From: Planctomycetota bacterium
GTDB taxonomy: Bacteria > Planctomycetota > Phycisphaerae > Phycisphaerales > UBA1924
Reading direction: 5' to 3'
DNA length: 64,000 nucleotides
NCBI GenBank assembly: GCA_033763975.1
Contig: JANRJM010000001.1
Span: 62,001-126,000, forward strand
Shown here in pieces: positions 1 to 64,000 of the stretch. Positions within the stretch are counted from its first letter, which is position 1. Every line of letters starts with the position of its first letter. Below the pieces are notes generated by a model. It had not been told where the DNA came from. It made no database searches and saw nothing but the letters and a program-made list of their open reading frames with translations. The position numbers and the translations under genes are program-made.

Positions 1-635
1 ACGAGGGCGACCCCGCGCCCGCCGACCGCGCGCCGTGCGAGGCCAGCGGGAGCGTCACGTTCGGGTCGTTCAACCGGGCGGCGAAGATCAGCGCCCGCAC
101 CGTGGCCCTGTGGTCGCGCATCCTGGCCCGCGTGCCGGGGTCGCGCCTCATGCTCAAGAGCCGCGTGCAGTCCGAGGCGCTCAACCGCGACATCGCCCGG
201 CGAATCGCGTCGGACGGCGTTGATCCCGGGCGCATCGTCTTCTCGCCCTACGCCGCCGCGCACGCCGACCACATGGCGCTGTACCGCGATCTCGACGTCG
301 CGCTCGATTGCGTGCCCTACAACGGCACGACGACCACCTGCGAGGCGCTCGCCATGGGCGTGCCGGTCATCACGCTCGCGGGAAGCGTGCACCGTGCGCG
401 CGTCGGCGCCTCGCTGCTCTCCGCCGCGGGGATGCCCGACCTCGTGGCCGCGGACGACGACGCGTACGTCGACCTCGCGGCCTCGCTGGGCACAGATCGC
501 GCCCGCCTCGCCCAGACCCGCGCGCGCCTGCGAGCCGGGCTGCCCGGCTCGACGCTGCTCGACGCCGCCGGGTATGCCCGGCGGTTCGAGGCCGCGATGC
601 GCGGCATGTGGCGCGACGCGTGCGCCCAGCGCTGA
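1..635 (+). CDS. SPINDLY/OGT-family (GT41) glycosyltransferase, C-terminal part
   Basis: The window opens inside this gene; the frame is open from base 3 to a TGA at 633-635, so only about 210 C-terminal residues are visible. The residues FGSFNRAAKIS near the start and CVPYNGTTTTCEALAMGVPV further on match the nucleotide-sugar-binding C-terminal half of O-GlcNAc-transferase-like (GT41) enzymes, which add sugars to Ser/Thr of proteins. The usual N-terminal TPR repeats would lie upstream of the window. In flagellated bacteria such enzymes sometimes modify flagellin. A flagellin block lies just beyond the convergent xer gene, so flagellin glycosylation is possible but only an inference. Confidence 0.8.
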   Translation, partial: EGDPAPADRAPCEASGSVTFGSFNRAAKISARTVALWSRILARVPGSRLMLKSRVQSEALNRDIARRIASDGVDPGRIVFSPYAAAHADHMALYRDLDVALDCVPYNGTTTTCEALAMGVPVITLAGSVHRARVGASLLSAAGMPDLVAADDDAYVDLAASLGTDRARLAQTRARLRAGLPGSTLLDAAGYARRFEAAMRGMWRDACAQR

Positions 636-646
636 GGACGCCGGTC

Positions 647-1624
647 TCACGCCCGCGGGTGGTGTTTCGCGTGCACGCTCTTCAGCCGCGAGCGGTCGAC
701 GTGCGTGTAGATCTGCGTGGTGCCGATGTCGGCGTGCCCGAGCAGTTCCTGCACGACGCGCAGGTCCGCCCCGCCGATGAGCAGGTGCGTCGCGAAACTG
801 TGGCGCAGCGTGTGGGGGTGGACGTCGCGCAGCCCCGCCCGCACCGCGGCACGCCGCACGATCTGCCAGACCGCGACGCGTTCCAGGGGTCGCCCGGTCG
901 CCGAGAGCAGGAGACGCCCGCGATCGCGCCCGTCGGGGCGAAGCAGTCGCGGGCGGCAGTCGCGTCGGTACGCGTCGATCGCGTCGCGTGCCGGCTGGCC
1001 GAAGGGCACCAGGCGCTGCTTGTTGCCCTTGCCCGTCACGCGCAGCACGCCGAGCGTGTCGAGCACGTCGGCGTCCATCGCGCCGGCCGCTTCGCTGGCG
1101 CGCAGCCCGCTGCTGTACAAGAGTTCGAGCAGCACGCGGTCGCGCTGCCAGAGGGCCGGGGCGTCGTCGTCGTCGTCTCCGGGCGCGCACGCGTGGAGGA
1201 GCTTGCGGACCTGCGCGGGCGAGAGCACATCGGGCAGGCGCTTCCAGCGGTGGGGGCGCTCGAGGGGCTCGGTGGGGTCGCGGTCCAGGGCGCCGGTCGC
1301 GACGCACCAGCGGAAGAAGACGCGGATGGACGCCAGGTGGCGCGTGACGGAGGCGCCCCCCATGAGCCGCCGGGTCTTGAGGCCCGCGAGGTGCTGCGCG
1401 ACCGCGCGGGGCGTCGCGGCGTCCAGCGAGGTGCCCCCGTGGGCACCGAGGTCGCCCAGGAGCAGCAGCACGTCCCACCCGTACGCGGCGAGCGAGTTGG
1501 GGAGCAGCCCGCACTCCACGCGGAGGTAGGCCAGGAAGCGGTCGCGGACCTTCCGCAGGGCGGGCGGGAGGTCCTCGGGCCGCGGCGAGGGGACGTCGTG
1601 ATGTCTGGCGATGCGCGCGCCCAT
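647..1624 (-). CDS. Tyrosine recombinase of the XerC/XerD type
   Basis: A 325-residue site-specific recombinase that would cut and rejoin DNA through a tyrosine intermediate. Chromosome-dimer resolution at dif is the usual role of Xer proteins. An N-terminal SAM-like core-binding domain (FLAYLRVECGLLPNSLAAYG) precedes the catalytic domain. The catalytic residues are visible: Arg in SSGLRASEA, Lys in TGKGNKQR, HTLRHSFATHLL, and His plus Tyr in LLGHADIGTTQIYTHV. The start at 1624 (MGARIARHH) is preferred because the longer frame to 1660 would begin inside the flagellin terminator zone. There is no clear Shine-Dalgarno. XerC versus XerD cannot be decided from sequence alone. Its 3' end converges on the GT41 gene, 11 nt away. 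Confidence 0.9.
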   Translation of the reverse strand: MGARIARHHDVPSPRPEDLPPALRKVRDRFLAYLRVECGLLPNSLAAYGWDVLLLLGDLGAHGGTSLDAATPRAVAQHLAGLKTRRLMGGASVTRHLASIRVFFRWCVATGALDRDPTEPLERPHRWKRLPDVLSPAQVRKLLHACAPGDDDDDAPALWQRDRVLLELLYSSGLRASEAAGAMDADVLDTLGVLRVTGKGNKQRLVPFGQPARDAIDAYRRDCRPRLLRPDGRDRGRLLLSATGRPLERVAVWQIVRRAAVRAGLRDVHPHTLRHSFATHLLIGGADLRVVQELLGHADIGTTQIYTHVDRSRLKSVHAKHHPRA

Positions 1625-1662
1625 GCGAGCGGGAGTATCGGGCCGGGGCGGCCCGCGCAACG

Positions 1663-1690
1663 AAAAACGCCCCGGCGCGGGCCGGGGCGT
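1663..1690 (-). terminator. Rho-independent terminator after flagellin A
   Basis: On the minus strand a perfect 10-bp stem (ACGCCCCGGC with GCCGGGGCGT, loop of 4 nt, bases 1667-1690) is followed directly by TTTTT (1663-1667). It lies about 30 nt past the flagellin stop codon and separates the flagellar block from the xer gene. Confidence 0.85.
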
Positions 1691-1718
1691 GCGAGGTCAG
1701 GTGATGTCGTCGTCAGGC

Positions 1719-3263
1719 TTAGCCGAGCAGCGAGAGGGCCGACTGGGGCTGCTGATTCGCCAGGGCCAGGACGTTCGTCGAGGCGTTGACGAGGATCTGC
1801 GAGCGGGTCAGCTGGGCGGTCTCGGTGGCGAAGTCGCTGTCGCGGACGACGCTCTGGGCGGCGGCGGTGTTCTCGACCGCGATGCCCAGGCTGCGGATGG
1901 TCGCACCGACGGTGTTCTTCTGGAAGGCGCCCAGGCGGCCTCGCAGGCCCGAGGTCTGCTTGATCGCCTCGGACACGATCTTCTGGGCGTTGCCGAGGTC
2001 GGCCCCGTCAACCACGTTGTTGGTCTTGCCCGAGCCGAGGCTGTCGAGGTAGCCCAGGGACGAGTTGCCCAGCTTGCGGGCCGCCACGTCCTGGATGCCG
2101 ATCGAGACCTTGCCGGCGATGTCCACGCGACCCGCGAGCTGGAAGTCGGCGCCGCCGCCGGTGATCGAGAACGCCGGGTTGCTGCCCGAGCCGACGTTGC
2201 CCAGCGCCTGCGACTTGGCGGTGCTGAGCGAGACCTCGACGTCGAGGAAGTCGCTGTTGACGCGGAGGACCTTGCCGTTCGAGACCGCCGCGAGCCCGTT
2301 CACCGTGGCGCGGACGTTCTGACCGACGTCGCGCACCGCGTTGGTGGCGTTGGAGAAGGTCGAGGCGATCGTCGTGTTGTTCGAGTTGAAGGCGGCGGAC
2401 TGGCGGTTGTAGATGCCGCGCACCGGGGTGCTGGCGTCGCCGTTGCTCGTGCTGTTGATGCCGGCCGCGTTCACGACCTTCACCGACACGAACTCCGACG
2501 AGCCGAAGTCCTCGCTGCGGATCAGGATGCCCGTGCCCGACACCACCGCCTCGACGCCCGTGACGTCGGAGAACGAGTTGATCGCGTCGGTGATCTTGGC
2601 GAGCGTGGTGCCCGAGGAGAACGACAGCTCACGCGAGCCCTTGCTGCCCGCGATCTCCAGCACGAGCGCCGAGTTCGTGTTCAGGTTGACGTTCGACCCG
2701 CCCGCCGACAGGAACAGACCGGCCTGCTGGGCCGACGTCGTCACCTGGATGTCGACGTTCAGCGACGCGCCGGAGAACTTCGCCGCGTTCACGCGGTAGT
2801 CCGAGACGCCCGTCGCCACGCCCGAGACGCGGAAGTCGAAGTTGCCGTTCAGGAGCTTGATGCCCTGGAAGTTCGTCGAGGCGGCGACGCGGTCGATCGT
2901 CTGGAGGATCGAGTCGATCTGCAGCTGGTTCGCCTGCTTCTCTTCGAGCGAGAGACCGGCCTTGGACGCCGTGCTCGTCAGCAGGCCCTGCAGTTCGGTC
3001 AGCAGACCCGACACTTCCTGCAGGCCACCCTCGGCGATGTTCGCGACCTGGTCGGCGCGATCCGCGTTCGAGATCGCCTGGTTCAGCGCCTTCTGCTCCG
3101 AGCGAAGGTTCTCGCTGGCGATCAGCCCGGCGGGATCGTCCTTGCCGCGGTTGATCTTGAGACCCGTGCTCAGGCGCTCGAGGGCGACACCCAGGCTCTG
3201 GTTGTTCTGCCCGAGGACGCGCTGCGCGATCAGAGACTGGACATTCGTGTTGATGCGACCCAT
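1719..3263 (-). CDS. Flagellin A (intact)
   Basis: Major flagellar filament subunit, 514 residues, secreted by the flagellar type III apparatus. The conserved N-terminal D0/D1 helices (MGRINTNVQSLIAQRVLG, then LERLSTGLKINRGKDDPAG) and the C-terminal D0 helix (QILVNASTNVLALANQQPQ, ending SLLG) are both present. The variable middle (about residues 170-400) contains a module also found in flagellin B (TLAKITDAINSFSDVTGVEA). The start has a good GGAGG 6-7 nt upstream. It is the last gene of the flagellar block, behind csrA and flagellin B, with its own terminator. Three ACGGA motifs in its leader suggest CsrA control. A terminator after flagellin B implies it has its own promoter or is read through; no sigma-28 promoter is obvious. 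Confidence 0.95.
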   Translation of the reverse strand: MGRINTNVQSLIAQRVLGQNNQSLGVALERLSTGLKINRGKDDPAGLIASENLRSEQKALNQAISNADRADQVANIAEGGLQEVSGLLTELQGLLTSTASKAGLSLEEKQANQLQIDSILQTIDRVAASTNFQGIKLLNGNFDFRVSGVATGVSDYRVNAAKFSGASLNVDIQVTTSAQQAGLFLSAGGSNVNLNTNSALVLEIAGSKGSRELSFSSGTTLAKITDAINSFSDVTGVEAVVSGTGILIRSEDFGSSEFVSVKVVNAAGINSTSNGDASTPVRGIYNRQSAAFNSNNTTIASTFSNATNAVRDVGQNVRATVNGLAAVSNGKVLRVNSDFLDVEVSLSTAKSQALGNVGSGSNPAFSITGGGADFQLAGRVDIAGKVSIGIQDVAARKLGNSSLGYLDSLGSGKTNNVVDGADLGNAQKIVSEAIKQTSGLRGRLGAFQKNTVGATIRSLGIAVENTAAAQSVVRDSDFATETAQLTRSQILVNASTNVLALANQQPQSALSLLG

Positions 3264-3271
3264 CGTGAACC

Positions 3272-3332
3272 TCCGTGCTGCTCGCGAGCCTCCCCTTGCG
3301 GCGGAGGGCTCCGTGACCCGTTGAGGCTCCGT
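3272..3332 (-). promoter_or_regulatory. Candidate CsrA-binding leader of flagellin A
   Basis: The minus-strand leader holds three ACGGA motifs, at 3272-3276, 3310-3314 and 3328-3332. The first overlaps the Shine-Dalgarno (ACGGAGG). A[N]GGA is the core of known CsrA sites, and CsrA represses flagellin translation in FliW/CsrA systems. No convincing hairpin presents the first site; the second lies in a small CGGAG/CTCCG stem. The rest of the 346-nt gap between the two flagellins holds only the flagellin B terminator and no recognisable gene. Confidence 0.5.
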
Positions 3333-3541
3333 ACGCCGGCCTCATCGGCGGAGCCCGTGGCCGACGAGGCCCAGGGCTCGCGGAGGTCGGGTTCCGTCCC
3401 GCCCCCATTCCCGCCTGCCGGAACAAGCCCGGCAGGACCGGATTCGCATCGGGTACGCGGAAGCACCAGTTGAGCCGGACATGATCAGATTCCGCCACGA
3501 ATCTTCGGCCGCACGCCTCGGTCGGGGGAAGTACGGGTCCC

Positions 3542-3579
3542 AAAATGACGCCGCCGCCGGGCTCACGGGAGCCCGGCGG
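3542..3579 (-). terminator. Rho-independent terminator after flagellin B
   Basis: On the minus strand a perfect 11-bp stem (bases 3554-3564 with 3569-3579, loop of 4) is followed after a short GC spacer by TTTT (3542-3545). It sits 31 nt past the flagellin B stop. Confidence 0.75.
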
Positions 3580-3609
3580 GCGGTACGGTCGTCAAAGCTC
3601 GGGGATGCT

Positions 3610-5163
3610 CTAGCCGAGCAGCTGCAGCACCTGCTGGCTCTGCTGGTTCGCGAGCGTGAGCACCGACGTGCCCGCGCTCGAGAGGATCTGGGCCCTGGTC
3701 AGGCGGCTGGTCTCTTCCGCGAAATCCGCGTCGCGCAGGACCGAGTTGCTCGCCGTGAGGTTCTCGAACTGTGACTGCAGCGATCGCGTGTTGGTGTCGA
3801 GCACGTTCCGCTCGAACGCGCCCAGGCGCCCGCGCAGCACCGTGACCTCGTCGATCGCGGCGCCGAGGATGTCGCTCGCCGTCTTGAAGTTCCCCCGCTG
3901 CACCGACGCGGCGACGCTGTTCGCCTGCCCGTCCTTGAGCGAGCTGAGGTACTCCACCGTCCCGTTGACCAGCGTGGCGCCGAGCTTCGAAGCGGCGACC
4001 GACTGGATGCCCACGTTCGACTGCTGCAACGCCGTCACGTCCGGCCCGAGCTGGTACAGCGCGCCCCCGCCGGTGATGGTGAAGGTCGTGGGGGTGCCCG
4101 AGGGCGTGGTGGCGACCGCCGCCTTGAGCGTGAGGTCCAGCCCCAGGCTCGCCGAGTTGACCTTGATGCGCAGCCCGTTGCCCGTCGCGAGGTTCCCGTT
4201 GACGAGCGCCGCGACATCGCGCCCCTGGTCGCGGTCGGCGGTGGTGATGGTGCCGGCGCCGATGAGCGACGACCAGCCGAAGGGCGTGTTGGCCTCCACC
4301 GGCAGGTCGTCCTGGAACCGGTACGTCTGCCACGAGTTGCCCGTCGCCGGCGCGCCCAGGCGCTTCACCGAGACGAACGAGTTCGACCCGTAGTCGGTCG
4401 AGGTGAAGACGATGCCCGAGTTCGCGTCGTTGTTGATGAGCGAGGCGCGCACGCCCGTCAGCGAGGTCACGTTGTTCACGCCCTGCACGATCTTGCTCAG
4501 GGGCTGGCCCGACTGGATCGTGAGCGTCTCGACCCCGAACGGGCCGGCGACCTCCAGGGTGAGGGCCGACAGCGTCAGCCCGGGCGGGGTGGTCGAGCCG
4601 TTGTAGTACAGCCCGCCGGTCTGCGCGGAGGCGACGACATCGACCTCGACCTGCAGGCTCGCGGCGTTCAGGAAGCTCGCGGTGTTGACCTGCACCTTGG
4701 TGATCGCCGCCGCGTCCACCCCCGAGAGGGTGTAGTCGAGCGTGCCGTTGAGCAGCTTGAGCCCGCCGAAGGTCGCGGTGTTGGAGATGCGGGTGATCGA
4801 GTCGATCGCCGAGTCGATCTGGAGCTGGTTCGCGTCGCGCTCCGCCTGCGATGAGGCGCCGGTGTTCGCGGACTGGACGATGAGCGACCGGATGGAGTTC
4901 AGCAGGTCGTTGATCTAGGCGAGGGCGCCCTCGGTGGTCGAGATCATGGCGCTGGCCCGCGAGGAGTTCTTGATCCCCTGGTCCACGCCCTGCAGGTCCG
5001 AGCGGATCCGCTCGGAGATGATGAGCCCGGCCGGGTCGTCCTTGCCCCGGTTGATGCGAAGCCCCGTCGACAGTCGTTCCAGGCGGAGGTTCAGCTCCGA
5101 CGTGGTCCGTCCCAGGTTCGCCTGGGCGATGACGCTCGGGACGTTCGTGTTGATTCTGGCCAT
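3610..5163 (-). pseudogene. Flagellin B, interrupted by one in-frame TAG
   Basis: A second flagellin. Residues 1-82 (MARINTNVPSVIAQ onward, with STGLRINRGKDDPAG) read to a TAG at 4915-4917. The same frame then continues without any shift through INDLLNSIRSLI and NQLQIDSAIDSI to a normal flagellin C-terminus (VLTLANQQSQQVLQLLG, stop TAG at 3610-3612). Full length would be 517 residues. The stop falls in the conserved helix where flagellin A has GGLQEVSGLL, so the lost residue was probably Glu or Gln. Everything after the stop looks fully constrained, so this is a recent mutation, a sequencing error, or readthrough. If the stop is real, only an 82-residue peptide is made. The start has GGAGG within a candidate CsrA hairpin. 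Confidence 0.85.
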
Positions 5164-5165
5164 GG

Positions 5166-5181
5166 CAATCCTCCGTGATTG
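5166..5181 (-). promoter_or_regulatory. Candidate CsrA hairpin over the flagellin B ribosome-binding site
   Basis: On the minus strand CAATC-ACGGAG-GATTG forms a 5-bp stem that presents ACGGAG in a 6-nt loop, 2 nt before the flagellin B start codon. This is the textbook form of a CsrA site and it contains the Shine-Dalgarno. A second ACGGA lies about 20 nt further upstream (plus-strand tccgt near 5194). Confidence 0.6.
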
Positions 5182-5256
5182 AGGCTCAGCGCTTCCGTGC
5201 GTAAGGCAGGGCGGTCCGCCCTGCGAGGTTTACCGGGTGGGCGCGGGCGACGGGCC

Positions 5257-5595
5257 TCAGGCCCGCTTGACCGCGGCGGTGGTGATCGAGAGCGGCGCGG
5301 GCGACGGGCCCGGCCGGGGCGCCGGAGAGGCCAGACGCGACGCCGCGCCCCGCGCGGCCGACCGCGCCGGCCCCGGCGAGATCGCGCCCAGCGCCATGGC
5401 GTCCGCGCCCGGCAGGCGCGCCGCCTGTTCGTTCTCGCGCTTGATCGATTCGTACACCTCCTTGCGGTGCACGGCGATCCGTGTGGGCGCCGAGATCCCC
5501 AGACGGACCTTGTCCCCGCGGATGTCCACCACGGTGATCTCGATCTCGTCTCCGATCATGATGGTCTCGTCGCGCTGACGGGATAGAACCAGCAT
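5257..5595 (-). CDS. csrA: Carbon storage regulator CsrA with a C-terminal extension
   Basis: Post-transcriptional RNA-binding repressor. Residues 1-55 are a complete CsrA fold (MLVLSRQRDETIMIGD, VRLGISAPTRIAVHRKEVYE). The usual protein is 60-75 residues; this one has 112, with an Ala/Pro/Arg-rich tail of about 45 residues that has no recognisable fold. The start is well set: AAGGAG lies 7 nt upstream (5603-5608). It sits between fliW and the two flagellin genes. In this conserved arrangement FliW binds CsrA, flagellin titrates FliW, and CsrA blocks flagellin translation. The ACGGA motifs in both flagellin leaders fit that role. Confidence 0.95.
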   Translation of the reverse strand: MLVLSRQRDETIMIGDEIEITVVDIRGDKVRLGISAPTRIAVHRKEVYESIKRENEQAARLPGADAMALGAISPGPARSAARGAASRLASPAPRPGPSPAPLSITTAAVKRA

Positions 5596-5694
5596 GCATG
5601 AACTCCTTGCCGGGGCGTCCGTGCCCCGAGGCGCGCGCGACCGACCTGGCCGGTGCGCGGGAGGAGAGGTTGAAAAGGGTGTTCGCCACGTTCG

Positions 5695-6147
5695 CTACGC
5701 CGACACGGCCCGGCGCGTCGCGCCGTCCCCGACCTGCACCAGCGGGTGACGCGTCGTCCAACGCTTCTCCGCCAGCACCAGCTGCTCCCCCGTGCGGGTG
5801 AGCGTGTTCACGACCAGCGGGCCCTGGAGGTTGCCCGTCAGCATCTGCTCCACCTTGTTCACGATCACGAACACCTGCGCCTCCTCCAGGCGGTTCAGCT
5901 TCAGCTCCACCATCTGCTCCGGACGCACCGGCACCGAGAACTCCGGCACGAACAGGCTGGGGTCCGTCACCACGAACGCCAGGCTCGGCTCCTCCAGGCA
6001 CTGCAGCCAGAAGAAGCACGCGTCCTCCCCGGGCTCGAGCAGGCAGTACCGGGTGTACTGCGAGAACCCCAGCAACCCCTTCGGGAACTCGAGCACCCGG
6101 TCTTCCGGGATGTCCAGAACCCCGAACCGCGTCGTCCGAACTTCCAT
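5695..6147 (-). CDS. fliW: Flagellar assembly factor FliW
   Basis: A 150-residue cytoplasmic protein that, in characterised systems, binds flagellin and antagonises CsrA. The family pattern is clear: TTRFGVLDIPEDRVLEFPKG, LLGFSQYTRY, then ACFFWLQCLEEPSLAFVVTD, and PLVVNTLTRTGEQLVL near the end. The internal start at 6147 (MEVRTTRFG) is chosen over the longer frame to 6222 because FliW proteins begin here and a GGAG lies just upstream. The stop is TAG. It lies between flgL and csrA and completes a FliW-CsrA-flagellin module. Confidence 0.95.
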   Translation of the reverse strand: MEVRTTRFGVLDIPEDRVLEFPKGLLGFSQYTRYCLLEPGEDACFFWLQCLEEPSLAFVVTDPSLFVPEFSVPVRPEQMVELKLNRLEEAQVFVIVNKVEQMLTGNLQGPLVVNTLTRTGEQLVLAEKRWTTRHPLVQVGDGATRRAVSA

Positions 6148-6238
6148 GGCGCATGCTCCGCTGCGTCGGCCCCGGTGTGACGCGTGCGCCGGGGCCGAGC
6201 CGGCGACACGCCTCTTCCGCAATGATCCTCCCGGGCCG

Positions 6239-8296
6239 CTAGGCCAGGTAGTTCAGAATGCTCAGCTGCTGCGTCGACCCCGCCACCCGCAACGCCGCCT
6301 GCAACTGCGTCTCCAGCAGCGACAGGCGCGACGCGGCCTTTGCGAAGTCCGTGTCGCGCAGCTCGCTGCGAACCGCCTCGTCCGATGTCGCCCGATCCGT
6401 CTCGCGCACCAAGGCCGCCTCCACTCGCTGGGCGTATCCGCCGACCAGGCCCCGGGTGTCCGTGAGCGAGTCGATGGACGCGTCGAGCGAGAGCCCAGCA
6501 AGGGCCATGCCACGCGTGTCGTTCGCCCGCAGGGCGTCGCGCAGGTCGATCAGGTCGGAGAACAGCCCGTCCACGCGCACCTTTGCGCGATCCTCGCCCA
6601 CCAGTCCTGCGCTCGTCGCGTCGTACGTGCCGTGCAGCAGCCCCAGTTGCTCCGCCGCCGCCGAGTTGTTCCTCGCCTCCACCCGCAGGGGCTGGGTGAA
6701 CCCCGCGTCCTGACGCAGCACGATCGAGTTCGACCCCTCCGCCAGTTCCGCCACCAGCGCCGTCGAGGGCAGCCCCGCCGCGGCCAGTTCCGACTGGATC
6801 TCCGCGTTCATCCGGTCGAGCACCGTCTGCACCGTCGCCATGTCCTGGGGGCGAAGGTCGATCTCGATCGGGGTGCCCGACGCGTCGCCCAGCACGACGC
6901 GCATGTCCGCGTTCACCGTGCGCGTCGGCGTGTCAGTCAGCGGGTCGATCCGCCCGTCCACGATCGTGACGCCGCGCCCGAAGTTGAAGTCCGCGATCCG
7001 CGTCGCGCCCGTCATCGTCCGGATGCCCAGGCGCGTCGCCGTCGAGTTCTGTCCCACCACGTCCGTGATGGACATCGCCCCGGCCGAACCCGCCGCCGTT
7101 TCGCTCAGCACGTCCAGCGTCGCGCCGTCCAGGCCGATGAGCACCCGCACGCCCAGCCCGGCGCCCTCGATGGCGTTGCGGACATCGCCCAGCGTCTGCG
7201 CGTTCGACAGGTCCACCGTCACGGTCCGCGACGCGTTGCTCAGCGAGATCCGCCCCAGGCCCCCCGTCACGCCCGCCAGCGCCGACACCGGCGTCCGCCA
7301 CGTCAGCCGGGGACCGAGGTCCAGCCCGGCCGCGCTCGTCGGCGTGAAGGCGAACGCCGGGTCGCCCGTCAGCCCGAGGTCGCCCGCCACCGTCGCGGTG
7401 CCGATGTCAGAGAACTGCAGCGAGCCCCCCGACGCGACGTCGATCGACACGCCCTCCCCGGTCACGCTCACCCCGCCGGGCCCCAGAATCGTCACGCCCT
7501 GGTCCGTCTCGGCCTGGCGGATCGCGCTCGTCAGGCGCGTCACGACGTCGCCCACCGTGTCGGCGCCAGCCAGGTCGACGTCCACGCTCGCGCCGGCGTT
7601 GAACGAGAACCGCAGCGTGCCGGTGCCCACGCCCAGCCCGCGCGCCCCGCCCAGGTCGGCCAGGCGCGTGTCGAGCGTCAGGTTCGGGTCCAGGTCTACA
7701 TCGCCCCGCGTCCGCGCCGCGAGGCCCGTGATGGCGTTGCCGCCGCCCAGCGTCACCGGCACGCCCACGGGAAGGTCGAGGTCGGTCGTCAGCCCGCCGA
7801 TGCCCCCGACGAACCGGTACCCGCCGTACAGCTCGACGACCGGGGGCGAGCCAGTCCGCGTGCCGGCGAGCGCGTAGCCCGCGACGGACTGGCGGTTCGC
7901 CGTGTTGTACAGCGACTGGATCATCTGATCAAGGATGTTCGCCTGGGCGGCCCGCTCCTCGGCGTTCGAGGACGCGCTCATCTGCTCCGACGCGATCGAC
8001 TTGGCGTTCAGCCCCAGCGTGTGCGCCTCGGCGAAGATCGAGTCGAGCACGCCCAGCGCCGCGTCGGCGTGCGAGAAGTTCCGTTCGAGCTGCGCGCTCC
8101 GCTCCAGGCGCTCGTCGAGCACCGAGATCAGCGCCGACCGCACGATGTTGTCGCTGGGACGCCCGATCTCCACCCCCGACACAATCTGCTGCTGCACCCG
8201 CAGCAGGTCGAGGTTCGTCCGCCCGATCGTCCCCGACGCGATCGACGACCGCAGCAGGTTCGGCACGCGGGTCAGGTTGGAGGGAATCGTGGACAT
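6239..8296 (-). CDS. flgL: Flagellar hook-associated protein 3 (FlgL)
   Basis: Hook-filament junction protein, exported by the flagellar secretion system. The N-terminus (MSTIPSNLTRVPNLLRSS, then LLRVQQQIVSGVEIGRPSD) and the C-terminus (LRDTDFAKAASRLSLLETQL, ending SILNYLA) match the coiled D0/D1 parts of FlgL/flagellin. At 685 residues it is about twice the enterobacterial length. The extra 350-400 residues form a repetitive middle with flagellin-hook-IN-like stretches such as ADTVGDVVTRLTSAIRQAE and AQTLGDVRNAIEGAGLGV. It follows flgK by 60 nt and precedes fliW in the same orientation. Confidence 0.93.
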   Translation of the reverse strand: MSTIPSNLTRVPNLLRSSIASGTIGRTNLDLLRVQQQIVSGVEIGRPSDNIVRSALISVLDERLERSAQLERNFSHADAALGVLDSIFAEAHTLGLNAKSIASEQMSASSNAEERAAQANILDQMIQSLYNTANRQSVAGYALAGTRTGSPPVVELYGGYRFVGGIGGLTTDLDLPVGVPVTLGGGNAITGLAARTRGDVDLDPNLTLDTRLADLGGARGLGVGTGTLRFSFNAGASVDVDLAGADTVGDVVTRLTSAIRQAETDQGVTILGPGGVSVTGEGVSIDVASGGSLQFSDIGTATVAGDLGLTGDPAFAFTPTSAAGLDLGPRLTWRTPVSALAGVTGGLGRISLSNASRTVTVDLSNAQTLGDVRNAIEGAGLGVRVLIGLDGATLDVLSETAAGSAGAMSITDVVGQNSTATRLGIRTMTGATRIADFNFGRGVTIVDGRIDPLTDTPTRTVNADMRVVLGDASGTPIEIDLRPQDMATVQTVLDRMNAEIQSELAAAGLPSTALVAELAEGSNSIVLRQDAGFTQPLRVEARNNSAAAEQLGLLHGTYDATSAGLVGEDRAKVRVDGLFSDLIDLRDALRANDTRGMALAGLSLDASIDSLTDTRGLVGGYAQRVEAALVRETDRATSDEAVRSELRDTDFAKAASRLSLLETQLQAALRVAGSTQQLSILNYLA

Positions 8297-8356
8297 GCGT
8301 TCAACCGTCCGCCTCGCAAACCCCGTGCCGAGCGAAACTCCCCCGCCCGGCGCCCG

Positions 8357-10084
8357 TCAGACAAGCTCCAGCAACGTCTGCGTCAACTGCTCGGCGACGC
8401 TCACGATCCGCGCCGCCGCCTGGTACTGCCGCTGAAAGTCCAGCAGGTTCAGGGCTTCCTCGTCGATCGACACCCCGCTCACCGACGACCGCTGCGCCTC
8501 GAGGCCCTCGCGCACCACCGCGGCGGCCTCGGCGTTCGACCGCGCGGACGCCGCCATCGACCCCACCAACTGCACCCCGTCGCGCCAGTGGTCGAGGATC
8601 GACCGCCCCGCCAGGGCGTCGATCGAGCGCGACTGCAGCCCCGCCACCTCGAGCGCCGTGCCGTTCTCGACGAACTGCCCGTCCACGATCCGCCCGCCCA
8701 TCAGCAGCGACGCGTCCTGCGAGAGGTCCGAACGCACCGCGATGCTCGCCCCGTCCGTCCCGGTGAAGTACGAGTTGACGCCCAGCACCGCCAGCGCGCC
8801 CGACGTGTCGTCGGAGAACGAGAAGTCGAACCCGTCCGCCGCCCGGATGTCCAGCCGCCCGTCCGACGTGAACGTCGCCGCCAGCCCGGGGATCGCCGCG
8901 AGCTGCGCCCGGATGTCCTCGGCGCTCGTGTCGTCCGCCGTGCCCGGCGTGCCCGCGCTGGTGAGGCCGTCGAGATCCACATTGATCCGCACGGCCTGGG
9001 TCGCCCCCGTCCCCTGCTGGCGCACGTGCACCATGAACCCGCCGTTGGTCGGCGCGAAGGGCAGCGAGGCCAGCGCCGTGTTCGAGGGGTCGTTGAGCGC
9101 CAGCCCGCGCTCCGCGCTCGTCAGGCGCAGCGTGCCCGACGCCGACCGCAGCCCCTCGCTCCGCGCGCCCGTGCTGTGCAGTCGGTTCACCTGGAAGATC
9201 ACCTGCGAGGCGAGCGAGTCGAGCCGGTCGATCGTCGCGTCCACCGCGTCGCCCTGGCCCTCGAGCAGCGCCCCCAGCGTGCCCGAGCGCACGTCGAGGC
9301 GCGACTCGTTCTCGCCCGACACCACCGAGACCGCGCCGTCCGCCTCGCGCCGCACGCTCAGCGGGCGCGCCTGCGAGCCGAGGATCACCGGGATCGAGCC
9401 CGCCAGCACGTCGATGCCCTGCTGCCCGCGCGCCACGACCGTCACGTCCATGATCTCCGACAGCTCGCGCACCGACTGGTCGCGCTGGTCGCGCAGCGTG
9501 TTCGCGATCGTCCCGGCCACCTCGGCCTGGCTGATCTCGCTGTTCAGCCCGGCGATGACCTCCAGCAACTGGTTCGCGCGGTCCACGCCCGCGCCGACCT
9601 GCGAGGCCACCTGGCGCGACTGGTCCGACAGGTCGCTCCGCAGACGCCGGATGAACGTCGCGAGCTGCTCGCCCTGCTGCACCACCGAGGCGCCGGTGCG
9701 CGACTGGTTCGCGCGCTCGGACCACGCCCGGAAGAACGACGACAACTGGCTCGACAGGTCGTTCTCGCCGAGTTCGCCCAGCGCGTCCTCGATCTGCGAG
9801 GAGATCTGCGAGCGCACGCCCGCGAAGGCCTGGTCCGCCGTCGCCCCGCGCAGGCGCGCCTCGATGCCGTCGTCCACCTGGCGCAGCACGGAGCGCATGA
9901 TCACGCCCCCGCCGACCATGATGCCCGGGATCGACCGGTCGCCCCGGAGCGACTGCAAGCGCCCGATCTGGCGCGAGTAGCCGATCGTGCCCGCGTTGGC
10001 CATGTTGTTCGAGGCCACCTGGATGCCCAGCTGGCTCGCCTGCAGCGCGGACCGCCCGATGTTGAACGCGGTGGTGAGGCTCAT
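8357..10084 (-). CDS. flgK: Flagellar hook-associated protein 1 (FlgK)
   Basis: Junction protein between hook and filament, 575 residues, close to the family's usual size. The start MSLTTAFNIGRSALQASQLG with ASNNMANAGTIGYSRQ is the rod/hook-family N-terminal motif, and the C-terminus SGVSIDEEALNLLDFQRQYQ is the canonical FlgK ending. The frame is open much further upstream, but the ATG at 10084 is fixed by this motif and by a 4-nt ATGA overlap with the flgN-like gene, which indicates translational coupling to its probable export chaperone. Confidence 0.95.
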   Translation of the reverse strand: MSLTTAFNIGRSALQASQLGIQVASNNMANAGTIGYSRQIGRLQSLRGDRSIPGIMVGGGVIMRSVLRQVDDGIEARLRGATADQAFAGVRSQISSQIEDALGELGENDLSSQLSSFFRAWSERANQSRTGASVVQQGEQLATFIRRLRSDLSDQSRQVASQVGAGVDRANQLLEVIAGLNSEISQAEVAGTIANTLRDQRDQSVRELSEIMDVTVVARGQQGIDVLAGSIPVILGSQARPLSVRREADGAVSVVSGENESRLDVRSGTLGALLEGQGDAVDATIDRLDSLASQVIFQVNRLHSTGARSEGLRSASGTLRLTSAERGLALNDPSNTALASLPFAPTNGGFMVHVRQQGTGATQAVRINVDLDGLTSAGTPGTADDTSAEDIRAQLAAIPGLAATFTSDGRLDIRAADGFDFSFSDDTSGALAVLGVNSYFTGTDGASIAVRSDLSQDASLLMGGRIVDGQFVENGTALEVAGLQSRSIDALAGRSILDHWRDGVQLVGSMAASARSNAEAAAVVREGLEAQRSSVSGVSIDEEALNLLDFQRQYQAAARIVSVAEQLTQTLLELV

Positions 10085-10608
10085 GAGCGCACGTCCAGCG
10101 ACGACACGACCGTGCCGCCGACCTCTACCCGCCCCCGCGCCGAGTACGTCCCCGCGTGGCTGAGGTGCCGCGCCGCGTGGCGCACCAGGCCCTCGACATG
10201 CCAGAGCAGCCCGCGCGTGGCGCCCGCCAGCGAACTGGTCCGCTCGTGGGCCCGCCCGGCCAGCTCGCGCACCGACGCGGCCCGGGCCGCGAGCGCCCCC
10301 GCATCGGGCACCGGCAGCGCCCGCGCCACGTCGCGCAGCGTGACCGGGCGCGAGCCCTTCGCGAGCCCGAGCGCCGCCGCCGCGGCGTTCACCAGCGCCC
10401 CGCGCCGGGGCTCCAGGCGCGACACATCTTCCATCACGCCGCGCAAGGCCGTCGCGTGCCGTTCCACGCCCCGCCCGTCCGCGCGTCGGAGCGCCTCGCC
10501 CTGCGCTTCCGCGATGGCCAGCCAGCGCGTGTATGCGTCCTCGTACAGGGCGAGCAGGGCGCCGAGTTCGTCGCGCATCTCGCGCAGGGTCGGGATGGCC
10601 TCGCTCAC
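10081..10608 (-). CDS. FlgN-like flagellar export chaperone
   Basis: A 175-residue, mostly helical protein without signal peptide or membrane segment. Weak overall similarity (long amphipathic helices, LGALLALYEDAYTRWLAIAE, then a region rich in Arg/Ala) and its place directly before flgK fit FlgN, the cytosolic chaperone for FlgK and FlgL. The start is a GTG at 10608 that overlaps the stop of the rod gene (GTGA), and its own stop overlaps the flgK start (ATGA), so all three should be co-translated. The assignment rests more on position and helical character than on motifs. Confidence 0.65.
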   Translation of the reverse strand: MSEAIPTLREMRDELGALLALYEDAYTRWLAIAEAQGEALRRADGRGVERHATALRGVMEDVSRLEPRRGALVNAAAAALGLAKGSRPVTLRDVARALPVPDAGALAARAASVRELAGRAHERTSSLAGATRGLLWHVEGLVRHAARHLSHAGTYSARGRVEVGGTVVSSLDVRS

Positions 10609-11030
10609 GCCGCACCTCCCGTTGCGACGCCCGCGCCGCCCGCGCCCGGCGCGATGCCGGTGCCCGCCGCCCCGCGTCGCAGCATCGTGTCCGCGATGCG
10701 ATCGACCAGCGCCCAGTCGGAGCGCCGCACGAGCCGCTCGGCGAGCGCGCCGTCGGCGATCGCGCGGAACGACTTCTCGCCGCTGCTGGGCGCGAACGGC
10801 GCCGCCGCCCCGTTCGATTCGCGCAGGCCTTTGAGCACCGGCAGCACGAGCGCTGTGGCGACGAGCTGCTCGGCGCCCTCGCGGGCGCGGGCCTCGGGCG
10901 TGCCGAGCTCGGTCTTCGCCCGCGCGAGCAGCCCGGCGAACATCGATCGCTCGCTCCGCGCGGGGTCCGCGCCGAGCGTCTCGGGGCGCGTCGCGAGGTC
11001 GGTGCGGGGCTGAAGACCGACGAGATCCAT
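10605..11030 (-). CDS. FlgJ-like rod-binding protein (no muramidase domain)
   Basis: A 141-residue protein corresponding to the N-terminal rod-cap part of FlgJ; the C-terminal peptidoglycan hydrolase domain of enterobacterial FlgJ is absent. The segment AEQLVATALVLPVLKGLRES, then GEKSFRAIADGALAERLVRR, resembles the rod-binding domain. Such single-domain proteins usually lie just after flgI, as here (18 nt downstream). It would guide rod assembly in the periplasm. There is no signal peptide, as expected for a flagellar-exported protein. The Ala/Gly-rich end (residues 125-141) looks disordered. Confidence 0.75.
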   Translation of the reverse strand: MDLVGLQPRTDLATRPETLGADPARSERSMFAGLLARAKTELGTPEARAREGAEQLVATALVLPVLKGLRESNGAAAPFAPSSGEKSFRAIADGALAERLVRRSDWALVDRIADTMLRRGAAGTGIAPGAGGAGVATGGAA

Positions 11031-11047
11031 GCGTGCCTCCGTGGGAG

Positions 11048-12112
11048 TCAGTCGATCACGATCTTCGCCTGCAGCTTGCCCATCTTGTGGAGCATCTCGA
11101 GCACCGCGATCTGCTCGGTGGTGGGGATGTCCAGTTGCTTGAACGCCGCCAGCAGGTCCGATAGGCGCGCCTGCTCGCTGGGCTTGGCCCCCGGCGCGAG
11201 CCCGGCCCAGCGCTCGACCTCGACGATCGGGTTCTGGGGCGTCGCCTGCGGGGGCGGCGTGGTCGTCGTGATCTGCAGGTTGCTGTGCGTGATCGCCACC
11301 GCGCCGATGGTCACGTCGCCGTCCACCAGAATCGCCCCGCGCTTCGCGTTGTACACGATCGTCGCCGGGAGGTCGATCTGCGCCAGCGAGATGTCCGCCG
11401 ACAGCACGTCCGCGATGAACCCCGCCCGGTCCCGACGCTCCGCCTCGGGGATCGACACGCGCACCGTCCGGTCGTCGATCGCCCGCGCTACCGCGGGACC
11501 CGTGGGCATCGCCTTCGCGTTGATCGCCAGCGCCACCTGCATCGCCGTCGACCAGTCCGCGAACGGGCGGTCGATGATGAGGTCGAACGAGTCGCCGATC
11601 TCGGGCATCAGCACGTCCTGGATCATCCGCGCCCCGCCCCGCACACGCCCCCGCGTCCGCACGCCCCCCTCGATCTCCACCGTTCCCTCGCTCATCGCGT
11701 ACACCGGGCTGCCGACATACGGCCCGCGCAGCGGCGCCAGGAACAACTGCCCGCCGTCCAGGCTCGACGCGTTCCCGACCGCCGACACCCACACGTCCAG
11801 CGTGTCGTCCGCCCGCGCGCCCGACGCCGGCACCGTGCACGTCACCATCACCAGCGCCACCGTCTTGCTCTTCTCGAGGTCCTTCACGTCGCCGATGCCG
11901 GCGCCGTTGCTCTCCAGCAGCTTCGCCAGGGGCCTCGCCAGCGCCAGGTCCTTCCCGCTGTCGCCCGTCTGGGGCAGGCCGACCACGAGCCCGAACCCCC
12001 GAAGCACCGACTCGCCCTGCCCCTTGAAGCGGACCAGGTCGCGCACCGTCCCGGCCTCCGCACCGGCCGCGAGCATCACCAGCCCCAGGATCGCCGCGAG
12101 CATTCGTTGCAT
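11048..12112 (-). CDS. flgI: Flagellar P-ring protein FlgI
   Basis: Periplasmic subunit of the P-ring that supports the rod in the peptidoglycan layer, 354 residues. A Sec signal peptide is visible (MQRMLAAILGLVMLAAGAEA). It is followed by VRDLVRFKGQGESVLRGFGL and VVGLPQTGDSGKD, the diagnostic FlgI N-terminus. The C-terminus (LSDLLAAFKQLDIPTTEQIA, then LHKMGKLQAKIVID) is also typical. The start at 12112 has GGAGGG about 8 nt upstream; the longer frame to 12160 would put charged residues before the signal peptide. It lies between flgH and the rod-binding gene. Confidence 0.95.
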   Translation of the reverse strand: MQRMLAAILGLVMLAAGAEAGTVRDLVRFKGQGESVLRGFGLVVGLPQTGDSGKDLALARPLAKLLESNGAGIGDVKDLEKSKTVALVMVTCTVPASGARADDTLDVWVSAVGNASSLDGGQLFLAPLRGPYVGSPVYAMSEGTVEIEGGVRTRGRVRGGARMIQDVLMPEIGDSFDLIIDRPFADWSTAMQVALAINAKAMPTGPAVARAIDDRTVRVSIPEAERRDRAGFIADVLSADISLAQIDLPATIVYNAKRGAILVDGDVTIGAVAITHSNLQITTTTPPPQATPQNPIVEVERWAGLAPGAKPSEQARLSDLLAAFKQLDIPTTEQIAVLEMLHKMGKLQAKIVID

Positions 12113-12196
12113 CGGACCGTCGCCCTCCGTGGCGCACTCCCGCCGCACACCGCATCGCAACCCGCGTGCCAGCCCCCGGGCCCGCCCGCGCCGCGG

Positions 12197-12892
12197 TCAG
12201 AAGTTGAAGATCGCCTCGAACAGGCGCGTAAACAGCCCCTTGCTCGCCGCGTCCTTCACCTGCCCCTCGTTGTGCACCCGCACCGTCAGGTCCGCAAGCT
12301 GACTCGAGAGCACGCTGTTGTTGTCGGTGATGTCCTCGCGACGGCACTCGCCCGCGAGCACCAGCGTCTGCACTTCCTTGTCCTTCTGGATCGTCCGGCG
12401 CGCCTCCAGCACCACCACCCCGTTGGGCTTGACGTCGATCACCGTCGCCGTCACGCGGTCCGTGAACCTGTCCGACCGCTCGTACGACCCGTCGCCCTTG
12501 AACGTCTGGTTCGCGCTCGCCTCGGCCTCGACGATCGGCGAGCTGTTGCCCGTCGTCAGCTCGGCCTCCAGGAACTTCGCCAGGTTCGGGAACTTCTCGA
12601 GCGCCGCGCTCAGCGTCACGTTCTTCTTCGTGTCCAGCGTCTGCTCGCTCGTGCTCTTGCTCGTCTCGGAGATGATGATCATCACCTTGTCGTGCACCTG
12701 GATCGTCCGCGGCTTGGGCCGCTCCACCAGGTACAGCGACGCCCCGCGCACCGCCGCCTGCTCGTCGACCTCGCCCCGCTCATCGACGACCGGCGGCGGG
12801 GGGGGCTGCCGGAACAGGCTCTGCGCGCCCGCGTCCGCGCCCGTCGCCGCGATCCCCGCGCCCAGCACGCCCGCCGATATCGCCCGCCGCAT
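12197..12892 (-). CDS. flgH: Flagellar L-ring protein FlgH, apparently without lipobox
   Basis: Outer-membrane L-ring subunit, 231 residues. Diagnostic parts are GASLYLVERPKPRTIQVHDK, VMIIISETSKSTSEQTLDTK and VLAGECRREDITDNNSVLSS. A Sec signal is present (MRRAISAGVLGAGIAATGAD) but no Cys follows it, whereas classical FlgH is a lipoprotein with an L-x-G-C box. The mature N-terminus is instead a Pro-rich stretch (residues 27-34). This fits an atypical outer membrane or another way of anchoring. It is flanked by flgA and flgI. Confidence 0.93.
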   Translation of the reverse strand: MRRAISAGVLGAGIAATGADAGAQSLFRQPPPPPVVDERGEVDEQAAVRGASLYLVERPKPRTIQVHDKVMIIISETSKSTSEQTLDTKKNVTLSAALEKFPNLAKFLEAELTTGNSSPIVEAEASANQTFKGDGSYERSDRFTDRVTATVIDVKPNGVVVLEARRTIQKDKEVQTLVLAGECRREDITDNNSVLSSQLADLTVRVHNEGQVKDAASKGLFTRLFEAIFNF

Positions 12893-12919
12893 GTCCGCCT
12901 CGCTTTCGCCGTAGTTTCG

Positions 12920-14071
12920 TTACTTCGTCTCGCCCACCACGACCACCGCCAGCCCGGGCTTGGCCACCCGCGCCCGGAACGAGTGCTTGGAGTTCAGCGC
13001 CTGCAGGCTGATGACATCGCCCTCGCGCCCCGCCTCCATCGCCCGGGCCGTGGTCCGCACGATGAACCCGCCCGACACGCAGTCCACGCCGATCAGGTCA
13101 CCACGCTTCACCACGACCGGGGCCGCCACGTCGCGCTCCAGCACCACCTCGCCCGCGCCGACGCGCGACCGGACCTCCATCCCAATCGCCCCGCGGGTAG
13201 CAGGGGCCGCGTCCATCGGCACGAACCGGGCCTCCTCGGCCACGTCCTCCGCGCCCAGCACGCCCCCGCGCGCCAACGCCCGGCGCGCCACGAGCACCGT
13301 CCGACGCACCCCCACGCCCGCCCGCACCGACCCCGACGCCGCCAACCGGTCGCCCGCGTACAGGCGCACCGCGAACGACACGCGCTCGCCCTCGCCGTGC
13401 GGCGTCAGCGACAGCACGCCCCCGCGGGGCACGGGTGTCTCCAGGAGCGCCGCGTCCGACGCCTCGAACGTGATCCGCAGGTCGTCCTCGCGCACGCCGA
13501 GCAACTCGGCCAGGCGCACCGGGATCGCCGCGCCCACCGTGCCGGGCCGGATCTCCGGCGGCGCGGCCGGCGTCGCCCGCGCCCCGGGGGCCCGCACGCT
13601 CGCCGGCGCTGCGCCGAGCACCTCGCACGTCGCGCCCTGCACGCGAAGCAAACCCAGGCTCACCAGGCCCGACGCCTCGATCTTCGCCCGCACCTCGTCG
13701 ATGCGGATCACCCGTCCCGGCGTCGCCTCGCCCATCGCCACGTCGCCCAGCGCGATCGCCCGCTCGCCCGAGAGGTCCGCGATGTCGCGCAGCGCGAGCG
13801 AGCCGTCCCTCGCCGCCACGGTCGCCCGAACGCGCACGATGTCCTGCCCGTGCGCCTCGGGCGTGAAGAGCACCCCGCCCACGACGAGCAGCACGAGCAC
13901 CACCAGCGCCGCCACCCGGCGGGCACTCGGCAGGCTGAACCGGGGCAGGCCCACACGCGGCAGTCCCACCCCGCGCACGCCGCCGCACGCCGGGCCGACC
14001 GCGGGCCCGCGCCCCGCCACGCCCCGATTCGAAGCGAACACGCCAGACGCGTCTGCGGTCATGCGGCTCAC
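12920..14071 (-). CDS. flgA: Flagellar P-ring chaperone FlgA
   Basis: Periplasmic chaperone needed for FlgI polymerisation, 383 residues. An unusually long basic N-terminus (residues 1-50) precedes one hydrophobic segment (about 51-68, AALVVLVLLVVGGVLF), so it may be a signal anchor rather than a cleaved signal. The C-terminal SAF-like domain is recognisable in RALARGGVLGAEDVAEEARF, VVVKRGDLIGVDCVSGGF and GREGDVISLQALNSKHSFRA. The protein is longer than the usual 220-240 residues because of an N-terminal domain of about 140 residues. ATG 14071 is taken as start; a later start near the hydrophobic segment is possible. Confidence 0.88.
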   Translation of the reverse strand: MSRMTADASGVFASNRGVAGRGPAVGPACGGVRGVGLPRVGLPRFSLPSARRVAALVVLVLLVVGGVLFTPEAHGQDIVRVRATVAARDGSLALRDIADLSGERAIALGDVAMGEATPGRVIRIDEVRAKIEASGLVSLGLLRVQGATCEVLGAAPASVRAPGARATPAAPPEIRPGTVGAAIPVRLAELLGVREDDLRITFEASDAALLETPVPRGGVLSLTPHGEGERVSFAVRLYAGDRLAASGSVRAGVGVRRTVLVARRALARGGVLGAEDVAEEARFVPMDAAPATRGAIGMEVRSRVGAGEVVLERDVAAPVVVKRGDLIGVDCVSGGFIVRTTARAMEAGREGDVISLQALNSKHSFRARVAKPGLAVVVVGETK

Positions 14072-14100
14072 GACGCCTCCTGCCCGGTGCGGGCCTCACC

Positions 14101-14910
14101 TTACCGGCGCAACTGCGCCACCGACCGCAGCGATTCGTCCGCCGCCCGGATCGACTGGCTGTTCATCTCGAACGCGCGCTGCGTGCGGATCAGTTCGATC
14201 AGCTCGCGCGTGGGATCGACGTTCGACGACTCGAGAAAGGTCGACTGCAGCGTGCCCCGGCCCTCGGTGCCGGGGATGCCGGTGGTGGGGGGCCCGCTCG
14301 CCGCGGTGTCGATGAACAGGTTCTCGCCCACCTGCTTGAGGCCCGCGGGGTTGATGAACGTCGCCAGTTCGATCGGGCCCAGTTCCTCCGGCTCGGTCTG
14401 CCCCGAGACCGTCACCAGCACCCGCCCGTCGCTCGCGATCGTGATGCTCGACGCGTTGTCGGGGATCTGGATGTTCGGGTCCAGCCGGCGCCCCTGGTCG
14501 TTCGCGAGCACCAGCTCCCCGTCCGCGTTCAGCGTGAAGTTCCCCGCGCGCGTGTACGCGAACCCACCGTTCCCGAGCGATTCCTCGACCGTCACGCGGA
14601 AGAAGCCCGCGCCGTTGATCGTCACATCCAGGGGCCTGCCGGTCGCCTGCGGCGCGCCCTGCGTGAAGTCCAGTTGCGTTCCGCTCACCCGCACCCCCAG
14701 CCCCACGTACAGCCCGATCGGACGCTGGTCCTCGATCTGGTTCAGCGCGCCCGGCTGCGCCCGCTCGATGTACAGCAGGTCCTGGAAGTTCGCGCGGCTC
14801 GCCTTGTACCCCGGCGTGTTCACGTTCGCCAGGTTGTTCGCCGTGACGTCCAGCGCCGTGTTCAGCGCCGACAGCCCGGACGCGGCCGATTGCAGTGCGT
14901 TGATCGCCAT
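14101..14910 (-). CDS. flgG: Flagellar distal rod protein FlgG
   Basis: Distal rod subunit, 269 residues, close to the family norm of about 260. The start MAINALQSAASGLSALNTAL with NNLANVNTPGYKASR is the rod/hook motif, LYVGLGVRVSGTQLDFTQGA is the FlgG-specific stretch, and the end (SSNVDPTRELIELIRTQRAF, then EMNSQSI) is canonical. It is separated from flgF by a tandem-repeat spacer. Confidence 0.96.
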   Translation of the reverse strand: MAINALQSAASGLSALNTALDVTANNLANVNTPGYKASRANFQDLLYIERAQPGALNQIEDQRPIGLYVGLGVRVSGTQLDFTQGAPQATGRPLDVTINGAGFFRVTVEESLGNGGFAYTRAGNFTLNADGELVLANDQGRRLDPNIQIPDNASSITIASDGRVLVTVSGQTEPEELGPIELATFINPAGLKQVGENLFIDTAASGPPTTGIPGTEGRGTLQSTFLESSNVDPTRELIELIRTQRAFEMNSQSIRAADESLRSVAQLRR

Positions 14911-14927
14911 CTCCCGCGCCCCTTCCT

Positions 14928-15057
14928 CAATCCGTCACTTCTTCATCCCGCCACCCCGTCACCCCGCCACCCCGCCACCCCGCCACTTCTTCACTTCGGA
15001 ACTCCGTCACTCCGTCACTCCGGAACTTCGGAGCTTCGGAGCTCCGGAACTTCCTCG
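14928..15057 (-). repeat. Degenerate short tandem repeat between flgF and flgG
   Basis: The 147-nt spacer between the flgF stop and the flgG start is almost entirely short units with an 8-9 nt period: variants of cgccacccc and cgtcacccc at 14945-14988, then ccgtcact and cggaactt/cggagctt variants at 14990-15050. It is transcribed if flgF-flgG is one operon. No ORF or hairpin terminator is visible in it. Confidence 0.8.
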
Positions 15058-15828
15058 TCACGCCACGCGTCCCAGCCCGTTGATTGCCCGGTCCAGCATC
15101 CGGTCGTGCTCGCGCATCATCCACGTGTTCGTCTCGACCTCGCGCGACGCGCTCGTCATCGCCAGCAGCGTCGTCACCTCGTCCACGCCCGATTCCTCGT
15201 ACGCGTGCTGGCGGACGGTGCCGCCCGCCGGCTTCGCCGCCGCGAGTTCCCGCGGCTCGACTTCGAACAGGCCCTGCCCGAGCTTGCGCAGCTCGCCCGT
15301 CCGCTCGATCTCCACCAGCTTGAGCTTTGCGAACGTCGCGCCGTTCACACGCAGCGAGCCGTCGGCGCCCACCGTCAGCGTGCCCGCCGGCAACGCGATC
15401 GGCGATCCATCCTCGCCCAGCACCGCCTGCCCGCTCGACGCCAGCACGAGCAATCCCTGCGCGTTGCGCGTCATCCGCCCGTCCCGCGTCAGGCGCTGCG
15501 CATCTCCCGCGCTCTGGTCGCGCACCACGAAGAACCCCTCGCCCTCGATGCCGAGGTCGAGCGCGTTGCCCGTCGTCCGCAGGCGCCCCTGCGCGAACGA
15601 CACGCGGTTGGGATTGAGCATCGCGCCGGCCCCGAGCCGCTCCAGCAGGCGGTCCGACGGCAGGTGCCACACCCCGTCTTCCTCGCGCACCGCGTCGCGG
15701 GGACGAGTCGACGGGATGTCCACCTTGAAGCCCGGAGTGTCCATGTTCGCGAGGTTGTTCGCGAACACGTCCTGGCGGTACAACGCCGTGAACACGCCCG
15801 AAGCCGAGATCTGCAGCCCGTACGACAT
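15058..15828 (-). CDS. flgF: Flagellar proximal rod protein FlgF
   Basis: Proximal rod subunit, 256 residues, the usual length. MSYGLQISASGVFTALYRQD with NNLANMDTPGFKVDIPSTR is the N-terminal motif; ALDLGIEGEGFFVVRDQSAG and VGADGSLRVNGATFAKLKLV mark the central part, and VDEVTTLLAMTSASREVETN the C-terminal helix. It is the first structural gene of the flagellar series on this strand, 66 nt after the HTH protein gene, with no terminator in between. It may therefore be transcribed from the promoter in front of that gene. Confidence 0.95.
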   Translation of the reverse strand: MSYGLQISASGVFTALYRQDVFANNLANMDTPGFKVDIPSTRPRDAVREEDGVWHLPSDRLLERLGAGAMLNPNRVSFAQGRLRTTGNALDLGIEGEGFFVVRDQSAGDAQRLTRDGRMTRNAQGLLVLASSGQAVLGEDGSPIALPAGTLTVGADGSLRVNGATFAKLKLVEIERTGELRKLGQGLFEVEPRELAAAKPAGGTVRQHAYEESGVDEVTTLLAMTSASREVETNTWMMREHDRMLDRAINGLGRVA

Positions 15829-15894
15829 CGCACGGGCGGATACGCGAACGTCATGCCAAGCCGAATGTGCCCCGCGCGCCGGGGGCGCCGGTCC

Positions 15895-17118
15895 TCAGCG
15901 TGCCTCGGGCAACGGCCAGCGCAGCACGGCCAGCGCCGACATCGGCGGGAAGGGCAGCGTCACTCGCACGCCCCAGAAGTCCGAAGGATCCCACCCGGTC
16001 TTCGCCCACACCTTCGCCAGCAGCGCGCCGTACTTCGAAACCCGGGCCGTCGCCACCGCGGGGGGCATGCCGGCGAGCTCCACCGGAGCGGCCGCCATCG
16101 GCAGCAGGTTGCGTGTCGTCTGCGCGCTCGGGTCTTCCGGCCCGCCGTGCGGGAAGCCGTACACCGCAAACTCGGGCGTGCGCGTGATCGGGACCGAGCG
16201 GTGCACGAGCAGGTCCATCACCAGCATCTCGAGCGGAATGGTGAGCGACGACGCGGTCGAGCCGTGCTCGTTGTCCGGTGTCCGGTAGCGAGAAAGCCCC
16301 CGCACGACGTGCCCGAAGTAAGTGTCGAACGTCGACTGGTTGCCGACCGGGCCCCCGGGCAAAATGACCTCGCGCCCGAACGGTGAATGCTCCACCTCAA
16401 GCCGCGGCATGTTCGGCGAGCACAGGTCGCGGATGATCCACGACACCTCGCTGTCGCCGGCGTCGCCGAGCGGCTCGGGTGTTCCCGGGATCAGGTCTCC
16501 CCCGCGGTCGTCGTTCGTCCGCAGGCGCAGCAGCCGCCATCGCGCCTGCTCGCGCAGGCGGCGAAAGCCGATCAGCCCCGCCGCCTGCACGAAGTCCACC
16601 TTATCGGGCCCGAGCGCGCTGGGCCCCACCACGGTCAGCGTCAGGCGCGTGCGGGCCTGCACGCCCCAGATCATGCTGGTGCCGCGCCAGGCGAGTTCCC
16701 GCCCGCTCTCCATCCCAAGTTCGCGCTCGAACAGGCCCATGCTTTCCAGGGTCAGTTCGAACTGCTCGCGGTCGTCGGCGTGCTCGGCCACCGTGTCCAT
16801 GAACTCGCGCACCGCGTTCTCGACCCCGGTCAACGCCTCGGCCGGAGCGCCGGCGTCCCGGAACGCACGAGCCGCCAGTTCAAGACCCTGCTGGCCGGGA
16901 AGGTGGTTCAGCGACGCGAACGGATCGTTCGCGCTAATCACCCGCGACAGCTTCCACGTCAGGTTTCGGTTCAGCCCGAGGCGCTTGGCCACAGCCTGCG
17001 GCTGGCCTGGATCTACCCCGACCGACGCGTAGAGCTCGATCAGCGACCGCCTGACCTCCTGGAGCGAACGGCGACCTTCCTCGACCAGACCGGTAGACGT
17101 TCGGGGGTGTCCGTCCAT
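15895..17118 (-). CDS. Putative HTH-containing protein at the head of the flagellar block, function unknown
   Basis: A 407-residue protein of unknown function. Residues about 40-65 (QAVAKRLGLNRNLTWKLSRV) look like a helix-turn-helix, followed by DPFASLNHLPGQQGLELAAR. From memory this resembles proteins recurring in planctomycetes, but I know no assigned function. The C-terminal 300 residues have no motif I recognise and no membrane segment. The start at 17118 is strongly supported: a TTGCGA-17-TATTAT promoter ends 22 nt upstream and GGGGAGA precedes the ATG, so the longer frame to 17262 is not used. It is in line with flgF-flgG with only a 66-nt gap, so it could be a flagellar regulator. That is context only. 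Confidence 0.7.
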   Translation of the reverse strand: MDGHPRTSTGLVEEGRRSLQEVRRSLIELYASVGVDPGQPQAVAKRLGLNRNLTWKLSRVISANDPFASLNHLPGQQGLELAARAFRDAGAPAEALTGVENAVREFMDTVAEHADDREQFELTLESMGLFERELGMESGRELAWRGTSMIWGVQARTRLTLTVVGPSALGPDKVDFVQAAGLIGFRRLREQARWRLLRLRTNDDRGGDLIPGTPEPLGDAGDSEVSWIIRDLCSPNMPRLEVEHSPFGREVILPGGPVGNQSTFDTYFGHVVRGLSRYRTPDNEHGSTASSLTIPLEMLVMDLLVHRSVPITRTPEFAVYGFPHGGPEDPSAQTTRNLLPMAAAPVELAGMPPAVATARVSKYGALLAKVWAKTGWDPSDFWGVRVTLPFPPMSALAVLRWPLPEAR

Positions 17119-17139
17119 GGTGTCTCCCCAGAGCAAGCC

Positions 17140-17168
17140 ATAATAGCACCAGCGCCTCCGAGTCGCAA
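17140..17168 (-). promoter_or_regulatory. Sigma-70-type promoter of the HTH gene (and possibly the flagellar operon)
   Basis: On the minus strand TTGCGA (17163-17168) is followed by a 17-nt spacer and TATTAT (17140-17145). Transcription would start near 17132, leaving a short leader with a GGGGAGA ribosome site before ATG 17118. Confidence 0.75.
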
Positions 17169-17179
17169 CATTTCTGAGT

Positions 17180-17195
17180 GTGTTTGTGCAAACAC
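17180..17195. promoter_or_regulatory. Inverted repeat, candidate operator
   Basis: GTGTTTG-TG-CAAACAC is a perfect 7-bp inverted repeat with a 2-nt centre, lying 12 nt upstream of the -35 element of the HTH gene promoter. The position suits an activator or autoregulator site. The rest of the 399-nt gap (17119-17517) holds the promoter and one hairpin; no other gene is seen. Confidence 0.5.
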
Positions 17196-17402
17196 GCTGG
17201 ATTTCTGCCTCCGTAGTTGCTACGTTGAAGACCCTACCGCGCGTCTGAGCGCCGGCTTTCACGGCGACGTCACCGGATCAGAGCGGCAGCGCGGCCCTCG
17301 AGCAGCTCGTCGGCGGGTCCCTTCGCCGTCCAGCGATTCCTCCGCTTCGCGCCCGCAAGGACCGGCGCGCAGCAAGCACGGTGTTTTCTTCCCCCATTCT
17401 CA

Positions 17403-17438
17403 GGAAGGGCTGGCTCCCCGGCCGGCTCTTCCTTTTTT
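17403..17438 (+). terminator. Hairpin with T6 tail downstream of pgi
   Basis: A 12-bp stem with two G-T wobbles (17403-17414 with 17421-17432) is followed by six T on the plus strand (17433-17438). Read on the minus strand it lies 80 nt past pgi with the A-tract in front, so it may serve pgi only as a bidirectional hairpin. No plus-strand gene is seen just upstream of it. Confidence 0.45.
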
Positions 17439-17517
17439 GCGGGGCCTTCTGCCCACAGCCGGCGCGCCGGGGGCTGCGCCCGCGCGGCGGGCCGCGGCTT
17501 TCGAGGGACGCCCAGCC

Positions 17518-18960
17518 TCAGACCACCCAGCCGGTGGGCGTGAGCGTGTCGCGGACGCGTGCCTGGTGCTCGGCGTACCCGTCGCGCCCCATGAGCCCGA
17601 ACGTCGCGACCTTGCCGGTCTCGACGGCGGGCTGGTCGTACGCGTCGACGCCCAAGAGCAGCCCGGCGTACGCCGTGGCGATCTGCCAGAGCATGACGAA
17701 CTCGCCGACGTGGTACGCGTCGACCTTTGGCATGCGGATGGTGTAGTTGGGGCGCTGGCTCTCGACGAGCGCGTACTCGGTGGCGCGTTTCTCGGCGTTC
17801 AGGAGGCGTCCGAGCGAGGCGCCCTCCAAGTACCGAAGCGCCTCGACGCCGAGCCCGGCGGGGATGGGCACGTCGCCGTCGCGCGTGACGCCGGACGCGG
17901 GCGGCGTGAAATGCGCGACCTCGACCAGCCCGATGACCTTGTCGTTGGGGCCCTCGCGGTACAACTGAATCTGGCTGTGCTGGTCAGTCGCGCCCAGGGC
18001 CTTGATGGGCGTGAAGCCCGCGTACACCGTCTGCCCGGAGAGGTCCTTCTCTTTGCCGAGGCTCTCGGCCCACAACTGGCGGTACCAGTCGGCGAGCAGG
18101 TAGAGGTTGTTCGCGTAGGGCATCAGGACGTGGTTGGGCTTGCCGAGGGTGGTGCCGAGCTCGACGAGCAGCGACGCGAGCATGGCCGCCGGGTTCTTGG
18201 CGAGCTGCTCGTTCGAGCAGCGCTCGTCCATGGCGTTCGCGCCGTCGAGGAGGGCGTCGATGTCGATGCCGCACATGGCGGCGGAGAAGAGCCCGACGGG
18301 CGAGAGCACGCTGAAGCGCCCGCCGACGCCGTCGGGCACGGGCAGGGTGGTGAAGCCCTCGGCGTCGCAGAGGCGTCGCATGGTGCCCTTGGCCGGGTCG
18401 GTGATGGCGACGATGTTCGACGCGTACCCGGGGCCCAAGGCCTTCTTGAGCGCGTCGCGCACGATCATGAACTGCGCGGCGGTCTCGGCGGTCTCGCCGC
18501 TCTTGGAGATCACGTTGAACAGCGTGCGGGCCAGCCCGCCCGTGCGCTCGCAGTGGGCGAAGACATCGGCGAACGACGCGGGGTCGACGTTGTCGAGCAC
18601 GAAGAGGCGCGGCCCGGGTCGGGCGGCGTCGGGCAGCAGGTTCCAGGTGCTCGGGTTCAGGGCCGCCTGGAGCGCGATGTTGCCCAGGGCCGAGCCCCCG
18701 ATGCCCAGGACCACGAGGTTGTCGAACTTGCCGCGGCATCGCTCGGCGATCGCGCGGACGCCGGCGACGTGCGTCGAACGAGCGGGGTTGCGGGCGAGAT
18801 CGCGCCAGCGCTCCCAGCCCGTGCCGCGACGCGAGGCGAGCGTGCGTGTGTGGGCGGCGACGGCGGCGGCGATGGGCCCGGCGGGGTCGAGGCGGGCCTC
18901 GTCGAGCCCGTGCGAGCCGACGCGGGCGCGCAGGCAGTTCGCGTAGTCGAGGGTGAGCAT
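17518..18960 (-). CDS. pgi: Glucose-6-phosphate isomerase
   Basis: Cytosolic glycolysis/gluconeogenesis enzyme interconverting glucose 6-phosphate and fructose 6-phosphate, 480 residues. Two SIS-type sugar-phosphate domains are visible: NLVVLGIGGSALGNIALQAA near residue 90, VISKSGETAETAAQF near 160, and GVGGRFSVLSPVGL near 230. A C-terminal DQHSQIQLYREGPNDKVIG carries family-typical active-site residues. ATG 18960 is preferred because the residues before it in the longer frame are Pro/Arg-rich and unlike the family. No Shine-Dalgarno is present; a TACCCT hexamer ends 6 nt before the ATG, which suggests a leaderless transcript. Confidence 0.95.
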   Translation of the reverse strand: MLTLDYANCLRARVGSHGLDEARLDPAGPIAAAVAAHTRTLASRRGTGWERWRDLARNPARSTHVAGVRAIAERCRGKFDNLVVLGIGGSALGNIALQAALNPSTWNLLPDAARPGPRLFVLDNVDPASFADVFAHCERTGGLARTLFNVISKSGETAETAAQFMIVRDALKKALGPGYASNIVAITDPAKGTMRRLCDAEGFTTLPVPDGVGGRFSVLSPVGLFSAAMCGIDIDALLDGANAMDERCSNEQLAKNPAAMLASLLVELGTTLGKPNHVLMPYANNLYLLADWYRQLWAESLGKEKDLSGQTVYAGFTPIKALGATDQHSQIQLYREGPNDKVIGLVEVAHFTPPASGVTRDGDVPIPAGLGVEALRYLEGASLGRLLNAEKRATEYALVESQRPNYTIRMPKVDAYHVGEFVMLWQIATAYAGLLLGVDAYDQPAVETGKVATFGLMGRDGYAEHQARVRDTLTPTGWVV

Positions 18961-18995
18961 GGGCGGAGGGTAGGGGTGGGACGGACGGAAACGAA

Positions 18996-19021
18996 CCGAC
19001 CCCGCCTCGGGGCGGGGTCGG
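18996..19021 (-). terminator. Probable terminator of the pseudopilin gene
   Basis: A perfect 11-bp GC-rich stem (18996-19006 with 19011-19021, loop of 4) lies 27 nt past the pseudopilin stop on the minus strand. It is followed by a modest T-rich stretch (TTCGTTT). Confidence 0.65.
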
Positions 19022-19047
19022 GGGAGCAAGGCGCGTGCGGAGCGGGG

Positions 19048-20082
<1,035 letters not shown>

Positions 20083-20104
20083 GGAAACGCTCCTGTCGGG
20101 TCGT

Positions 20105-20482
20105 TCAGAACACCTTCACGCTCTTGGGAGATTCGTTCGCGACCTTCACAGTGCCGGCCTTCGGGTCCGTCAACGCTTCCGGCTTGGGCACAAACTCTTT
20201 CACCATAGAGAGATACCGCGCCTCGACCCGCCACTGCCCGTCGGTCTTCTCGACCGGGAACAGGCTCCTCTTGGATGTCGCAGGGTTGATTGCCGGCAGC
20301 GAAATCGACTTCCCAGACGGGTACGGCGCGTCGATCAGTTCGCCGGTTTCAAGGTCGACGAGCAAGACCGAGTCGGCGAAATCGACGCTGTCGTCGCCGC
20401 TCGCGGTAAACGCGATCGACGCGATCAGCGCAACGACCGCGAGAACGAGGATCACGATCTGCCACGGCCTGATGCCGCTCAT
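20105..20482 (-). CDS. Small N-terminally anchored protein of unknown function
   Basis: A 125-residue protein with one N-terminal hydrophobic helix ([20 protein letters not shown], residues 9-28) and a soluble remainder containing [20 protein letters not shown]. No catalytic motif is recognised. The start at 20482 is set by GGAG 8 nt upstream and by a TTGAGA-17-TATAAA promoter. It is the first gene of a pair with the pseudopilin, so it may be a minor component or accessory of the same secretion/pilus system. This is inference from adjacency and shared orientation. Confidence 0.75.
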
Positions 20483-20545
20483 GTGCGTACTCCGGAGGTC
20501 TGCCCACGAGAAAGGCGATTGGAGAGGCCGAGAAGTGAGGGAGTC

Positions 20546-20574
20546 TTTATACCCGGGGTGAGCGGGGTTCTCAA
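20546..20574 (-). promoter_or_regulatory. Sigma-70-type promoter of the anchored protein-pseudopilin pair
   Basis: On the minus strand TTGAGA (20569-20574), a 17-nt spacer and TATAAA (20546-20551) make a near-consensus promoter about 60 nt upstream of the start codon. The rest of the 333-nt gap to ispH is GC-rich with no gene seen. Confidence 0.75.
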
Positions 20575-20815
20575 GCAGCCGACAGGGTCTTGACCTGTTC
20601 CTAACCATGGAAGCACCGGGTTCTGACGGCGTTTCGCGGGCTTTCCGGGGCGGGCGCGGGGGGCCTGCAAGCCGTCCGCGGGCCGGGGAGCCTTCTGCGG
20701 CGGACGTGCCCGCGAGTGGGCGAGGCGGGCCGCGTGGTCGGCCGCGTCGGCGCGCGGCGTGGTGGGGGGTGGCAGACGTGGGGGGCCTGGCGCCCCGCCG
20801 GCACTACCATCCGGC

Positions 20816-21898
20816 GTGCCGCTGCGCTTGCTGCTCGCCAATCCACGGGGTTTCTGCGCGGGCGTGCGCATGGCGATCGACGTGGTCGACCAGGTGCTGG
20901 ACCTCTTCCCCGGGGAGACGGTGTACGTCTACCACGAGATCGTGCACAACAAGCACGTCGTCGGGCGGTTTCAGGCGCGCGGCGTCGTATTCGTGGACGA
21001 GATCGAGGCGATCCCCGAGGGGGCGATCGTCGTGTTTTCAGCGCACGGGGTGTCGCCGGCGGTGCGGAGCGCGGCCCGGGCGCGGGGGCTGCAGGCCATC
21101 GACGCCACGTGCCCGCTGGTGACGAAGGTGCACGCCGAGGCGATCCGGTACGCGCGTCAGGGGTACCAGATCCTGCTCGTCGGGCACCGCGACCATCAGG
21201 AAGTGGTGGGCACCAGCGGCGAAGCGCCCGACGCGACGCAGGTGGTCGAGAGCCCGGCCGACATTGCGGGGCTGCGCATCCGCGACCCGGGGCGGCTGGT
21301 GTACCTCACGCAGACGACGCTGAGCACCGACGACGCGGGGGTGATCATCGACGCGCTCAAGCGGGCGTTCCCGCTGATCAAGGCCCCGCCGAGCGAGGAC
21401 ATCTGTTATGCGACGACCAATCGGCAGGTGGCCGTGCGGCAGATCGCGCCGGAGTGCGACCTCGTGCTGGTGGTGGGGAGCCGGAACTCGAGCAACTCGG
21501 TGCGGCTGACGGAGATTTCGGCGAACGTCGGGACGCCGGCGCGGCTGCTCGACGACGTCACGGAGATCGATTGGTCGTGGTTCCCGAGCGGGAACGAGAC
21601 GGTGCTGGTGACGGCGGGCGCTTCGGCGCCGGAAGATCTGGTGGCGGACCTGTGCCGCTCGCTGCTGGCGCGGTTCGGCGGGGTGATCGAGCGTCGGGAC
21701 ATCTTCGATGAGAACGTGGAGTTCGCGCAGCCGGGTGCGCTGCGGAAGATCATGATGCAGCGCGGGATCGACCCGGAGAGCCGGCGGATCCGGGTGCAAT
21801 CGCCCGAGATCACGCGGGAGGCGTACGGCGCGGGGGCGGCGGCGGGCGGCGTGGTGGGCGTGACGGTCGGCGGAAAGCCGGCGCGCCCGCGCGGGTGA
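20816..21898 (+). CDS. ispH: 4-Hydroxy-3-methylbut-2-enyl diphosphate reductase
   Basis: Last enzyme of the MEP isoprenoid pathway; it reduces HMBPP to IPP and DMAPP with a [4Fe-4S] cluster. The protein has 360 residues. The three cluster cysteines are visible: Cys14 in ANPRGFCAGVRMA, Cys99 in DATCPLVTK and Cys197 in EDICYATTNRQ. SAHGVSPAVR and SRNSSNSVRL are further family motifs. The GTG at 20816 is chosen because the family begins directly before this motif. There is no Shine-Dalgarno, but TACCAT ends 5 nt upstream, as expected for a leaderless gene. The C-terminal 25 residues are a Gly/Ala-rich extra. rlmN follows after 27 nt. Confidence 0.95.
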   Translation: MPLRLLLANPRGFCAGVRMAIDVVDQVLDLFPGETVYVYHEIVHNKHVVGRFQARGVVFVDEIEAIPEGAIVVFSAHGVSPAVRSAARARGLQAIDATCPLVTKVHAEAIRYARQGYQILLVGHRDHQEVVGTSGEAPDATQVVESPADIAGLRIRDPGRLVYLTQTTLSTDDAGVIIDALKRAFPLIKAPPSEDICYATTNRQVAVRQIAPECDLVLVVGSRNSSNSVRLTEISANVGTPARLLDDVTEIDWSWFPSGNETVLVTAGASAPEDLVADLCRSLLARFGGVIERRDIFDENVEFAQPGALRKIMMQRGIDPESRRIRVQSPEITREAYGAGAAAGGVVGVTVGGKPARPRG

Positions 21899-21925
21899 AC
21901 GGGCGGCGGGCACTACGCTTGCACG

Positions 21926-23170
21926 GTGAAGCACCCAGAAAACCACATCTTCGAGTTCACGCCCGAAACGCTCGGCGCCTGGTGCGAGCAGCGGCGCATG
22001 CCGCGCTTTCGCGGGAAGCAGGTCCTGGAGTGGGTGTACGAGAAGGGCGTGGCCGATCCTGCGGCGATGACGAACCTGTCGAAGCTCGACCGCGAGGTGC
22101 TGGCGCGCGACATGACGTTTCTCTCGGGCGAGGTGCTGCGCCATCTGTCGGCGTCGGACGGCACGCAGAAGCTGCTCGTCGAGTGGGACGACTGCGTTGC
22201 GGGCCGGGCGGGGAGCGCCGACGCGAACGCCCCGCGCACCACGCCCACCACCCCCGCGAACGAGCCCACCGGGGGGCGGCGGACGCTGTCGCTGACGCAG
22301 GCGGCGCAGCCGATCGGTGATCCGTCGCGCCAGACCGAGTGCGTGATGATCCCGTCTGCGGGCGCGCCCAAGCGCGACGATGACGGCGACGCGACGGAGG
22401 ATCTCGACGAAGCGCCGGGCCTGCCTCGGTTCACGGCGTGCATCTCGTCGCAGGTCGGCTGCCCGGTCGGGTGTCGCTTCTGCGCGTCGGGGCTGACGGG
22501 GCTCGATCACAATCTGTCGGCGGGGCGGATCGTGGAGCAGGTGTGGCGGCTGGGGCGGCTGGCGGGCGTGCGTCGGATCACGAACGTGGTGTTCATGGGG
22601 ATGGGCGAGCCCCTGGCGAACCTGGGGGCGGTGGTGCCGGCGGTCAAGACGCTGAACGCGCTGTGGGCGACGGGGATCTCGGCCCGGAAGATCACGATCT
22701 CGACGGTGGGGCTGCCGCAGGCGATCGAGAAGTTGGCGCGGCAGTTGGACCTGCCGGTGACGCTGGCGCTGTCGCTGCACGCGCCCGACGACGAGACGCG
22801 TCGACGGCTGATCCCGTGGGCGGAGTACACGACGATCGCGGACCTGATGGAGGCGTGCCGCGCGTGGTTCGAGAAGACCGGGCGCGAGATCACGCTGGAG
22901 TACACGCTGCTGCGGGGCGTGAACGATTGTGCGGAGCAGGCGGGGGCGCTGGCGGGGATCGCGCGGACGCTGCGGGCGAACGTGAACCTGATCCGGTACA
23001 ACGAGGTGGCGGGGCTGGGGTTCCAGAGGCCGCTGACCGAGGACGTGCACGAGTTTCAGCGGGTGCTGCGGGCGCGCGGGGTGAACGCGCACATCCGCGC
23101 GAGCCGCGGTCGCGACATCGCGGCGGCGTGCGGGCAGCTGCGCCACGAGAACGCGGCGAAGACGGGGTGA
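21926..23170 (+). CDS. rlmN: 23S rRNA (adenine2503-C2)-methyltransferase RlmN, with inserts
   Basis: Radical-SAM methyltransferase that modifies A2503 of 23S rRNA and A37 of some tRNAs. The cluster motif CPVGCRFCASGLTG (CxxxCxxC), the SAM motif VVFMGMGEPLANL, KITISTVG and LALSLHAPDDETRRRLIPW are all present, as is the N-terminal MPRFRGKQVLEWVYEKG. The protein has 414 residues against the usual 350-380 because of hydrophilic, low-complexity inserts at about residues 92-136 and 143-165, either side of ECVMIPS. GTG 21926 has no Shine-Dalgarno; TACGCT ends 6 nt upstream, again a leaderless pattern. Confidence 0.94.
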   Translation: MKHPENHIFEFTPETLGAWCEQRRMPRFRGKQVLEWVYEKGVADPAAMTNLSKLDREVLARDMTFLSGEVLRHLSASDGTQKLLVEWDDCVAGRAGSADANAPRTTPTTPANEPTGGRRTLSLTQAAQPIGDPSRQTECVMIPSAGAPKRDDDGDATEDLDEAPGLPRFTACISSQVGCPVGCRFCASGLTGLDHNLSAGRIVEQVWRLGRLAGVRRITNVVFMGMGEPLANLGAVVPAVKTLNALWATGISARKITISTVGLPQAIEKLARQLDLPVTLALSLHAPDDETRRRLIPWAEYTTIADLMEACRAWFEKTGREITLEYTLLRGVNDCAEQAGALAGIARTLRANVNLIRYNEVAGLGFQRPLTEDVHEFQRVLRARGVNAHIRASRGRDIAAACGQLRHENAAKTG

Positions 23171-23189
23171 GCCCGGTATGCTCCCGTCC

Positions 23190-23969
23190 ATGCAGGATGC
23201 GCCCGGCGCCACGGGCTCGATGCTGACGGAGTTCCATCCCTTCGGGGCGCTGCACGCGCTGGCGGCGGGGGTGGCGGCGGGCGTGATGGTGCTGCTGGTG
23301 GTCGCGGGGCGGTGGGCGCAGCGCCGGGGGCGCGAGGACCGCGTGCGGGCCGGGTGGATCGGCGCGTCGGTGGTGGTGCAGGGCGCGAGCGCCGTGTACT
23401 ACGTGGTGCCGCCGAACCTGGTGCCCGCCGAGAGCCTGCCCCTGCACATCTGCGACCTGGCGGGGTGGATCGCGGTTGCGGCGCTCGCGACGCGCTGGCG
23501 GATCATGCGGACGCTGCTGTACTTCTGGGGCATCGGGCTCTCGACGCAGGCGTTCTTCACGCCCGTGTTGGGCGACGAGTTCGGCGTGGCGTCGCTGCGC
23601 TTCTGGCTGTTCTTCGGCACGCACCTGCAGATCGTCGGGTCGGCGGTGTACGACATCGCGGTGCTGGGGTATCGCCCGCGCATGAAGGACTTCCTCGCGG
23701 GGTCGATGGTGACGATGGGCTACGTCGCGGTGCTGATCCCGCTGAACATGGCGACGGGGTGGAACTACGCGTACGTGGGGCAGAGCAAGCCCGAGAATCC
23801 CACGCCGATCGATCTGCTGGGGCCCTGGCCGTTGCGACTGGTGTGGATGGCGCTGATCGTGCACGGGCTGTTCGGGGTGATGACGCTGGCGTGGCGGGTG
23901 CGTCGACGGCGTCGGGTGATGTCGCCGGCAGCCCCGATGCCGCGCTCTGGCCCCGGGGGGAACGGGTGA
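23190..23969 (+). CDS. YwaF-type (TIGR02206-like) integral membrane protein
   Basis: A 259-residue membrane protein with about seven hydrophobic helices. The pattern ESLPLHICDLAGWIAV, a mid-protein helix with FFGTHLQIVGS, and PLNMATGWNYAYV match the YwaF/TIGR02206 family, whose function is unknown. ATG 23190 is chosen; a TATGCT hexamer (23177-23182) ends 7 nt before it, as in the neighbouring leaderless genes. Its stop overlaps the GTG of the next gene (GTGA), so the two membrane proteins are probably co-translated. Confidence 0.8.
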   Translation: MQDAPGATGSMLTEFHPFGALHALAAGVAAGVMVLLVVAGRWAQRRGREDRVRAGWIGASVVVQGASAVYYVVPPNLVPAESLPLHICDLAGWIAVAALATRWRIMRTLLYFWGIGLSTQAFFTPVLGDEFGVASLRFWLFFGTHLQIVGSAVYDIAVLGYRPRMKDFLAGSMVTMGYVAVLIPLNMATGWNYAYVGQSKPENPTPIDLLGPWPLRLVWMALIVHGLFGVMTLAWRVRRRRRVMSPAAPMPRSGPGGNG

Positions 23970-25162
23970 TCAACCTCTGCCTGGCGCTGGTGCCGCTCGC
24001 GGCGCTCGTCTCGCTCATTGCCACGGCGGCGGTGATCCGCGTGAGCCGCGCCCTGAACGCGTACGACGGCTGGGGTGTGGCGGGGCAGGTGAAGGAAGCG
24101 CCGCGCCGCGTGCCGAACACGGGGGGCGTCGCGATCGTCCTCGGGTTCCTGCTGCCGCTGGTGACGGGGGTTCTGAAACTGCGCGGGATCGATGCCTCGC
24201 CGGACGCGGATTGGCGCAACGACTTCACGCTGCTGCCGGCGGACCTGCACGAGCACCTCGCGGGCATCCAGGCGCGCACGCCCCTGGCGCTGCTGCTGGG
24301 CGCGTGCGTCCTGTGGCTGCACGTGCTGGGGCTGATCGACGACCGGCGCCCGCTGGGCGCGTGGCCAAAGCTGGTGGTGATGGCGGTCCCGGCGATCGCT
24401 CTCCCGCTGCTGACCACGCTCTCGCCGCAACTCGACGACACGCGCCTGCTCACGCTGCTCGACGGGCGCGTGGGCGGGGTGTGGCTGTCGATCGGGCTGA
24501 CGGCGGTGTGGTTCCTGGTCGTGACGAACGCGCTGAACTTCCTGGACAACATGGACGGGCTGGCGGGGGGCGTGGCGGCGGTGGCGGGCTCGCTGCTGCT
24601 CGTCGGCGCGCTGCGGAACGAGCAGTGGTTCGTCGGCGCGTGCCTGGCGCTGCTGGTGGGCGCGTGCCTGGGGTTCCTGGCGTACAACGCACCGCGCCGG
24701 GGCGGGGCGAAGATCTTCATGGGCGACGGTGGGTCGCTGGTGCTCGGGTTCCTGCTCGCGTTCCTCACGGTGCGGGCGACGTACTTTGCGCCGGACGATG
24801 CGGCGGCGAGGGCGTTGCGCGGGTCGGGCGCGTGGTATGCGCTGCTGACGCCGCTGGTCGTGCTCGCCGTCCCGCTGTACGACTTCACCAGCGTCGTGCT
24901 GATCCGCCTGTCGCAGGGGCGCAGCCCGTTCGTGGGCGACCTGCAGCATCTCTCGCACCGCCTTGTGAAGCGCGGGCTCTCCAAGCGCGTCGCCGTGTAC
25001 GTCATCTGGGCGCTGACGGCGGTGTCGGGCGTCTCCGGGCTGCTGCTCGCCCGCGCCGGGGCGTGGGAGGCGGTCCTCATCGGCGTGCAGGTCGTCGTGC
25101 TCGTGGGCGTCATCGCGGCGGTGGAGTACGCGAGCGCGGGCAAAGCGGAGAACGGGCGATGA
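23966..25162 (+). CDS. MraY/WecA-family phosphoglycosyltransferase
   Basis: Polytopic inner-membrane enzyme of the UDP-sugar:polyprenyl-phosphate sugar-1-phosphate transferase family, 398 residues with about ten helices. Family motifs: RVPNTGGVAI (49-58), LGLIDD (121-126), NFLDNMDGLAGG (191-202), FMGDGGS (251-257) and a C-terminal LQHLSHRLVKRG with the His motif of the WecA/TagO branch. It most likely starts assembly of a surface polysaccharide on undecaprenyl phosphate rather than lipid I. The exact sugar is unknown. GTG 23966 overlaps the preceding stop and the gene's own stop overlaps the next start (ATGA), so it forms a tight unit with the Wzy-like protein. Confidence 0.9.
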   Translation: MINLCLALVPLAALVSLIATAAVIRVSRALNAYDGWGVAGQVKEAPRRVPNTGGVAIVLGFLLPLVTGVLKLRGIDASPDADWRNDFTLLPADLHEHLAGIQARTPLALLLGACVLWLHVLGLIDDRRPLGAWPKLVVMAVPAIALPLLTTLSPQLDDTRLLTLLDGRVGGVWLSIGLTAVWFLVVTNALNFLDNMDGLAGGVAAVAGSLLLVGALRNEQWFVGACLALLVGACLGFLAYNAPRRGGAKIFMGDGGSLVLGFLLAFLTVRATYFAPDDAAARALRGSGAWYALLTPLVVLAVPLYDFTSVVLIRLSQGRSPFVGDLQHLSHRLVKRGLSKRVAVYVIWALTAVSGVSGLLLARAGAWEAVLIGVQVVVLVGVIAAVEYASAGKAENGR

Positions 25163-27690
25163 CCGCCGACGCGCCGCAGCGACGCGACGTGGCGGCCGAC
25201 GCGACCGGCGGCGCATCGCGCTTCGCCGGGGCCCTCGTCATGCTCGCGGCGCTCGCGCTGCGGTGCACCGTCGGGTTCGACCCGTTCCCCGGGTGGTCGG
25301 GCGATCCCTTCGCGGTCGTGTCGCCGATCGTGGGGCTGACGCCCCTCATGGCGATGCTGTGCGACGCGGCGCTGCTGCTGGGCGCGCTGCTGGCGCTCGT
25401 CGGGGGCGCGCGGGCGGGGCGGTCGCCGGCGTGGTGGGAGATCGGGCTGGTCGTCGCCGGGCTGGTGCCGATCGTGTGGCACGCGTACGCGAACGGGCCC
25501 CATCGGTTCGACAGCGCGTGGATGGGTGCGTCGTGGGGCGCGTGCGTGGCGGCGGGGCTGGCGTGCCGCTCGATGGCGGCGGACGCGCGGTCGAGGCAAG
25601 TCCTGCTGGCGGGCGTGCTGGGGGTGGGCGTGCTGCTGGCGCTGCGTGCGGCGGTGCAGGTGTTCATCGAGCACCCCGAGACGCTGGCGACGTTCCGTCG
25701 CACGCGCGAGGCGTTCTTCGAGAGTCAGGGCTGGAGCCTGGATTCGCCCATGGCCCGCGCGTACGAGCGACGCATCGCCCAGGCCGACGCGAGCGCGTGG
25801 TTCGGCATGTCGAACGTGCTCGCGGGCGTCGGTGCGGCGGTCGCGAGCGCGTCGCTCGCGCTGCTGCTCGTGAGCCGGCGTGAGCCTGGCGGAGCGAGCC
25901 CGGCCGGCACGAGTGGGCCGGCCCGCGCGGCCCGGGATGCCGCCGCGGATCGGGGCGCGATTCCCCTCGTGGGCGTGGTGACGGCGTTTGTCGCGGGTGT
26001 GGCGTGCGTCGTGCTCGCGGGGTCGAAGGGCGGGTACGCGGCGTTGGTCGCCGGGGCCGCGCTTGGCGCGTCGACGCTGGTGTTCGGCCGGCTGCGGGCG
26101 CGGGCCGCGCGCGGGGCGGGCGTGGGGCTGGGCGTGGCGGCGTTCCTGGGTGTGCCCGCGGTGGTCGTGGTGCGCGGTGCGCTGGGCGAGCACCTGGGCG
26201 AGCTCAGCGTGCTGTTCCGGTGGTTCTACACGGTGGGGGCGGTGCGCGTCTTCGGCGAGTTCCCGCTGCTGGGATCCTCGCCCGACGGGTTCAAGGACGT
26301 GTACGCACGCCTCAAGGTCCCCATCGCGCCCGAGGACGTCGCCAGCCCGCACGCGCTGGCGCTCGACTGGGCGGCGACGCTGGGCGTGGGCGGCGTCGCG
26401 CTCGCGGCGCTCGTGCTCGCGTGGTGCGTGATGGCCGGGCGCGGGCTCGGCACGGAGCGCGCGAGCGAGGACGCCCCCGCGGCGCCCGTGAGTGCTGCGT
26501 CGCACGCGCCGCTCCGCACCGACGTGCTGGCGATCGTCGGGTGCATCGCGCTCGCCGTGGTCGTGGGGTCGCGCATCGAGTCATCGATCGCGACGGTTGA
26601 GGCGGCGCTGGTGCGTCTGTTCGGGCTGGGGGGCGCGGGCGTTGTTGCGGCCGGGGTGCTGATGGCGCTGCGCGCGAGGGGCGCGGGGCACACGGGTTCA
26701 GGGCTGCGTGCCGCGGGCGTGGCGGGGCTGTGCCTGGCGGGCGTGGCGCAGTTCGACGTCGTCGCGTCGATCCCCGGTGCGCTGGCGGTGCTCATGATCT
26801 TCCTCGGACTGGGGGCGGGCGCGCAGCCGAGCACGGCCCGGGCGTCGGCGGGCGCGAGCGCGACGCCTCGGAGCGTGGTCCGGGCGTGGGCGGGCGTGGC
26901 GGTCGGCGCGGGTGTGTTGATGGTGTGCGTGCTCGTGCCGCTGCGGGCGGCGTGGCGATGGGACGGCGCGCTCCGCGAGGCGTACGCGCTGGCCGAGCCG
27001 GTGGCGATGCTCAGCGCCCGGCTGGCCGACCTGCGCGACGGGCGGGCGCCGCGCGAGGCGGGGCGGGCGTGGCTGGCGGATCTTGCGGCGGAATGTGCCG
27101 CGAGCGGGGTGCCCGGGCCCGACCCCGCGCGGGAAGACCCCGGCAACGCGCTGCTGCGGCTGCGCCGGGCGCGGGGCGAGTCGGCGCTCGCGGCGTTGGA
27201 GCGGGCGCTCGCGGCGGCGCCGGATCATCCGGACACGAGCCACGCGGTGGATCGGCTGCGATTGGCGCAGGCGAGCGTGCTGCTGGCGGGCGGAGATCGG
27301 GCCGGCGCGAGCGACGCGGCTCGTCGGGCGGCGTCCGACGCGCTGCGCTTCGCCGAGCGGGCGGGCACGTCATCGTCGTGGGGCCATGCGGGGGCGGCGT
27401 GCCGCGCGGCGGGCGAGATCGCGGGCGACGAAGCGCTGCAGATCGAGGCGGAGCGGGCGTGGAGTTCGGCGTCTGTGCGGTCTCCGTACGCGGTGGTGTA
27501 CCCGATGCTGATCGCTCAAAGTGCGGCGGCCCGGGGGCAGCGGGCGCTCGCGGGGATTTGGGCGGCAAAGGCCCTGGAAGTGGATGGGCTGATGCGGCTG
27601 GACCCGGCGCAGGGCCTGTCGGAGGCGAAGCGAGCGGAACTGCGGGCATTGGTCGAGGCGGGGTCTGGGGAGCCTCGGGAGGCGTCTTGA
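25159..27690 (+). CDS. Large polytopic protein, O-antigen ligase/polymerase-like, with helical repeat tail
   Basis: An 843-residue protein. Residues 1-620 contain at least 12 hydrophobic segments. The loop between helices (FRRTREAFFESQGWSLDSPM) and the segment VVLAGSKGGYAALVAGAALG, followed by LFRWFYTVGAVRVFGEFPLL and GSSPDGFKDVY, resemble the O-antigen ligase (Wzy_C/WaaL) family. The last 200 residues are soluble, helical and TPR-like (GASDAARRAASDALRFAERA). It would polymerise or ligate lipid-linked glycans at the periplasmic face. Coupling by ATGA to the WecA-like gene supports a shared polysaccharide pathway. There are no nearby glycosyltransferases or flippase. Very high Ala/Gly/Val bias. 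Confidence 0.75.
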   Translation: MTADAPQRRDVAADATGGASRFAGALVMLAALALRCTVGFDPFPGWSGDPFAVVSPIVGLTPLMAMLCDAALLLGALLALVGGARAGRSPAWWEIGLVVAGLVPIVWHAYANGPHRFDSAWMGASWGACVAAGLACRSMAADARSRQVLLAGVLGVGVLLALRAAVQVFIEHPETLATFRRTREAFFESQGWSLDSPMARAYERRIAQADASAWFGMSNVLAGVGAAVASASLALLLVSRREPGGASPAGTSGPARAARDAAADRGAIPLVGVVTAFVAGVACVVLAGSKGGYAALVAGAALGASTLVFGRLRARAARGAGVGLGVAAFLGVPAVVVVRGALGEHLGELSVLFRWFYTVGAVRVFGEFPLLGSSPDGFKDVYARLKVPIAPEDVASPHALALDWAATLGVGGVALAALVLAWCVMAGRGLGTERASEDAPAAPVSAASHAPLRTDVLAIVGCIALAVVVGSRIESSIATVEAALVRLFGLGGAGVVAAGVLMALRARGAGHTGSGLRAAGVAGLCLAGVAQFDVVASIPGALAVLMIFLGLGAGAQPSTARASAGASATPRSVVRAWAGVAVGAGVLMVCVLVPLRAAWRWDGALREAYALAEPVAMLSARLADLRDGRAPREAGRAWLADLAAECAASGVPGPDPAREDPGNALLRLRRARGESALAALERALAAAPDHPDTSHAVDRLRLAQASVLLAGGDRAGASDAARRAASDALRFAERAGTSSSWGHAGAACRAAGEIAGDEALQIEAERAWSSASVRSPYAVVYPMLIAQSAAARGQRALAGIWAAKALEVDGLMRLDPAQGLSEAKRAELRALVEAGSGEPREAS

Positions 27691-27714
27691 TTCACGGGGG
27701 TAGGCCGTTAGTAT
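27687..27714 (+). promoter_or_regulatory. Candidate fusA promoter
   Basis: TTGATT (27687-27692), a 16-nt spacer and TAGTAT (27709-27714). The -35 overlaps the stop codon of the preceding gene. It would give fusA a leader of about 285 nt. Confidence 0.55.
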
Positions 27715-27915
27715 TCCGGCTCTTCCCCGGTGTCAGTGCGGCGAGCGGCCTTGCTTGAGGGCTGGTGCGGTCCGTGCCGACGTTCGAGGCCCGAGGTCGG
27801 CGATGGACGCGGATGACGACGACGATGTGAACTGAGAGTTCCCCGCCCGTGGCGGCACCGTCGTCGCGTGGCACGTCGCGCCCGCCAGCACCGAGAGTTG
27901 CAAGCGAACACAGGA

Positions 27916-27936
27916 AGCCCGGGGCGCGCCCGGGCT
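27916..27936 (+). promoter_or_regulatory. Strong hairpin in the long fusA leader
   Basis: AGCCCGGG/CCCGGGCT forms a perfect 8-bp GC stem with a 5-nt loop, 73 nt before the fusA ATG and without a T-tract. The 318-nt region between 27690 and 28009 contains no convincing ORF or known RNA. The hairpin may be regulatory. Confidence 0.4.
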
Positions 27937-28008
27937 CAGCACGAGACGAGAGCAGACAGGCCCGCGGCGCCCAGAGCGTCGGGCGGGGCCGGAAAGGTTG
28001 ATCGAGTC

Positions 28009-30141
28009 ATGGCTACCGACCTCAGTCACATCCGGAACATCGGCATCTGCGCCCACATCGACGCGGGGAAAACGACCGTGTCGGAGCGCATCCTGTACTA
28101 CACGGGCAAGAACTACAAGATCGGCGAGGTGCACGAGGGCACCGCGACGATGGACTTCCTGCAGGACGAGCAGGAGCGCGGGATCACGATCCAGTCGGCG
28201 GCGACGACGTGCCCGTGGGAGAAGGCGGGGCGCGAGTACAAGATCAACCTGATCGACACGCCCGGGCACGTGGACTTCACGATCGAGGTGGAGCGTTCGC
28301 TGCGCGTGCTCGACGGCGCGGTGGCGGTGTTCGACGGCAAGGAAGGCGTCGAGGCCCAGAGCGAGACGGTGTGGCGCCAGGCCGACCGCTACCGCGTGCC
28401 CCGCATCTGCTTCATCAACAAGATGGACAAGATCGGCGCGAGCTTCGACTTCTCGTTCGGCACGATCAAGACGCGCCTGGGCGCCAACGGGATCCCGATC
28501 CAGTACCCCATCGGCACCGGGCACGACTTTGTCGGCATCATCGACCTGCTCCGCGAGAAGGCGCTCTTCTTCGAGGGCGACAAGGGCGAGACGATGGTGA
28601 TCAAGGACGTCCCGGCCGACTGGCAGGAGATGGCCCAGAAGTGGCGCCGCGAGATGATCGAGAAGATCAGCGAGCTGGACGACGGGCTCATGGAGATGTT
28701 CCTCGAGGGCAAGGAGCCGACGGTCGAGCAGATGATCGCGGCGCTGCGGACAGCGACGATCACGCGCAAGGCCTTCCCGGTCATGTGCGGGGCGGCGCTG
28801 CGGAACATGGGCGTGCAGGCCCTGCTGGACGCGGTGATCGACTTCCTCCCGAGCCCGACCGAGAAGCCCGACGTCGAGGGCAGCGACCCGCAGGACAAGG
28901 ACAAGAAGCTCACGCGTCCGCACGACAAGGACGCGCCGTTCGCCGCCCTGGTCTTCAAGGTCGTGTCTGACACGCACGGCGATCTGACGTACATGCGCGT
29001 CTACTCGGGCACGCTGGGCAAGGGCACACGCCTGCTCAACCCGATGAACAACAAGAAGGAGAACTGCTCGCGCATCTTCGAGATGCACGCGCAGAACCGC
29101 ATCCCGCTGGAGGAAGTGACGGCGGGCAACATCGTCGCGGTCGTCGGCATCAAGGACAGCTACACCGGCGACACCCTCTGCGACATGGACCACCCGATCG
29201 TGCTCGAGCGCATGCACTTCCCCGAGCCGGTCATCTCGATGTCCATCGAGCCCAAGACCCAGGACGACAAGCGCAAGCTCTCCGAGGCGCTGCTCACCAT
29301 CCGGCGCGAGGACCCCTCGTTCCGCTTCACGTACGACGAGGAGACCGCCCAGACCATCATCTCGGGCATGGGCGAGCTCCACCTCGACATCATCCGCACC
29401 AAGCTCCAGCGCGACATGAAGATCGGCGTCGAGGTCGGCAAGCCCAAGGTGTCGTACCGCGAGGCCATCACCCGCAAGGTCGAGGACGTCCGCGGGCTCT
29501 TCAAGAAGCAGTCGGGCGGGCGAGGCCAGTACGGCGACTGCGTCATCACCATCGAGCCCTTCACCAAGGACCAGGCCGAGGCCGAGGAACTCGACTTCAC
29601 CGACAACTTCGCCTTCGAGAACGCCGTCGTCGGCGGCGTGATCCCCAAGGAGTTCATCCCCAGCGTCGAGTACGGCATCCGCCAGACCGCCCTCACCGGC
29701 GTCAAGTTCGGCTACCAGCTCATCAACGCGAAGGCGACGCTTACCTACGGCTCGTACCACGACGTCGACTCGAGCCAGATCGCCTTCGAGCAGGCCGGAC
29801 GCATCGCGCTGCAGGAGGCCGTCGATCGCGCCGGCCCCGTGCTGCTCGAGCCGATCATGAAGGTCGTCATCACCGTGCCCAACGACTACCTGGGCAACGT
29901 CACCGGCGACGTCAACTCCCGGCGCGGCATGATCATCGACACCGAGGACCGCGACCCGGTCAAGATGGTCAACGCCGAGATCCCGCTCGCCGAACTCTTC
30001 GGCTACACCACCTCGCTGCGCGGCATGTCGCAGGGACGCGCCAGCGCGTCCATGGAGTTCCTCGAGTACCGCCAGGTGCCCCGCAACGTGCAGGAGCAGT
30101 TGATGGGCGAGAAGGAAAAGGCCGCCAAGGGCAAGAAGTAA
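28009..30141 (+). CDS. fusA: Translation elongation factor G
   Basis: Ribosomal translocase GTPase, 710 residues, a normal EF-G length. GTPase motifs are G1 AHIDAGKTT (15-23), RGIT (57-60), DTPGH (83-87) and NKMDK (137-141). Domain IV contains [20 protein letters not shown] and [14 protein letters not shown], and domain V ends with [20 protein letters not shown]. The ATG at 28009 is fixed by the conserved [20 protein letters not shown] start. The gene is monocistronic, with its own promoter and terminator and no rps or tuf genes nearby, unlike the usual str operon. A paralogue elsewhere in the genome cannot be excluded. Confidence 0.97.
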
Positions 30142-30201
30142 GCCCGCCACGCGACCCGCGGCCTCCCGGCCCGCTTCGTGCCGATATCACGATCCCGCAC
30201 C

Positions 30202-30231
30202 GCCCCCGGCCCGTGCCGGGGGCTTTTGTTT
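30202..30231 (+). terminator. Rho-independent terminator of fusA
   Basis: GCCCCCGGC-CCGT-GCCGGGGGC is a perfect 9-bp stem (30202-30223) followed by TTTTGTTT, 60 nt past the fusA stop. Confidence 0.92.
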
Positions 30232-30344
30232 CGCACCCGAAGAGAGGAAATGGCGCGCGACGCGATGTTCCTCTTCCGTTTTCGCACGGATCGGCTAGGC
30301 TGCGGCGGCACTGGGGAGAGGCGCGGCAAGACCGGAGACGCCGC

Positions 30345-31130
30345 ATGTCCGTACGCGAAGCATTTGTCGGGTTCGTCCTGGCCCTCGCCACCACGGCGGG
30401 CGCCGACGTCATTCCCATCGTCAACCCGTCGTTCGAGGTCCTGAGCCGTCCGTTGGCCGTCGGTGAGCAGACCAACGGCGCGGGGGGCGTGGGCGTGCCT
30501 GTCGGCACGCGGTACCCGTTCGGCGGCGGGCCGAGCGGCGTGAGCTGGACCGACCCGGTCGAGGTTCCCGGCTGGCGAACGCGGCTGCGTGCGTTCGGCG
30601 ATCCGGCCACGAACTACGCGGGCGTGCTGCACCCGCCCAGCGTGGGCGGGCAGCCGTTCATCACGGGGCAGGACGGCACGAACGTCGTCGCGGTCCAGAT
30701 CGCGCAGATGGGCCAGACGCTCGACGCGCTCGTGATGCCGAACACGCGGTACCGGCTGGACTTCCTGGGCGGGATCGGGCGGATCGACAGCGACTACATC
30801 CTGAGCGTCTCGCTCATCGCGGTGCCGGATCTCGCGACGCTGCCGCTGGAGAACGAGCCGGGCGTGTCGCGCCTGGCGATCACGCAGGGGCTGGCGCCGC
30901 CCCGGGAGAGTTTCGGCACGATGCTCGCGTACACGCTGGAGTTCACGACCCCCGCGACGCTGCCGGCACAGTGGCAGGGCAAGCACCTGGGCGTTCACAT
31001 GTTCGGGAGCGACGGCATCCCGCGCGTGGTGTACGACAACTTCCGCCTGGAGGCGACGCCCGTGCCGACGCCGTGGACGGTGCTCGTGCTCGCGGGCGTG
31101 CTCTCCTGCCCGCGCGGGCGGCGGCGCTGA
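30345..31130 (+). CDS. Secreted PEP-CTERM-like protein of unknown function
   Basis: A 261-residue exported protein. A signal peptide (MSVREAFVGFVLALATTAGA) is followed by DVIPIVNPSFEVLSRPL, which resembles the start of PEP-CTERM proteins with a carbohydrate-binding-like beta sandwich. The C-terminus VPTPWTVLVLAGVLSCPRGR has the sorting-signal order VPxP, hydrophobic helix, basic end, with Thr in place of the usual Glu of VPEP. It would be processed by an exosortase and end up at the surface or in extracellular polymer. A TAGGCT -10-like hexamer lies at 30296-30301. ATG 30345 is chosen because the signal peptide begins there. Confidence 0.75.
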   Translation: MSVREAFVGFVLALATTAGADVIPIVNPSFEVLSRPLAVGEQTNGAGGVGVPVGTRYPFGGGPSGVSWTDPVEVPGWRTRLRAFGDPATNYAGVLHPPSVGGQPFITGQDGTNVVAVQIAQMGQTLDALVMPNTRYRLDFLGGIGRIDSDYILSVSLIAVPDLATLPLENEPGVSRLAITQGLAPPRESFGTMLAYTLEFTTPATLPAQWQGKHLGVHMFGSDGIPRVVYDNFRLEATPVPTPWTVLVLAGVLSCPRGRRR

Positions 31131-31191
31131 ACCGACAAGCCGGACGTGGATGTCGGCCCGCCTGCTACCCTCCCGGCCTGAGGAGGCACGC

Positions 31192-32634
31192 ATGCCGGCA
31201 CCAGAAGCGTTCGACAGGCTCATGCTCAACCAGCCCGCGTCGGTCCAGCGCTGGATCGACTGGCTCCGCATCCCCAGCATCAGCACGGACCCGAAGTACC
31301 GCGACGACTGTCGCCGGGCGGCCCAGTGGTGCTGCGACCAGCTCGGCGAGCTCGGGTTCTCGGCGCGGCTCGTCGAGTCCGGCGAGATCGGCTCCGACGG
31401 GCGCGGCGGCGGGCACCCGATCGTGCTCGCGACCATCGAGCCCAAGGCGGGGTACAAGGGCCCGCACGTGCTGTTCTACGGGCACTACGACGTGCAGCCC
31501 GTCGACCCGCTGAACCTGTGGGAGTCGGACCCGTTCCAGCCCGTGCTGCGCGACGCCAAGGCCGGCGAGACGGGCGGGCGGCGGATCGTCGCGCGCGGCG
31601 CGGTCGACGACAAGGGCCAGGTGATGACGTTCCTCGAGGCCTGCCGCGCGTGCAAGCAGGTCTCGGGGCACGCGACCAACGGGGCGGCGTACACGGTCGT
31701 CATCGAGGGCGAGGAAGAGTCGGGCTCGGTGAATCTCCCGAAGTTCGTGAAAGACCACGCCGCCACGCTGCGCGAGTGCGACGTCTGCCTTATCTCCGAC
31801 ACCGGCATGCTGGGGCGCGACAAGCCCGCGATCACCTACGGCGTGCGCGGGCTGGCGTACACCGAGGTCACGCTCCACGCGGCGAACCAGGACCTGCACA
31901 GCGGGCTGTGGGGCGGACGCTGCCCGAACCCCATCACCGAGCTCGCGCGCGTGCTGGCGCAGCTCCACGACGCCAAGCGGCGCGTGACGATCCCCGGGTT
32001 CTACAAGGACGTCGTCCCGCTGACCAAGGCCGAACGCGCGAACTGGAAGGCGCTGAAGTTCAACTCGGTGGCGGCCCTCAAGAAGATCGGCCTGGGCAAG
32101 GACGCCGATATCGGCGAGGCCGGCTACACCGCGATGGAACGCGAGTGGGGGAGGCCGACGGCGGAGATCAACGGCATCTGGGGCGGGTACACCGGCCCGG
32201 GCGCGAAGACGGTCATCCCCGCGCACGCGAGCGCGAAGGTGTCGTTCCGGCTCGTCGCCGACCAGGACCCGCGGAAGATCACCAAGATGTTCTTCAAGTG
32301 GTGCAAGGACCACACGCCCCCCGGTTGTCGCTGGGAACTGAACGACCACCACGGCGGGTTCGGCGTCACGACGCCCATCGACAGCCCGGCGATGCAGGCC
32401 GCCCAGCGGGCGCTGAAGCTGGCCTCGGGGCGGAAGGTGTCGCTGATCAAGTCTGGCGGGTCGATCCCCGTGGCGGGGCTGCTGAAGGACGTGCTGAAGA
32501 TCGACACGATCTTCATGGGGTTCGGGCTCGACGACGACCGCGTGCACAGCCCGAACGAGAAGTTCGAGCTGGCGTGCTTCGAGCTCGGGTGTCGTGCTCA
32601 CGCGGCGTTCGTGGGCGAACTCGCCGCGATGTAG
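31192..32634 (+). CDS. M20-family metallopeptidase (dipeptidase-like)
   Basis: A 480-residue cytosolic zinc peptidase of the M20 family, probably a dipeptidase or aminoacyl-hydrolase. Metal and catalytic residues are visible: His98 in LFYGHYDVQPVDP, the bridging Asp in ARGAVDDKGQ (near 139), the catalytic Glu pair in VIEGEEESGS (near 174), Asp in LISDTGM and the C-terminal His in DDDRVHSPNEKFE. The dimerisation domain lies between (VTLHAANQDLHSGLWGG). The start has GAGGAGG about 6 nt upstream. It is followed by two peptide-ABC-transporter-type genes, which fits peptide uptake and breakdown. The actual substrate is not known. Confidence 0.92.
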   Translation: MPAPEAFDRLMLNQPASVQRWIDWLRIPSISTDPKYRDDCRRAAQWCCDQLGELGFSARLVESGEIGSDGRGGGHPIVLATIEPKAGYKGPHVLFYGHYDVQPVDPLNLWESDPFQPVLRDAKAGETGGRRIVARGAVDDKGQVMTFLEACRACKQVSGHATNGAAYTVVIEGEEESGSVNLPKFVKDHAATLRECDVCLISDTGMLGRDKPAITYGVRGLAYTEVTLHAANQDLHSGLWGGRCPNPITELARVLAQLHDAKRRVTIPGFYKDVVPLTKAERANWKALKFNSVAALKKIGLGKDADIGEAGYTAMEREWGRPTAEINGIWGGYTGPGAKTVIPAHASAKVSFRLVADQDPRKITKMFFKWCKDHTPPGCRWELNDHHGGFGVTTPIDSPAMQAAQRALKLASGRKVSLIKSGGSIPVAGLLKDVLKIDTIFMGFGLDDDRVHSPNEKFELACFELGCRAHAAFVGELAAM

Positions 32635-32650
32635 GCACCGGGGGGCGCGC

Positions 32651-33928
32651 ATGCCCGTTCGCACGCTGCCGCCCGGCGCGCCGGCGCCCCGCCCCGACGG
32701 GCGGGGTGTGCTGTCGGGGCGGCGGGCGGGGCTGATCGCCGCGGCGGTGCTCGCGCTCGTCGCGTTCGCCTGCGTCGCGACGCTGCCCTGGACGCTGCGC
32801 CCGGTGGCGCAGCCGGGCGGGGGGGACGTTGCGCGGTACAACGCGGGGTCGGCCTCGGCGGGACGCCTGCCCCCGTCGTGGGTGTCCGCGTCGCGTCCGC
32901 AGCGCGAGCGGCTGGCGCGACAACTCACGGCGGACGACGCGGCGGCGGTGCCCCGGCCCGGGCGGTCGATCGCGGACGTGATCGAATCGCCCCACCCGGA
33001 CGAACTGCGGACGCTGCGACGCCTCGCACCGTCGTACGCGCTCGGCACCGACGTGCTCGGACGCAGCATGCTCGCGCGACTCTTGCTGGGCGGGGCAATC
33101 TCGCTGGGCGTCGGGCTCGCCGCCGCGGCGATCTCGGTCGTCGTCGGCACGCTCTACGGCACGCTCGCCGGGTTCGCGGGCGGACGCCTGGACGCCCTGA
33201 TGATGCGCGTCGTCGACGTGCTGTACGGGCTCCCGTACGTGCTCATCGTCGTGCTGCTCGCCGTCGCGGGCGGCGCGCTGGTGGATGACTACGTCTCGCG
33301 CGAGGGGCCGCGGCGTGGGTTCGTCCGTGATTCCGCGCGGGCGCTGCTCCGGGCCGAGGGACAGCCCGCCTCGCCCGCCGAGGTCGATGCACTGCTCGAG
33401 TCGCGCCCGGCGCTGCGCGACACGCTCGAGACGCGTGCGCTCGCCGAGTATCCGCCCCGCACGCTGTCGGAGGGCGTGCGCACCGCGATCGACCTGGCGG
33501 TGCTGCTGATCGCCATCGGGGGCACGAGCTGGCTCACCATGGCGCGGGTGGTGCGCGCGGAGGTCATGAGCCTGCGCGGGCGTCCGTTCATGGACGCGGC
33601 CCGGACGATCGGCGTGCCGCCGGCGCGGATGTTCCGCGTGCACCTGCTGCCGAACCTCGCGCCGACGATCATCGTGTACGCGACGCTCACCGTGCCGCAG
33701 GCGATTCTGCAGGAGTCGTTCCTGAGCTTCCTGGGCATCGGCGTGCGACCGCCCCTGCCGAGCTGGGGGAGCCTCGCGGCCGAGGGGCTGGGCGAGCTCA
33801 ACCCGTACGAGTCCAACTGGTGGCTGCTCGCGTTCCCGTGCGCCGCGCTCGCGGGCGTGCTCGTCGCGCTCAACATCGCGGGCGACGCGCTGCGCGACGC
33901 GCTCGACCCGCGCGGGGCGGCCCGATGA
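32651..33928 (+). CDS. OppC/DppC-type ABC transporter permease with a cytosolic insert
   Basis: A 425-residue membrane permease. After one N-terminal helix (AGLIAAAVLALVAFACVATL) comes an external domain, then LGTDVLGRSMLARLLLGGAI, the OppC signature, and the EAA loop VMSLRGRPFMDAARTIGVPP. A hydrophilic stretch of about 65 residues (VDDYVSREGPRRGFVRDSAR onward, residues about 213-280) interrupts the membrane domain between two helices; E. coli OppC has nothing there. The next gene overlaps by ATGA. OppA, OppB and OppF are absent here, so partners must be encoded elsewhere. Confidence 0.88.
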   Translation: MPVRTLPPGAPAPRPDGRGVLSGRRAGLIAAAVLALVAFACVATLPWTLRPVAQPGGGDVARYNAGSASAGRLPPSWVSASRPQRERLARQLTADDAAAVPRPGRSIADVIESPHPDELRTLRRLAPSYALGTDVLGRSMLARLLLGGAISLGVGLAAAAISVVVGTLYGTLAGFAGGRLDALMMRVVDVLYGLPYVLIVVLLAVAGGALVDDYVSREGPRRGFVRDSARALLRAEGQPASPAEVDALLESRPALRDTLETRALAEYPPRTLSEGVRTAIDLAVLLIAIGGTSWLTMARVVRAEVMSLRGRPFMDAARTIGVPPARMFRVHLLPNLAPTIIVYATLTVPQAILQESFLSFLGIGVRPPLPSWGSLAAEGLGELNPYESNWWLLAFPCAALAGVLVALNIAGDALRDALDPRGAAR

Positions 33929-34971
33929 CCGGCGCGCCCGCGAACCTCCCGCCGACCGCCCGGGCGACCCCTCCCGCGCCCGCCGCCGACGCGCCGGTGC
34001 TTTCCATCCGCGGGCTCACGGTGTCGTTCGGTGCGCAGCGCGGCCAGCCGGCGCGCCGCGTGGTGGATGACCTCAGCCTGGATCTCTTCCCCGGACAGAC
34101 CACCGCGCTGGTGGGAGAATCCGGGAGCGGGAAGAGCATCACGGCGTTCAGCGCGATCGGCCTCCCGCCCGCGGGGGCTCGCGTAGAGGGCGGGCGCGTG
34201 CTGCTCGCGCCGCGCGAGCCGGGGGGCCCGGCGGTCGACGTGCTCGCCTCGCCGCCGCCGGCGCAGCGAGCGCTGCGTGGGCGCGACATCGCCATGATCT
34301 TCCAGGAGCCGATGTCGGCCCTCAACCCGGTGCTGACGATCGGCGAGCAGGTGGTGGAGGCCGTGCGTCGGGCGGGGGTGCCCGCGCGCGAGGCGTGGGC
34401 GCGGGCGGGTGATGCGCTCGACGAGGTCGGCATCCCCGACGCCGCCACGCGCCTGCGCCAGTTTCCGCACGAGTTCTCGGGTGGCATGCGCCAGCGGGTG
34501 CTCATCGCGATGGCGCTCGCGGCGGGGCCCCGCGTGCTGCTCGCCGACGAGCCCACGACCGCCCTCGACGCGCACGTCCGCGCCCGTGTGCTCGCGCTCA
34601 TCGACCGCGCGCGGGCGGCGCGCTTGCTGGGCGTGCTGCTCATCACCCACGACCTGATCCTGGCGCGGCAGTTCGCGCACCACGTCGGCGTGATGTACCG
34701 CGGGCGACTCGTCGAGCGTGGCCCCGCGGCCCGCGTGCTCGCCTCGCCCATGCACCCGTACACGCGCAGCCTGCTGCGCTGCCAGCCCGGCGAACGCACC
34801 TTCAAGCAGCCCCTCAGCACCAGCGCCGAACTGCTGCGCGACGCCGCCGAGTTTGCGCCCGTGCAGGGGCGGCGTCCCTGGTGGCGTCCCGACGACCTCG
34901 CGGACGCCGCGCACCCGCCGCCCGCGTACATCGAGGTCGGCCCCGGGCACGTGCTCGCGGTCGAGCCTTGA
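33925..34971 (+). CDS. OppD/DppD-type ABC transporter ATP-binding protein
   Basis: A 348-residue ATPase subunit of a peptide/nickel-type importer. Walker A GESGSGKS (64-71), Q-loop IFQEPMSALNP, signature EFSGGMRQRVLIAMAL, Walker B LLADEPTTALD and the switch His in LLITHDLILA are intact. The C-terminal MHPYTRSLLRCQPGERT is the oligopeptide-transporter extension. The Cys pattern of the OppD iron-sulfur-like motif is not complete. It is translationally coupled to the permease. An Ala/Pro-rich N-terminal 22 residues may be disordered. Confidence 0.92.
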   Translation: MTGAPANLPPTARATPPAPAADAPVLSIRGLTVSFGAQRGQPARRVVDDLSLDLFPGQTTALVGESGSGKSITAFSAIGLPPAGARVEGGRVLLAPREPGGPAVDVLASPPPAQRALRGRDIAMIFQEPMSALNPVLTIGEQVVEAVRRAGVPAREAWARAGDALDEVGIPDAATRLRQFPHEFSGGMRQRVLIAMALAAGPRVLLADEPTTALDAHVRARVLALIDRARAARLLGVLLITHDLILARQFAHHVGVMYRGRLVERGPAARVLASPMHPYTRSLLRCQPGERTFKQPLSTSAELLRDAAEFAPVQGRRPWWRPDDLADAAHPPPAYIEVGPGHVLAVEP

Positions 34972-34984
34972 CGCGAGTATTGAT

Positions 34985-35033
34985 CGCTACTCGCTACTCG
35001 CTACTCGCTACTCGCTACTCGCTGCTCGCTACG
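34985..35033 (+). repeat. Heptamer tandem repeat (cgctact)
   Basis: Seven adjacent 7-nt units: five exact cgctact copies followed by cgctgct and cgctacg. It fills the short convergent gap between oppD and ileS, and its last unit contains the TAG that would end the extended IleRS frame. A copy-number-variable microsatellite is likely. Confidence 0.9.
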
Positions 35034-35184
35034 CAAGCCCGAGCGCCGCGGCGTCGCGGTCGCTGAGCCACCCGCCGTCGGAGCGCTGCTTCACGGTGCC
35101 GTCGCGCTTCCACGAGCGTTCGCAGCGGGGACGTTCGCGCAGGTCGTGCACGCCGTTGTCCTTGGCCGCCGCGTCGATGCGCAC
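35029..35184 (-). other. Conserved C-terminal extension of ileS beyond an in-frame TAG
   Basis: After the TAG at 35185-35187 the ileS frame stays open for 51 codons to a second TAG at 35029-35031. The translation (VRIDAAAKDNGVHDLRERPR, then CERSWKRDGTVKQRSDGG) reads like the C-terminal end of an IleRS, a region that is normally tRNA-contacting, and not like random sequence. It should belong to the protein. See the ileS entry and the finding. Confidence 0.75.
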
Positions 35185-38121
35185 CTAGCTCACGCCGAGG
35201 AGGTCGGCGAGGTCGACGACGTCGAACGCGCCGAGCACGCCCTGCGGGTCTGGCAGCGTCACCCCCGCGTCGAGCGGGTTCTCGACGCCCATCGACTTCT
35301 TCGCGCCCTCCAGCGCGACGCGCGCCTGCCCGAGGGCCGCGTGGGCGGCCTGCCAGCGCGGGTCGGCCGATGTGCCCAGCGTCTCCACGAATCGCTCGAG
35401 GTGCACGCTGCGGTCGTCGCCTTCGGTGCAGCGGTGCAGCGCGCGCCACGCCTCGTCGGCCGTGTGGCACAGCACGGGCGCGAGCAGGCGGCACAGGGCG
35501 TCGGTGACGCGCCACAGCACGACCTGCGTGCGGCGGCGCCGGGGCGAGTCCGGGCGATCGCAGTACAGCCGGTCTTTGACCGCCGCCAGGTACGTCGCGG
35601 AGAGCGTGTCGTTGCAGAAGTCGTACAGCGCCTTGTGCGCCGTCTGGAAGTCGTAGCGGTCGTACCCCTCGAGCACGGCGCGGGCCACGCGGTTGTACTC
35701 GCCCAGCAGCCACGCGTCGATCGAGGTGGGGGGCACGTCCGGCAGCGCTGGGCCTGTCGCGAGGTTCGCGTCGAGATCGTGCAGGTTGCTCAGCATGAAG
35801 CGCAGCGTGTTGCGCACCTTGCGGTACGCCTCGCCCGCCAGCCCGAACAACTCCACGTCCACCTTCACGTCGTTCTCGTACGTCAGGCTCGACACCCACC
35901 AGCGCATCACGTCGATGCCGAACTCCTGGCAGACGCTGTCGACCTCGTAGCGATGCGCGTCGGGGCGGCTCTTGCTCAGCTTCTTGCCGTCGCGGTCCAC
36001 CATGAACCCGTGCGTCAGCAGCGCCTTGAAGGGCGGCCCGCCCGTCATCCCCAGCGACGCCAGCAGCGACGCCTGGAACCACCCGCGGTGCTGATCGCTG
36101 CCCTCGAGGTACAACTCCGCCGGAAAGCCCAGGTTTCGCGCGCGGAGCACCGCGTTCCACGACGAGCCCGACTCGAACCACACGTCGAGGATGTCGCCGC
36201 CTTTCTTCGCCTGCGCGAGCAGCGCCGGGGTGCGGCGCACCGCCTCCGGCGCCTCGGCATCGCCCGACGCGTCGTACCCCGCGAGCAACTGCTCAGGCGT
36301 AAGCGTGAACCACGCGTCGGCGCCCTTGTCGGCGATCACTTTCGCCACCGCGCGGCACGACGCCGCGGTCATGAACACCGTGCCGTCGGGCAGTTCGAAC
36401 GCCGGGATCGGGATGCCCCACGAGCGCTGGCGCGAGATGCACCAGTCCGGGCGGCTGTCGAGCATGCCCCGCATGCGGTTGCGTCCCCATTCCGGGACGA
36501 AGCGGACGCGGGCGCTGTCCGGGGCGTCGGGGGCGGTCACGCGCAGCGAACGATCGCGCAGGCCGCCGGGCTCGTCGCCGTCGACGCCGAAGGACCGCTC
36601 GACGCTCACGAACCACTGCTCGGTGCAGCGGAAGATGACGGGCGTCTTGCTGCGCCAGTCGTGCGGGTAGCTGTGCGTGAAGCGGTGCGAGTAAAACAGG
36701 TGCCCGCTGTCGCGGAGGCGCTTGGTGATGAGTTCGTTCGCCTTCCAGATGTCGAGGCCCCGCAGCCAGTCGGGAACGCTCGCGTCGTACGTGCCGTTGC
36801 CCTGCACGGGGCAGTAGATGGGCAGGCCGACGCGCTGGCCGGTCTGGTAGTCCTCGGTGCCGTGCCCGGGCGCGGTGTGGACGAGCCCCGTGCCGTCCTC
36901 GAGCGTGACGTAGTCGGCGTCGACGAGGGTGAACACGCTTTCCGCGTGCGAGGCGGCGAGGGGCGCATGGCCGTCCCGCCCGTGCGCCATAAACGGATGG
37001 CGGTACCGCAGGCCTTTCAACTTCTCGCCCGTTGCGGTGGCGAGCACGACGACCTCTTCGGCCTTGGCCGCCTGCGTCACGCGCGCTACGGCCTCGGACG
37101 CCATCACCGTCACGTTCCCGTCTACCCAGACAAGCGCGTACTCGATCTTCGGGTTCACCGCGATCGCCAGATTCGCCGGCAGCGTCCAGGGCGTCGTCGT
37201 CCAGATCATGAACGAGGGCGTCACGTGCAGCCGCGTGCCGGGCCTGGGCGCCGCCGACGCACCGTCCTCTTCCGCGCGCTCCGCGTCCGCTCCGCCCGCG
37301 TCTACTTCCTCACCCGGTTCGGCGTCGTCCTCATCGGCGTTCTGCATCACCCCGAAGGCGTCGTACACCGCCTCGCGGTCGGCGGCCTCGAAGTCCACGT
37401 ACACCGACAGGTCCTCGCGGTCCTGGTACTCGAGTTCCGCGTCGGCCAGGGCCGTCTCGTTCGCGATGGACCAGTGCACGGGCTTGAGCGCGCGGTAGAC
37501 GATGCCCCGCTCGCACAGCGAGGCGAGCACCTCGAGCGTCGCGGCCTCGTACTCGCGGCTCATCGTGAGGTAGGGGTCCGCGTAGTCGCCGAGCGTCAGC
37601 AGGCGCTGCAACTGGCCCGACTGGAGCTTGATGTACTTCTCGGCGTGCTTCTGGCACTCGCGCCGGATGGCGTTGGCGCGCGTCCAGCCGTCCAGCGTCT
37701 TGAGTTTCTCGTACTTCCCGCTCTCGACGAGGTCGACCACGACCTTGTGCTCGATGGGCAGCCCGTGGCAGTCCCACCCGGGGACGTACGGGACGTCGAA
37801 CCCGCGCATGGACTTCGACCGGACGACGAAGTCCTTGAGCGACTTGTTCATCAGGTGCCCGAGGTGGATCGAGCCGTTGGCGTACGGGGGGCCGTCGTGG
37901 AAGGTCCACCGCTCGGCGCCCTTGCGGGCCTCGCGCAGGCGCTCGTACACCCGGGTCGCCTGCCATCGCTTGACCGACGAGGGCTCGTTCTGCACCAGGT
38001 TTGCCTTCATGGGGAAGGACGTCTGGGGCAGGTTGACGGGGTACTTCTTCTTGTCGCCCTTCGGGGGGGCGTCGGCGGGCGGAGCGGAGGGCGTCGAGGG
38101 TGGCGGCGTGGGCTGCGTCAT
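35185..38121 (-). CDS. ileS: Isoleucyl-tRNA synthetase (ends early at an in-frame TAG)
   Basis: Class I aminoacyl-tRNA synthetase charging tRNA-Ile. The HIGH-type motif PYANGSIHLGHLMNKSLKD lies at residues 79-97 and the KMSKS-type motif is GKKLSKSRPD. The CP1 editing domain contains WTTTPWTLPANLAIAVNP and LVHTAPGHGTEDY, and the WCISRQRSWGIPIPAF motif follows. An acidic linker of about 35 residues (DEDDAEPGEEVDAGGADAE) is inserted in the editing region. The frame stops at TAG 35185-35187 after LADLLGVS, 51 codons short of the natural end. ATG 38121 (MTQPTPP) is taken as the start, with an Ala/Pro/Lys-rich N-terminal extension; 38133 is possible. No second ileS is visible here. Confidence 0.93.
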   Translation of the reverse strand: MTQPTPPPSTPSAPPADAPPKGDKKKYPVNLPQTSFPMKANLVQNEPSSVKRWQATRVYERLREARKGAERWTFHDGPPYANGSIHLGHLMNKSLKDFVVRSKSMRGFDVPYVPGWDCHGLPIEHKVVVDLVESGKYEKLKTLDGWTRANAIRRECQKHAEKYIKLQSGQLQRLLTLGDYADPYLTMSREYEAATLEVLASLCERGIVYRALKPVHWSIANETALADAELEYQDREDLSVYVDFEAADREAVYDAFGVMQNADEDDAEPGEEVDAGGADAERAEEDGASAAPRPGTRLHVTPSFMIWTTTPWTLPANLAIAVNPKIEYALVWVDGNVTVMASEAVARVTQAAKAEEVVVLATATGEKLKGLRYRHPFMAHGRDGHAPLAASHAESVFTLVDADYVTLEDGTGLVHTAPGHGTEDYQTGQRVGLPIYCPVQGNGTYDASVPDWLRGLDIWKANELITKRLRDSGHLFYSHRFTHSYPHDWRSKTPVIFRCTEQWFVSVERSFGVDGDEPGGLRDRSLRVTAPDAPDSARVRFVPEWGRNRMRGMLDSRPDWCISRQRSWGIPIPAFELPDGTVFMTAASCRAVAKVIADKGADAWFTLTPEQLLAGYDASGDAEAPEAVRRTPALLAQAKKGGDILDVWFESGSSWNAVLRARNLGFPAELYLEGSDQHRGWFQASLLASLGMTGGPPFKALLTHGFMVDRDGKKLSKSRPDAHRYEVDSVCQEFGIDVMRWWVSSLTYENDVKVDVELFGLAGEAYRKVRNTLRFMLSNLHDLDANLATGPALPDVPPTSIDAWLLGEYNRVARAVLEGYDRYDFQTAHKALYDFCNDTLSATYLAAVKDRLYCDRPDSPRRRRTQVVLWRVTDALCRLLAPVLCHTADEAWRALHRCTEGDDRSVHLERFVETLGTSADPRWQAAHAALGQARVALEGAKKSMGVENPLDAGVTLPDPQGVLGAFDVVDLADLLGVS

Positions 38122-38198
38122 GGTGGGCCGCACTTTAGGAACGGGCGTGCGTCACCGCCCGCCGAACAGTCGCGCGTGCCCATCCCGCCCGCCAGGGA

Positions 38199-38741
38199 TC
38201 ACTTGACCTCGAAAATCGTCTGCGTCCGCAGCACGAGCCCGGCCGAGGCGATGAGGTGGTAGGACTGCACGTGCACCTCGCGGCTCATCCGCTGGATGTC
38301 GATGACGCTCAGGCAGGCCCCGGCCTCGTCGCGCCAGCGGTGCGAGAGGGACTGGTGCTGACGCGAGTAGTCGAGCATCTCGTTGAAGGTGGCCGAGTAG
38401 AGGCTCTCGGAGAGCGACTCGGTCTGGACGGTGGTCATGTAGTTGACCTTGTCCTGAGGGAACTGGTGCTCGAAGTCGCGTTCGCCCGCGCACAGGAACG
38501 CGGAGACGATGCCCTGCTGCGGGACGCCCCGCTCCGAATCGGTCACGAGTTCGCTGACGCAGAGTGCGCGGTGCTCGAATCGCAGGGCGTGCTGCCCGGG
38601 GAGCACCCAGGCCTCCAACTCGTAATCCTCGTCGCGGACAACTTTGCGTCCCTTCAACTGGAAGAGCTCGGGGTGAAGCGCGCGGCTGTACAGGACCACC
38701 TGATAGCCCTGGAGCACGTTCGACTTTGGCGGGATGTTCAT
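38199..38741 (-). CDS. DUF2617-like protein of unknown function
   Basis: A 180-residue soluble protein. The stretch VVLYSRALHPELFQLKGRKV and the spacing to FLCAGERDFEHQFPQDKVNY and MTTVQTESLSESLY fit, from memory, the DUF2617 family found in planctomycetes and actinobacteria, whose function is unknown. There is no signal peptide or membrane helix. ATG 38741 is chosen because it follows GAGGAT at a workable distance and the residues before it in the longer frame look non-coding. It lies 78 nt upstream of ileS on the same strand. Confidence 0.7.
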   Translation of the reverse strand: MNIPPKSNVLQGYQVVLYSRALHPELFQLKGRKVVRDEDYELEAWVLPGQHALRFEHRALCVSELVTDSERGVPQQGIVSAFLCAGERDFEHQFPQDKVNYMTTVQTESLSESLYSATFNEMLDYSRQHQSLSHRWRDEAGACLSVIDIQRMSREVHVQSYHLIASAGLVLRTQTIFEVK

Positions 38742-38967
38742 GCGGATCCTCGGGTTCTCCGGGGCCGTGCCCGACCGTGCCGGCGGGATGTTCTCCCGAC
38801 ACCCCCCGCACGTCGTTGTCGAGCCGCGTACCCCACGATCTCCCTCGCACCACTGAAGTGGCCGGTTTTTACTCGGCCCTCGCGGAAGAGTTCTCCTACA
38901 AGGAGCACCCCATCCGATCTCTCTATTCGTTGACGCCCAGCGAAGCACGCACCACTACCGGTTGTGC

Positions 38968-39009
38968 TATTCTGAGGTCAACATGCATTTTGAATGAGCG
39001 GCCGCTCAT
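38968..39009 (+). promoter_or_regulatory. -10-like element and 16-bp perfect palindrome before the HEAT-repeat gene
   Basis: TATTCT lies at 38968-38973, in a locally AT-richer stretch without a good -35. The palindrome atgagcggccgctcat occupies 38994-39009, 37 nt before the GTG start. A second short inverted repeat, ctcct-aca-aggag, lies near 38893-38905. The 304-nt divergent gap 38742-39045 otherwise shows no gene. Confidence 0.45.
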
Positions 39010-39045
39010 CCAAAGTGGTCCGAAGTTTCTAGAGGCGCCCGGCCC

Positions 39046-41262
39046 GTGTCAAGACCGAACAGCACATTCTCGGAACGTGCAGACGCTCTCGACAGGCTTC
39101 GCTTCCGACTTCGGCTGGCGGCGGTCGGCGAGGCGTTGCTCGTCGCGTCCCCTGCCGAGGCCGAGGCTCTTGGGCCTTGGCTCGTTGAGGTCGCCGCCGC
39201 AAGTCCTTTCGCGGCCCGGGTATCGGCGGTTCGGCGACACGCTGAGAACTTCGCGCGATGGCTCGGATTCGACACGCCCGACCATCGGGCCAGCCTGGCG
39301 TCGGCGGTGCTGGTGAAAAGCTGGGCAACTTTGCCGGAACTTCTCCGCATCGCCGCGCTGGCGGCGGCTTCGGGGCGGTGGGCCGGTGTTTTGCCGGAAG
39401 CGACAACTCATCAACATCCGACCGCGCGCCTCGGTGCCGCTTCGCTTGTGCTCGACGCCGCGGACACCACGCTCGCGCCCGCGTGCGTCGAGTTGCTGAC
39501 CGACCCGTCGAGCGAGGTGCGTCGGGCCGCGGAGCGCGGGCTGCTGGGGCTGGCGCTGCGGGCCGCGGGGGTACGTGGGGGGCCGGACGTCGAGCGCGCA
39601 CTGTTCGAGCCGATGCGGTCGAGCCGCGGTGACGAAGTGGCAGAAGCGCGACGCGAACTCTTGGGCGTCACCCCGTGCGAGGTGTTCACGGGGCCGGTGG
39701 AAGGGCTCGAGCTCGCGGTCGCGCAGGCCGTGGCGCGGTTTCCCGAGCATCGTCGGCGCGGCGTGCTGCTCGCGCTGGCGGCGCTGCTCGATCGGCGGGC
39801 GTGGCGATTCGGGGTCGATGAGCGCGGGACGCTCACCGACGGCCGGGCTGCCTTGGCCGGGGTCTTCAACCGCCAGGACGCCGAGACCGCGTCGGCCCTG
39901 CGCACCATGCTGGCGTCGTCGCGTCTGCCGGTGTGCGCGCTGCGGGCGCTGGAGTGGCTGACCGTGGACGCGTTGGCGCCGGCGTGCGTGCGCCGGCTCG
40001 CGGGCGAGGGGCCTTCGCACGAGACCGAGGCGCTGCTGGCGTCGGCGCACCTCACCCTGCATCCGCGGCGTGCGGCACGGCTGAAGAAGATCGCGCTGCG
40101 CGCCAGGGTTCGGGGCGGACGGGTGCAACTCCCGACGCGCACGCGCCTCCCCGCCGTGGCGGCGCTGCGTGACATGGCGGCGCCGGCCCGGCGCGGGCTG
40201 GTGCGATGGCTGGCGAGCGTGGACGCCGACGCGCCCACGGTGCTCGGCGCCCTGGCGCCGCTTCTGGCAGACCCGGACCCGAGCGTGCGTCACGGGGCGA
40301 TGCTGGCGGCCCCGCGCCGGCTGGGCGTTGATTTCTGCTTCGATCCCGACGAACGCGTCGCGGGCGGCGCGGTGCTTCGCCTTTCGACCGGGTGGGCCGA
40401 TGCGCCCCGGGCGAACGCGGGAACGATCCGGCGCGCGGGGTCGTTCGCGCGTTCTCCGCACGCACGGGTGAGGCGGCTTGCGGCGGAGGAGCCCGCGTGG
40501 GAATCACGCGGCGCGGGGGCCGCGTCGGCGTGGGGTCGTCTGTGCGCGCGGCGACTGCTGCAGCGCGACCCGGCGGGGTTGATGGCCGGCCTGCTCGCGG
40601 CGCTGACGGGCGCGGACGACGCCGCCGCGTGCGAGGGCGTGCAGATGGCGCGCTGGCTCGAACTGGCGAACGACTGTGCGCCCGCCCTGCGGGCACTGGC
40701 GGGGAACGGCGCGATGGCGCGGGGCTCGGCGTCGGCGCTCATGGCGCTGGGCGAACTGGACGACGAGTCTTCGGGGCGGGTGCTCCGAGAGGCGTTGGCG
40801 TCGGACGATCCGCGTCGGCGCGCCAACGCATCGGACGCGCTCGCGCGGCGGTGCCGGCGGGGCGTGGACCAGCCGGACGCGCTCGTTGAGATGAAGCACG
40901 ACCCGCACCACCGCGTCCGCGCGACGATTGTCCGAGCGGCGCTGTGCGATTGGCTGGGTGCGTGGTCGGCGGACAGCGCGATGATCGATCTGGGCGGCCT
41001 GCTGGGCAGCGCGCACGCGCACGACCGGCTGGCGGGGGCGTGGGCCGCGGGGCGGGTGCGCCCCGAGGTGCGCCCGGCCCGCCGCTGGCGCGAGTTGGCG
41101 CCGCGCCTGGTGGAGATTGCGTCTGGCGACGAGGACGCGCGCGTGCGCGCACGGGCGTACGCGGCGGCGTGCCGCCTGGGATTGCTCGGCGAGCGGCGTC
41201 CGTTCGACCGGGCAAACCCGGTGCGCATCGCATCCGCAGACGAAGCAGTGGGAGCCTCGTGA
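39046..41262 (+). CDS. HEAT-repeat-like alpha-solenoid protein, function unknown
   Basis: A 738-residue protein rich in Ala, Arg and Leu, built of helical pairs of about 30-40 residues (for example LLTDPSSEVRRAAERGLLGL, LLADPDPSVRHGAMLAAPRR, LASDDPRRRANASDALARRC). These match the D/E-P-x-x-V-R-x-x-A/G-A pattern of HEAT repeats, so it is probably a protein-interaction scaffold. There is no signal peptide, membrane helix or catalytic motif. A GTG start is used. The stop overlaps the next start by one base (TGATG), so the following membrane protein is likely its partner. Confidence 0.75.
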   Translation: MSRPNSTFSERADALDRLRFRLRLAAVGEALLVASPAEAEALGPWLVEVAAASPFAARVSAVRRHAENFARWLGFDTPDHRASLASAVLVKSWATLPELLRIAALAAASGRWAGVLPEATTHQHPTARLGAASLVLDAADTTLAPACVELLTDPSSEVRRAAERGLLGLALRAAGVRGGPDVERALFEPMRSSRGDEVAEARRELLGVTPCEVFTGPVEGLELAVAQAVARFPEHRRRGVLLALAALLDRRAWRFGVDERGTLTDGRAALAGVFNRQDAETASALRTMLASSRLPVCALRALEWLTVDALAPACVRRLAGEGPSHETEALLASAHLTLHPRRAARLKKIALRARVRGGRVQLPTRTRLPAVAALRDMAAPARRGLVRWLASVDADAPTVLGALAPLLADPDPSVRHGAMLAAPRRLGVDFCFDPDERVAGGAVLRLSTGWADAPRANAGTIRRAGSFARSPHARVRRLAAEEPAWESRGAGAASAWGRLCARRLLQRDPAGLMAGLLAALTGADDAAACEGVQMARWLELANDCAPALRALAGNGAMARGSASALMALGELDDESSGRVLREALASDDPRRRANASDALARRCRRGVDQPDALVEMKHDPHHRVRATIVRAALCDWLGAWSADSAMIDLGGLLGSAHAHDRLAGAWAAGRVRPEVRPARRWRELAPRLVEIASGDEDARVRARAYAAACRLGLLGERRPFDRANPVRIASADEAVGAS

Positions 41263-41780
41263 TGAAGACGGTCACGGGCATCGTGCCGGGCATCGTGCCG
41301 CCGCCGCGGGCGGTGGAACTGGTCGTGTCGGACCCGCCCGCGCCGTCGCCTCCGAGCGAGTGGCCGCAGTGGGTCATCGCGGCCGGGTGCGTGGTCGTGC
41401 TCGTGGCAATCGTGCATCGGTGGATCGCGCTGCGCCTGGAGCGGGACACGCCGGAGCGTGCGTTCCGCGCACTGGCGCGACTGCAAGGGCTGACACGGGC
41501 CGAGCGAGACCTGGCGCTGCGCGTGGCGGAGCGGGCGAGGTGCGGCGGGGCGGGCGTGCTGGTGTCGGACCACGCGCTCGCGAGCGGCGCACACGTGCTC
41601 GCGCGCGAATCTCCGGCGGATGCGCCGCGTCTGTTCGCGTTTCTCGCGGCACGGGGCGTGACGCCGCGGTTCGGCGTGGCGCCCGGACGCCGAGGCACGC
41701 GCCGGGCCGGGGCCGTGATGGGGACCGTCGTGCCGGCGCGCGCGGGCCGCGGAGATCGGACGCCCGGGCGGTCGGGGTGA
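41262..41780 (+). CDS. Small single-pass membrane protein, function unknown
   Basis: A 172-residue protein with one hydrophobic helix (about residues 37-54, WVIAAGCVVVLVAIVHRWIA). A cytoplasmic part follows that begins RDTPERAFRALARLQGLTRA, which looks like a helical bundle. No family recognised. The ATG overlaps the stop of the HEAT-repeat gene, implying co-translation; together they could form a membrane-tethered scaffold. The Arg-rich last 30 residues look disordered. Confidence 0.65.
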   Translation: MKTVTGIVPGIVPPPRAVELVVSDPPAPSPPSEWPQWVIAAGCVVVLVAIVHRWIALRLERDTPERAFRALARLQGLTRAERDLALRVAERARCGGAGVLVSDHALASGAHVLARESPADAPRLFAFLAARGVTPRFGVAPGRRGTRRAGAVMGTVVPARAGRGDRTPGRSG

Positions 41781-41857
41781 GGGTTGTTGAGGCGACGGGG
41801 GCCGGCAACGAGAGCGGCCGGGCGGGTGAACCCCAAAACGTCCGGAATCGGCGGCAG

Positions 41858-41886
41858 TTGCCCATGCCTCACTCGGGCTCTACATT
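41858..41886 (+). promoter_or_regulatory. Promoter of tRNA-Tyr
   Basis: TTGCCC (41858-41863), a 17-nt spacer and TACATT (41881-41886), 32 nt before the mature tRNA 5' end. Confidence 0.7.
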
Positions 41887-41918
41887 TGCCCTTGCCTCCG
41901 AGAGGGGGCGAAGACCCT

Positions 41919-42001
41919 GGGCGTGTGCCGGAGTGGCCAAACGGGGCAGACTGTAAATCTGTTGGCGAAAGCCTACGGGGGTTCGAATCCCTCCGCGCCC
42001 A
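41919..42001 (+). tRNA. tRNA-Tyr (GTA)
   Basis: An 83-nt class II tRNA. The acceptor stem GGGCGTG pairs with CGCGCCC (one G-U), and the discriminator is A at 42001. The anticodon loop CTGTAAATC carries GTA, the long variable arm is TTGGCGAAAGCCTAC-like, and the T loop is GTTCGAATC. CCA is not encoded. The 241 nt that follow to 42242 contain no gene I can support. Confidence 0.97.
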
Positions 42002-42242
42002 TTTTCGAGTTTTGTATGGCTTGCGCGTCGAACGATCGCAGCAGGATCCGGCGTGGCAAGTGCGCGCCCGGGCCCCGGCGGCACGCCCGCGGAGCGAGAC
42101 TGACGGCGGCGCCATGGCTCGCTCGCTGCCCCGGCGCGCGGTGGGGCATGCCGGCCCGCCGGTGACCGGGGCGCGGCGCGCCATCGGGGCGGGGCGAGAC
42201 GGCAGGCGGCATGCTCAGGAAAGATCGCGGACGCGGACAGGC

Positions 42243-45200
42243 TTACGGGCACGGCGCGCCGGCGACGACCTGCGCCAGCACGTCGATGTCGTCCTGGTCG
42301 ACGTTGCCGTCGCGGTTGAAGTCCGGATCGTTGGGCGAGCACGAGGGATCGCCCGCGACGACCTGCGCGAGGCACTCGATGTCGTCCTGGTCGACGTTGC
42401 CGTCCTGGTTGAAGTCGGGGTCGCAGGTCGGCGGCACGCCGATCTGGATCAGGTTGGCGGGGACGTCGACGGTGCCCTGCACGCTGGCCGTGTTGTAATA
42501 GACCCGGCAGGTGGTGTTGATCAGGCGGCTGCCGGCGTCGATGATGATGTGATCAACATAGAGTGCCTCGCACGAACCCTGGCCGGCGAGGTCGTTGTCG
42601 TGCGTGTCGACCAGCCGCGCCGTGGACGGCGCCGGGCCGATGCGCAGCGTGCCGACGGGGTAGTGCCCGGCGAGCGTGCGGTCGAGCCCGGCGGCGACCG
42701 GTCCGATGTCGGCGGACATCACTTCGAGCGTCTGCTCGGCGGCGGCGCCTTCGAGTTGCAAGGTTGCCAGGTGCATGTCATACCGCGAGTTGCTGTTGAT
42801 GGCGCAGTCGAAGTCGCCGCCGACGGAGACGACGGACTGATCGAAGGGCAGCAGCAGGCTGGCCGCGGGGCCAAGCGCGAGCGTGCCGGTGACGTCGAGG
42901 TCGGGGTCGCCGTTGCGGCAGTTCGAGCAGATGGTGCCGATGATCGTGCCGTTGTTGGTGAGCGAGCCGAAGACGTAGAGCGTCTCGCCCCGGATGGTGG
43001 TGACGGCGCCGGCGTTGTTGGTGAACGAGCCGAAGATCGCGCACCCGCCGAAGACGTTGAACGTCGAGCGGTTGAAGAGCAGCGGCGCGGCGACGGTGGC
43101 GTCGGTGATGGAGAGCGCGTCGATGTTCTCGAACACGCCGCCGGCGGTGAGCGTTGAGCCGAACGCGAGCGTGGTCGGGCCGATGGCCAAGGCCGAGCCG
43201 GCGAACGTGAGGGCGGCGCCCTGCTCGGCGCGGGTCTGGCCGTCGAGGTTCGCGGCGGGCGCGTTGATGGTGAGCGAGGAGTTGGTGCGCGCGGTGAGGA
43301 TGCCGCGGGAGCCGAGGGTGAAGTCGGCGGCGTAGACATCCACGAAGTCCTGGGCCCGCAGCTGGCCGTTGATCTCAACGACGTTCCCGCTGTCGGTGTT
43401 GAGGGACGACGATCCGCCGAGGGTGAGCGTTGAGGTCGAGGACGTGCGAAGATCGCCGGAGGACCGGAGGATGAGCGAGCGGCCTGCGGTGTCGAGGTTG
43501 CCCGCGGTGCGCCAGGCGGCCTCGGTGGCGGTGATCTGCTGGCCGCTGGTTGCGGGCAGCAGGGCGGCGGCGAGCGAGGTGAAGGAGATGTCGGTCACGT
43601 CGTTGTGGGCGAGCGGGAAGTCGTTGGCGGCGACGTCGAAGGTCCGGACCGAGCCCTGGTCGCTGTTGGCGCCGATGTCGTCGCTGGCCGCACCCACGAG
43701 GGCAATGTCGCCCGCGAGAGCGACCGCGGACCCCAACCTGTCGCTCGTGCTGCCGTCCGAGGCGATGAGCTTGGCCTGCTGGCTCCAGGCCGTGCCCGAG
43801 CGGGTGAACACGTACGCCGATCCCTGATTGGAGTTTGCGCCGATGTCGTCGCGGTCGGCCCCGACGATCACGGTGTCGCCCGAGAGGGCCACGGCGGTGC
43901 CGAAGAAGTCGCTCGCCGCACCGTCGTTGGCCGTGAGCTTGGCCTGCTGCGTCCAGGTGCTCCCCGACCGCGAGAAGACGTAGGCCGAGCCCTGATCGGT
44001 GGCCGAGCCGATATCGTCGATGTACGCCCCGGCCACCGCGGTGTCGCCCGACACCGAGACTGAGTATCCGAAGCCGTCGTTGTTCGCGCCGTCCGAAGCG
44101 GTGAGCTGCGCCTGCTGGCTCCAGGCCGTGCCCCCGGGCGCGCGCGTGAAGACTTAGGCCGAGCCCTGATTGATGTTGGCGCCGACATCGTTGAGGTACG
44201 CCCCGACGATGGCAGTGTCGCCGGTGATCGCGACAGAGAACCCGAAGAAGTCGCTCGCCGCGCCGTCCGATGCCGCGAACTGGGTCTGCTGAGTCCAGGT
44301 CGCACCCGAGCGGATGAAGATGTAGGCCGAGCCCTGATCGACGTTGGCGCCGACGTCATCGCCGGTGGCGCCCACGATGGCGGTATCACCCGAGAGCGCG
44401 ACGGCGTAGCCGAAGTAGTCGGTGTGAGCGCCGCCCGAGCCTGTCAGCAATGCCTGCTGCGTCCAGACGGTACCCGAGCGTGTGAAGACGTAGGCCGCGC
44501 CCTGATCGACATTGGCGCCGACGTTTTTGAGGTACGCGCCGACGATCGCGGTGTCGCCCGAGATGGTGACGGAGGTGCCGAACTCGTCGTCCGCGGCGCC
44601 GTCCGAAGCGGTGAGTTGGGCCTGCTGGGTCCATGCGGTGCCCGCGCGGGTAAAGACATAGGCCGAGCCCTGATTGATGTTCGCGCCGACATCGTCAAGG
44701 GCCGCCCCGATGATCGCCGTGTTGTCTGAGATGGCGATAGACACACCGAACGTGTCGGCCCCGGCGGCGGCGCTGAGCAGCGTGAGATCGGGCCCGAGCC
44801 AGGTAGAGCCGATGCGGGAGAAGACCCACGCCGAGCCTCGGTTGACGGCACCGCCGACGTCGTCGCCGTAGGACCCCACGGCGGCGGTGTCGCCCGAGAC
44901 CGCTACCGATATGCCGAAGTTATCGCTCGCGGCACCGTCCGGTGCGACGAGCTGTGCCTGCTGGGTCCACGTCGTGCCTGAGCGCGCAAAGACATATGAC
45001 GATCCCTGGCTGTTGTTGGCGCCGACACGGTCCAGATATGCGCCGATCACCGCGGTGTCGCCGGAGAGCGCGACGGAGATGCCGAAGTTGTCGACGGTCT
45101 CGCCATCCGAGGCCTCGAGCCGGGCCTGCTGGGTCCACGCCGTCCCGGAGCGCGTGAATACATAGGCGGAGCCCTGGTTGGTGTTGGCGCCGACATCGTC

Positions 45201-46070
45201 GAACCACGCCCCAACGATCGCGGAGTCGCCCGAGATCGCAACGGAGATGCCAAAGCTGTCGATCACCCCGCCGTCCGACGCGACGAGCTGCGCCTGCTGG
45301 GTCCAGGACGTGCCCGAGCGGGTGAAGACATAGGCCGAGCCCTGATCTTGGTTGGTGCCGACGTCGTCGAGCCACGCCCCGACGATCGCGGTGTCGCCCG
45401 AGAGCGCCACGGAAATGCCGAACTGATCGTCCGCGGCTCCGCCCGTGGCGGTCAACTGGGCCTGCTGGGTCCAGGTCGTGCCCGCGCGGGTGAAGACGTA
45501 CGCCGAGCCTTGATTGGGGTTGGCCCCGACGTCGTCGCCAAAGGCCGCGACGACCACGGTGTCGCCCGAGATCGCGACGGAGTTGCCGAAGTTGTCGAAC
45601 GTGGCGCCGCCCGTGGCGGTAATGCGGGCCTGCTGGGTCCACGTGGTGCCCGCGCGGGTGAATATGTACGCCGAGCCCTGATCGCTGTTGGCGCCGATGT
45701 TGTCGCCGCTCGCCCCGACGATCACGGTGTCGCCCGAGACCGCGACCGAAGTGCCGAAGTTATCGCTCGTCAGTCCGTCCGCGGCCGTCAGTGTGGCTTC
45801 GAGCGTCCATCCCGAGCCGGTCCAGCGATACACGTGGGCCGTCCCCTGGTTGGAGTTGCCGCCGACATCGTCGCTGGGCGCCCCGACGACCATCGTGTCG
45901 CCGTCCACCGCGACGGCCTGGCCGAACTGATCAGCCGCGGCGCCGGACGGGTGCAGCACCTGCAGCGGCGTGGACCGCTGCGCCGCGGCCGGAGCCAGCG
46001 CCACCAGCATCATCACGCAGGAAACTGTCGCACGAACGCCCGCCTACCACGCGCCCCTTCGAAGGTCCAT
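42243..46070 (-). pseudogene. FG-GAP repeat (beta-propeller) surface protein with dockerin-like C-terminus, two in-frame stops
   Basis: One long frame of about 1275 codons, cut by TAG at 46044-46046 (codon 9) and TAA at 44154-44156. The true start is probably ATG 46070, with GGGAG upstream: MDLRRGAW-stop-AGVRATV, continuing into VMMLVALAPAAAQR, makes a complete signal peptide. Fourteen repeats of about 52 residues follow (SVALSGDTAIVGA, then DQGSAYVFTR in each), enough for two seven-bladed propellers. The TAA replaces the Tyr codon of repeat 11. A beta-rich region (NNAGAVTTIRGETLYVFGSL) leads to two calcium-loop repeats, PDFNQDGNVDQDDIECLAQV and PDFNRDGNVDQDDIDVLAQV, typical of the GC-type dockerin-like ends of Phycisphaerae. 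The two open pieces are 44154-46016 and 42243-44054 (from their first ATG). It would be a secreted adhesin-like protein if intact. Confidence 0.85.
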
Positions 46071-46138
46071 TGTCGCTCCCCTCCCGAGTTGAACGCGACC
46101 AGTCTACAGCGGCGGGAGTTCTGTAAACCCTGAAAACT

Positions 46139-46429
46139 GTGGGGGCCTGCTGCCCCAACCGTCCTTCCCCGCGGTGCGGCGAGCGCGTGCGTCGGGGTCC
46201 GCGAGCCCGCGTGGAGGGCAAGCCGATCGTGCTCGTGCAGGGCGGCGCGCCGCTGGAGGAGAACATGCGCCAGGAACGCATCGACACCGATGACATCCTG
46301 CACGCGGCCCGGACTTCGCAGGGCCTGCACAGCATGGAGCAGATCGAGCAGGCGGTGCTCGAGCGGGGCGGAGCGATCTCGATCATCCCCGCGCCCAGCA
46401 GCGCGCCGGACCCGGCGCGCGCGACCTAG
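46139..46429 (+). pseudogene. DUF421 (YetF-type) protein remnant, C-terminal part only
   Basis: A 96-codon frame. From about codon 27 it reads GKPIVLVQGGAPLEENMRQE, then RIDTDDILHAARTSQGL and AVLERGGAISIIPAPSS, the cytosolic C-terminal domain of DUF421/YetF membrane proteins. The usual N-terminal transmembrane helices are missing; the preceding 25 codons are Arg/Pro-rich and unrelated. There is no Shine-Dalgarno. It is therefore a 5'-truncated remnant, lying back-to-back with the decayed FG-GAP gene, which suggests that a deletion or rearrangement happened here. Confidence 0.7.
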
Positions 46430-46472
46430 CCCGGGACGCCGGCGGGCGTGGTGCGCGGGCGTTCGCGCCCGG

Positions 46473-47636
46473 TCACGACGAGGCCGAGCGCGCGTTGACG
46501 AGCTCGGGCTCCTTCCGCTGCGCGGGGCGCTCGATGCGCTGGTCGGGCGAGGGGTGGCGCGTCTGCGCCGTGGGCGGCAGGCGCAGGGCGACGTCGCGCG
46601 CGATGGACTGCTGCAGTGCGCGGACGACGCGGACATCCGCGAGGCCCTCGGCCCCGGAGGGCTCGGGCACGCGTCCCGAGCGGAGGCAGTCGGAGAAGTA
46701 CTGTATCTCGGCGGCGAACTGATCTCGCTGCGAGAAGGAGCGCTCGCGCGTCTTGCCGTCGACCGTGATGCGCAGGCCCAGCCCCTCGGTGTACTCGTAG
46801 GCGGGCTCGACGCGGACATCGCCCCGGGTGCCGTAGACCTGGTACCAACTGGCCTCGGCGAGGGCGAAGCTGCACGCGAACATCGCCAGGCGGTCGCCCG
46901 GGAAGCGCAGGTGCGCGGTGATCGTGTCGCTGACTTCGTCGAAGCGGCCGTCGGGGCACCGGCGCGTCCACGCCTGGACCTCGACGGGCTCGCAGCCGAA
47001 GATCGTGCGTGCGGCGTTGATGCAATAGACGCCGATGTCGTAGAGCGGGCCGCCCCCGAGATCGGCGTCGAGGCGGATGTTCTGCGGGTCGGCGATCTGG
47101 TAGGAGAAGGCGGACAGGAACAGGCGGGGCTCGCCGATCTCGCCCTCGCGCACGATCTCGAGCGCCTTGAGGTTGGCGGGCTCGAAGTGCAGGCGGTAGG
47201 CGGTCATGAGCAGCACCTCGTGGCGCTCACACGCGTCGATCATCTCGACGCATTCGCCCTCGGTCATGCCCAGAGGCTTCTCGCAGAGGACGTGCACGCC
47301 CGCGCGGGCCGCACGGTGCACGTACTCGGCGTGTTCGGTGTTCGGCGTCGCGATGTAGACGGCGTCGATGTCCTCCTCGGCGAGGCACGCTTCGAGATCG
47401 CGGTAGGTGTACCGCGCGTCGACCTTGTACCGATCGCCCAGTTCGTCGAGCTTGCGAGGATCGCCCGACACCAGCGCCGCCAGCTCTGAGTTCCGCGCCC
47501 GCCGGAAGGCCGGCAGCACGGCGGCCTGGGCGATGTGCCCCAGGCCGATGACCGCGTACCGCACGCGCGCGTGGCGGCCGAGGGGGCGGCGGTCGTCGTC
47601 GTGGGAAAAACGCTCGTCGGGTCGGGTCGCGGGCAT
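46473..47636 (-). CDS. Gfo/Idh/MocA-family oxidoreductase
   Basis: A 387-residue NAD(P)-dependent sugar-type dehydrogenase. The Rossmann motif RYAVIGLGHIAQAAVLPAFR lies near residues 26-45, DAVYIATPNTEHAEYVHRAA follows, and the family motif with catalytic Lys is HVLCEKPLGMTEGE. DADLGGGPLYDIGVYCINAA is typical of the glucose-fructose oxidoreductase branch. No twin-arginine signal is present, so it is cytosolic. AGGAG lies 8 nt before the ATG. The last 25 residues are a charged tail. The substrate is unknown. Confidence 0.9.
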   Translation of the reverse strand: MPATRPDERFSHDDDRRPLGRHARVRYAVIGLGHIAQAAVLPAFRRARNSELAALVSGDPRKLDELGDRYKVDARYTYRDLEACLAEEDIDAVYIATPNTEHAEYVHRAARAGVHVLCEKPLGMTEGECVEMIDACERHEVLLMTAYRLHFEPANLKALEIVREGEIGEPRLFLSAFSYQIADPQNIRLDADLGGGPLYDIGVYCINAARTIFGCEPVEVQAWTRRCPDGRFDEVSDTITAHLRFPGDRLAMFACSFALAEASWYQVYGTRGDVRVEPAYEYTEGLGLRITVDGKTRERSFSQRDQFAAEIQYFSDCLRSGRVPEPSGAEGLADVRVVRALQQSIARDVALRLPPTAQTRHPSPDQRIERPAQRKEPELVNARSASS

Positions 47637-47760
47637 CGGGGTCTCCTGCGGGTGTCGCTCGGTCCGCGCAGACCGTCACGCGCCGGCACGCATGCGCGAT
47701 CGTCGTGAAGTCGTGCTGAACCGCCCATGAACGGCCTGCGAGGCGAAGGCGAGTTTCTGC

Positions 47761-48693
47761 CTAGGCGGCGTAGATGCCGTCTTCCTGGAGCGCCTTGTTG
47801 ATGGCGACGCCCGCGGTGGCGCCTTCACCGGCGGCGACAATCGCGAACTGCACGTCTCGGTCTGCATCCCCAGCGACGTACAGCCCCGGCACGCCGGTCT
47901 GCTGCCTGTCGCCGGTCACCACTCCGCCCTCGTCGGTCGTGGCGCAGCCGAGCAGCGAAGGGAGCGTGCTGCGCTGGACCTGGCCCGTGTTGAAGAACAT
48001 CGCGTCGCGTTCGATGGCGCCTCCACCGGCAAAGAGGATCCGCTCGAGCCGCCCGTCGACGCCTTCCACGCGGGCGAGGCGCTCGACGCACACGACGACG
48101 CCCGCCCGGGCCGCCCGCTCGCGCAGGTCGCCGCTGGGGAGTTCGCCGTCGGTGCAGGCGACCACGTCGCGGCTCCAGTTGCGGAGCACGAGGGCGAGCC
48201 CGAGGCCCTTGTCGCCGGATCCGTACGCCGCGAGGCGCCGGTCGCGATGGCCCCATCCGTCGCAGTACGGGCAGTGGTGGATCGAGCGGCCGTACAGCGG
48301 CAGGAGGCCCTCGATGGGCGGGAGCACGTCTGTGACGCCGGTCGCGAGCAGGAGTTTGCGGCATGTGAGGCTGATCTCGGCGTGCGGTTCGACGGACGGG
48401 ACCGGGCGATAGGTGACGCTGAACCCGGGGGGTGTGGAGTGCGCGTCGATGGCCGTGCCCTCGCGGAAGTGGACGTCGTGCCGGGCGAGTTCGTCACGCC
48501 CGAGCGCGCGGAGGTCGGCGGGCGCGATGCCGTCGCGGGTGAGGAAGTTGTGGAGCGAGGTGGCGTGGTGGTTGCGCCCGGCGCCGGCGTCGATGACCAT
48601 GACGGAGCGACGGCAGCGTGCGAGCACGAGGGCGGCGGAGAGGCCGGCCGGACCGGCACCCACGATGACGACGTCGAGGTCGGGATCGGTCAT
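47761..48693 (-). CDS. Thioredoxin-reductase-like FAD/NAD(P)-dependent oxidoreductase
   Basis: A 310-residue two-dinucleotide-domain flavoprotein. The FAD motif is VVIVGAGPAGLSAALVLARC, the redox pair is in HHCPYCDGWGHRDR (CxxC), and the C-terminal FAD motif is GLYVAGDADRDVQFAIVAAG. The usual GxGxxA NAD(P) motif is changed to AAYGSGDKGLGLALV. Such proteins are often annotated as thioredoxin reductases but their partner may differ. There is no thioredoxin gene nearby. ATG 48693 has no clear Shine-Dalgarno. Confidence 0.88.
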   Translation of the reverse strand: MTDPDLDVVIVGAGPAGLSAALVLARCRRSVMVIDAGAGRNHHATSLHNFLTRDGIAPADLRALGRDELARHDVHFREGTAIDAHSTPPGFSVTYRPVPSVEPHAEISLTCRKLLLATGVTDVLPPIEGLLPLYGRSIHHCPYCDGWGHRDRRLAAYGSGDKGLGLALVLRNWSRDVVACTDGELPSGDLRERAARAGVVVCVERLARVEGVDGRLERILFAGGGAIERDAMFFNTGQVQRSTLPSLLGCATTDEGGVVTGDRQQTGVPGLYVAGDADRDVQFAIVAAGEGATAGVAINKALQEDGIYAA

Positions 48694-48724
48694 CGGTGGT
48701 GTGCCCGGTGTCAGCGCGTGAAAG

Positions 48725-48754
48725 GGGGCCCGGAGTCTGACGACTTCGGGCCCC
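48725..48754 (-). terminator. Rho-independent terminator of the DUF892-fusion gene
   Basis: A 12-bp stem with one G-T wobble (48725-48736 with 48743-48754, loop of 6) is followed on the minus strand by CTTTC. It lies 27 nt past the stop codon at 48781. Confidence 0.7.
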
Positions 48755-48780
48755 GCTCCCTCCTGCGCCGCAAAGGCGGG

Positions 48781-49956
48781 TTAGCGCCCGCCGTGGGAAT
48801 GCTGTCCGCCGAGGGCGCGGCCGCGCTGGGCACGCTCCCAGGACTCACGGGAATAGTGGCGACCGGCGGAGTCGGTGTACCCGCGTCCGCCGCCGCCGCC
48901 GCCGCCGCTGTTGCTGCTGCTGCGAGACGACGAGCCGCCGTTCGAGCGGGAGCGGGAGCGCCCACCCCGATCGTCGTCATCGTCGTTGCGCGAGGACCGC
49001 CCGCTGCTGCCGCGCGAGGACGACGAAGAGCGGGAGCGTCCGCCGCGGTCGTCGTCGTCGTCATCGTCGCGCGAGGAGCGCCGTCCGCCGCCGCCGGAGG
49101 AGCCGGCGAACTGCCCGTACTCGTCGCGCTCCTGCGAGCGAGCGGAGTTGTACCCGCCGCGGCTGCGTCCTTCGTACGAGCCGCGATCATCGTCGTAATC
49201 GGACGAGCGTGACGAGCGCCGGCCGGAGTAGTCCTCGTCGTACCTCGAGCGTCCGCTCCGTCGGTCGTCGTCGTAGCGATCTTCGTCGTACCTTCCCATG
49301 CCTGAGCTCCTTTCCGAGTTGAGTGCGTGACTGCCCGGAGTCGCCCCGCCTGCGAGCGTGTTGGTCCCGCCGGCGCTCGCCGCGCGGGGACGCGCGGGCG
49401 TTGCCGCGCGTTGGGCGTTCTGTGTCGATGTCGTGGATTCCGTGGTGTCGGTGCTGTCCGATGCATCCTGCGAGCCGGTCGCGTCTTCGGGCGTGCCGCC
49501 CGCGAGCCGCGTGAGCGAGCGGCTGGTGTTGCGTTCTTCCTCCAGCGTGGCGCGGAGCGCCTCGAGGTCTTCCGTGCGTCCGAGCTTGGTCGCCAGCAGG
49601 ATGAGCGACTCGTACGCCGACGTCTCGTAGTGCTCGACCTTCTGCGCGCCGGCGATGAGCACGGTGTCGCGGATCGACTCGGCGGGCTCCTTGCCCAGCG
49701 TCTCTTCGCCCTCGGCGATGATGGCCTCCATGCCCTTGCACTTCACACGCCCGGCGCCCTGCCCGAGCGACTTGAGGATCGCCTCGAGGCGGGTCACCTG
49801 CTCGCGGGTTTCTTCGAGGTGCGATTCGAACGCGCTCTTGAGCGATTCGCCGGCGGCGGCGGCCAGCTTGGGCAGCGCCTTGATGAGCTGGCGTTCCGCG
49901 CTGAGCGTGTCGCGGATCGCGTGGAGGTAGACGTCCTGCTCGGATTCCAACTTCAT
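48781..49956 (-). CDS. DUF892 (YciE-type ferritin-like) protein fused to a low-complexity Asp/Arg/Ser/Gly tail
   Basis: One 391-residue frame. Residues 1-152 are a DUF892/YciE four-helix, ferritin-like domain (VYLHAIRDTLSAERQLIKAL, FESHLEETREQVTRLEAILK, ESIRDTVLIAGAQKVEHYET), usually linked to stress responses. A Thr/Ala/Ser linker (153-219) follows. Residues 220-391 are almost entirely D/R/S/G/Y, ending with GRGYTDSAGRHYSRESWERA. At Met220 (49299) there is a strong internal ribosome site, AAAGGAG 7 nt upstream, so the tail may also be made alone or may once have been a separate gene. The start at 49956 fits the DUF892 N-terminus. Confidence 0.8.
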   Translation of the reverse strand: MKLESEQDVYLHAIRDTLSAERQLIKALPKLAAAAGESLKSAFESHLEETREQVTRLEAILKSLGQGAGRVKCKGMEAIIAEGEETLGKEPAESIRDTVLIAGAQKVEHYETSAYESLILLATKLGRTEDLEALRATLEEERNTSRSLTRLAGGTPEDATGSQDASDSTDTTESTTSTQNAQRAATPARPRAASAGGTNTLAGGATPGSHALNSERSSGMGRYDEDRYDDDRRSGRSRYDEDYSGRRSSRSSDYDDDRGSYEGRSRGGYNSARSQERDEYGQFAGSSGGGGRRSSRDDDDDDDRGGRSRSSSSSRGSSGRSSRNDDDDDRGGRSRSRSNGGSSSRSSSNSGGGGGGGRGYTDSAGRHYSRESWERAQRGRALGGQHSHGGR

Positions 49957-50199
49957 GGTTGTGTTCCTGGGGATGGGGAGACCGCGTAATGCGGGAGCGC
50001 CTGAAACATGCATGAGCCCGCGGCGCGCTGGGGGGCGCACCGGCGGGCGATGATCACGCGGAACTCACTGGCGCTTCACAGCGGGTGGGCACGGTTGCAG
50101 GTGCATCACGCGACGGCTCGCGTGGCAGCGCCGGTGTTCGGCGCCCGCGAGGCGGCGCCGGACCCAACGACCAAACCCCCCACCCCGAGGAGTTCCGTC

Positions 50200-50871
50200 A
50201 TGACGACCATTCCCACGCAGACGACCGTTGTGCCCGTTCGAACGGATGGAGTGGCCCGCGCCGGCTACTGGGAATCCACGTGGGGCCCGATCCTGATGGG
50301 CGTCGTGGCGTCCATCGGGCTGCAGTTCGTCTTCACGGTGCTGGGCGTGGCGATCGGCGCGAGCACCGATCCGTACGAGCGCGAGCTCGGGATCTCCGCC
50401 GCGCTGTGGTGGCTCATCACGGGCACCATCGCGCTGTTCTTCGGCGGGTTCGTGATGGGGCACGTCGCGAACATGCGTCGCGGGATGCCGCTGCACCTGG
50501 CGGGCATCGCGATGTGGGCGACCGTGGGCCTGTTCGGGTTCATGGTGATCTGGTCGGGGACGGGCATGGTGAGCCAGAGCCCGTTCGCGATCATGCGGGC
50601 GGATCGGTACGTCGACACGCGCGCCGGCGCGATGGATTCGGCCGCCGCACTGGGCGACGACACGGCGACGCCGGTGACCGCCGAAGAGGCCCGCCGCGCG
50701 GTGCGTACGGCGTCGTGGTGGGCGGTCATCGGCCTGCTCGCCGGGGCCGTGGCGTCGGTCGCGGGCGCGAACGCGGGCGTGCCGCACCGCGGGCTGCGCG
50801 ATCGCGACGCGTTGCGCGATCGCGACGCGATGCGCGACCGCGACCTCTCTCGCTCCACGACCACGCCGTAG
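50200..50871 (+). CDS. Small membrane protein with a charged repeat tail, function unknown
   Basis: A 223-residue protein with four hydrophobic helices (for example WGPILMGVVASIGLQFVFTV, LWWLITGTIALFFGGFVMGH, LAGIAMWATVGLFGFMVIWS and WWAVIGLLAGAVASVAGANA). The C-terminus repeats RDRDA three times. It broadly resembles small PhnA-like/YrzE-like stress membrane proteins, but that match is weak. GAGGAG precedes the ATG. It is divergent from the DUF892-fusion gene across a 243-nt gap and 29 nt upstream of an SDR gene, so probably co-transcribed with the latter. Confidence 0.65.
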   Translation: MTTIPTQTTVVPVRTDGVARAGYWESTWGPILMGVVASIGLQFVFTVLGVAIGASTDPYERELGISAALWWLITGTIALFFGGFVMGHVANMRRGMPLHLAGIAMWATVGLFGFMVIWSGTGMVSQSPFAIMRADRYVDTRAGAMDSAAALGDDTATPVTAEEARRAVRTASWWAVIGLLAGAVASVAGANAGVPHRGLRDRDALRDRDAMRDRDLSRSTTTP

Positions 50872-50900
50872 CACCCGCTACACGCCCGGAGCGCACCGTC

Positions 50901-51818
50901 ATGCAGGTCACTCTCAAGCCGCTGGACCAGCAGGTCATGGTCCTCACGGGGGCGTCGAGCGGGATCGGCCTGGCGACCGCGCACGCCGCGGCGGAGCGGG
51001 GCGCCGCGGTCGTCCTCCTGGCGCGCAGCGCGCAGGCGATCACCTCGATCGCCGAGGACATCCGGGGGGCGAAGGGGCGGGCCCTCGCCGTGCCGTGCGA
51101 CGTGTCGGATCGCGTGCAGGTCGAGACGGCGGCGCGTGCGGCGATCAACGCCTTCGGGCGATTCGACACCTGGGTGAACAACGCCGGGGTCTCGATCTTC
51201 GGGCGCATCGAAGAGGTGAGCCAGGAGGACGCGCGGCGTCTGTTCGACACCAACTTCTGGGGCGTGCTCAACGGGTGTCTGGCGGCGCTCCCGCACCTCA
51301 AGCGGTCCGGCGGGGCGCTGATCAACGTCGGCAGCGAGGTGTCGGAGGCGGCGCTGCCGTTGCAGGGCATCTACGCAGCGTCGAAGCACGCCGTGAAAGG
51401 GCTGACCGACACGCTGCGGATCGAGGTGTGCGAGGTGGAAGAGGCGCCGGTGGCGATCACGCTGATCCAGCCGACGGCGGTGAACACGCCGTACCCCGTG
51501 CACGCGCGGAACTACATGGCGCGCGAGCCCAAGCTGCCGACGCCGCAGATCGGGCCGGAGCGCGTCGCAGAGGCGATCCTCGACGCGGCTCAGAAGCCGA
51601 CGCGCTACGCAAAGGTCGGGGCCATGGCGTCGATCAACACCGCGATGGCCAAGGTGATGCCGGGCCTGGCCGACCGGATGGCCGCCAAGCAGGTCGACCG
51701 GCAGCAGGAGCCCTTTCCGGCGATGCACCGCGCCGGGGCGCTGCACCTGCCGTCCGACACGACGGGCAGCGTCGGCCAGGTGCACGGCACGCCATCGCCC
51801 GACGACACGCGCCGATAG
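50901..51818 (+). CDS. Short-chain dehydrogenase/reductase
   Basis: A 305-residue classical SDR with an added tail. The cofactor motif VLTGASSGIGLATAHAAAER lies near residues 14-33, NNAG in FDTWVNNAGVSIFG, and the catalytic Ser and YxxxK are in INVGSEVSEAALPLQGIYAA followed by SKHAVKG. After the fold, about 50 residues (QVDRQQEPFPAMHRAGALHL) are unlike other SDRs. The substrate is unknown. It ends 29 nt before the promoter of the histidine operon but is not part of it. Confidence 0.88.
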   Translation: MQVTLKPLDQQVMVLTGASSGIGLATAHAAAERGAAVVLLARSAQAITSIAEDIRGAKGRALAVPCDVSDRVQVETAARAAINAFGRFDTWVNNAGVSIFGRIEEVSQEDARRLFDTNFWGVLNGCLAALPHLKRSGGALINVGSEVSEAALPLQGIYAASKHAVKGLTDTLRIEVCEVEEAPVAITLIQPTAVNTPYPVHARNYMAREPKLPTPQIGPERVAEAILDAAQKPTRYAKVGAMASINTAMAKVMPGLADRMAAKQVDRQQEPFPAMHRAGALHLPSDTTGSVGQVHGTPSPDDTRR

Positions 51819-51847
51819 GTCGGCGCGGCGGCCCGCGGGACCACTGC

Positions 51848-51875
51848 TTGACACGGAACAGACGGCGGCTATCGT
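51848..51875 (+). promoter_or_regulatory. Promoter of the histidine operon
   Basis: A perfect TTGACA (51848-51853), a 16-nt spacer and TATCGT (51870-51875). Transcription should start at about 51882-51884, at or within two bases of the leader peptide ATG. Confidence 0.85.
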
Positions 51876-51883
51876 TGCCCGCA

Positions 51884-51943
51884 ATGACGCCCGTGCCGCA
51901 GCATTCCCACCATCATCATCACGCGTTCCGCGTGGCCGGATGA
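51884..51943 (+). CDS. hisL: his operon leader peptide with six histidines
   Basis: A 19-codon ORF, MTPVPQHSHHHHHAFRVAG, ending in TGA at 51941-51943. Histidines are codons 7 and 9-13 (51902-51904 and 51908-51922). The ATG lies 8 nt past the -10 element, so the peptide is probably translated from a leaderless mRNA; no Shine-Dalgarno could fit. It lies directly in front of a hairpin and the complete histidine biosynthesis operon. By analogy with enterobacterial hisL, a ribosome stalling at the His codons when charged tRNA-His is scarce would change the RNA fold downstream. The peptide itself has no other expected role. Confidence 0.85.
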   Translation: MTPVPQHSHHHHHAFRVAG

Positions 51944-52006
51944 TGGTGCGCTGAGGCGAAAGCCAACCTGAACGCGACCATCAACGCCGGCCAAGTGCCG
52001 GCGTTG
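51933..52006 (+). terminator. his attenuator: terminator hairpin and competing antiterminator pairing
   Basis: The terminator stem is a perfect 10 bp (51982-51991 with 51997-52006, loop CAAGT), followed by a weakly T-rich TGCGTTGT. An alternative pairing, TGGCCGG (51933-51939, the Val-Ala-Gly codons of the leader) with CCGGCCA (51987-51993), is a perfect 7 bp and would destroy that stem. A third hairpin (51941-51951 with 51974-51983, 10 bp with one bulge) overlaps the stem by two bases. A ribosome stalled at the His codons leaves 51933-51939 free, giving antitermination; one at the stop codon covers it, giving termination. Confidence 0.7.
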
Positions 52007-52046
52007 TGCGTTGTAGGGCGCGCACGACCCCGGTGCTGATGCCGGC

Positions 52047-52949
52047 ATGGAGCAGACCATGCCGCCGAACACGACCGAAGGACCGGGAACGCCCGCGCTG
52101 CTGCGCATGGCGCTCCCGAAAGGACGGATGCAGCCGGGCGTGTTCGCCCTGCTTGCGGACGCAGGGATCGACGTGCGCGTGGGCGCGCGCGGGTATCGCC
52201 CGCAGGTGTCGCTGGAGGGCGTGGACGCGAAGATCCTCAAGCCGCAGAACGTGGTCGAGATGCTCGCCGCGGGGTCGCGGGACATCGGCTTCGCGGGCGC
52301 CGACTGGGTGGAAGAACTGGGGGCGGACCTCGTCGAGGTGCTCGACACGGGGCTCGACGCGGTGCGGATGGTGGCGGCGGCGCCGGCGGGGGCGCTCGTC
52401 GGCGGGCGTCTCGCCCGCACGCCGCTCGTGGTGGCGTCGGAGTACGAGCGCCTCACCCGCCGGTGGATCGAGTCCAACGGGCTGGAGGCGCGGTTCGTGC
52501 TGTCGTACGGCGCGACGGAGGTCTTCCCGCCCGAGGACGCGGACTGCATCGTCGACATCACGGCGACCGGCGAGACGCTGCGGGCGCAGCACCTGGTGGT
52601 GTTCGACGAACTCATGCGCTCGTCGACGCGCGTGTACGCGAGCCCGCGAGCGATGGCCGATCCGGTGCGCCGCGGCGCGGTCGAGCGCCTGGTGATGCTG
52701 CTGCGCTCGGTGCTCGAGGCCCGCCAGCGTGTGATGATCGAGGTGAACGTGTCGGCCGAGGCGCTGGGACGCGTCATCGAGGGGCTTCCGTGCATGCGTG
52801 AGCCCACGATCTCGCCCCTGCACGCGCAGGCGGGGTTCGCGGTGAAGGCGGCCGTGCCCCGCAACCGCCTGCCGGCGCTCATCCCGGAGCTCAAGCGACG
52901 CGGGGGTACGGACCTGGTGGTGTCGCACCTCTCGCAGATCGTGCCATGA
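52047..52949 (+). CDS. hisG: ATP phosphoribosyltransferase, long form
   Basis: First step of histidine synthesis, ATP plus PRPP to phosphoribosyl-ATP; normally feedback-inhibited by histidine. The 300-residue length and the C-terminal ACT-like domain (about 220-300, VMIEVNVSAEALGRVIEGLP, then GFAVKAAVPRNRLPALIPEL) identify the long form HisG(L), which does not need HisZ. Catalytic parts include RMALPKGRM, DIGFAGADWVEELG and the PRPP loop CIVDITATGETLRAQ. ATG 52047 lies 40 nt past the attenuator stem; no good Shine-Dalgarno. Its stop overlaps the hisC start. Confidence 0.95.
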   Translation: MEQTMPPNTTEGPGTPALLRMALPKGRMQPGVFALLADAGIDVRVGARGYRPQVSLEGVDAKILKPQNVVEMLAAGSRDIGFAGADWVEELGADLVEVLDTGLDAVRMVAAAPAGALVGGRLARTPLVVASEYERLTRRWIESNGLEARFVLSYGATEVFPPEDADCIVDITATGETLRAQHLVVFDELMRSSTRVYASPRAMADPVRRGAVERLVMLLRSVLEARQRVMIEVNVSAEALGRVIEGLPCMREPTISPLHAQAGFAVKAAVPRNRLPALIPELKRRGGTDLVVSHLSQIVP

Positions 52950-54361
52950 TGAACACGACCGCCGCACACACGGGGCGCGGGGACATCGGTCTGTCGTGGG
53001 CGCAGGGCGAGCCGCCCGGCGCCTACGCGCCGCCGAGCGCACCCTGGCCGATCGACCTGGCGCTCGACGCGAACGAGGGGGCACCCGCCGGCATCGGCAC
53101 GCTCACGCTGCCGGCGCACGCGGGGGCCGACGTGCTCCGCCGATACCCCGGGGCCGGCACGCTCGAGGCGCTCATCGCGGCGCGCGCGGGTATCGACCCC
53201 GGGCGCGTGCTCGTCACCGCCGGGGGCGACGAGGCGATCGACCGCGCGTGCCGCGTGGCGCTCGGGCCGGGTAGACGCATGGTGCTGCCGGTGCCCACGT
53301 TCGAAATGATCGAGCGGTACGCGCAGGGCGTGGGCGCCGAGATCGTGCGCGTGCCGTGGCCCTCGGGCCCCTTCCCCGCAGATGAGGTGCTGCGGCGCAC
53401 GGACGACAGCACCGCGATGATCGGCGTCGTGTCGCCGAACAACCCCACCGGCGGGGTGGCGTCCGCCGAGGACCTCGCGCGCGTGTCGGCGGGGGCGCGC
53501 GGCGCGCTCGTCATGGTCGACCTGGCCTACGCCGAGTTCGCCGACGAGGACCTCGGCGCCGCGGCCATCGCCCTTCCGAACGCGATCATCATCCGGACGT
53601 TCTCGAAGGCGTTCGGGCTGGCGGGCATCCGCGTGGGGTATGCCATCGGCCCGGAGCGCGTCATCCGCGCCATGCGGGCCGCGGGCTCGCCATTCCCTGT
53701 CTCGGGCACGAGCCTGTTGGTGGCGTCCGAGGCGTTGCGCACGGCGGACGCGTGGCTGCCCGAGAGTGTCGCACGGGTACGCGAGATGCGACGACGGCTC
53801 GCGGCGGTCTTGGTCGAGATCGGCGCCGAGCCCGTGCCCTCCCAGGCCAACTTCGTGCTCGCGGAGTTTCGCGACGCCGCCTGGGTATGGCGGGCGCTCG
53901 CCTCGCTGGGCATCGGTGTCCGGTCGTTCGCGAGTCGGCCGGGGCTCGAGCGCTCGCTGCGCATCACGTGTCCGCCCGACGACGCGTCGTGGCAGCGCCT
54001 GCACCGCGCGCTGCACGCGGCGGCACGCCCGCGGGCGCTCGTGCTCGATCTCGACGTCGTCGGCGCGGCCTCGGACTGGCCCGCGCGCCTTGCGCGCCGG
54101 CTCCCGGTCGAAACTGTCACCGATCGCGATGCAGCGTCCCTGCCGGGCCCGGCAGCGGTCCGCGCGACGATGACGCGACTGGGTGTCGAGCACGCGTGGA
54201 TGATCGCGGGCTCGCCGGCGAGCGTGCGGGCCGCGCGTGCGGCGGGTGTGCCCGCGGTCGGCGTCGCGATGACGGGTGACGAGGGACGAGCGGCGCTCGA
54301 GGCCGCGGGTGCGGCCCGGGTCGTCGATGACCTGACCCGGGTAGAGGAGATGCTCCCATGA
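52946..54361 (+). CDS. hisC: Histidinol-phosphate aminotransferase fused to a reduced HAD-like domain
   Basis: Residues 1-358 are HisC, a PLP enzyme converting imidazole-acetol phosphate to histidinol phosphate. Visible motifs are LDANEGAPAG, VVSPNNPTGG, VDLAYAEF and the PLP Lys221 in RTFSKAFGLAGIRVGYAIG. Residues 361-471 look like a shrunken HAD phosphatase: motif I LVLDLDVVG (Asp368, Asp370), and WMIAGSPASVRAARAAGVPA where a HAD enzyme would have GDSPxD. The motif IV aspartates are therefore missing and the cap is very short. The operon has no other histidinol-phosphate phosphatase. The HAD part is either a divergent phosphatase or a non-catalytic remnant. ATGA overlaps on both sides. Confidence 0.88.
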   Translation: MMNTTAAHTGRGDIGLSWAQGEPPGAYAPPSAPWPIDLALDANEGAPAGIGTLTLPAHAGADVLRRYPGAGTLEALIAARAGIDPGRVLVTAGGDEAIDRACRVALGPGRRMVLPVPTFEMIERYAQGVGAEIVRVPWPSGPFPADEVLRRTDDSTAMIGVVSPNNPTGGVASAEDLARVSAGARGALVMVDLAYAEFADEDLGAAAIALPNAIIIRTFSKAFGLAGIRVGYAIGPERVIRAMRAAGSPFPVSGTSLLVASEALRTADAWLPESVARVREMRRRLAAVLVEIGAEPVPSQANFVLAEFRDAAWVWRALASLGIGVRSFASRPGLERSLRITCPPDDASWQRLHRALHAAARPRALVLDLDVVGAASDWPARLARRLPVETVTDRDAASLPGPAAVRATMTRLGVEHAWMIAGSPASVRAARAAGVPAVGVAMTGDEGRAALEAAGAARVVDDLTRVEEMLP

Positions 54362-54951
54362 CGGAACGCACGGCGACCATTGAGCGCTCGACGCGGGAGA
54401 CGGCGATCACGGTGTCGGTCCGTCTTGATCGCGCGGGCGGGTCCGCGATCGGCACGGGCCTGGGCTTTCTCGACCACATGCTCACCGCCCTGGCGACCCA
54501 CGCGCGGATGGGCCTCGACGTGCGATGCACGGGCGACCTCGACGTTGACGACCATCACACGGTCGAGGACTGCGCAATCGCGATCGGGCAGGCCCTGGAC
54601 GCCGCCCTGGGCGATCGGCGCGGCGTGGCGCGCTTCGGATCGGCCTACGCCCCGCTCGATGAGTCGCTCGCGCGCGCGGTCGTTGATCTCTCGGGGCGCG
54701 CGCACGCGACGGTGCACCTGGGCCTGCGGCGCGACCGCCTCGGCGCGGTCGCGTGCGAGAACATCACGCACTTCTTCGCGTCCGTGGCCGCGTCGGCGCG
54801 CCTCACGCTTCACCTTGACGTGCTCCGGGGCGAGAACGACCACCACAAGGCGGAAGCGGCGTTCAAGGCCTTCGCGCTCGCGCTGCGGGCGGCGGTTGCG
54901 CGAGTGCCGGGGATCGACGACGTGCCCTCGACCAAGGGGACGCTGGCATGA
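54358..54951 (+). CDS. hisB: Imidazoleglycerol-phosphate dehydratase
   Basis: A 197-residue monofunctional dehydratase (no N-terminal HAD phosphatase domain, unlike enteric HisB). It removes water from imidazoleglycerol phosphate. Both Mn-binding motifs are present: DDHHTVEDC near residue 62 and NDHHKAEAAFKA near 160; GLGFLDHMLTALATHARMGL and FASVAASARLTLHLDV are further family stretches. It overlaps hisC and hisH by 4 nt on either side. Confidence 0.96.
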   Translation: MTERTATIERSTRETAITVSVRLDRAGGSAIGTGLGFLDHMLTALATHARMGLDVRCTGDLDVDDHHTVEDCAIAIGQALDAALGDRRGVARFGSAYAPLDESLARAVVDLSGRAHATVHLGLRRDRLGAVACENITHFFASVAASARLTLHLDVLRGENDHHKAEAAFKAFALALRAAVARVPGIDDVPSTKGTLA

Positions 54952-55568
54952 CGGCGCGCGCGGTGACGATCATCTCGACGGGCGTGGCGAACACGGCGTC
55001 GGTGGCGGCGGCGTTCCGCCGGTGCGGGGCGCTCGTCGACATCACCGACGACCCCGCGCGCGTGCACGACGCGGCGCGCGTCGTGCTGCCGGGCGTTGGG
55101 TCGTTCGGCGCCGGCATGGCCGGCCTGCGTGCACGAGGACTCGCGGGCGTCATCGAGCGGCGCGTGCGCGCCGAGCGCCCGCTGCTGGCGATCTGCCTGG
55201 GCCTGCAGATGCTGTGTGTCTCGTCCGAAGAGTCGCCGGGCGAGCGCGGGCTCGGCCTGATCGACGCGCCGGTGCGGCGCTTTCCCGAGGGCGTGCGATG
55301 CCCGCAGTTCGGGTGGAACGACGTCGTCGCGGACGGCGCGTGCCGCCTCGTCCGCGCTGGCTGCGCGTACTACGCGAACTCCTACCGCATCGCGCAGCCG
55401 CCGGGCGGCTGGGCGGTTGCGACGACGGACCACGGGGGCCCGTTCACCGCGGCGGTGGAGCGCGGCGGAGTGCTGGGGTGCCAGTTTCACCCGGAACTCT
55501 CCGGCGCCTGGGGACGCGAACTGCTCGCACGCTGGCTGGAGTGCGACGCGGGAGGACGCGCATGCTGA
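54948..55568 (+). CDS. hisH: Imidazole glycerol phosphate synthase, glutaminase subunit
   Basis: A 206-residue class I glutamine amidotransferase that feeds ammonia to HisF. The catalytic triad is Cys83 in LLAICLGLQMLC, His181 and Glu183 in GCQFHPELSG. LPGVGSFGAGMAGL is the N-terminal oxyanion-related motif. It overlaps hisF by 7 nt, consistent with a stoichiometric HisH-HisF complex. Confidence 0.96.
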   Translation: MTARAVTIISTGVANTASVAAAFRRCGALVDITDDPARVHDAARVVLPGVGSFGAGMAGLRARGLAGVIERRVRAERPLLAICLGLQMLCVSSEESPGERGLGLIDAPVRRFPEGVRCPQFGWNDVVADGACRLVRAGCAYYANSYRIAQPPGGWAVATTDHGGPFTAAVERGGVLGCQFHPELSGAWGRELLARWLECDAGGRAC

Positions 55569-56320
55569 AGCGTCGCATCATTCCCTGCCTGGACGTTCGG
55601 GCCGGGCGCGTCGTCAAGGGCGTGCGCTTCGCGGGGCTGCGCGACGCGGGCGATCCCGCCGAACAGGCGGCCCGGTACGAGGCGCACGGCGCCGACGAGA
55701 TCGTCATCCTCGATGTCTCGGCGACTCCCGAGGGGCGCGAGACCGCGGTCATGACGATCGCCGCCGTGCGCGCCGTGCTGTCGATCCCGCTGACGGTGGG
55801 GGGCGGCGTGCGCAGCGTCGAAGATGCGGCACGCCTGCTGCGCGCGGGGGCCGACAAGGTCGCGGTGAACACCGCGGCGGTGGAGCGTCCCGCCCTCATC
55901 GCCGAGCTCTCGGCGTGGGCGGGGGCGCAGTGCGTGGTGCTGGCGCTCGACGCCGCGCGGCACGGGGCGGGCGAGCGGTGGGAGGTCGTCACGCGGTCCG
56001 GGGCGCAGCGCACCGGGCTGGATGCGCCGTCGTGGGCCGGGCGCGCGGAGGAACTCGGCGCCGGCGAGATCCTGCTCACGAGCTGGGACCGCGACGGGAC
56101 GGGCGCCGGATACGACCTCGATCTCATCCGCGGGGTCGCGGCGCGCGTGCGCGTGCCGGTCATCGCATCGGGCGGGGCGGCGGGTGTCGAACACATGGGG
56201 CTGGCGTTCGACGCCGGGGCCGATGCGGTGCTTGCCGCGTCGGTGTTTCACGATGGGGTGCTCACGGTGGAGGGCGTCAAGGCCGCGCTCGCGCAGCGCG
56301 GCGTGGAGGTGCGTCGATGA
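55562..56320 (+). CDS. hisF: Imidazole glycerol phosphate synthase, cyclase subunit
   Basis: A 252-residue (beta/alpha)8 barrel making imidazoleglycerol phosphate and AICAR. Catalytic Asp11 (RRIIPCLDVRAGRVVKGVRF) and Asp130 (CVVLALDAARHG) are present, with phosphate-binding PLTVGGGVRS, EILLTSWDRDGTGAGYDLDL and VIASGGAAGVEH. ATG 55562 fits the conserved N-terminus exactly. ATGA overlap with hisA. Confidence 0.97.
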   Translation: MLKRRIIPCLDVRAGRVVKGVRFAGLRDAGDPAEQAARYEAHGADEIVILDVSATPEGRETAVMTIAAVRAVLSIPLTVGGGVRSVEDAARLLRAGADKVAVNTAAVERPALIAELSAWAGAQCVVLALDAARHGAGERWEVVTRSGAQRTGLDAPSWAGRAEELGAGEILLTSWDRDGTGAGYDLDLIRGVAARVRVPVIASGGAAGVEHMGLAFDAGADAVLAASVFHDGVLTVEGVKAALAQRGVEVRR

Positions 56321-57588
56321 TTGTGCCGTCGATCGATCTTCTCGGTGGCAGAACGGTGCAGCTCGTGGGGGGTGAGCGGCTGTCGCTCGAGGCGGGCGAC
56401 CCGCGTCCCATCGCCGAGCGGTTCCGGGTCGCGGGCGAGATCGCGGTGGTGGATCTCGACGCCGCTCTCGGGAGCGGGAGCAATGCGCCGATGGTCCGCG
56501 ACCTTCTGCGCGTCGCCCGGTGCCGTGTGGGTGGCGGGATCCGCGACGAGCGCACGGCGATCGAGTGGCTCGACGCGGGCGCGAGCTCGATCGTGCTGGG
56601 GACCGCGGCGACGCCGGACCTGCTCCGGCGCCTGCCCCGCGAACGGGTCATCGCCGCGCTCGACGCCCGTGACGGTGAGGTCGTCGTCGAGGGATGGAAG
56701 ATCGGGACCGGCGAGACCATCATCGATCGCATGCGACGGCTCGAGGGGCTCGTCGGCGGGTTTCTCATCACGTTCGTCGAGCGCGAAGGGCGCCTGGGGG
56801 GAACGCGCCTGGACCTCGTGCCCGCGCTCGTCCGCGCGGCGGGCTCGGCGCGCGTCACGATCGCCGGCGGGATCACCACCGCGCGAGAGGTCGGCGTGCT
56901 CGACGAGATGGGCGCCGACGCGCAGGTCGGCATGGCGCTCTACACGGGCCGGCTGGACCTCGCGGACGCCATCGGCGCTCCGCTCCGCAGCGACCGTCCC
57001 GACGCCCTCTGGCCGACGGTCATCGTCGATGAACTCGGGGTGGCGCTCGGGCTGGCATACTCCAGCGCCGACAGCCTTCGGGACGCCGTGCGAACGCGCC
57101 GGGGCGTGTATCACTCCCGAACGCGCGGGCTGTGGGTCAAGGGCGCAACATCCGGCGACACGCAGGAGCTGATCGCGGTCGACGTCGACTGCGACCGCGA
57201 CTGCCTGCGGTTCGTTGTCCGCCAGCGGGGGCGCGGGCATTGCCACCGCGGGACGCGCACGTGCTGGGGCCCGCACGCCGGGCTGCCCGCCCTCGCGGAC
57301 CGCATCGACCGTGCCGCCGCGATCGGGGAGCCGGCGTCGTACACGGCGCGCCTGCTCGCGGACCGCGCGCTGCTGAACGCGAAGCTGCGCGAAGAGGCGG
57401 TCGAACTCGGCGAGGCGAGCGTGGCGGAGGACGCGGTGCACGAGGCCGCGGACGTGCTGTACTTCACGCTCGTCGCGCTCCGGCGCGCGGGGAAGACGCT
57501 CGCGGACGTCGGCGCCGAGCTCGACCGGCGCGCCCTGCGGATCACGCGTCGGGGTGGCGACGCCAAGCCGGGAGGGAGCGTGTCATGA
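56317..57588 (+). CDS. hisA: HisA-HisI-HisE trifunctional fusion
   Basis: One uninterrupted 423-residue frame carries three enzymes. Residues 1-222 are HisA, the ProFAR isomerase barrel (Asp7 in MIVPSIDLLGG, Asp116 in AALDARDGEVVVEGWKIG, TIAGGITTAREVGVL). Residues 230-322 are HisI, PR-AMP cyclohydrolase (GVYHSRTRGLWVKGATSG, metal-binding DVDCDRDC, GHCHRGTRTC). Residues 323-410 are HisE, PR-ATP pyrophosphatase (LNAKLREEAVELGEA, HEAADVLYFTLVALRRAG). HisIE fusions are common; fusion of HisIE to HisA is not an arrangement I know as standard. It would combine steps 2, 3 and 4. All motif residues look intact. It overlaps hisF and hisD. Confidence 0.95.
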   Translation: MIVPSIDLLGGRTVQLVGGERLSLEAGDPRPIAERFRVAGEIAVVDLDAALGSGSNAPMVRDLLRVARCRVGGGIRDERTAIEWLDAGASSIVLGTAATPDLLRRLPRERVIAALDARDGEVVVEGWKIGTGETIIDRMRRLEGLVGGFLITFVEREGRLGGTRLDLVPALVRAAGSARVTIAGGITTAREVGVLDEMGADAQVGMALYTGRLDLADAIGAPLRSDRPDALWPTVIVDELGVALGLAYSSADSLRDAVRTRRGVYHSRTRGLWVKGATSGDTQELIAVDVDCDRDCLRFVVRQRGRGHCHRGTRTCWGPHAGLPALADRIDRAAAIGEPASYTARLLADRALLNAKLREEAVELGEASVAEDAVHEAADVLYFTLVALRRAGKTLADVGAELDRRALRITRRGGDAKPGGSVS

Positions 57589-58847
57589 GCACGCCGTTGC
57601 TGCGGCCCGTCCTGCCCGAGGCGTGCACGCTCGAGCGTCGAAGCCCCATCGATCGTGGCACGTGCGTCGAGGTCGCGCGCATTCTCGAGGACATCGAGGC
57701 GCGGGGCGAACCAGCCGTCCGCGAGCACGCGGCGAGGCTCGGCGATCTCGAGATCGGTCGGGCGTGTGTGCACGATCGCGCGGCTCTCGACGCCGCACGC
57801 GACCGGCTTTCACCCCGCGAGCGCGACGCGATGGAACGCGCGGGCGCGCGGATCCGCGCGTTCGCGCGGCTGCAGCGGGATTGCATCCGCGATCTGGACG
57901 CGTCGATCGAGGGCGGGCGTGCCGGGCACACCTGCATCCCGGTCAACTGCGCCGGGTGCTATGCGCCGGGCGGGCGATTCCCGCTGCCGTCGTCCGTCCT
58001 CATGACCGCCATCACCGCACGGGCCGCGGGAGTCGAGGTCGTGTGGATTGCATCGCCCAGGCCGACCGACGCGACGCTCGCGGCGGCGTCCATCGCCGGC
58101 GCGGACGGTCTGCTCGCGCTCGGGGGAGCGCAGGCGATCGCGGCGATGGCGCTCGGTCTGTGCGGCGTGCCGGCGTGCGACATGATCGTCGGTCCCGGCA
58201 ATCGGTGGGTGACCGCCGCGAAGTTCCTGCTCTCCGACCGGGTGGGCATCGACATGCTCGCCGGGCCGTCCGAACTCGTCGTGCTCGCCGATGACTCGGC
58301 CGACCCGGCACTGGTGGCGGCCGACCTGTTGGCGCAGGCGGAGCACGACGAGGACGCGCTGCCCATTCTCATCTCGACCGACGCGACGCTGCCGGGGCGC
58401 GTCGATGAGCATCTCTCGGGGATGCTCGTGTCGCTGCCGACGCGTGCCACGGCTCAGGCCGCGCTGCGCAACGGGTTCAGCGTTGTGGTTCGCGACATAG
58501 ACCGCGCGATCGAACTGTGCGATGCGATCGCGCCCGAGCACCTGGAGATCATGACGCGAGACGCGAGCCGCACCGCGGCGCGGGTCCGCAACGCGGGCGC
58601 GGTGTTCGTCGGGTCGGCGTCGGCCGAGGTGCTCGGCGACTATGGCGCGGGCCCGAACCACGTGCTCCCGACCGGGGGGACGGCTCGTTCGCGCGCGGGC
58701 CTTTCGGTGTTCTCGTTCCTGCGCCCGCGGACGTGGCTGGACATCCAGGCGCGCACGCCGTCGGTGCGGCTGTCGCAGGACGCGCAGACGCTGGCGCGGG
58801 TGGAGGGGCTGGAGGCCCACGCGCGGGCGGCTGGCCTGCGGATGTAG
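57585..58847 (+). CDS. hisD: Histidinol dehydrogenase
   Basis: Last enzymes of the pathway, histidinol to histidinal to histidine with two NAD, 420 residues, Zn-dependent. Family motifs: CAGCYAPGGRFPLPSSVLMT, VPACDMIVGPGNRWVTAAKF, DMLAGPSELVVLADD, ADLLAQAEHDEDALPILIST with the Zn ligands, and IAPEHLEIMTRD with the catalytic Glu-His. The end (GDYGAGPNHVLPTGGTARSR) is normal. ATG 57585 overlaps the hisAIE stop; its own stop is TAG. No terminator was found between it and the convergent anti-sigma gene 28 nt away. Confidence 0.96.
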   Translation: MSTPLLRPVLPEACTLERRSPIDRGTCVEVARILEDIEARGEPAVREHAARLGDLEIGRACVHDRAALDAARDRLSPRERDAMERAGARIRAFARLQRDCIRDLDASIEGGRAGHTCIPVNCAGCYAPGGRFPLPSSVLMTAITARAAGVEVVWIASPRPTDATLAAASIAGADGLLALGGAQAIAAMALGLCGVPACDMIVGPGNRWVTAAKFLLSDRVGIDMLAGPSELVVLADDSADPALVAADLLAQAEHDEDALPILISTDATLPGRVDEHLSGMLVSLPTRATAQAALRNGFSVVVRDIDRAIELCDAIAPEHLEIMTRDASRTAARVRNAGAVFVGSASAEVLGDYGAGPNHVLPTGGTARSRAGLSVFSFLRPRTWLDIQARTPSVRLSQDAQTLARVEGLEAHARAAGLRM

Positions 58848-58875
58848 CGGCCACGCGGTGACCGGCGCGGGCGTG

Positions 58876-59139
58876 CTACGTCCGGGCGTTGGCGCGGGCC
58901 GCGCGGATGGCGTCGACCAGTCCGGGCGGCGCGACGGTGGTCGCGGGCTCGTCGGAGGGCGCGAGCGCATCGCGGCTGGCGTCGATGGTGCGCTGGTAAG
59001 AGCGCAGGTACGCGACGCAGGCGGGGCACACCGTGAGGTGGCGCTCGAACTCGACGCGCGCCTCGGCGGGCAGCGTGCCATCGAGGTAGTCCGCGATGAA
59101 CTCGATGAGCTCACGGCAGGTGATGTACTCACTCGGCAT
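58876..59139 (-). CDS. Putative zinc-finger anti-sigma factor
   Basis: An 87-residue protein with the H-x3-C-x2-C motif of ZAS anti-sigma domains (FERHLTVCPACVAYL) after CRELIEFIADYLDGTLPAEA. There is no transmembrane helix, so it is a soluble, cytosolic form. AAGGAG precedes ATG 59139. The start overlaps the end of the sigma-factor gene by 11 nt, and the pair is the classic ECF sigma/anti-sigma arrangement. Confidence 0.85.
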   Translation of the reverse strand: MPSEYITCRELIEFIADYLDGTLPAEARVEFERHLTVCPACVAYLRSYQRTIDASRDALAPSDEPATTVAPPGLVDAIRAARANART

Positions 59140-59833
59140 GGAGAACTCCTTCCGTGAACAGCGGCGTGAGGAGCGTGCGGAGGGCCTGGCGTGCGCGGTG
59201 CAGACGTGTCTTGACCGCCGCGGGCGACAGCCCGAGCAGCGTGGCGACTTCATCGGTATCCATCTGCTCGATGTCGCGCAGCACCAGCACCTCGCGGTAC
59301 GGGTCGGGCAGGGCATCGATCTTGGCGCGGACGACCGCGCGGATGCCCTCGCGTTCGATGCCGATGGACTCGGCCGGTTTCCATTCAACACCCGGATTCT
59401 TGCGGTGCCCGTCCTCGGCGAAGGTGGGCAGCAGCGCCTCGATAGATTGTGTCGGACGACGCCGGGCCGAGCGCAGTTTCATCAGACAGACGTTCACCGT
59501 GATGCGGTGTAGCCACGTGCCCAGTTGCGAACGTCCGTCGAAGGTGTCCAGCGCCTTGAACGCGCTCAAATAGGCCTCCTGCACCGCGTCGCTCGCGTCG
59601 GCCTCGTTGCGCAGCAGGCGCTGCGCCACGCAGAACAGGCGCGAGGCCGACTGCGCGACGAGCTCGTCGAACGCCGCGTCATCGCCCCGGCGCAGACGCT
59701 CCAGCAGCGTGCAGGGGGGCTCGAACGCCGATGGGTCGCCCCGAGAGCGCGAGGCGTTGGTGTGTGGTACGTCCGGGTTGATGTGTCGGTCCATGGGCGG
59801 ATCTGAGAGCCATGCCGTGGTCGCGTGCTCCAT
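59129..59833 (-). CDS. ECF-type RNA polymerase sigma factor
   Basis: A 234-residue alternative sigma factor. Region 2 is ELVAQSASRLFCVAQRLLRN, then EADASDAVQEAYLSAFKALD and SQLGTWLHRITVNVCLMKLR. Region 4 is LPDPYREVLVLRDIEQMDTD, then EVATLLGLSPAAVKTRLHRA. ATG 59833 (MEHATTAWL) has GGGAG upstream and is preferred; 59794 is an alternative and the longer frame to 59998 is unlikely. A 40-residue N-terminal stretch before region 2 is unconserved. The anti-sigma gene follows with an overlap. It is divergent from the SDR-aquaporin-GMC cluster, which it may control. Confidence 0.92.
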   Translation of the reverse strand: MEHATTAWLSDPPMDRHINPDVPHTNASRSRGDPSAFEPPCTLLERLRRGDDAAFDELVAQSASRLFCVAQRLLRNEADASDAVQEAYLSAFKALDTFDGRSQLGTWLHRITVNVCLMKLRSARRRPTQSIEALLPTFAEDGHRKNPGVEWKPAESIGIEREGIRAVVRAKIDALPDPYREVLVLRDIEQMDTDEVATLLGLSPAAVKTRLHRARQALRTLLTPLFTEGVLHAE

Positions 59834-60207
59834 GGTCTGATCTCCCGCATGCCGGCCGGTCTTCGCGAGTGCCCGCACGTCGCCGGGTGACGTGACTCGC
59901 ACGAATCGGAACATTATTCCCGGCCGGTGGCGTGCCGGCGCAGGAACACCGGAGGAAACTCTGCACACTTGCATGAGTATCCGGATGCTCGGGCTCAATC
60001 GTGAGATTCGCGGAAAATCAGTCTGTCCTGTAACGGCATGAAGATAAGAATGCGTACTCGTGTGGGAGCGACGCGACCCGACACGTACGCCCGGACCCCG
60101 CGGGAGTTCGTAACGCCGCGCGATTCGTCGGCATCTGAGGAGTAACGCCGGGCGACGCCGGAGCGGCAGGCTGTCTCCGCGCCCGCACCGATCGTGGAGT
60201 CCTCCCC
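59834..60207. other. Divergent intergenic region between the sigma gene and the SDR cluster
   Basis: No gene is seen. On the plus strand the hexamer GTAACG occurs three times (near 60030, 60110 and 60142). The first is followed 18 nt later by CGTA, reminiscent of ECF-type -35/-10 pairs. An AT-rich attatt at 59913-59918 lies within an imperfect GGAA...TTCC dyad upstream of the sigma gene. These are only candidate promoter elements. Confidence 0.3.
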
Positions 60208-61110
60208 ATGTCGACGATGACGAAGATGAACAGCACGCTGATCGCCGATCTCACGCCCGATCAGCTCCCCGAGGTCGTGATGCCCGCGTGCGAGGTACGC
60301 CCCATCCTGCGCGGCCAGACCGCCATCGTGACCGGCGCCTCCTCGGGCATCGGTCGCGGCATCGCGAACGCGCTCTGCGCCGCCGGCGCGAACGTGGTCG
60401 TGAACTACATCGGCCCCGACGCCGACGCCGAGGCCGTCGTGCACGAGGCGACGCACTGCGGCTGCGCGCACCGGGGCGAGGCGATCGCCGTAAAGGCGGA
60501 TGTCTCGGACGAGGGCCAGGTCCAGGCGATGGTCGCCCGGGCCGTGCAGCGCTTCGGCACGGTCGACATCCTCGTGAACAACGCGGGCATGCAGTGGGAC
60601 GCTCCCATCGAGTCGATGTCGCTCGCGCAGTGGCGCAAGGTCATCGACGTGAACCTCACGGGGCAGTTCCTCTGCGCCCGCGAGGCGATCCGCGAGTTCA
60701 AGCGTCGGGGCGTGCGCCGGGACGTCTCGTGCGCCGCCGGGAAGATCATCTGCGTGTCGAGCGTGCACGAGGTGATCCCGTGGGCCGGGCACGTCAACTA
60801 CGCCGCCAGCAAGGGCGGGGTCATGCTCCTCATGAAGAGCATCGCCCAGGAAGTCGCGCCGTGGCGCATCCGCGTGAACAGCATCTGCCCGGGCGCGATC
60901 CGCACCCCGATCAACCGGCCGGCGTGGGAAACCCCCGACGCGTACGCCGACCTCATGCGGCTGATCCCCTACAAGCGCATCGGCGAGGTGGACGACATCG
61001 CGCGCCTCGCGGTGTGGCTCTCGTCCGACGAGGCCGACTACATCACCGGCGCCAGCCTGTTCGTCGACGGCGGGATGACGCTCTACCCGGGCTTCGAGAC
61101 CGGCGGCTGA
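60208..61110 (+). CDS. Short-chain dehydrogenase (glucose 1-dehydrogenase-like)
   Basis: A 300-residue classical SDR. TAIVTGASSGIGRGIANALC is the cofactor motif (about residues 38-57), NNAG follows in DILVNNAGMQWDAPIESMSL, catalytic Ser is in ICVSSVHEVIPW and YxxxK in NYAASKGGVM, and the C-terminus IRVNSICPGAIRTPIN is typical. An N-terminal extension of 35 residues (LIADLTPDQLPEVVMPACEV) is unusual. The best general match is glucose 1-dehydrogenase/general-stress SDRs. First gene of a four-gene cluster. Confidence 0.88.
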   Translation: MSTMTKMNSTLIADLTPDQLPEVVMPACEVRPILRGQTAIVTGASSGIGRGIANALCAAGANVVVNYIGPDADAEAVVHEATHCGCAHRGEAIAVKADVSDEGQVQAMVARAVQRFGTVDILVNNAGMQWDAPIESMSLAQWRKVIDVNLTGQFLCAREAIREFKRRGVRRDVSCAAGKIICVSSVHEVIPWAGHVNYAASKGGVMLLMKSIAQEVAPWRIRVNSICPGAIRTPINRPAWETPDAYADLMRLIPYKRIGEVDDIARLAVWLSSDEADYITGASLFVDGGMTLYPGFETGG

Positions 61111-61135
61111 TCCGCGGCGCAGGGGAGGGGGCGTC

Positions 61136-62020
61136 ATGCTCGCGTTGGTCGACGCGCTCCGCGCGCACTGGCCGGAGTATCTCATCGAGGCGACGCTGCT
61201 CGGCGCGTTAATGGTCTCGGCGTGCGTGAGCGTGCGGGTCGTGCAGCACGACGCGTCGCCGCTGCGCCGGCGCATCCCGTCGGCGTTCGCACGGCGGGCG
61301 CTCATCGGCGTGCTCATGGGCCTCACCGCCGTCGCGCTCATCTACTCGCCCCTGGGCCAGCGGTCGGGGGCGCACATGAACCCGGCGACCACCCTCGCGT
61401 TCTTCACCCTGGGCAAGATCGGCCCGTGGGACGCGCTCTGGTACATCGCGGCCCAGTTCATCGGCGGGGCCGGGGGCGTGCTCGTCGCGCGGGCGCTGCT
61501 GGGGCCGGTGCTGCGCCATCCGACGGTGAACTACGTCCTGACGACCCCCGGGCGGTGGGGCTCCGCCGCCGCCTGGGGCACGGAGTTCGCCCTCGCGTTC
61601 GCGCTCATGGGCATGGTGCTGCTCGCCACGAACGACCCGCGCACGGCGTCGTACACCGGGCTCTTCGCCGGGTGCATGGTCGCGCTGTACATCACGCTCG
61701 CGGCGCCGCTTTCGGGGATGAGCATCAACCCGGCCAGGACGTTCGGCTCGGCCGTCGTCGCCCGGCGGTTCGCGTCGCTGTGGATCTACTTCACCGCGCC
61801 CACGCTGGCGATGCTGAGCGCGGCCGGTGCTTACGCCGCGGCGTTCGGCGCCGACCACGTGCTGTGCGCGAAACTGAACCACGACGGCGGCGGGCGCTGC
61901 ATCTTCCGCTGTCACATCCACGACAAATCCGCAACGCCCCCGCGACGCACGCCCGACGCCGGCATCGGAGAAGAGGTGCGCCCGAACGACGGGCGCGATC
62001 AGCACACGCAGGCGGAGTGA
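61136..62020 (+). CDS. Aquaporin/MIP-family channel
   Basis: A 294-residue membrane channel with six helices and both NPA half-helices: GAHMNPATTLAFF and GMSINPARTFGSAVVARRF. The second NPA-flanking Arg is present. The C-terminal cytosolic tail has a Cys/His-rich motif (HVLCAKLNHDGGGRCIFRCH) followed by a charged end, which is not part of E. coli AqpZ or GlpF. Water versus glycerol selectivity is not certain. It lies 25 nt after the SDR and 8 nt before the GMC oxidoreductase. Confidence 0.9.
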   Translation: MLALVDALRAHWPEYLIEATLLGALMVSACVSVRVVQHDASPLRRRIPSAFARRALIGVLMGLTAVALIYSPLGQRSGAHMNPATTLAFFTLGKIGPWDALWYIAAQFIGGAGGVLVARALLGPVLRHPTVNYVLTTPGRWGSAAAWGTEFALAFALMGMVLLATNDPRTASYTGLFAGCMVALYITLAAPLSGMSINPARTFGSAVVARRFASLWIYFTAPTLAMLSAAGAYAAAFGADHVLCAKLNHDGGGRCIFRCHIHDKSATPPRRTPDAGIGEEVRPNDGRDQHTQAE

Positions 62021-62028
62021 CCCCGCGG

Positions 62029-63600
62029 ATGGACTACGACGTGATCATCATCGGCTCGGGCGCGGGCGGCGGCACGCTCGCCCACGCGCTCGCGCCATCG
62101 GGCCTGCGGGTCCTCATCCTCGAGCGCGGCGACGTGCTCCCGCGCGAGCGCGAGAACTGGGACGAGAAGGCCGTCTTCGCCGACAAGCGCTACCTCGCCA
62201 AGGAAACCTGGTACGACCGCGACGACCAGCCATTCAGCCCGTACACGCACTACTGGGTCGGCGGCAACACCAAGGTCTACGGCGCCGCACTGCTCCGCAT
62301 GCGCGTGCACGACTTCGGCGAGGTCCGGCACTACGGCGGCATCTCGCCCGCCTGGCCCATCTCCTACGACGACCTCGAGCCGTATTACACCCGCGCCGAG
62401 CGGCTGTACAGCGTGCACGGCGACCGCGGATCCGATCCGCACGAGCCACCCGCCTCCGCCCCGTTCCCGTTCCCGTTCATCGAGCCCGAGCCCCGCATCA
62501 AGGCGCTGTTCGACGACCTGCGGTCGCAGGGCTACCGCCCCTTCCCCATCCCGCTGGGCGTCCGCCTTGATCGCGCTAGCCCGACGGCGGCGCCGTACCG
62601 CTTCAGCGCGTTCGACGGCTACCCGGACCTTACCGAAGTGAAGGCCGACGCGCACGTCTGCTGCGTGCAGCCCGCGCTTGCCCGAGAGAACGTCTCCCTC
62701 GTCACCCGCGCGTACGTCGAACGCCTCGTGACCGACCCCCGCGGCGGGACGGTCACCGAAGTCGTCGCGCGCCGCGACGGCGAGCGGCTCGTCTTCCGCG
62801 GGAGCGTCGTCGTGCTCGCCTGCGGCGCCATCAACTCCGCCGCGCTCCTGCTCCGCTCCGCGAGCGATCGGCACCCGCACGGCCTGGCGAACGGGTCCGA
62901 CCAGGTCGGACGCAACTACATGTGCCACCAGAACGGCTGCTTCCTCGCCGTCACGCAGGAGCGCAACCCCTCGCAGTTCCAGAAGCACTTCGGCATGACC
63001 GACTTCTACTGCGGCGCGCCCGATTCGCCCCTCCCGCTCGGCACCATCCAGCTCATGGGCAAGCCCGATCGCGGGACGATCGACTGGCTGCGGGGCGGGG
63101 ACTTGCCGGGCGTCTCGATCGACGACATCGCCTCCCGCACGATCGACTTCTTCCTCACCGCCGAGGACCTTCCCGACCCGAACAACCGCATCACCATCCG
63201 GCCCGATGGCGCCATCAAGGTCTCGTACCGCGTCAACAACGCCGAGGCCTACGAACGCCTCGCCACCAAGTTGGGCGAGGCGCTCTCCCGCGCCGAGATG
63301 TCGCGGGGGCGGCGTCGACCGGAATACCTCGCGGCACGCCTCGGCGTCGGCGGCGTCAGCCACCAGAACGGCACGCTGCGCTTCGGCACCGACCCGGCGA
63401 CCAGCGTGCTCGACGTCAACTGCAAGGCGCACGAACTCGACAACCTCTACGCCGTTGATGGGTCGTTCTTCCCGTCCAGCAGCGCCGTCAATCCCTCGCT
63501 CACGATCATGGCGAACGCGCTGCGGGTCGCCGAGCACCTGCTCGGGCGCCTGGGCGTTGCCGGCGCCGCCGCCCGGCGCGCCGAGGAGACCCTGGTATGA
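62029..63600 (+). CDS. GMC-family FAD-dependent oxidoreductase
   Basis: A 523-residue flavoprotein. The FAD motif DYDVIIIGSGAGGGTLAHAL (residues 2-21) is followed by THYWVGGNTKVYGAALLRMR, ACGAINSAALLLRSASDRHP and a C-terminal GGVSHQNGTLRFGTDPATSV plus AVDGSFFPSSSAVNPSLTIM, the GMC C-terminal signature. Sugar or alcohol oxidation is likely. There is no signal peptide. The substrate is unknown. The stop overlaps the next gene by ATGA. Confidence 0.9.
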   Translation: MDYDVIIIGSGAGGGTLAHALAPSGLRVLILERGDVLPRERENWDEKAVFADKRYLAKETWYDRDDQPFSPYTHYWVGGNTKVYGAALLRMRVHDFGEVRHYGGISPAWPISYDDLEPYYTRAERLYSVHGDRGSDPHEPPASAPFPFPFIEPEPRIKALFDDLRSQGYRPFPIPLGVRLDRASPTAAPYRFSAFDGYPDLTEVKADAHVCCVQPALARENVSLVTRAYVERLVTDPRGGTVTEVVARRDGERLVFRGSVVVLACGAINSAALLLRSASDRHPHGLANGSDQVGRNYMCHQNGCFLAVTQERNPSQFQKHFGMTDFYCGAPDSPLPLGTIQLMGKPDRGTIDWLRGGDLPGVSIDDIASRTIDFFLTAEDLPDPNNRITIRPDGAIKVSYRVNNAEAYERLATKLGEALSRAEMSRGRRRPEYLAARLGVGGVSHQNGTLRFGTDPATSVLDVNCKAHELDNLYAVDGSFFPSSSAVNPSLTIMANALRVAEHLLGRLGVAGAAARRAEETLV

Positions 63601-64000
63601 GATCCCACTCGCTCGCGCGGCTGCTCGTCGCGCGCTTCGCTGTCGCCGTCGTCGCCGGCCTCGCGCCCGCCGCCCTCGCACAGCCCGCCGGCGCGCCGCC
63701 CACGAGCCACGCATCCGCCGCGCCCCACGCGCCAGTCACGGCGGTGGAGTCCATCGGCATCACCGTCGGCGACCTCGATCGCGCGGTCGACTTCTACACG
63801 CGGGTGCTGGGGTTCGAGAAGGCGTCGGAGCACGAGTTCGCGGGCGAGGCCATCGAGCACCTGACGGGCGTCTTCCCCGCGCGCGTCCGCACCGCTCGCC
63901 TGCGCCTGGGGCAGGAGTCGATCGAACTCACCGACTACCTCGCGCCCGAGGGGCGCCCGATCCCCGATGACTCGCGCAGCAACGACCGCTGGTTCCAGCA
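63597..64000 (+). CDS. Exported VOC (glyoxalase/bleomycin resistance) superfamily protein, N-terminal part
   Basis: The frame is open to the end of the window (about 134 residues). A signal peptide (LLVARFAVAVVAGLAPAALA) and an Ala/Pro linker precede VESIGITVGDLDRAVDFYTR, VLGFEKASEHEFAGEAIEHL and RTARLRLGQESIELTDYLAP, the first beta-alpha-beta-beta-beta module of VOC proteins with its metal-binding Glu. It is translationally coupled to the GMC oxidoreductase. Its reaction is unknown and the gene continues beyond the window. Confidence 0.8.
   Translation, partial: MRSHSLARLLVARFAVAVVAGLAPAALAQPAGAPPTSHASAAPHAPVTAVESIGITVGDLDRAVDFYTRVLGFEKASEHEFAGEAIEHLTGVFPARVRTARLRLGQESIELTDYLAPEGRPIPDDSRSNDRWFQ

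Follow-up and report, generated by a model that had tools for sequence, protein, structure and literature searches.

A predicted ribosome-mediated attenuator with a probably leaderless His-rich leader peptide before the his operon of Phycisphaerae

In enteric bacteria the his operon is preceded by hisL (Rfam RF00514), which, like the leader described here, combines a run of His codons in a leader peptide with a choice between terminator and antiterminator. The His codons of hisL take part in the pairing, as those of the present leader are predicted to do, whereas hisL has a 5′ UTR with a ribosome-binding site in place of the leaderless start proposed below. Ribosome-mediated his attenuation has been described in E. 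coli and other gamma-proteobacteria and, according to the available text of PMC9413887, predicted in three Firmicutes lineages. Like the present leader, the Firmicutes attenuators have a His-rich leader peptide with a terminator and an antiterminator before the his operon and are missed by RF00514; they differ in phylum, and in the same available text planctomycetes are unmentioned and leaderless starts are not raised (PMC9413887). In its available part, a survey of Actinobacteria did not find conserved RNA structures upstream of histidine operons (PMC1262725), and Korolev et al. 2016 give statistical counts of leader genes in Planctomycetes and, in the available text, name hisG for gamma-proteobacteria only (PMC4833913).

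Leaderless leader ORFs are known from Actinobacteria. The Cys-rich ORFs of mycobacteria resemble the present leader in being short, leaderless, rich in a run of the regulated amino acid and placed before an operon, and differ in amino acid (cysteine) and phylum; they have been proposed as attenuators, a role that the available text calls speculative (PMC4633059). The ilvBNC operon of Corynebacterium glutamicum, likewise actinobacterial and concerned with branched-chain amino acids, has a three-hairpin attenuator that the available part of PMC11857589 discusses with leaderless initiation. Attenuation and leaderless leader ORFs are thus known separately, and we did not find their combination in the open-licence literature searched. 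In the titles and abstract beginnings of that literature we recognised no Planctomycetes his attenuator and no leaderless his leader peptide, and an earlier prediction is possible. Canestrari et al. (2020) are said to have studied the mycobacterial Cys-rich ORFs experimentally, and Lopatovskaya et al. (2010) is reportedly a broad survey of attenuation.

The locus compared here with these systems lies in the window, by which we mean the whole 64,000-nucleotide stretch of DNA that was analysed; it comes from a 3.27-Mb genome in 19 contigs. We consider it highly probable, judging from the elements in Table 1 and their counterparts in relatives, that the DNA before hisG subjects the his operon to ribosome-mediated attenuation of transcription and that the leader peptide is read from a leaderless mRNA.

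Leader ORF, promoter and operon

The leader ORF encodes the peptide MTPVPQHSHHHHHAFRVAG, in which 6 of 19 codons specify His, five of them consecutively. An earlier note on this DNA had described such an ORF starting within 8 nt of a near-consensus promoter, with six His and five in a row, and the promoter positions and the translation of the ORF agree with both parts of that description. The promoter is the sole promoter-like site within 51400-52400 (mean of 0.1 in shuffles), and the long ORF upstream of it presumably encodes a relative of short-chain dehydrogenases. With 8 nt between the -10 hexamer and the leader start codon, usual promoter geometry would put the first transcribed base about 0-3 nt ahead of the leader AUG.

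Table 1. Features of the his leader region and operon (window coordinates).
Feature	Position	Strand	Basis or remark
Long ORF upstream of promoter	ends 51818		
Sigma-70-like promoter	51848-51875 (TTGACA 51848-51853, TATCGT 51870-51875)	+	16-nt spacer; 10/12 consensus bases
Leader ORF MTPVPQHSHHHHHAFRVAG	51884-51943 (ATG 51884, stop TGA 51941-51943)	+	ORF listing; leaderless by predicted promoter position
His codons of leader ORF	51902-51904 and 51908-51922	+	
Pre-emptor (1:2)	51908-51948 (His codons 51908-51917 with 51939-51948)	+	pairing analysis; 10 bp
Antiterminator (2:3)	51933-51993 (51933-51939/51987-51993 and 51941-51947/51977-51983)	+	two 7-bp helices, 1x3 internal loop
Terminator hairpin (3:4)	51982-52006 (51982-51991/51997-52006)	+	perfect 10 bp, GC-rich stem, 5-nt loop
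Poor U-tract TGCGTTGTAGGG	52007-52018	+	longest T run 2
hisG, first operon gene	52047-52949	+	Pfam HisG and HisG_C
hisC	52946-54361	+	Pfam
hisB	54358-54951	+	Pfam
hisH	54948-55568	+	Pfam
hisF	55562-56320	+	Pfam
hisA-I-E fusion, one ORF	56317-57588	+	Pfam PF00977, PF01502, PF01503
hisD	57585-58847	+	Pfam

To place the leader among relatives we analysed 130 hisG loci, made up of 80 from named genome records (the best 80 of 202 relatives) and 50 family loci; the latter include the window's own, and some genomes occur in both sets. A His-rich ORF, defined as being 8-45 codons long, having four or more His within eight codons and lying upstream of hisG, was found at 85 of the 130 loci (76 distinct leaders) and in 7 of 650 Markov-shuffled regions. 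It was present at 45 of the 50 family loci, one of the five misses (L124) having just 85 nt of upstream DNA, and at 40 of the 80 loci from the best-matching named records. The earlier note had proposed aligning the DNA upstream of hisG in related Phycisphaerae and had named the lack of a His-codon run and hairpin in relatives as the outcome that would speak against its reading; that outcome did not arise, and the His-codon run, the hairpin, the competing pairing and the predicted near-zero 5′ UTR are all conserved.

The 76 distinct leaders served for counts of promoters, Shine-Dalgarno signals and codons. In 68 of them, as compared with 130 of 1,520 shuffles, the leader start lay 5-11 nt beyond the end of the best promoter, the start codons having been picked independently of the promoter. 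Pairing with the anti-Shine-Dalgarno sequence upstream of the leaders averaged -1.17 kcal/mol, compared with -2.19 in shuffled sequence and -6.64 upstream of hisG (best of up to three starts), and the leaders thus have no Shine-Dalgarno signal before their start codon. The leader peptide is probably translated from a leaderless transcript, with the 5′ end set by the position of the promoter; alternatively, the transcript may start upstream of the predicted promoter. Among leaders from records titled as other phyla, mostly metagenome assemblies, a less strict scan placed the start 5-11 nt after a promoter in 11 of 14; some of the 11 score poorly for promoter, and L021, L042 and L060 are exceptions to the spacing. 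The earlier note had seen in translation from almost the first mRNA base a distinct variant of his attenuation. The predicted near-zero 5′ UTR is indeed conserved, and the claim holds in a milder form, because the apparently leaderless layout is shared by many members of this group and mycobacteria, too, have leaderless leader ORFs.

As a caveat, the leader frame of the window is without an in-frame stop across the roughly 380 nt of upstream DNA that were scanned, so that the mechanically delimited ORF is 51095-51943, and 44 of the 76 distinct leaders have an in-frame stop within 60 nt upstream. The his leaders of L115 and L116 have the usual promoter spacing, but 310-322 nt separate their ends from the HisG reference residue, as compared with 87-247 nt at the other positive loci.

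Downstream of the leader lies a complete his operon of seven genes (hisG to hisD, 52047-58847) in which every neighbouring pair overlaps, and a single attenuator could thus control them all. The hisC-like ORF encodes 471 aa, of which Pfam covers only residues 67-351; about 120 C-terminal residues lie outside the match. Histidine synthesis is patchy in the window's family, with hisG in 50 and hisD in 49 of 100 genomes; among the 79 genomes with a completeness of 90% or more, the counts are 40 and 39, respectively. The two further genomes of the genus that were searched (G002 and G075) are without hisG and hisD. The acetolactate-synthase-type domain PF02776, which all 14 of 14 controls contain, was not matched in the window's genome, where a single HMGL-like match was obtained; the organism may thus be unable to make branched-chain amino acids while retaining its his operon.

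Competing pairings and the predicted switch

Three mutually exclusive pairings, 1:2, 2:3 and 3:4, can be drawn in the leader RNA, as is characteristic of attenuators. Strand 2 extends from the last leader codons to beyond the stop codon, which lies within it. The perfect 10-bp terminator-like hairpin of the earlier note is present in the window. Its single 7-bp antiterminator was also found (51933-51939/51987-51993); it is only part of a larger structure, since a second 7-bp helix that can stack on the first had been missed. The 10-bp pairing of the His codons with strand 2 is an addition to that description. Against dinucleotide-shuffled sequence, the segment 51882-52046 as a whole folds better by 3.36 sd, and 1 shuffle in 200 equalled it; comparison with relatives speaks more strongly against chance.

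We assessed the pairings in an alignment (A1) of 22 leaders, picked for their window-like layout from the 72 that have a clear hairpin; its figures describe that layout rather than all leaders, and its shuffles ignore relatedness. The terminator was paired in 97.3% of cells (at most 65.5% when slid), with both sides changed in 5 of 10 pairs, and none of 500 shuffles attained its covariation score. For the pre-emptor and the antiterminator, 85.5% and 82.5% of cells were paired (at most 64.5% and 56.7% when slid), and the covariation scores, reached by 41 and 46 of 500 shuffles, respectively, were not significant. Covariation is thus significant for 3:4 only, and the support for the other two pairings is mostly conservation. 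The distance from the first base of the last His codon to strand 2 was 14 nt in 15 and 11 nt in 4 of the 22 leaders, about that of the leading edge of a stalled ribosome if its footprint is the A-site codon plus 11 nt.

According to the mechanism that we propose, a ribosome would load on the 5′ end of a transcript starting about 0-3 nt before the leader AUG. When histidine is short, it would stall on the His codons with its leading edge just before strand 2, which would then pair with strand 3; the terminator hairpin would be delayed or blocked, and the polymerase would enter hisG to hisD. When histidine is ample, the ribosome would reach the stop codon inside strand 2 and strand 3 would be left free to form the 10-bp hairpin, ending transcription before hisG. 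Without translation, the His codons would pair with strand 2 and the terminator would form too.

We folded the leaders with that same assumed footprint. Before strand 4 exists, the antiterminator of the window leader reached a probability of 0.86-0.97 with the ribosome on the His codons, and the pre-emptor 0.97 without a ribosome. Placing the ribosome on the last three codons brought the antiterminator to 0; the pre-emptor was absent as well, and the terminator then reached 0.99-1.00. In the finished RNA of the window, the terminator (0.43-0.48) and the first antiterminator helix (0.47-0.55) were nearly balanced when the ribosome occupied either of the last two His codons, and the terminator was favoured (0.76-0.96) when it occupied any of the other four. 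Across the alignment, a ribosome placed on the last clustered His codon left the terminator with an equilibrium probability of at least 0.9 in 18 of 22 leaders. As the equilibrium favours the terminator on most His codons, the predicted switch would have to be kinetic, as attenuator switching usually is. The expected folding pattern was obtained for 21 of 22 leaders but also for 69 of 220 control constructs in which strand 2 and the spacer had been shuffled; the test is permissive and is not our main evidence.

Alternative readings

The weak point that the earlier note had named, a poor U-tract, is real in the window: no T run downstream of the stem is longer than 2 nt, and a scan of 51400-52400 gave no terminator-like site. 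Both observations would suit a variant in which the same leader and stalling operate and the hairpin merely pauses the polymerase, uncoupling then causing termination by Rho or changing how accessible the hisG start is. For the group the doubt is less apt, as the median T run among the 72 leaders with a clear hairpin is 4, with at least 4 in 53 and a run as short as the window's in 10. Since the stem is also under pairing constraint and termination is the simplest output that the leaders could share, we regard this variant as unlikely.

A small functional peptide, for instance a metal-binding one, followed by an ordinary terminator or processing site would explain the richness in His, and ordinary terminators with a similar GACGCCGGC-like core occur after unrelated genes, so that the hairpin sequence alone proves little. 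The ORF nevertheless precedes hisG, the competing pairings involve its codons and its stop, and its non-His residues near the start vary freely between leaders. Codon choice also speaks against this reading: CAT and CAC are used 255 and 218 times in the 76 leaders, as opposed to 29 and 135 times in their hisG genes. The preference for CAT would suit pairing with ATG in strand 2, and slower decoding might also account for it. We therefore find a functional peptide very improbable in comparison with attenuation.

A riboswitch sensing histidine or tRNA, or a T-box, with the ORF incidental, hardly deserves consideration, as nothing was found in its favour, the His codons are conserved, the sole Rfam match in the window at the gathering score is a tRNA gene, and no T-box appeared at E ≤5 in ten loci including the window's. 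That a His-rich ORF and a hairpin should have come together by chance could draw on the far-open leader frame of the window, as is often seen in GC-rich frames, but is very improbable in view of the 85 positives among 130 loci, compared with 7 among 650 shuffled regions, and of the terminator covariation, promoter spacing and distance from His codons to strand 2 across relatives.

Distribution and relation to known leaders

The attenuation that we propose would escape current annotation. The Rfam scan of the window at the gathering score gave no His_leader or other leader, and neither did a scan at E ≤5 of 10 of 81 loci, the window's included. RF00514 (cut-off 49 bits) remained below its cut-off in all 100 family genomes, 17 of which had a match at E ≤1, the window's genome not among them; it exceeded the cut-off in 1 of 14 control genomes. 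Weak sub-threshold matches fell on his leaders of the present type in G073 (34.4 bits) and G087 (23.7 bits). The two best matches (L269 and L270) were rejected as his leaders, being without a His-rich leader and apparently ordinary terminators after other genes. Because His_leader stays below its cut-off, such his operons lack an attenuator annotation.

A search with our own model, R1, built from A1, gave one strong site in the window's genome, which is this leader, and a second match (E 0.0085) on the opposite strand of the same site; as the training included the window's sequence, only the uniqueness of the match is informative. In 397 genomes of the class, 56 had a match at E ≤0.001. Twenty chosen stretches were examined, of which 9 contained hisG. 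Among the 11 without it, one (L238) has a Phe-rich leader before a pheA-like gene, and in the other ten no amino-acid leader was seen, most being hairpins after the end of another gene. At L238 (G442:C1379, reverse strand) the leader ORF, MMRNAVHRFCWVFQFSFFASRGSPAMV, is apparently leaderless and is accompanied by an attenuator core resembling that of the his leader. The four closest pheA relatives (52-64% identity) gave no Phe leader of this type, and 30 scanned pheA loci contained a Phe-rich ORF in three cases, none with the L238 layout. The window's genome has two chorismate-binding genes, and no Trp leader was seen upstream of either.

Hairpins with a similar (A/G)ACGCCGG or GACCCCGG core also end unrelated genes at L226, L232, L233, L236 and others, and the terminator sequence of the attenuator may in part be a generic terminator of the group.

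Phylum-wide, a His-rich leader was found at 12 of 16 loci whose hisG shares 59% identity or more over the match (L169-L184, some of these genomes having been counted above) and at 3 of 30 with more distant hisG (L185-L195 and L199-L218 without L210, where hisG was not found), and the leader thus goes with one HisG lineage. On a HisG tree of 134 rows, 83 of them with a leader, the leader label was clustered, with 24 changes compared with a mean of 40.9 in shuffles (0 of 500 as low). The deep forks of the tree are weakly supported, and we therefore claim neither a single origin nor transfer. By record title, the phyla are Planctomycetota, Deltaproteobacteria/Myxococcota, Acidobacteria, Gammaproteobacteria, Armatimonadetes and Spirochaetota. 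A divergent planctomycete hisG at L205 (G517:C123) has a His-rich ORF, MHPEVHHHHHHHFKRVPVSGVN, that is preceded by GGAGGAG and for this reason probably not leaderless; it is perhaps an independent his leader.

Tentatively, and as something quite possible rather than likely, we propose a distinct family of leaderless his attenuators tied to one HisG lineage across several phyla, in which leaderless initiation would be selected because it brings the ribosome onto the control codons without delay and whose core could be refitted to another amino acid. That the present leader works like the enteric his attenuator is the interpretation supported by the comparative evidence, which would extend amino-acid attenuation, with good comparative support, to the Phycisphaerae. 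It suggests that reading a leader peptide from the first bases of the mRNA is the normal design of a his operon lineage and not a speciality of Actinobacteria, and it points to a stretch of about 125 nt in which leaderless initiation and the coupling of transcription and translation would need to cooperate.
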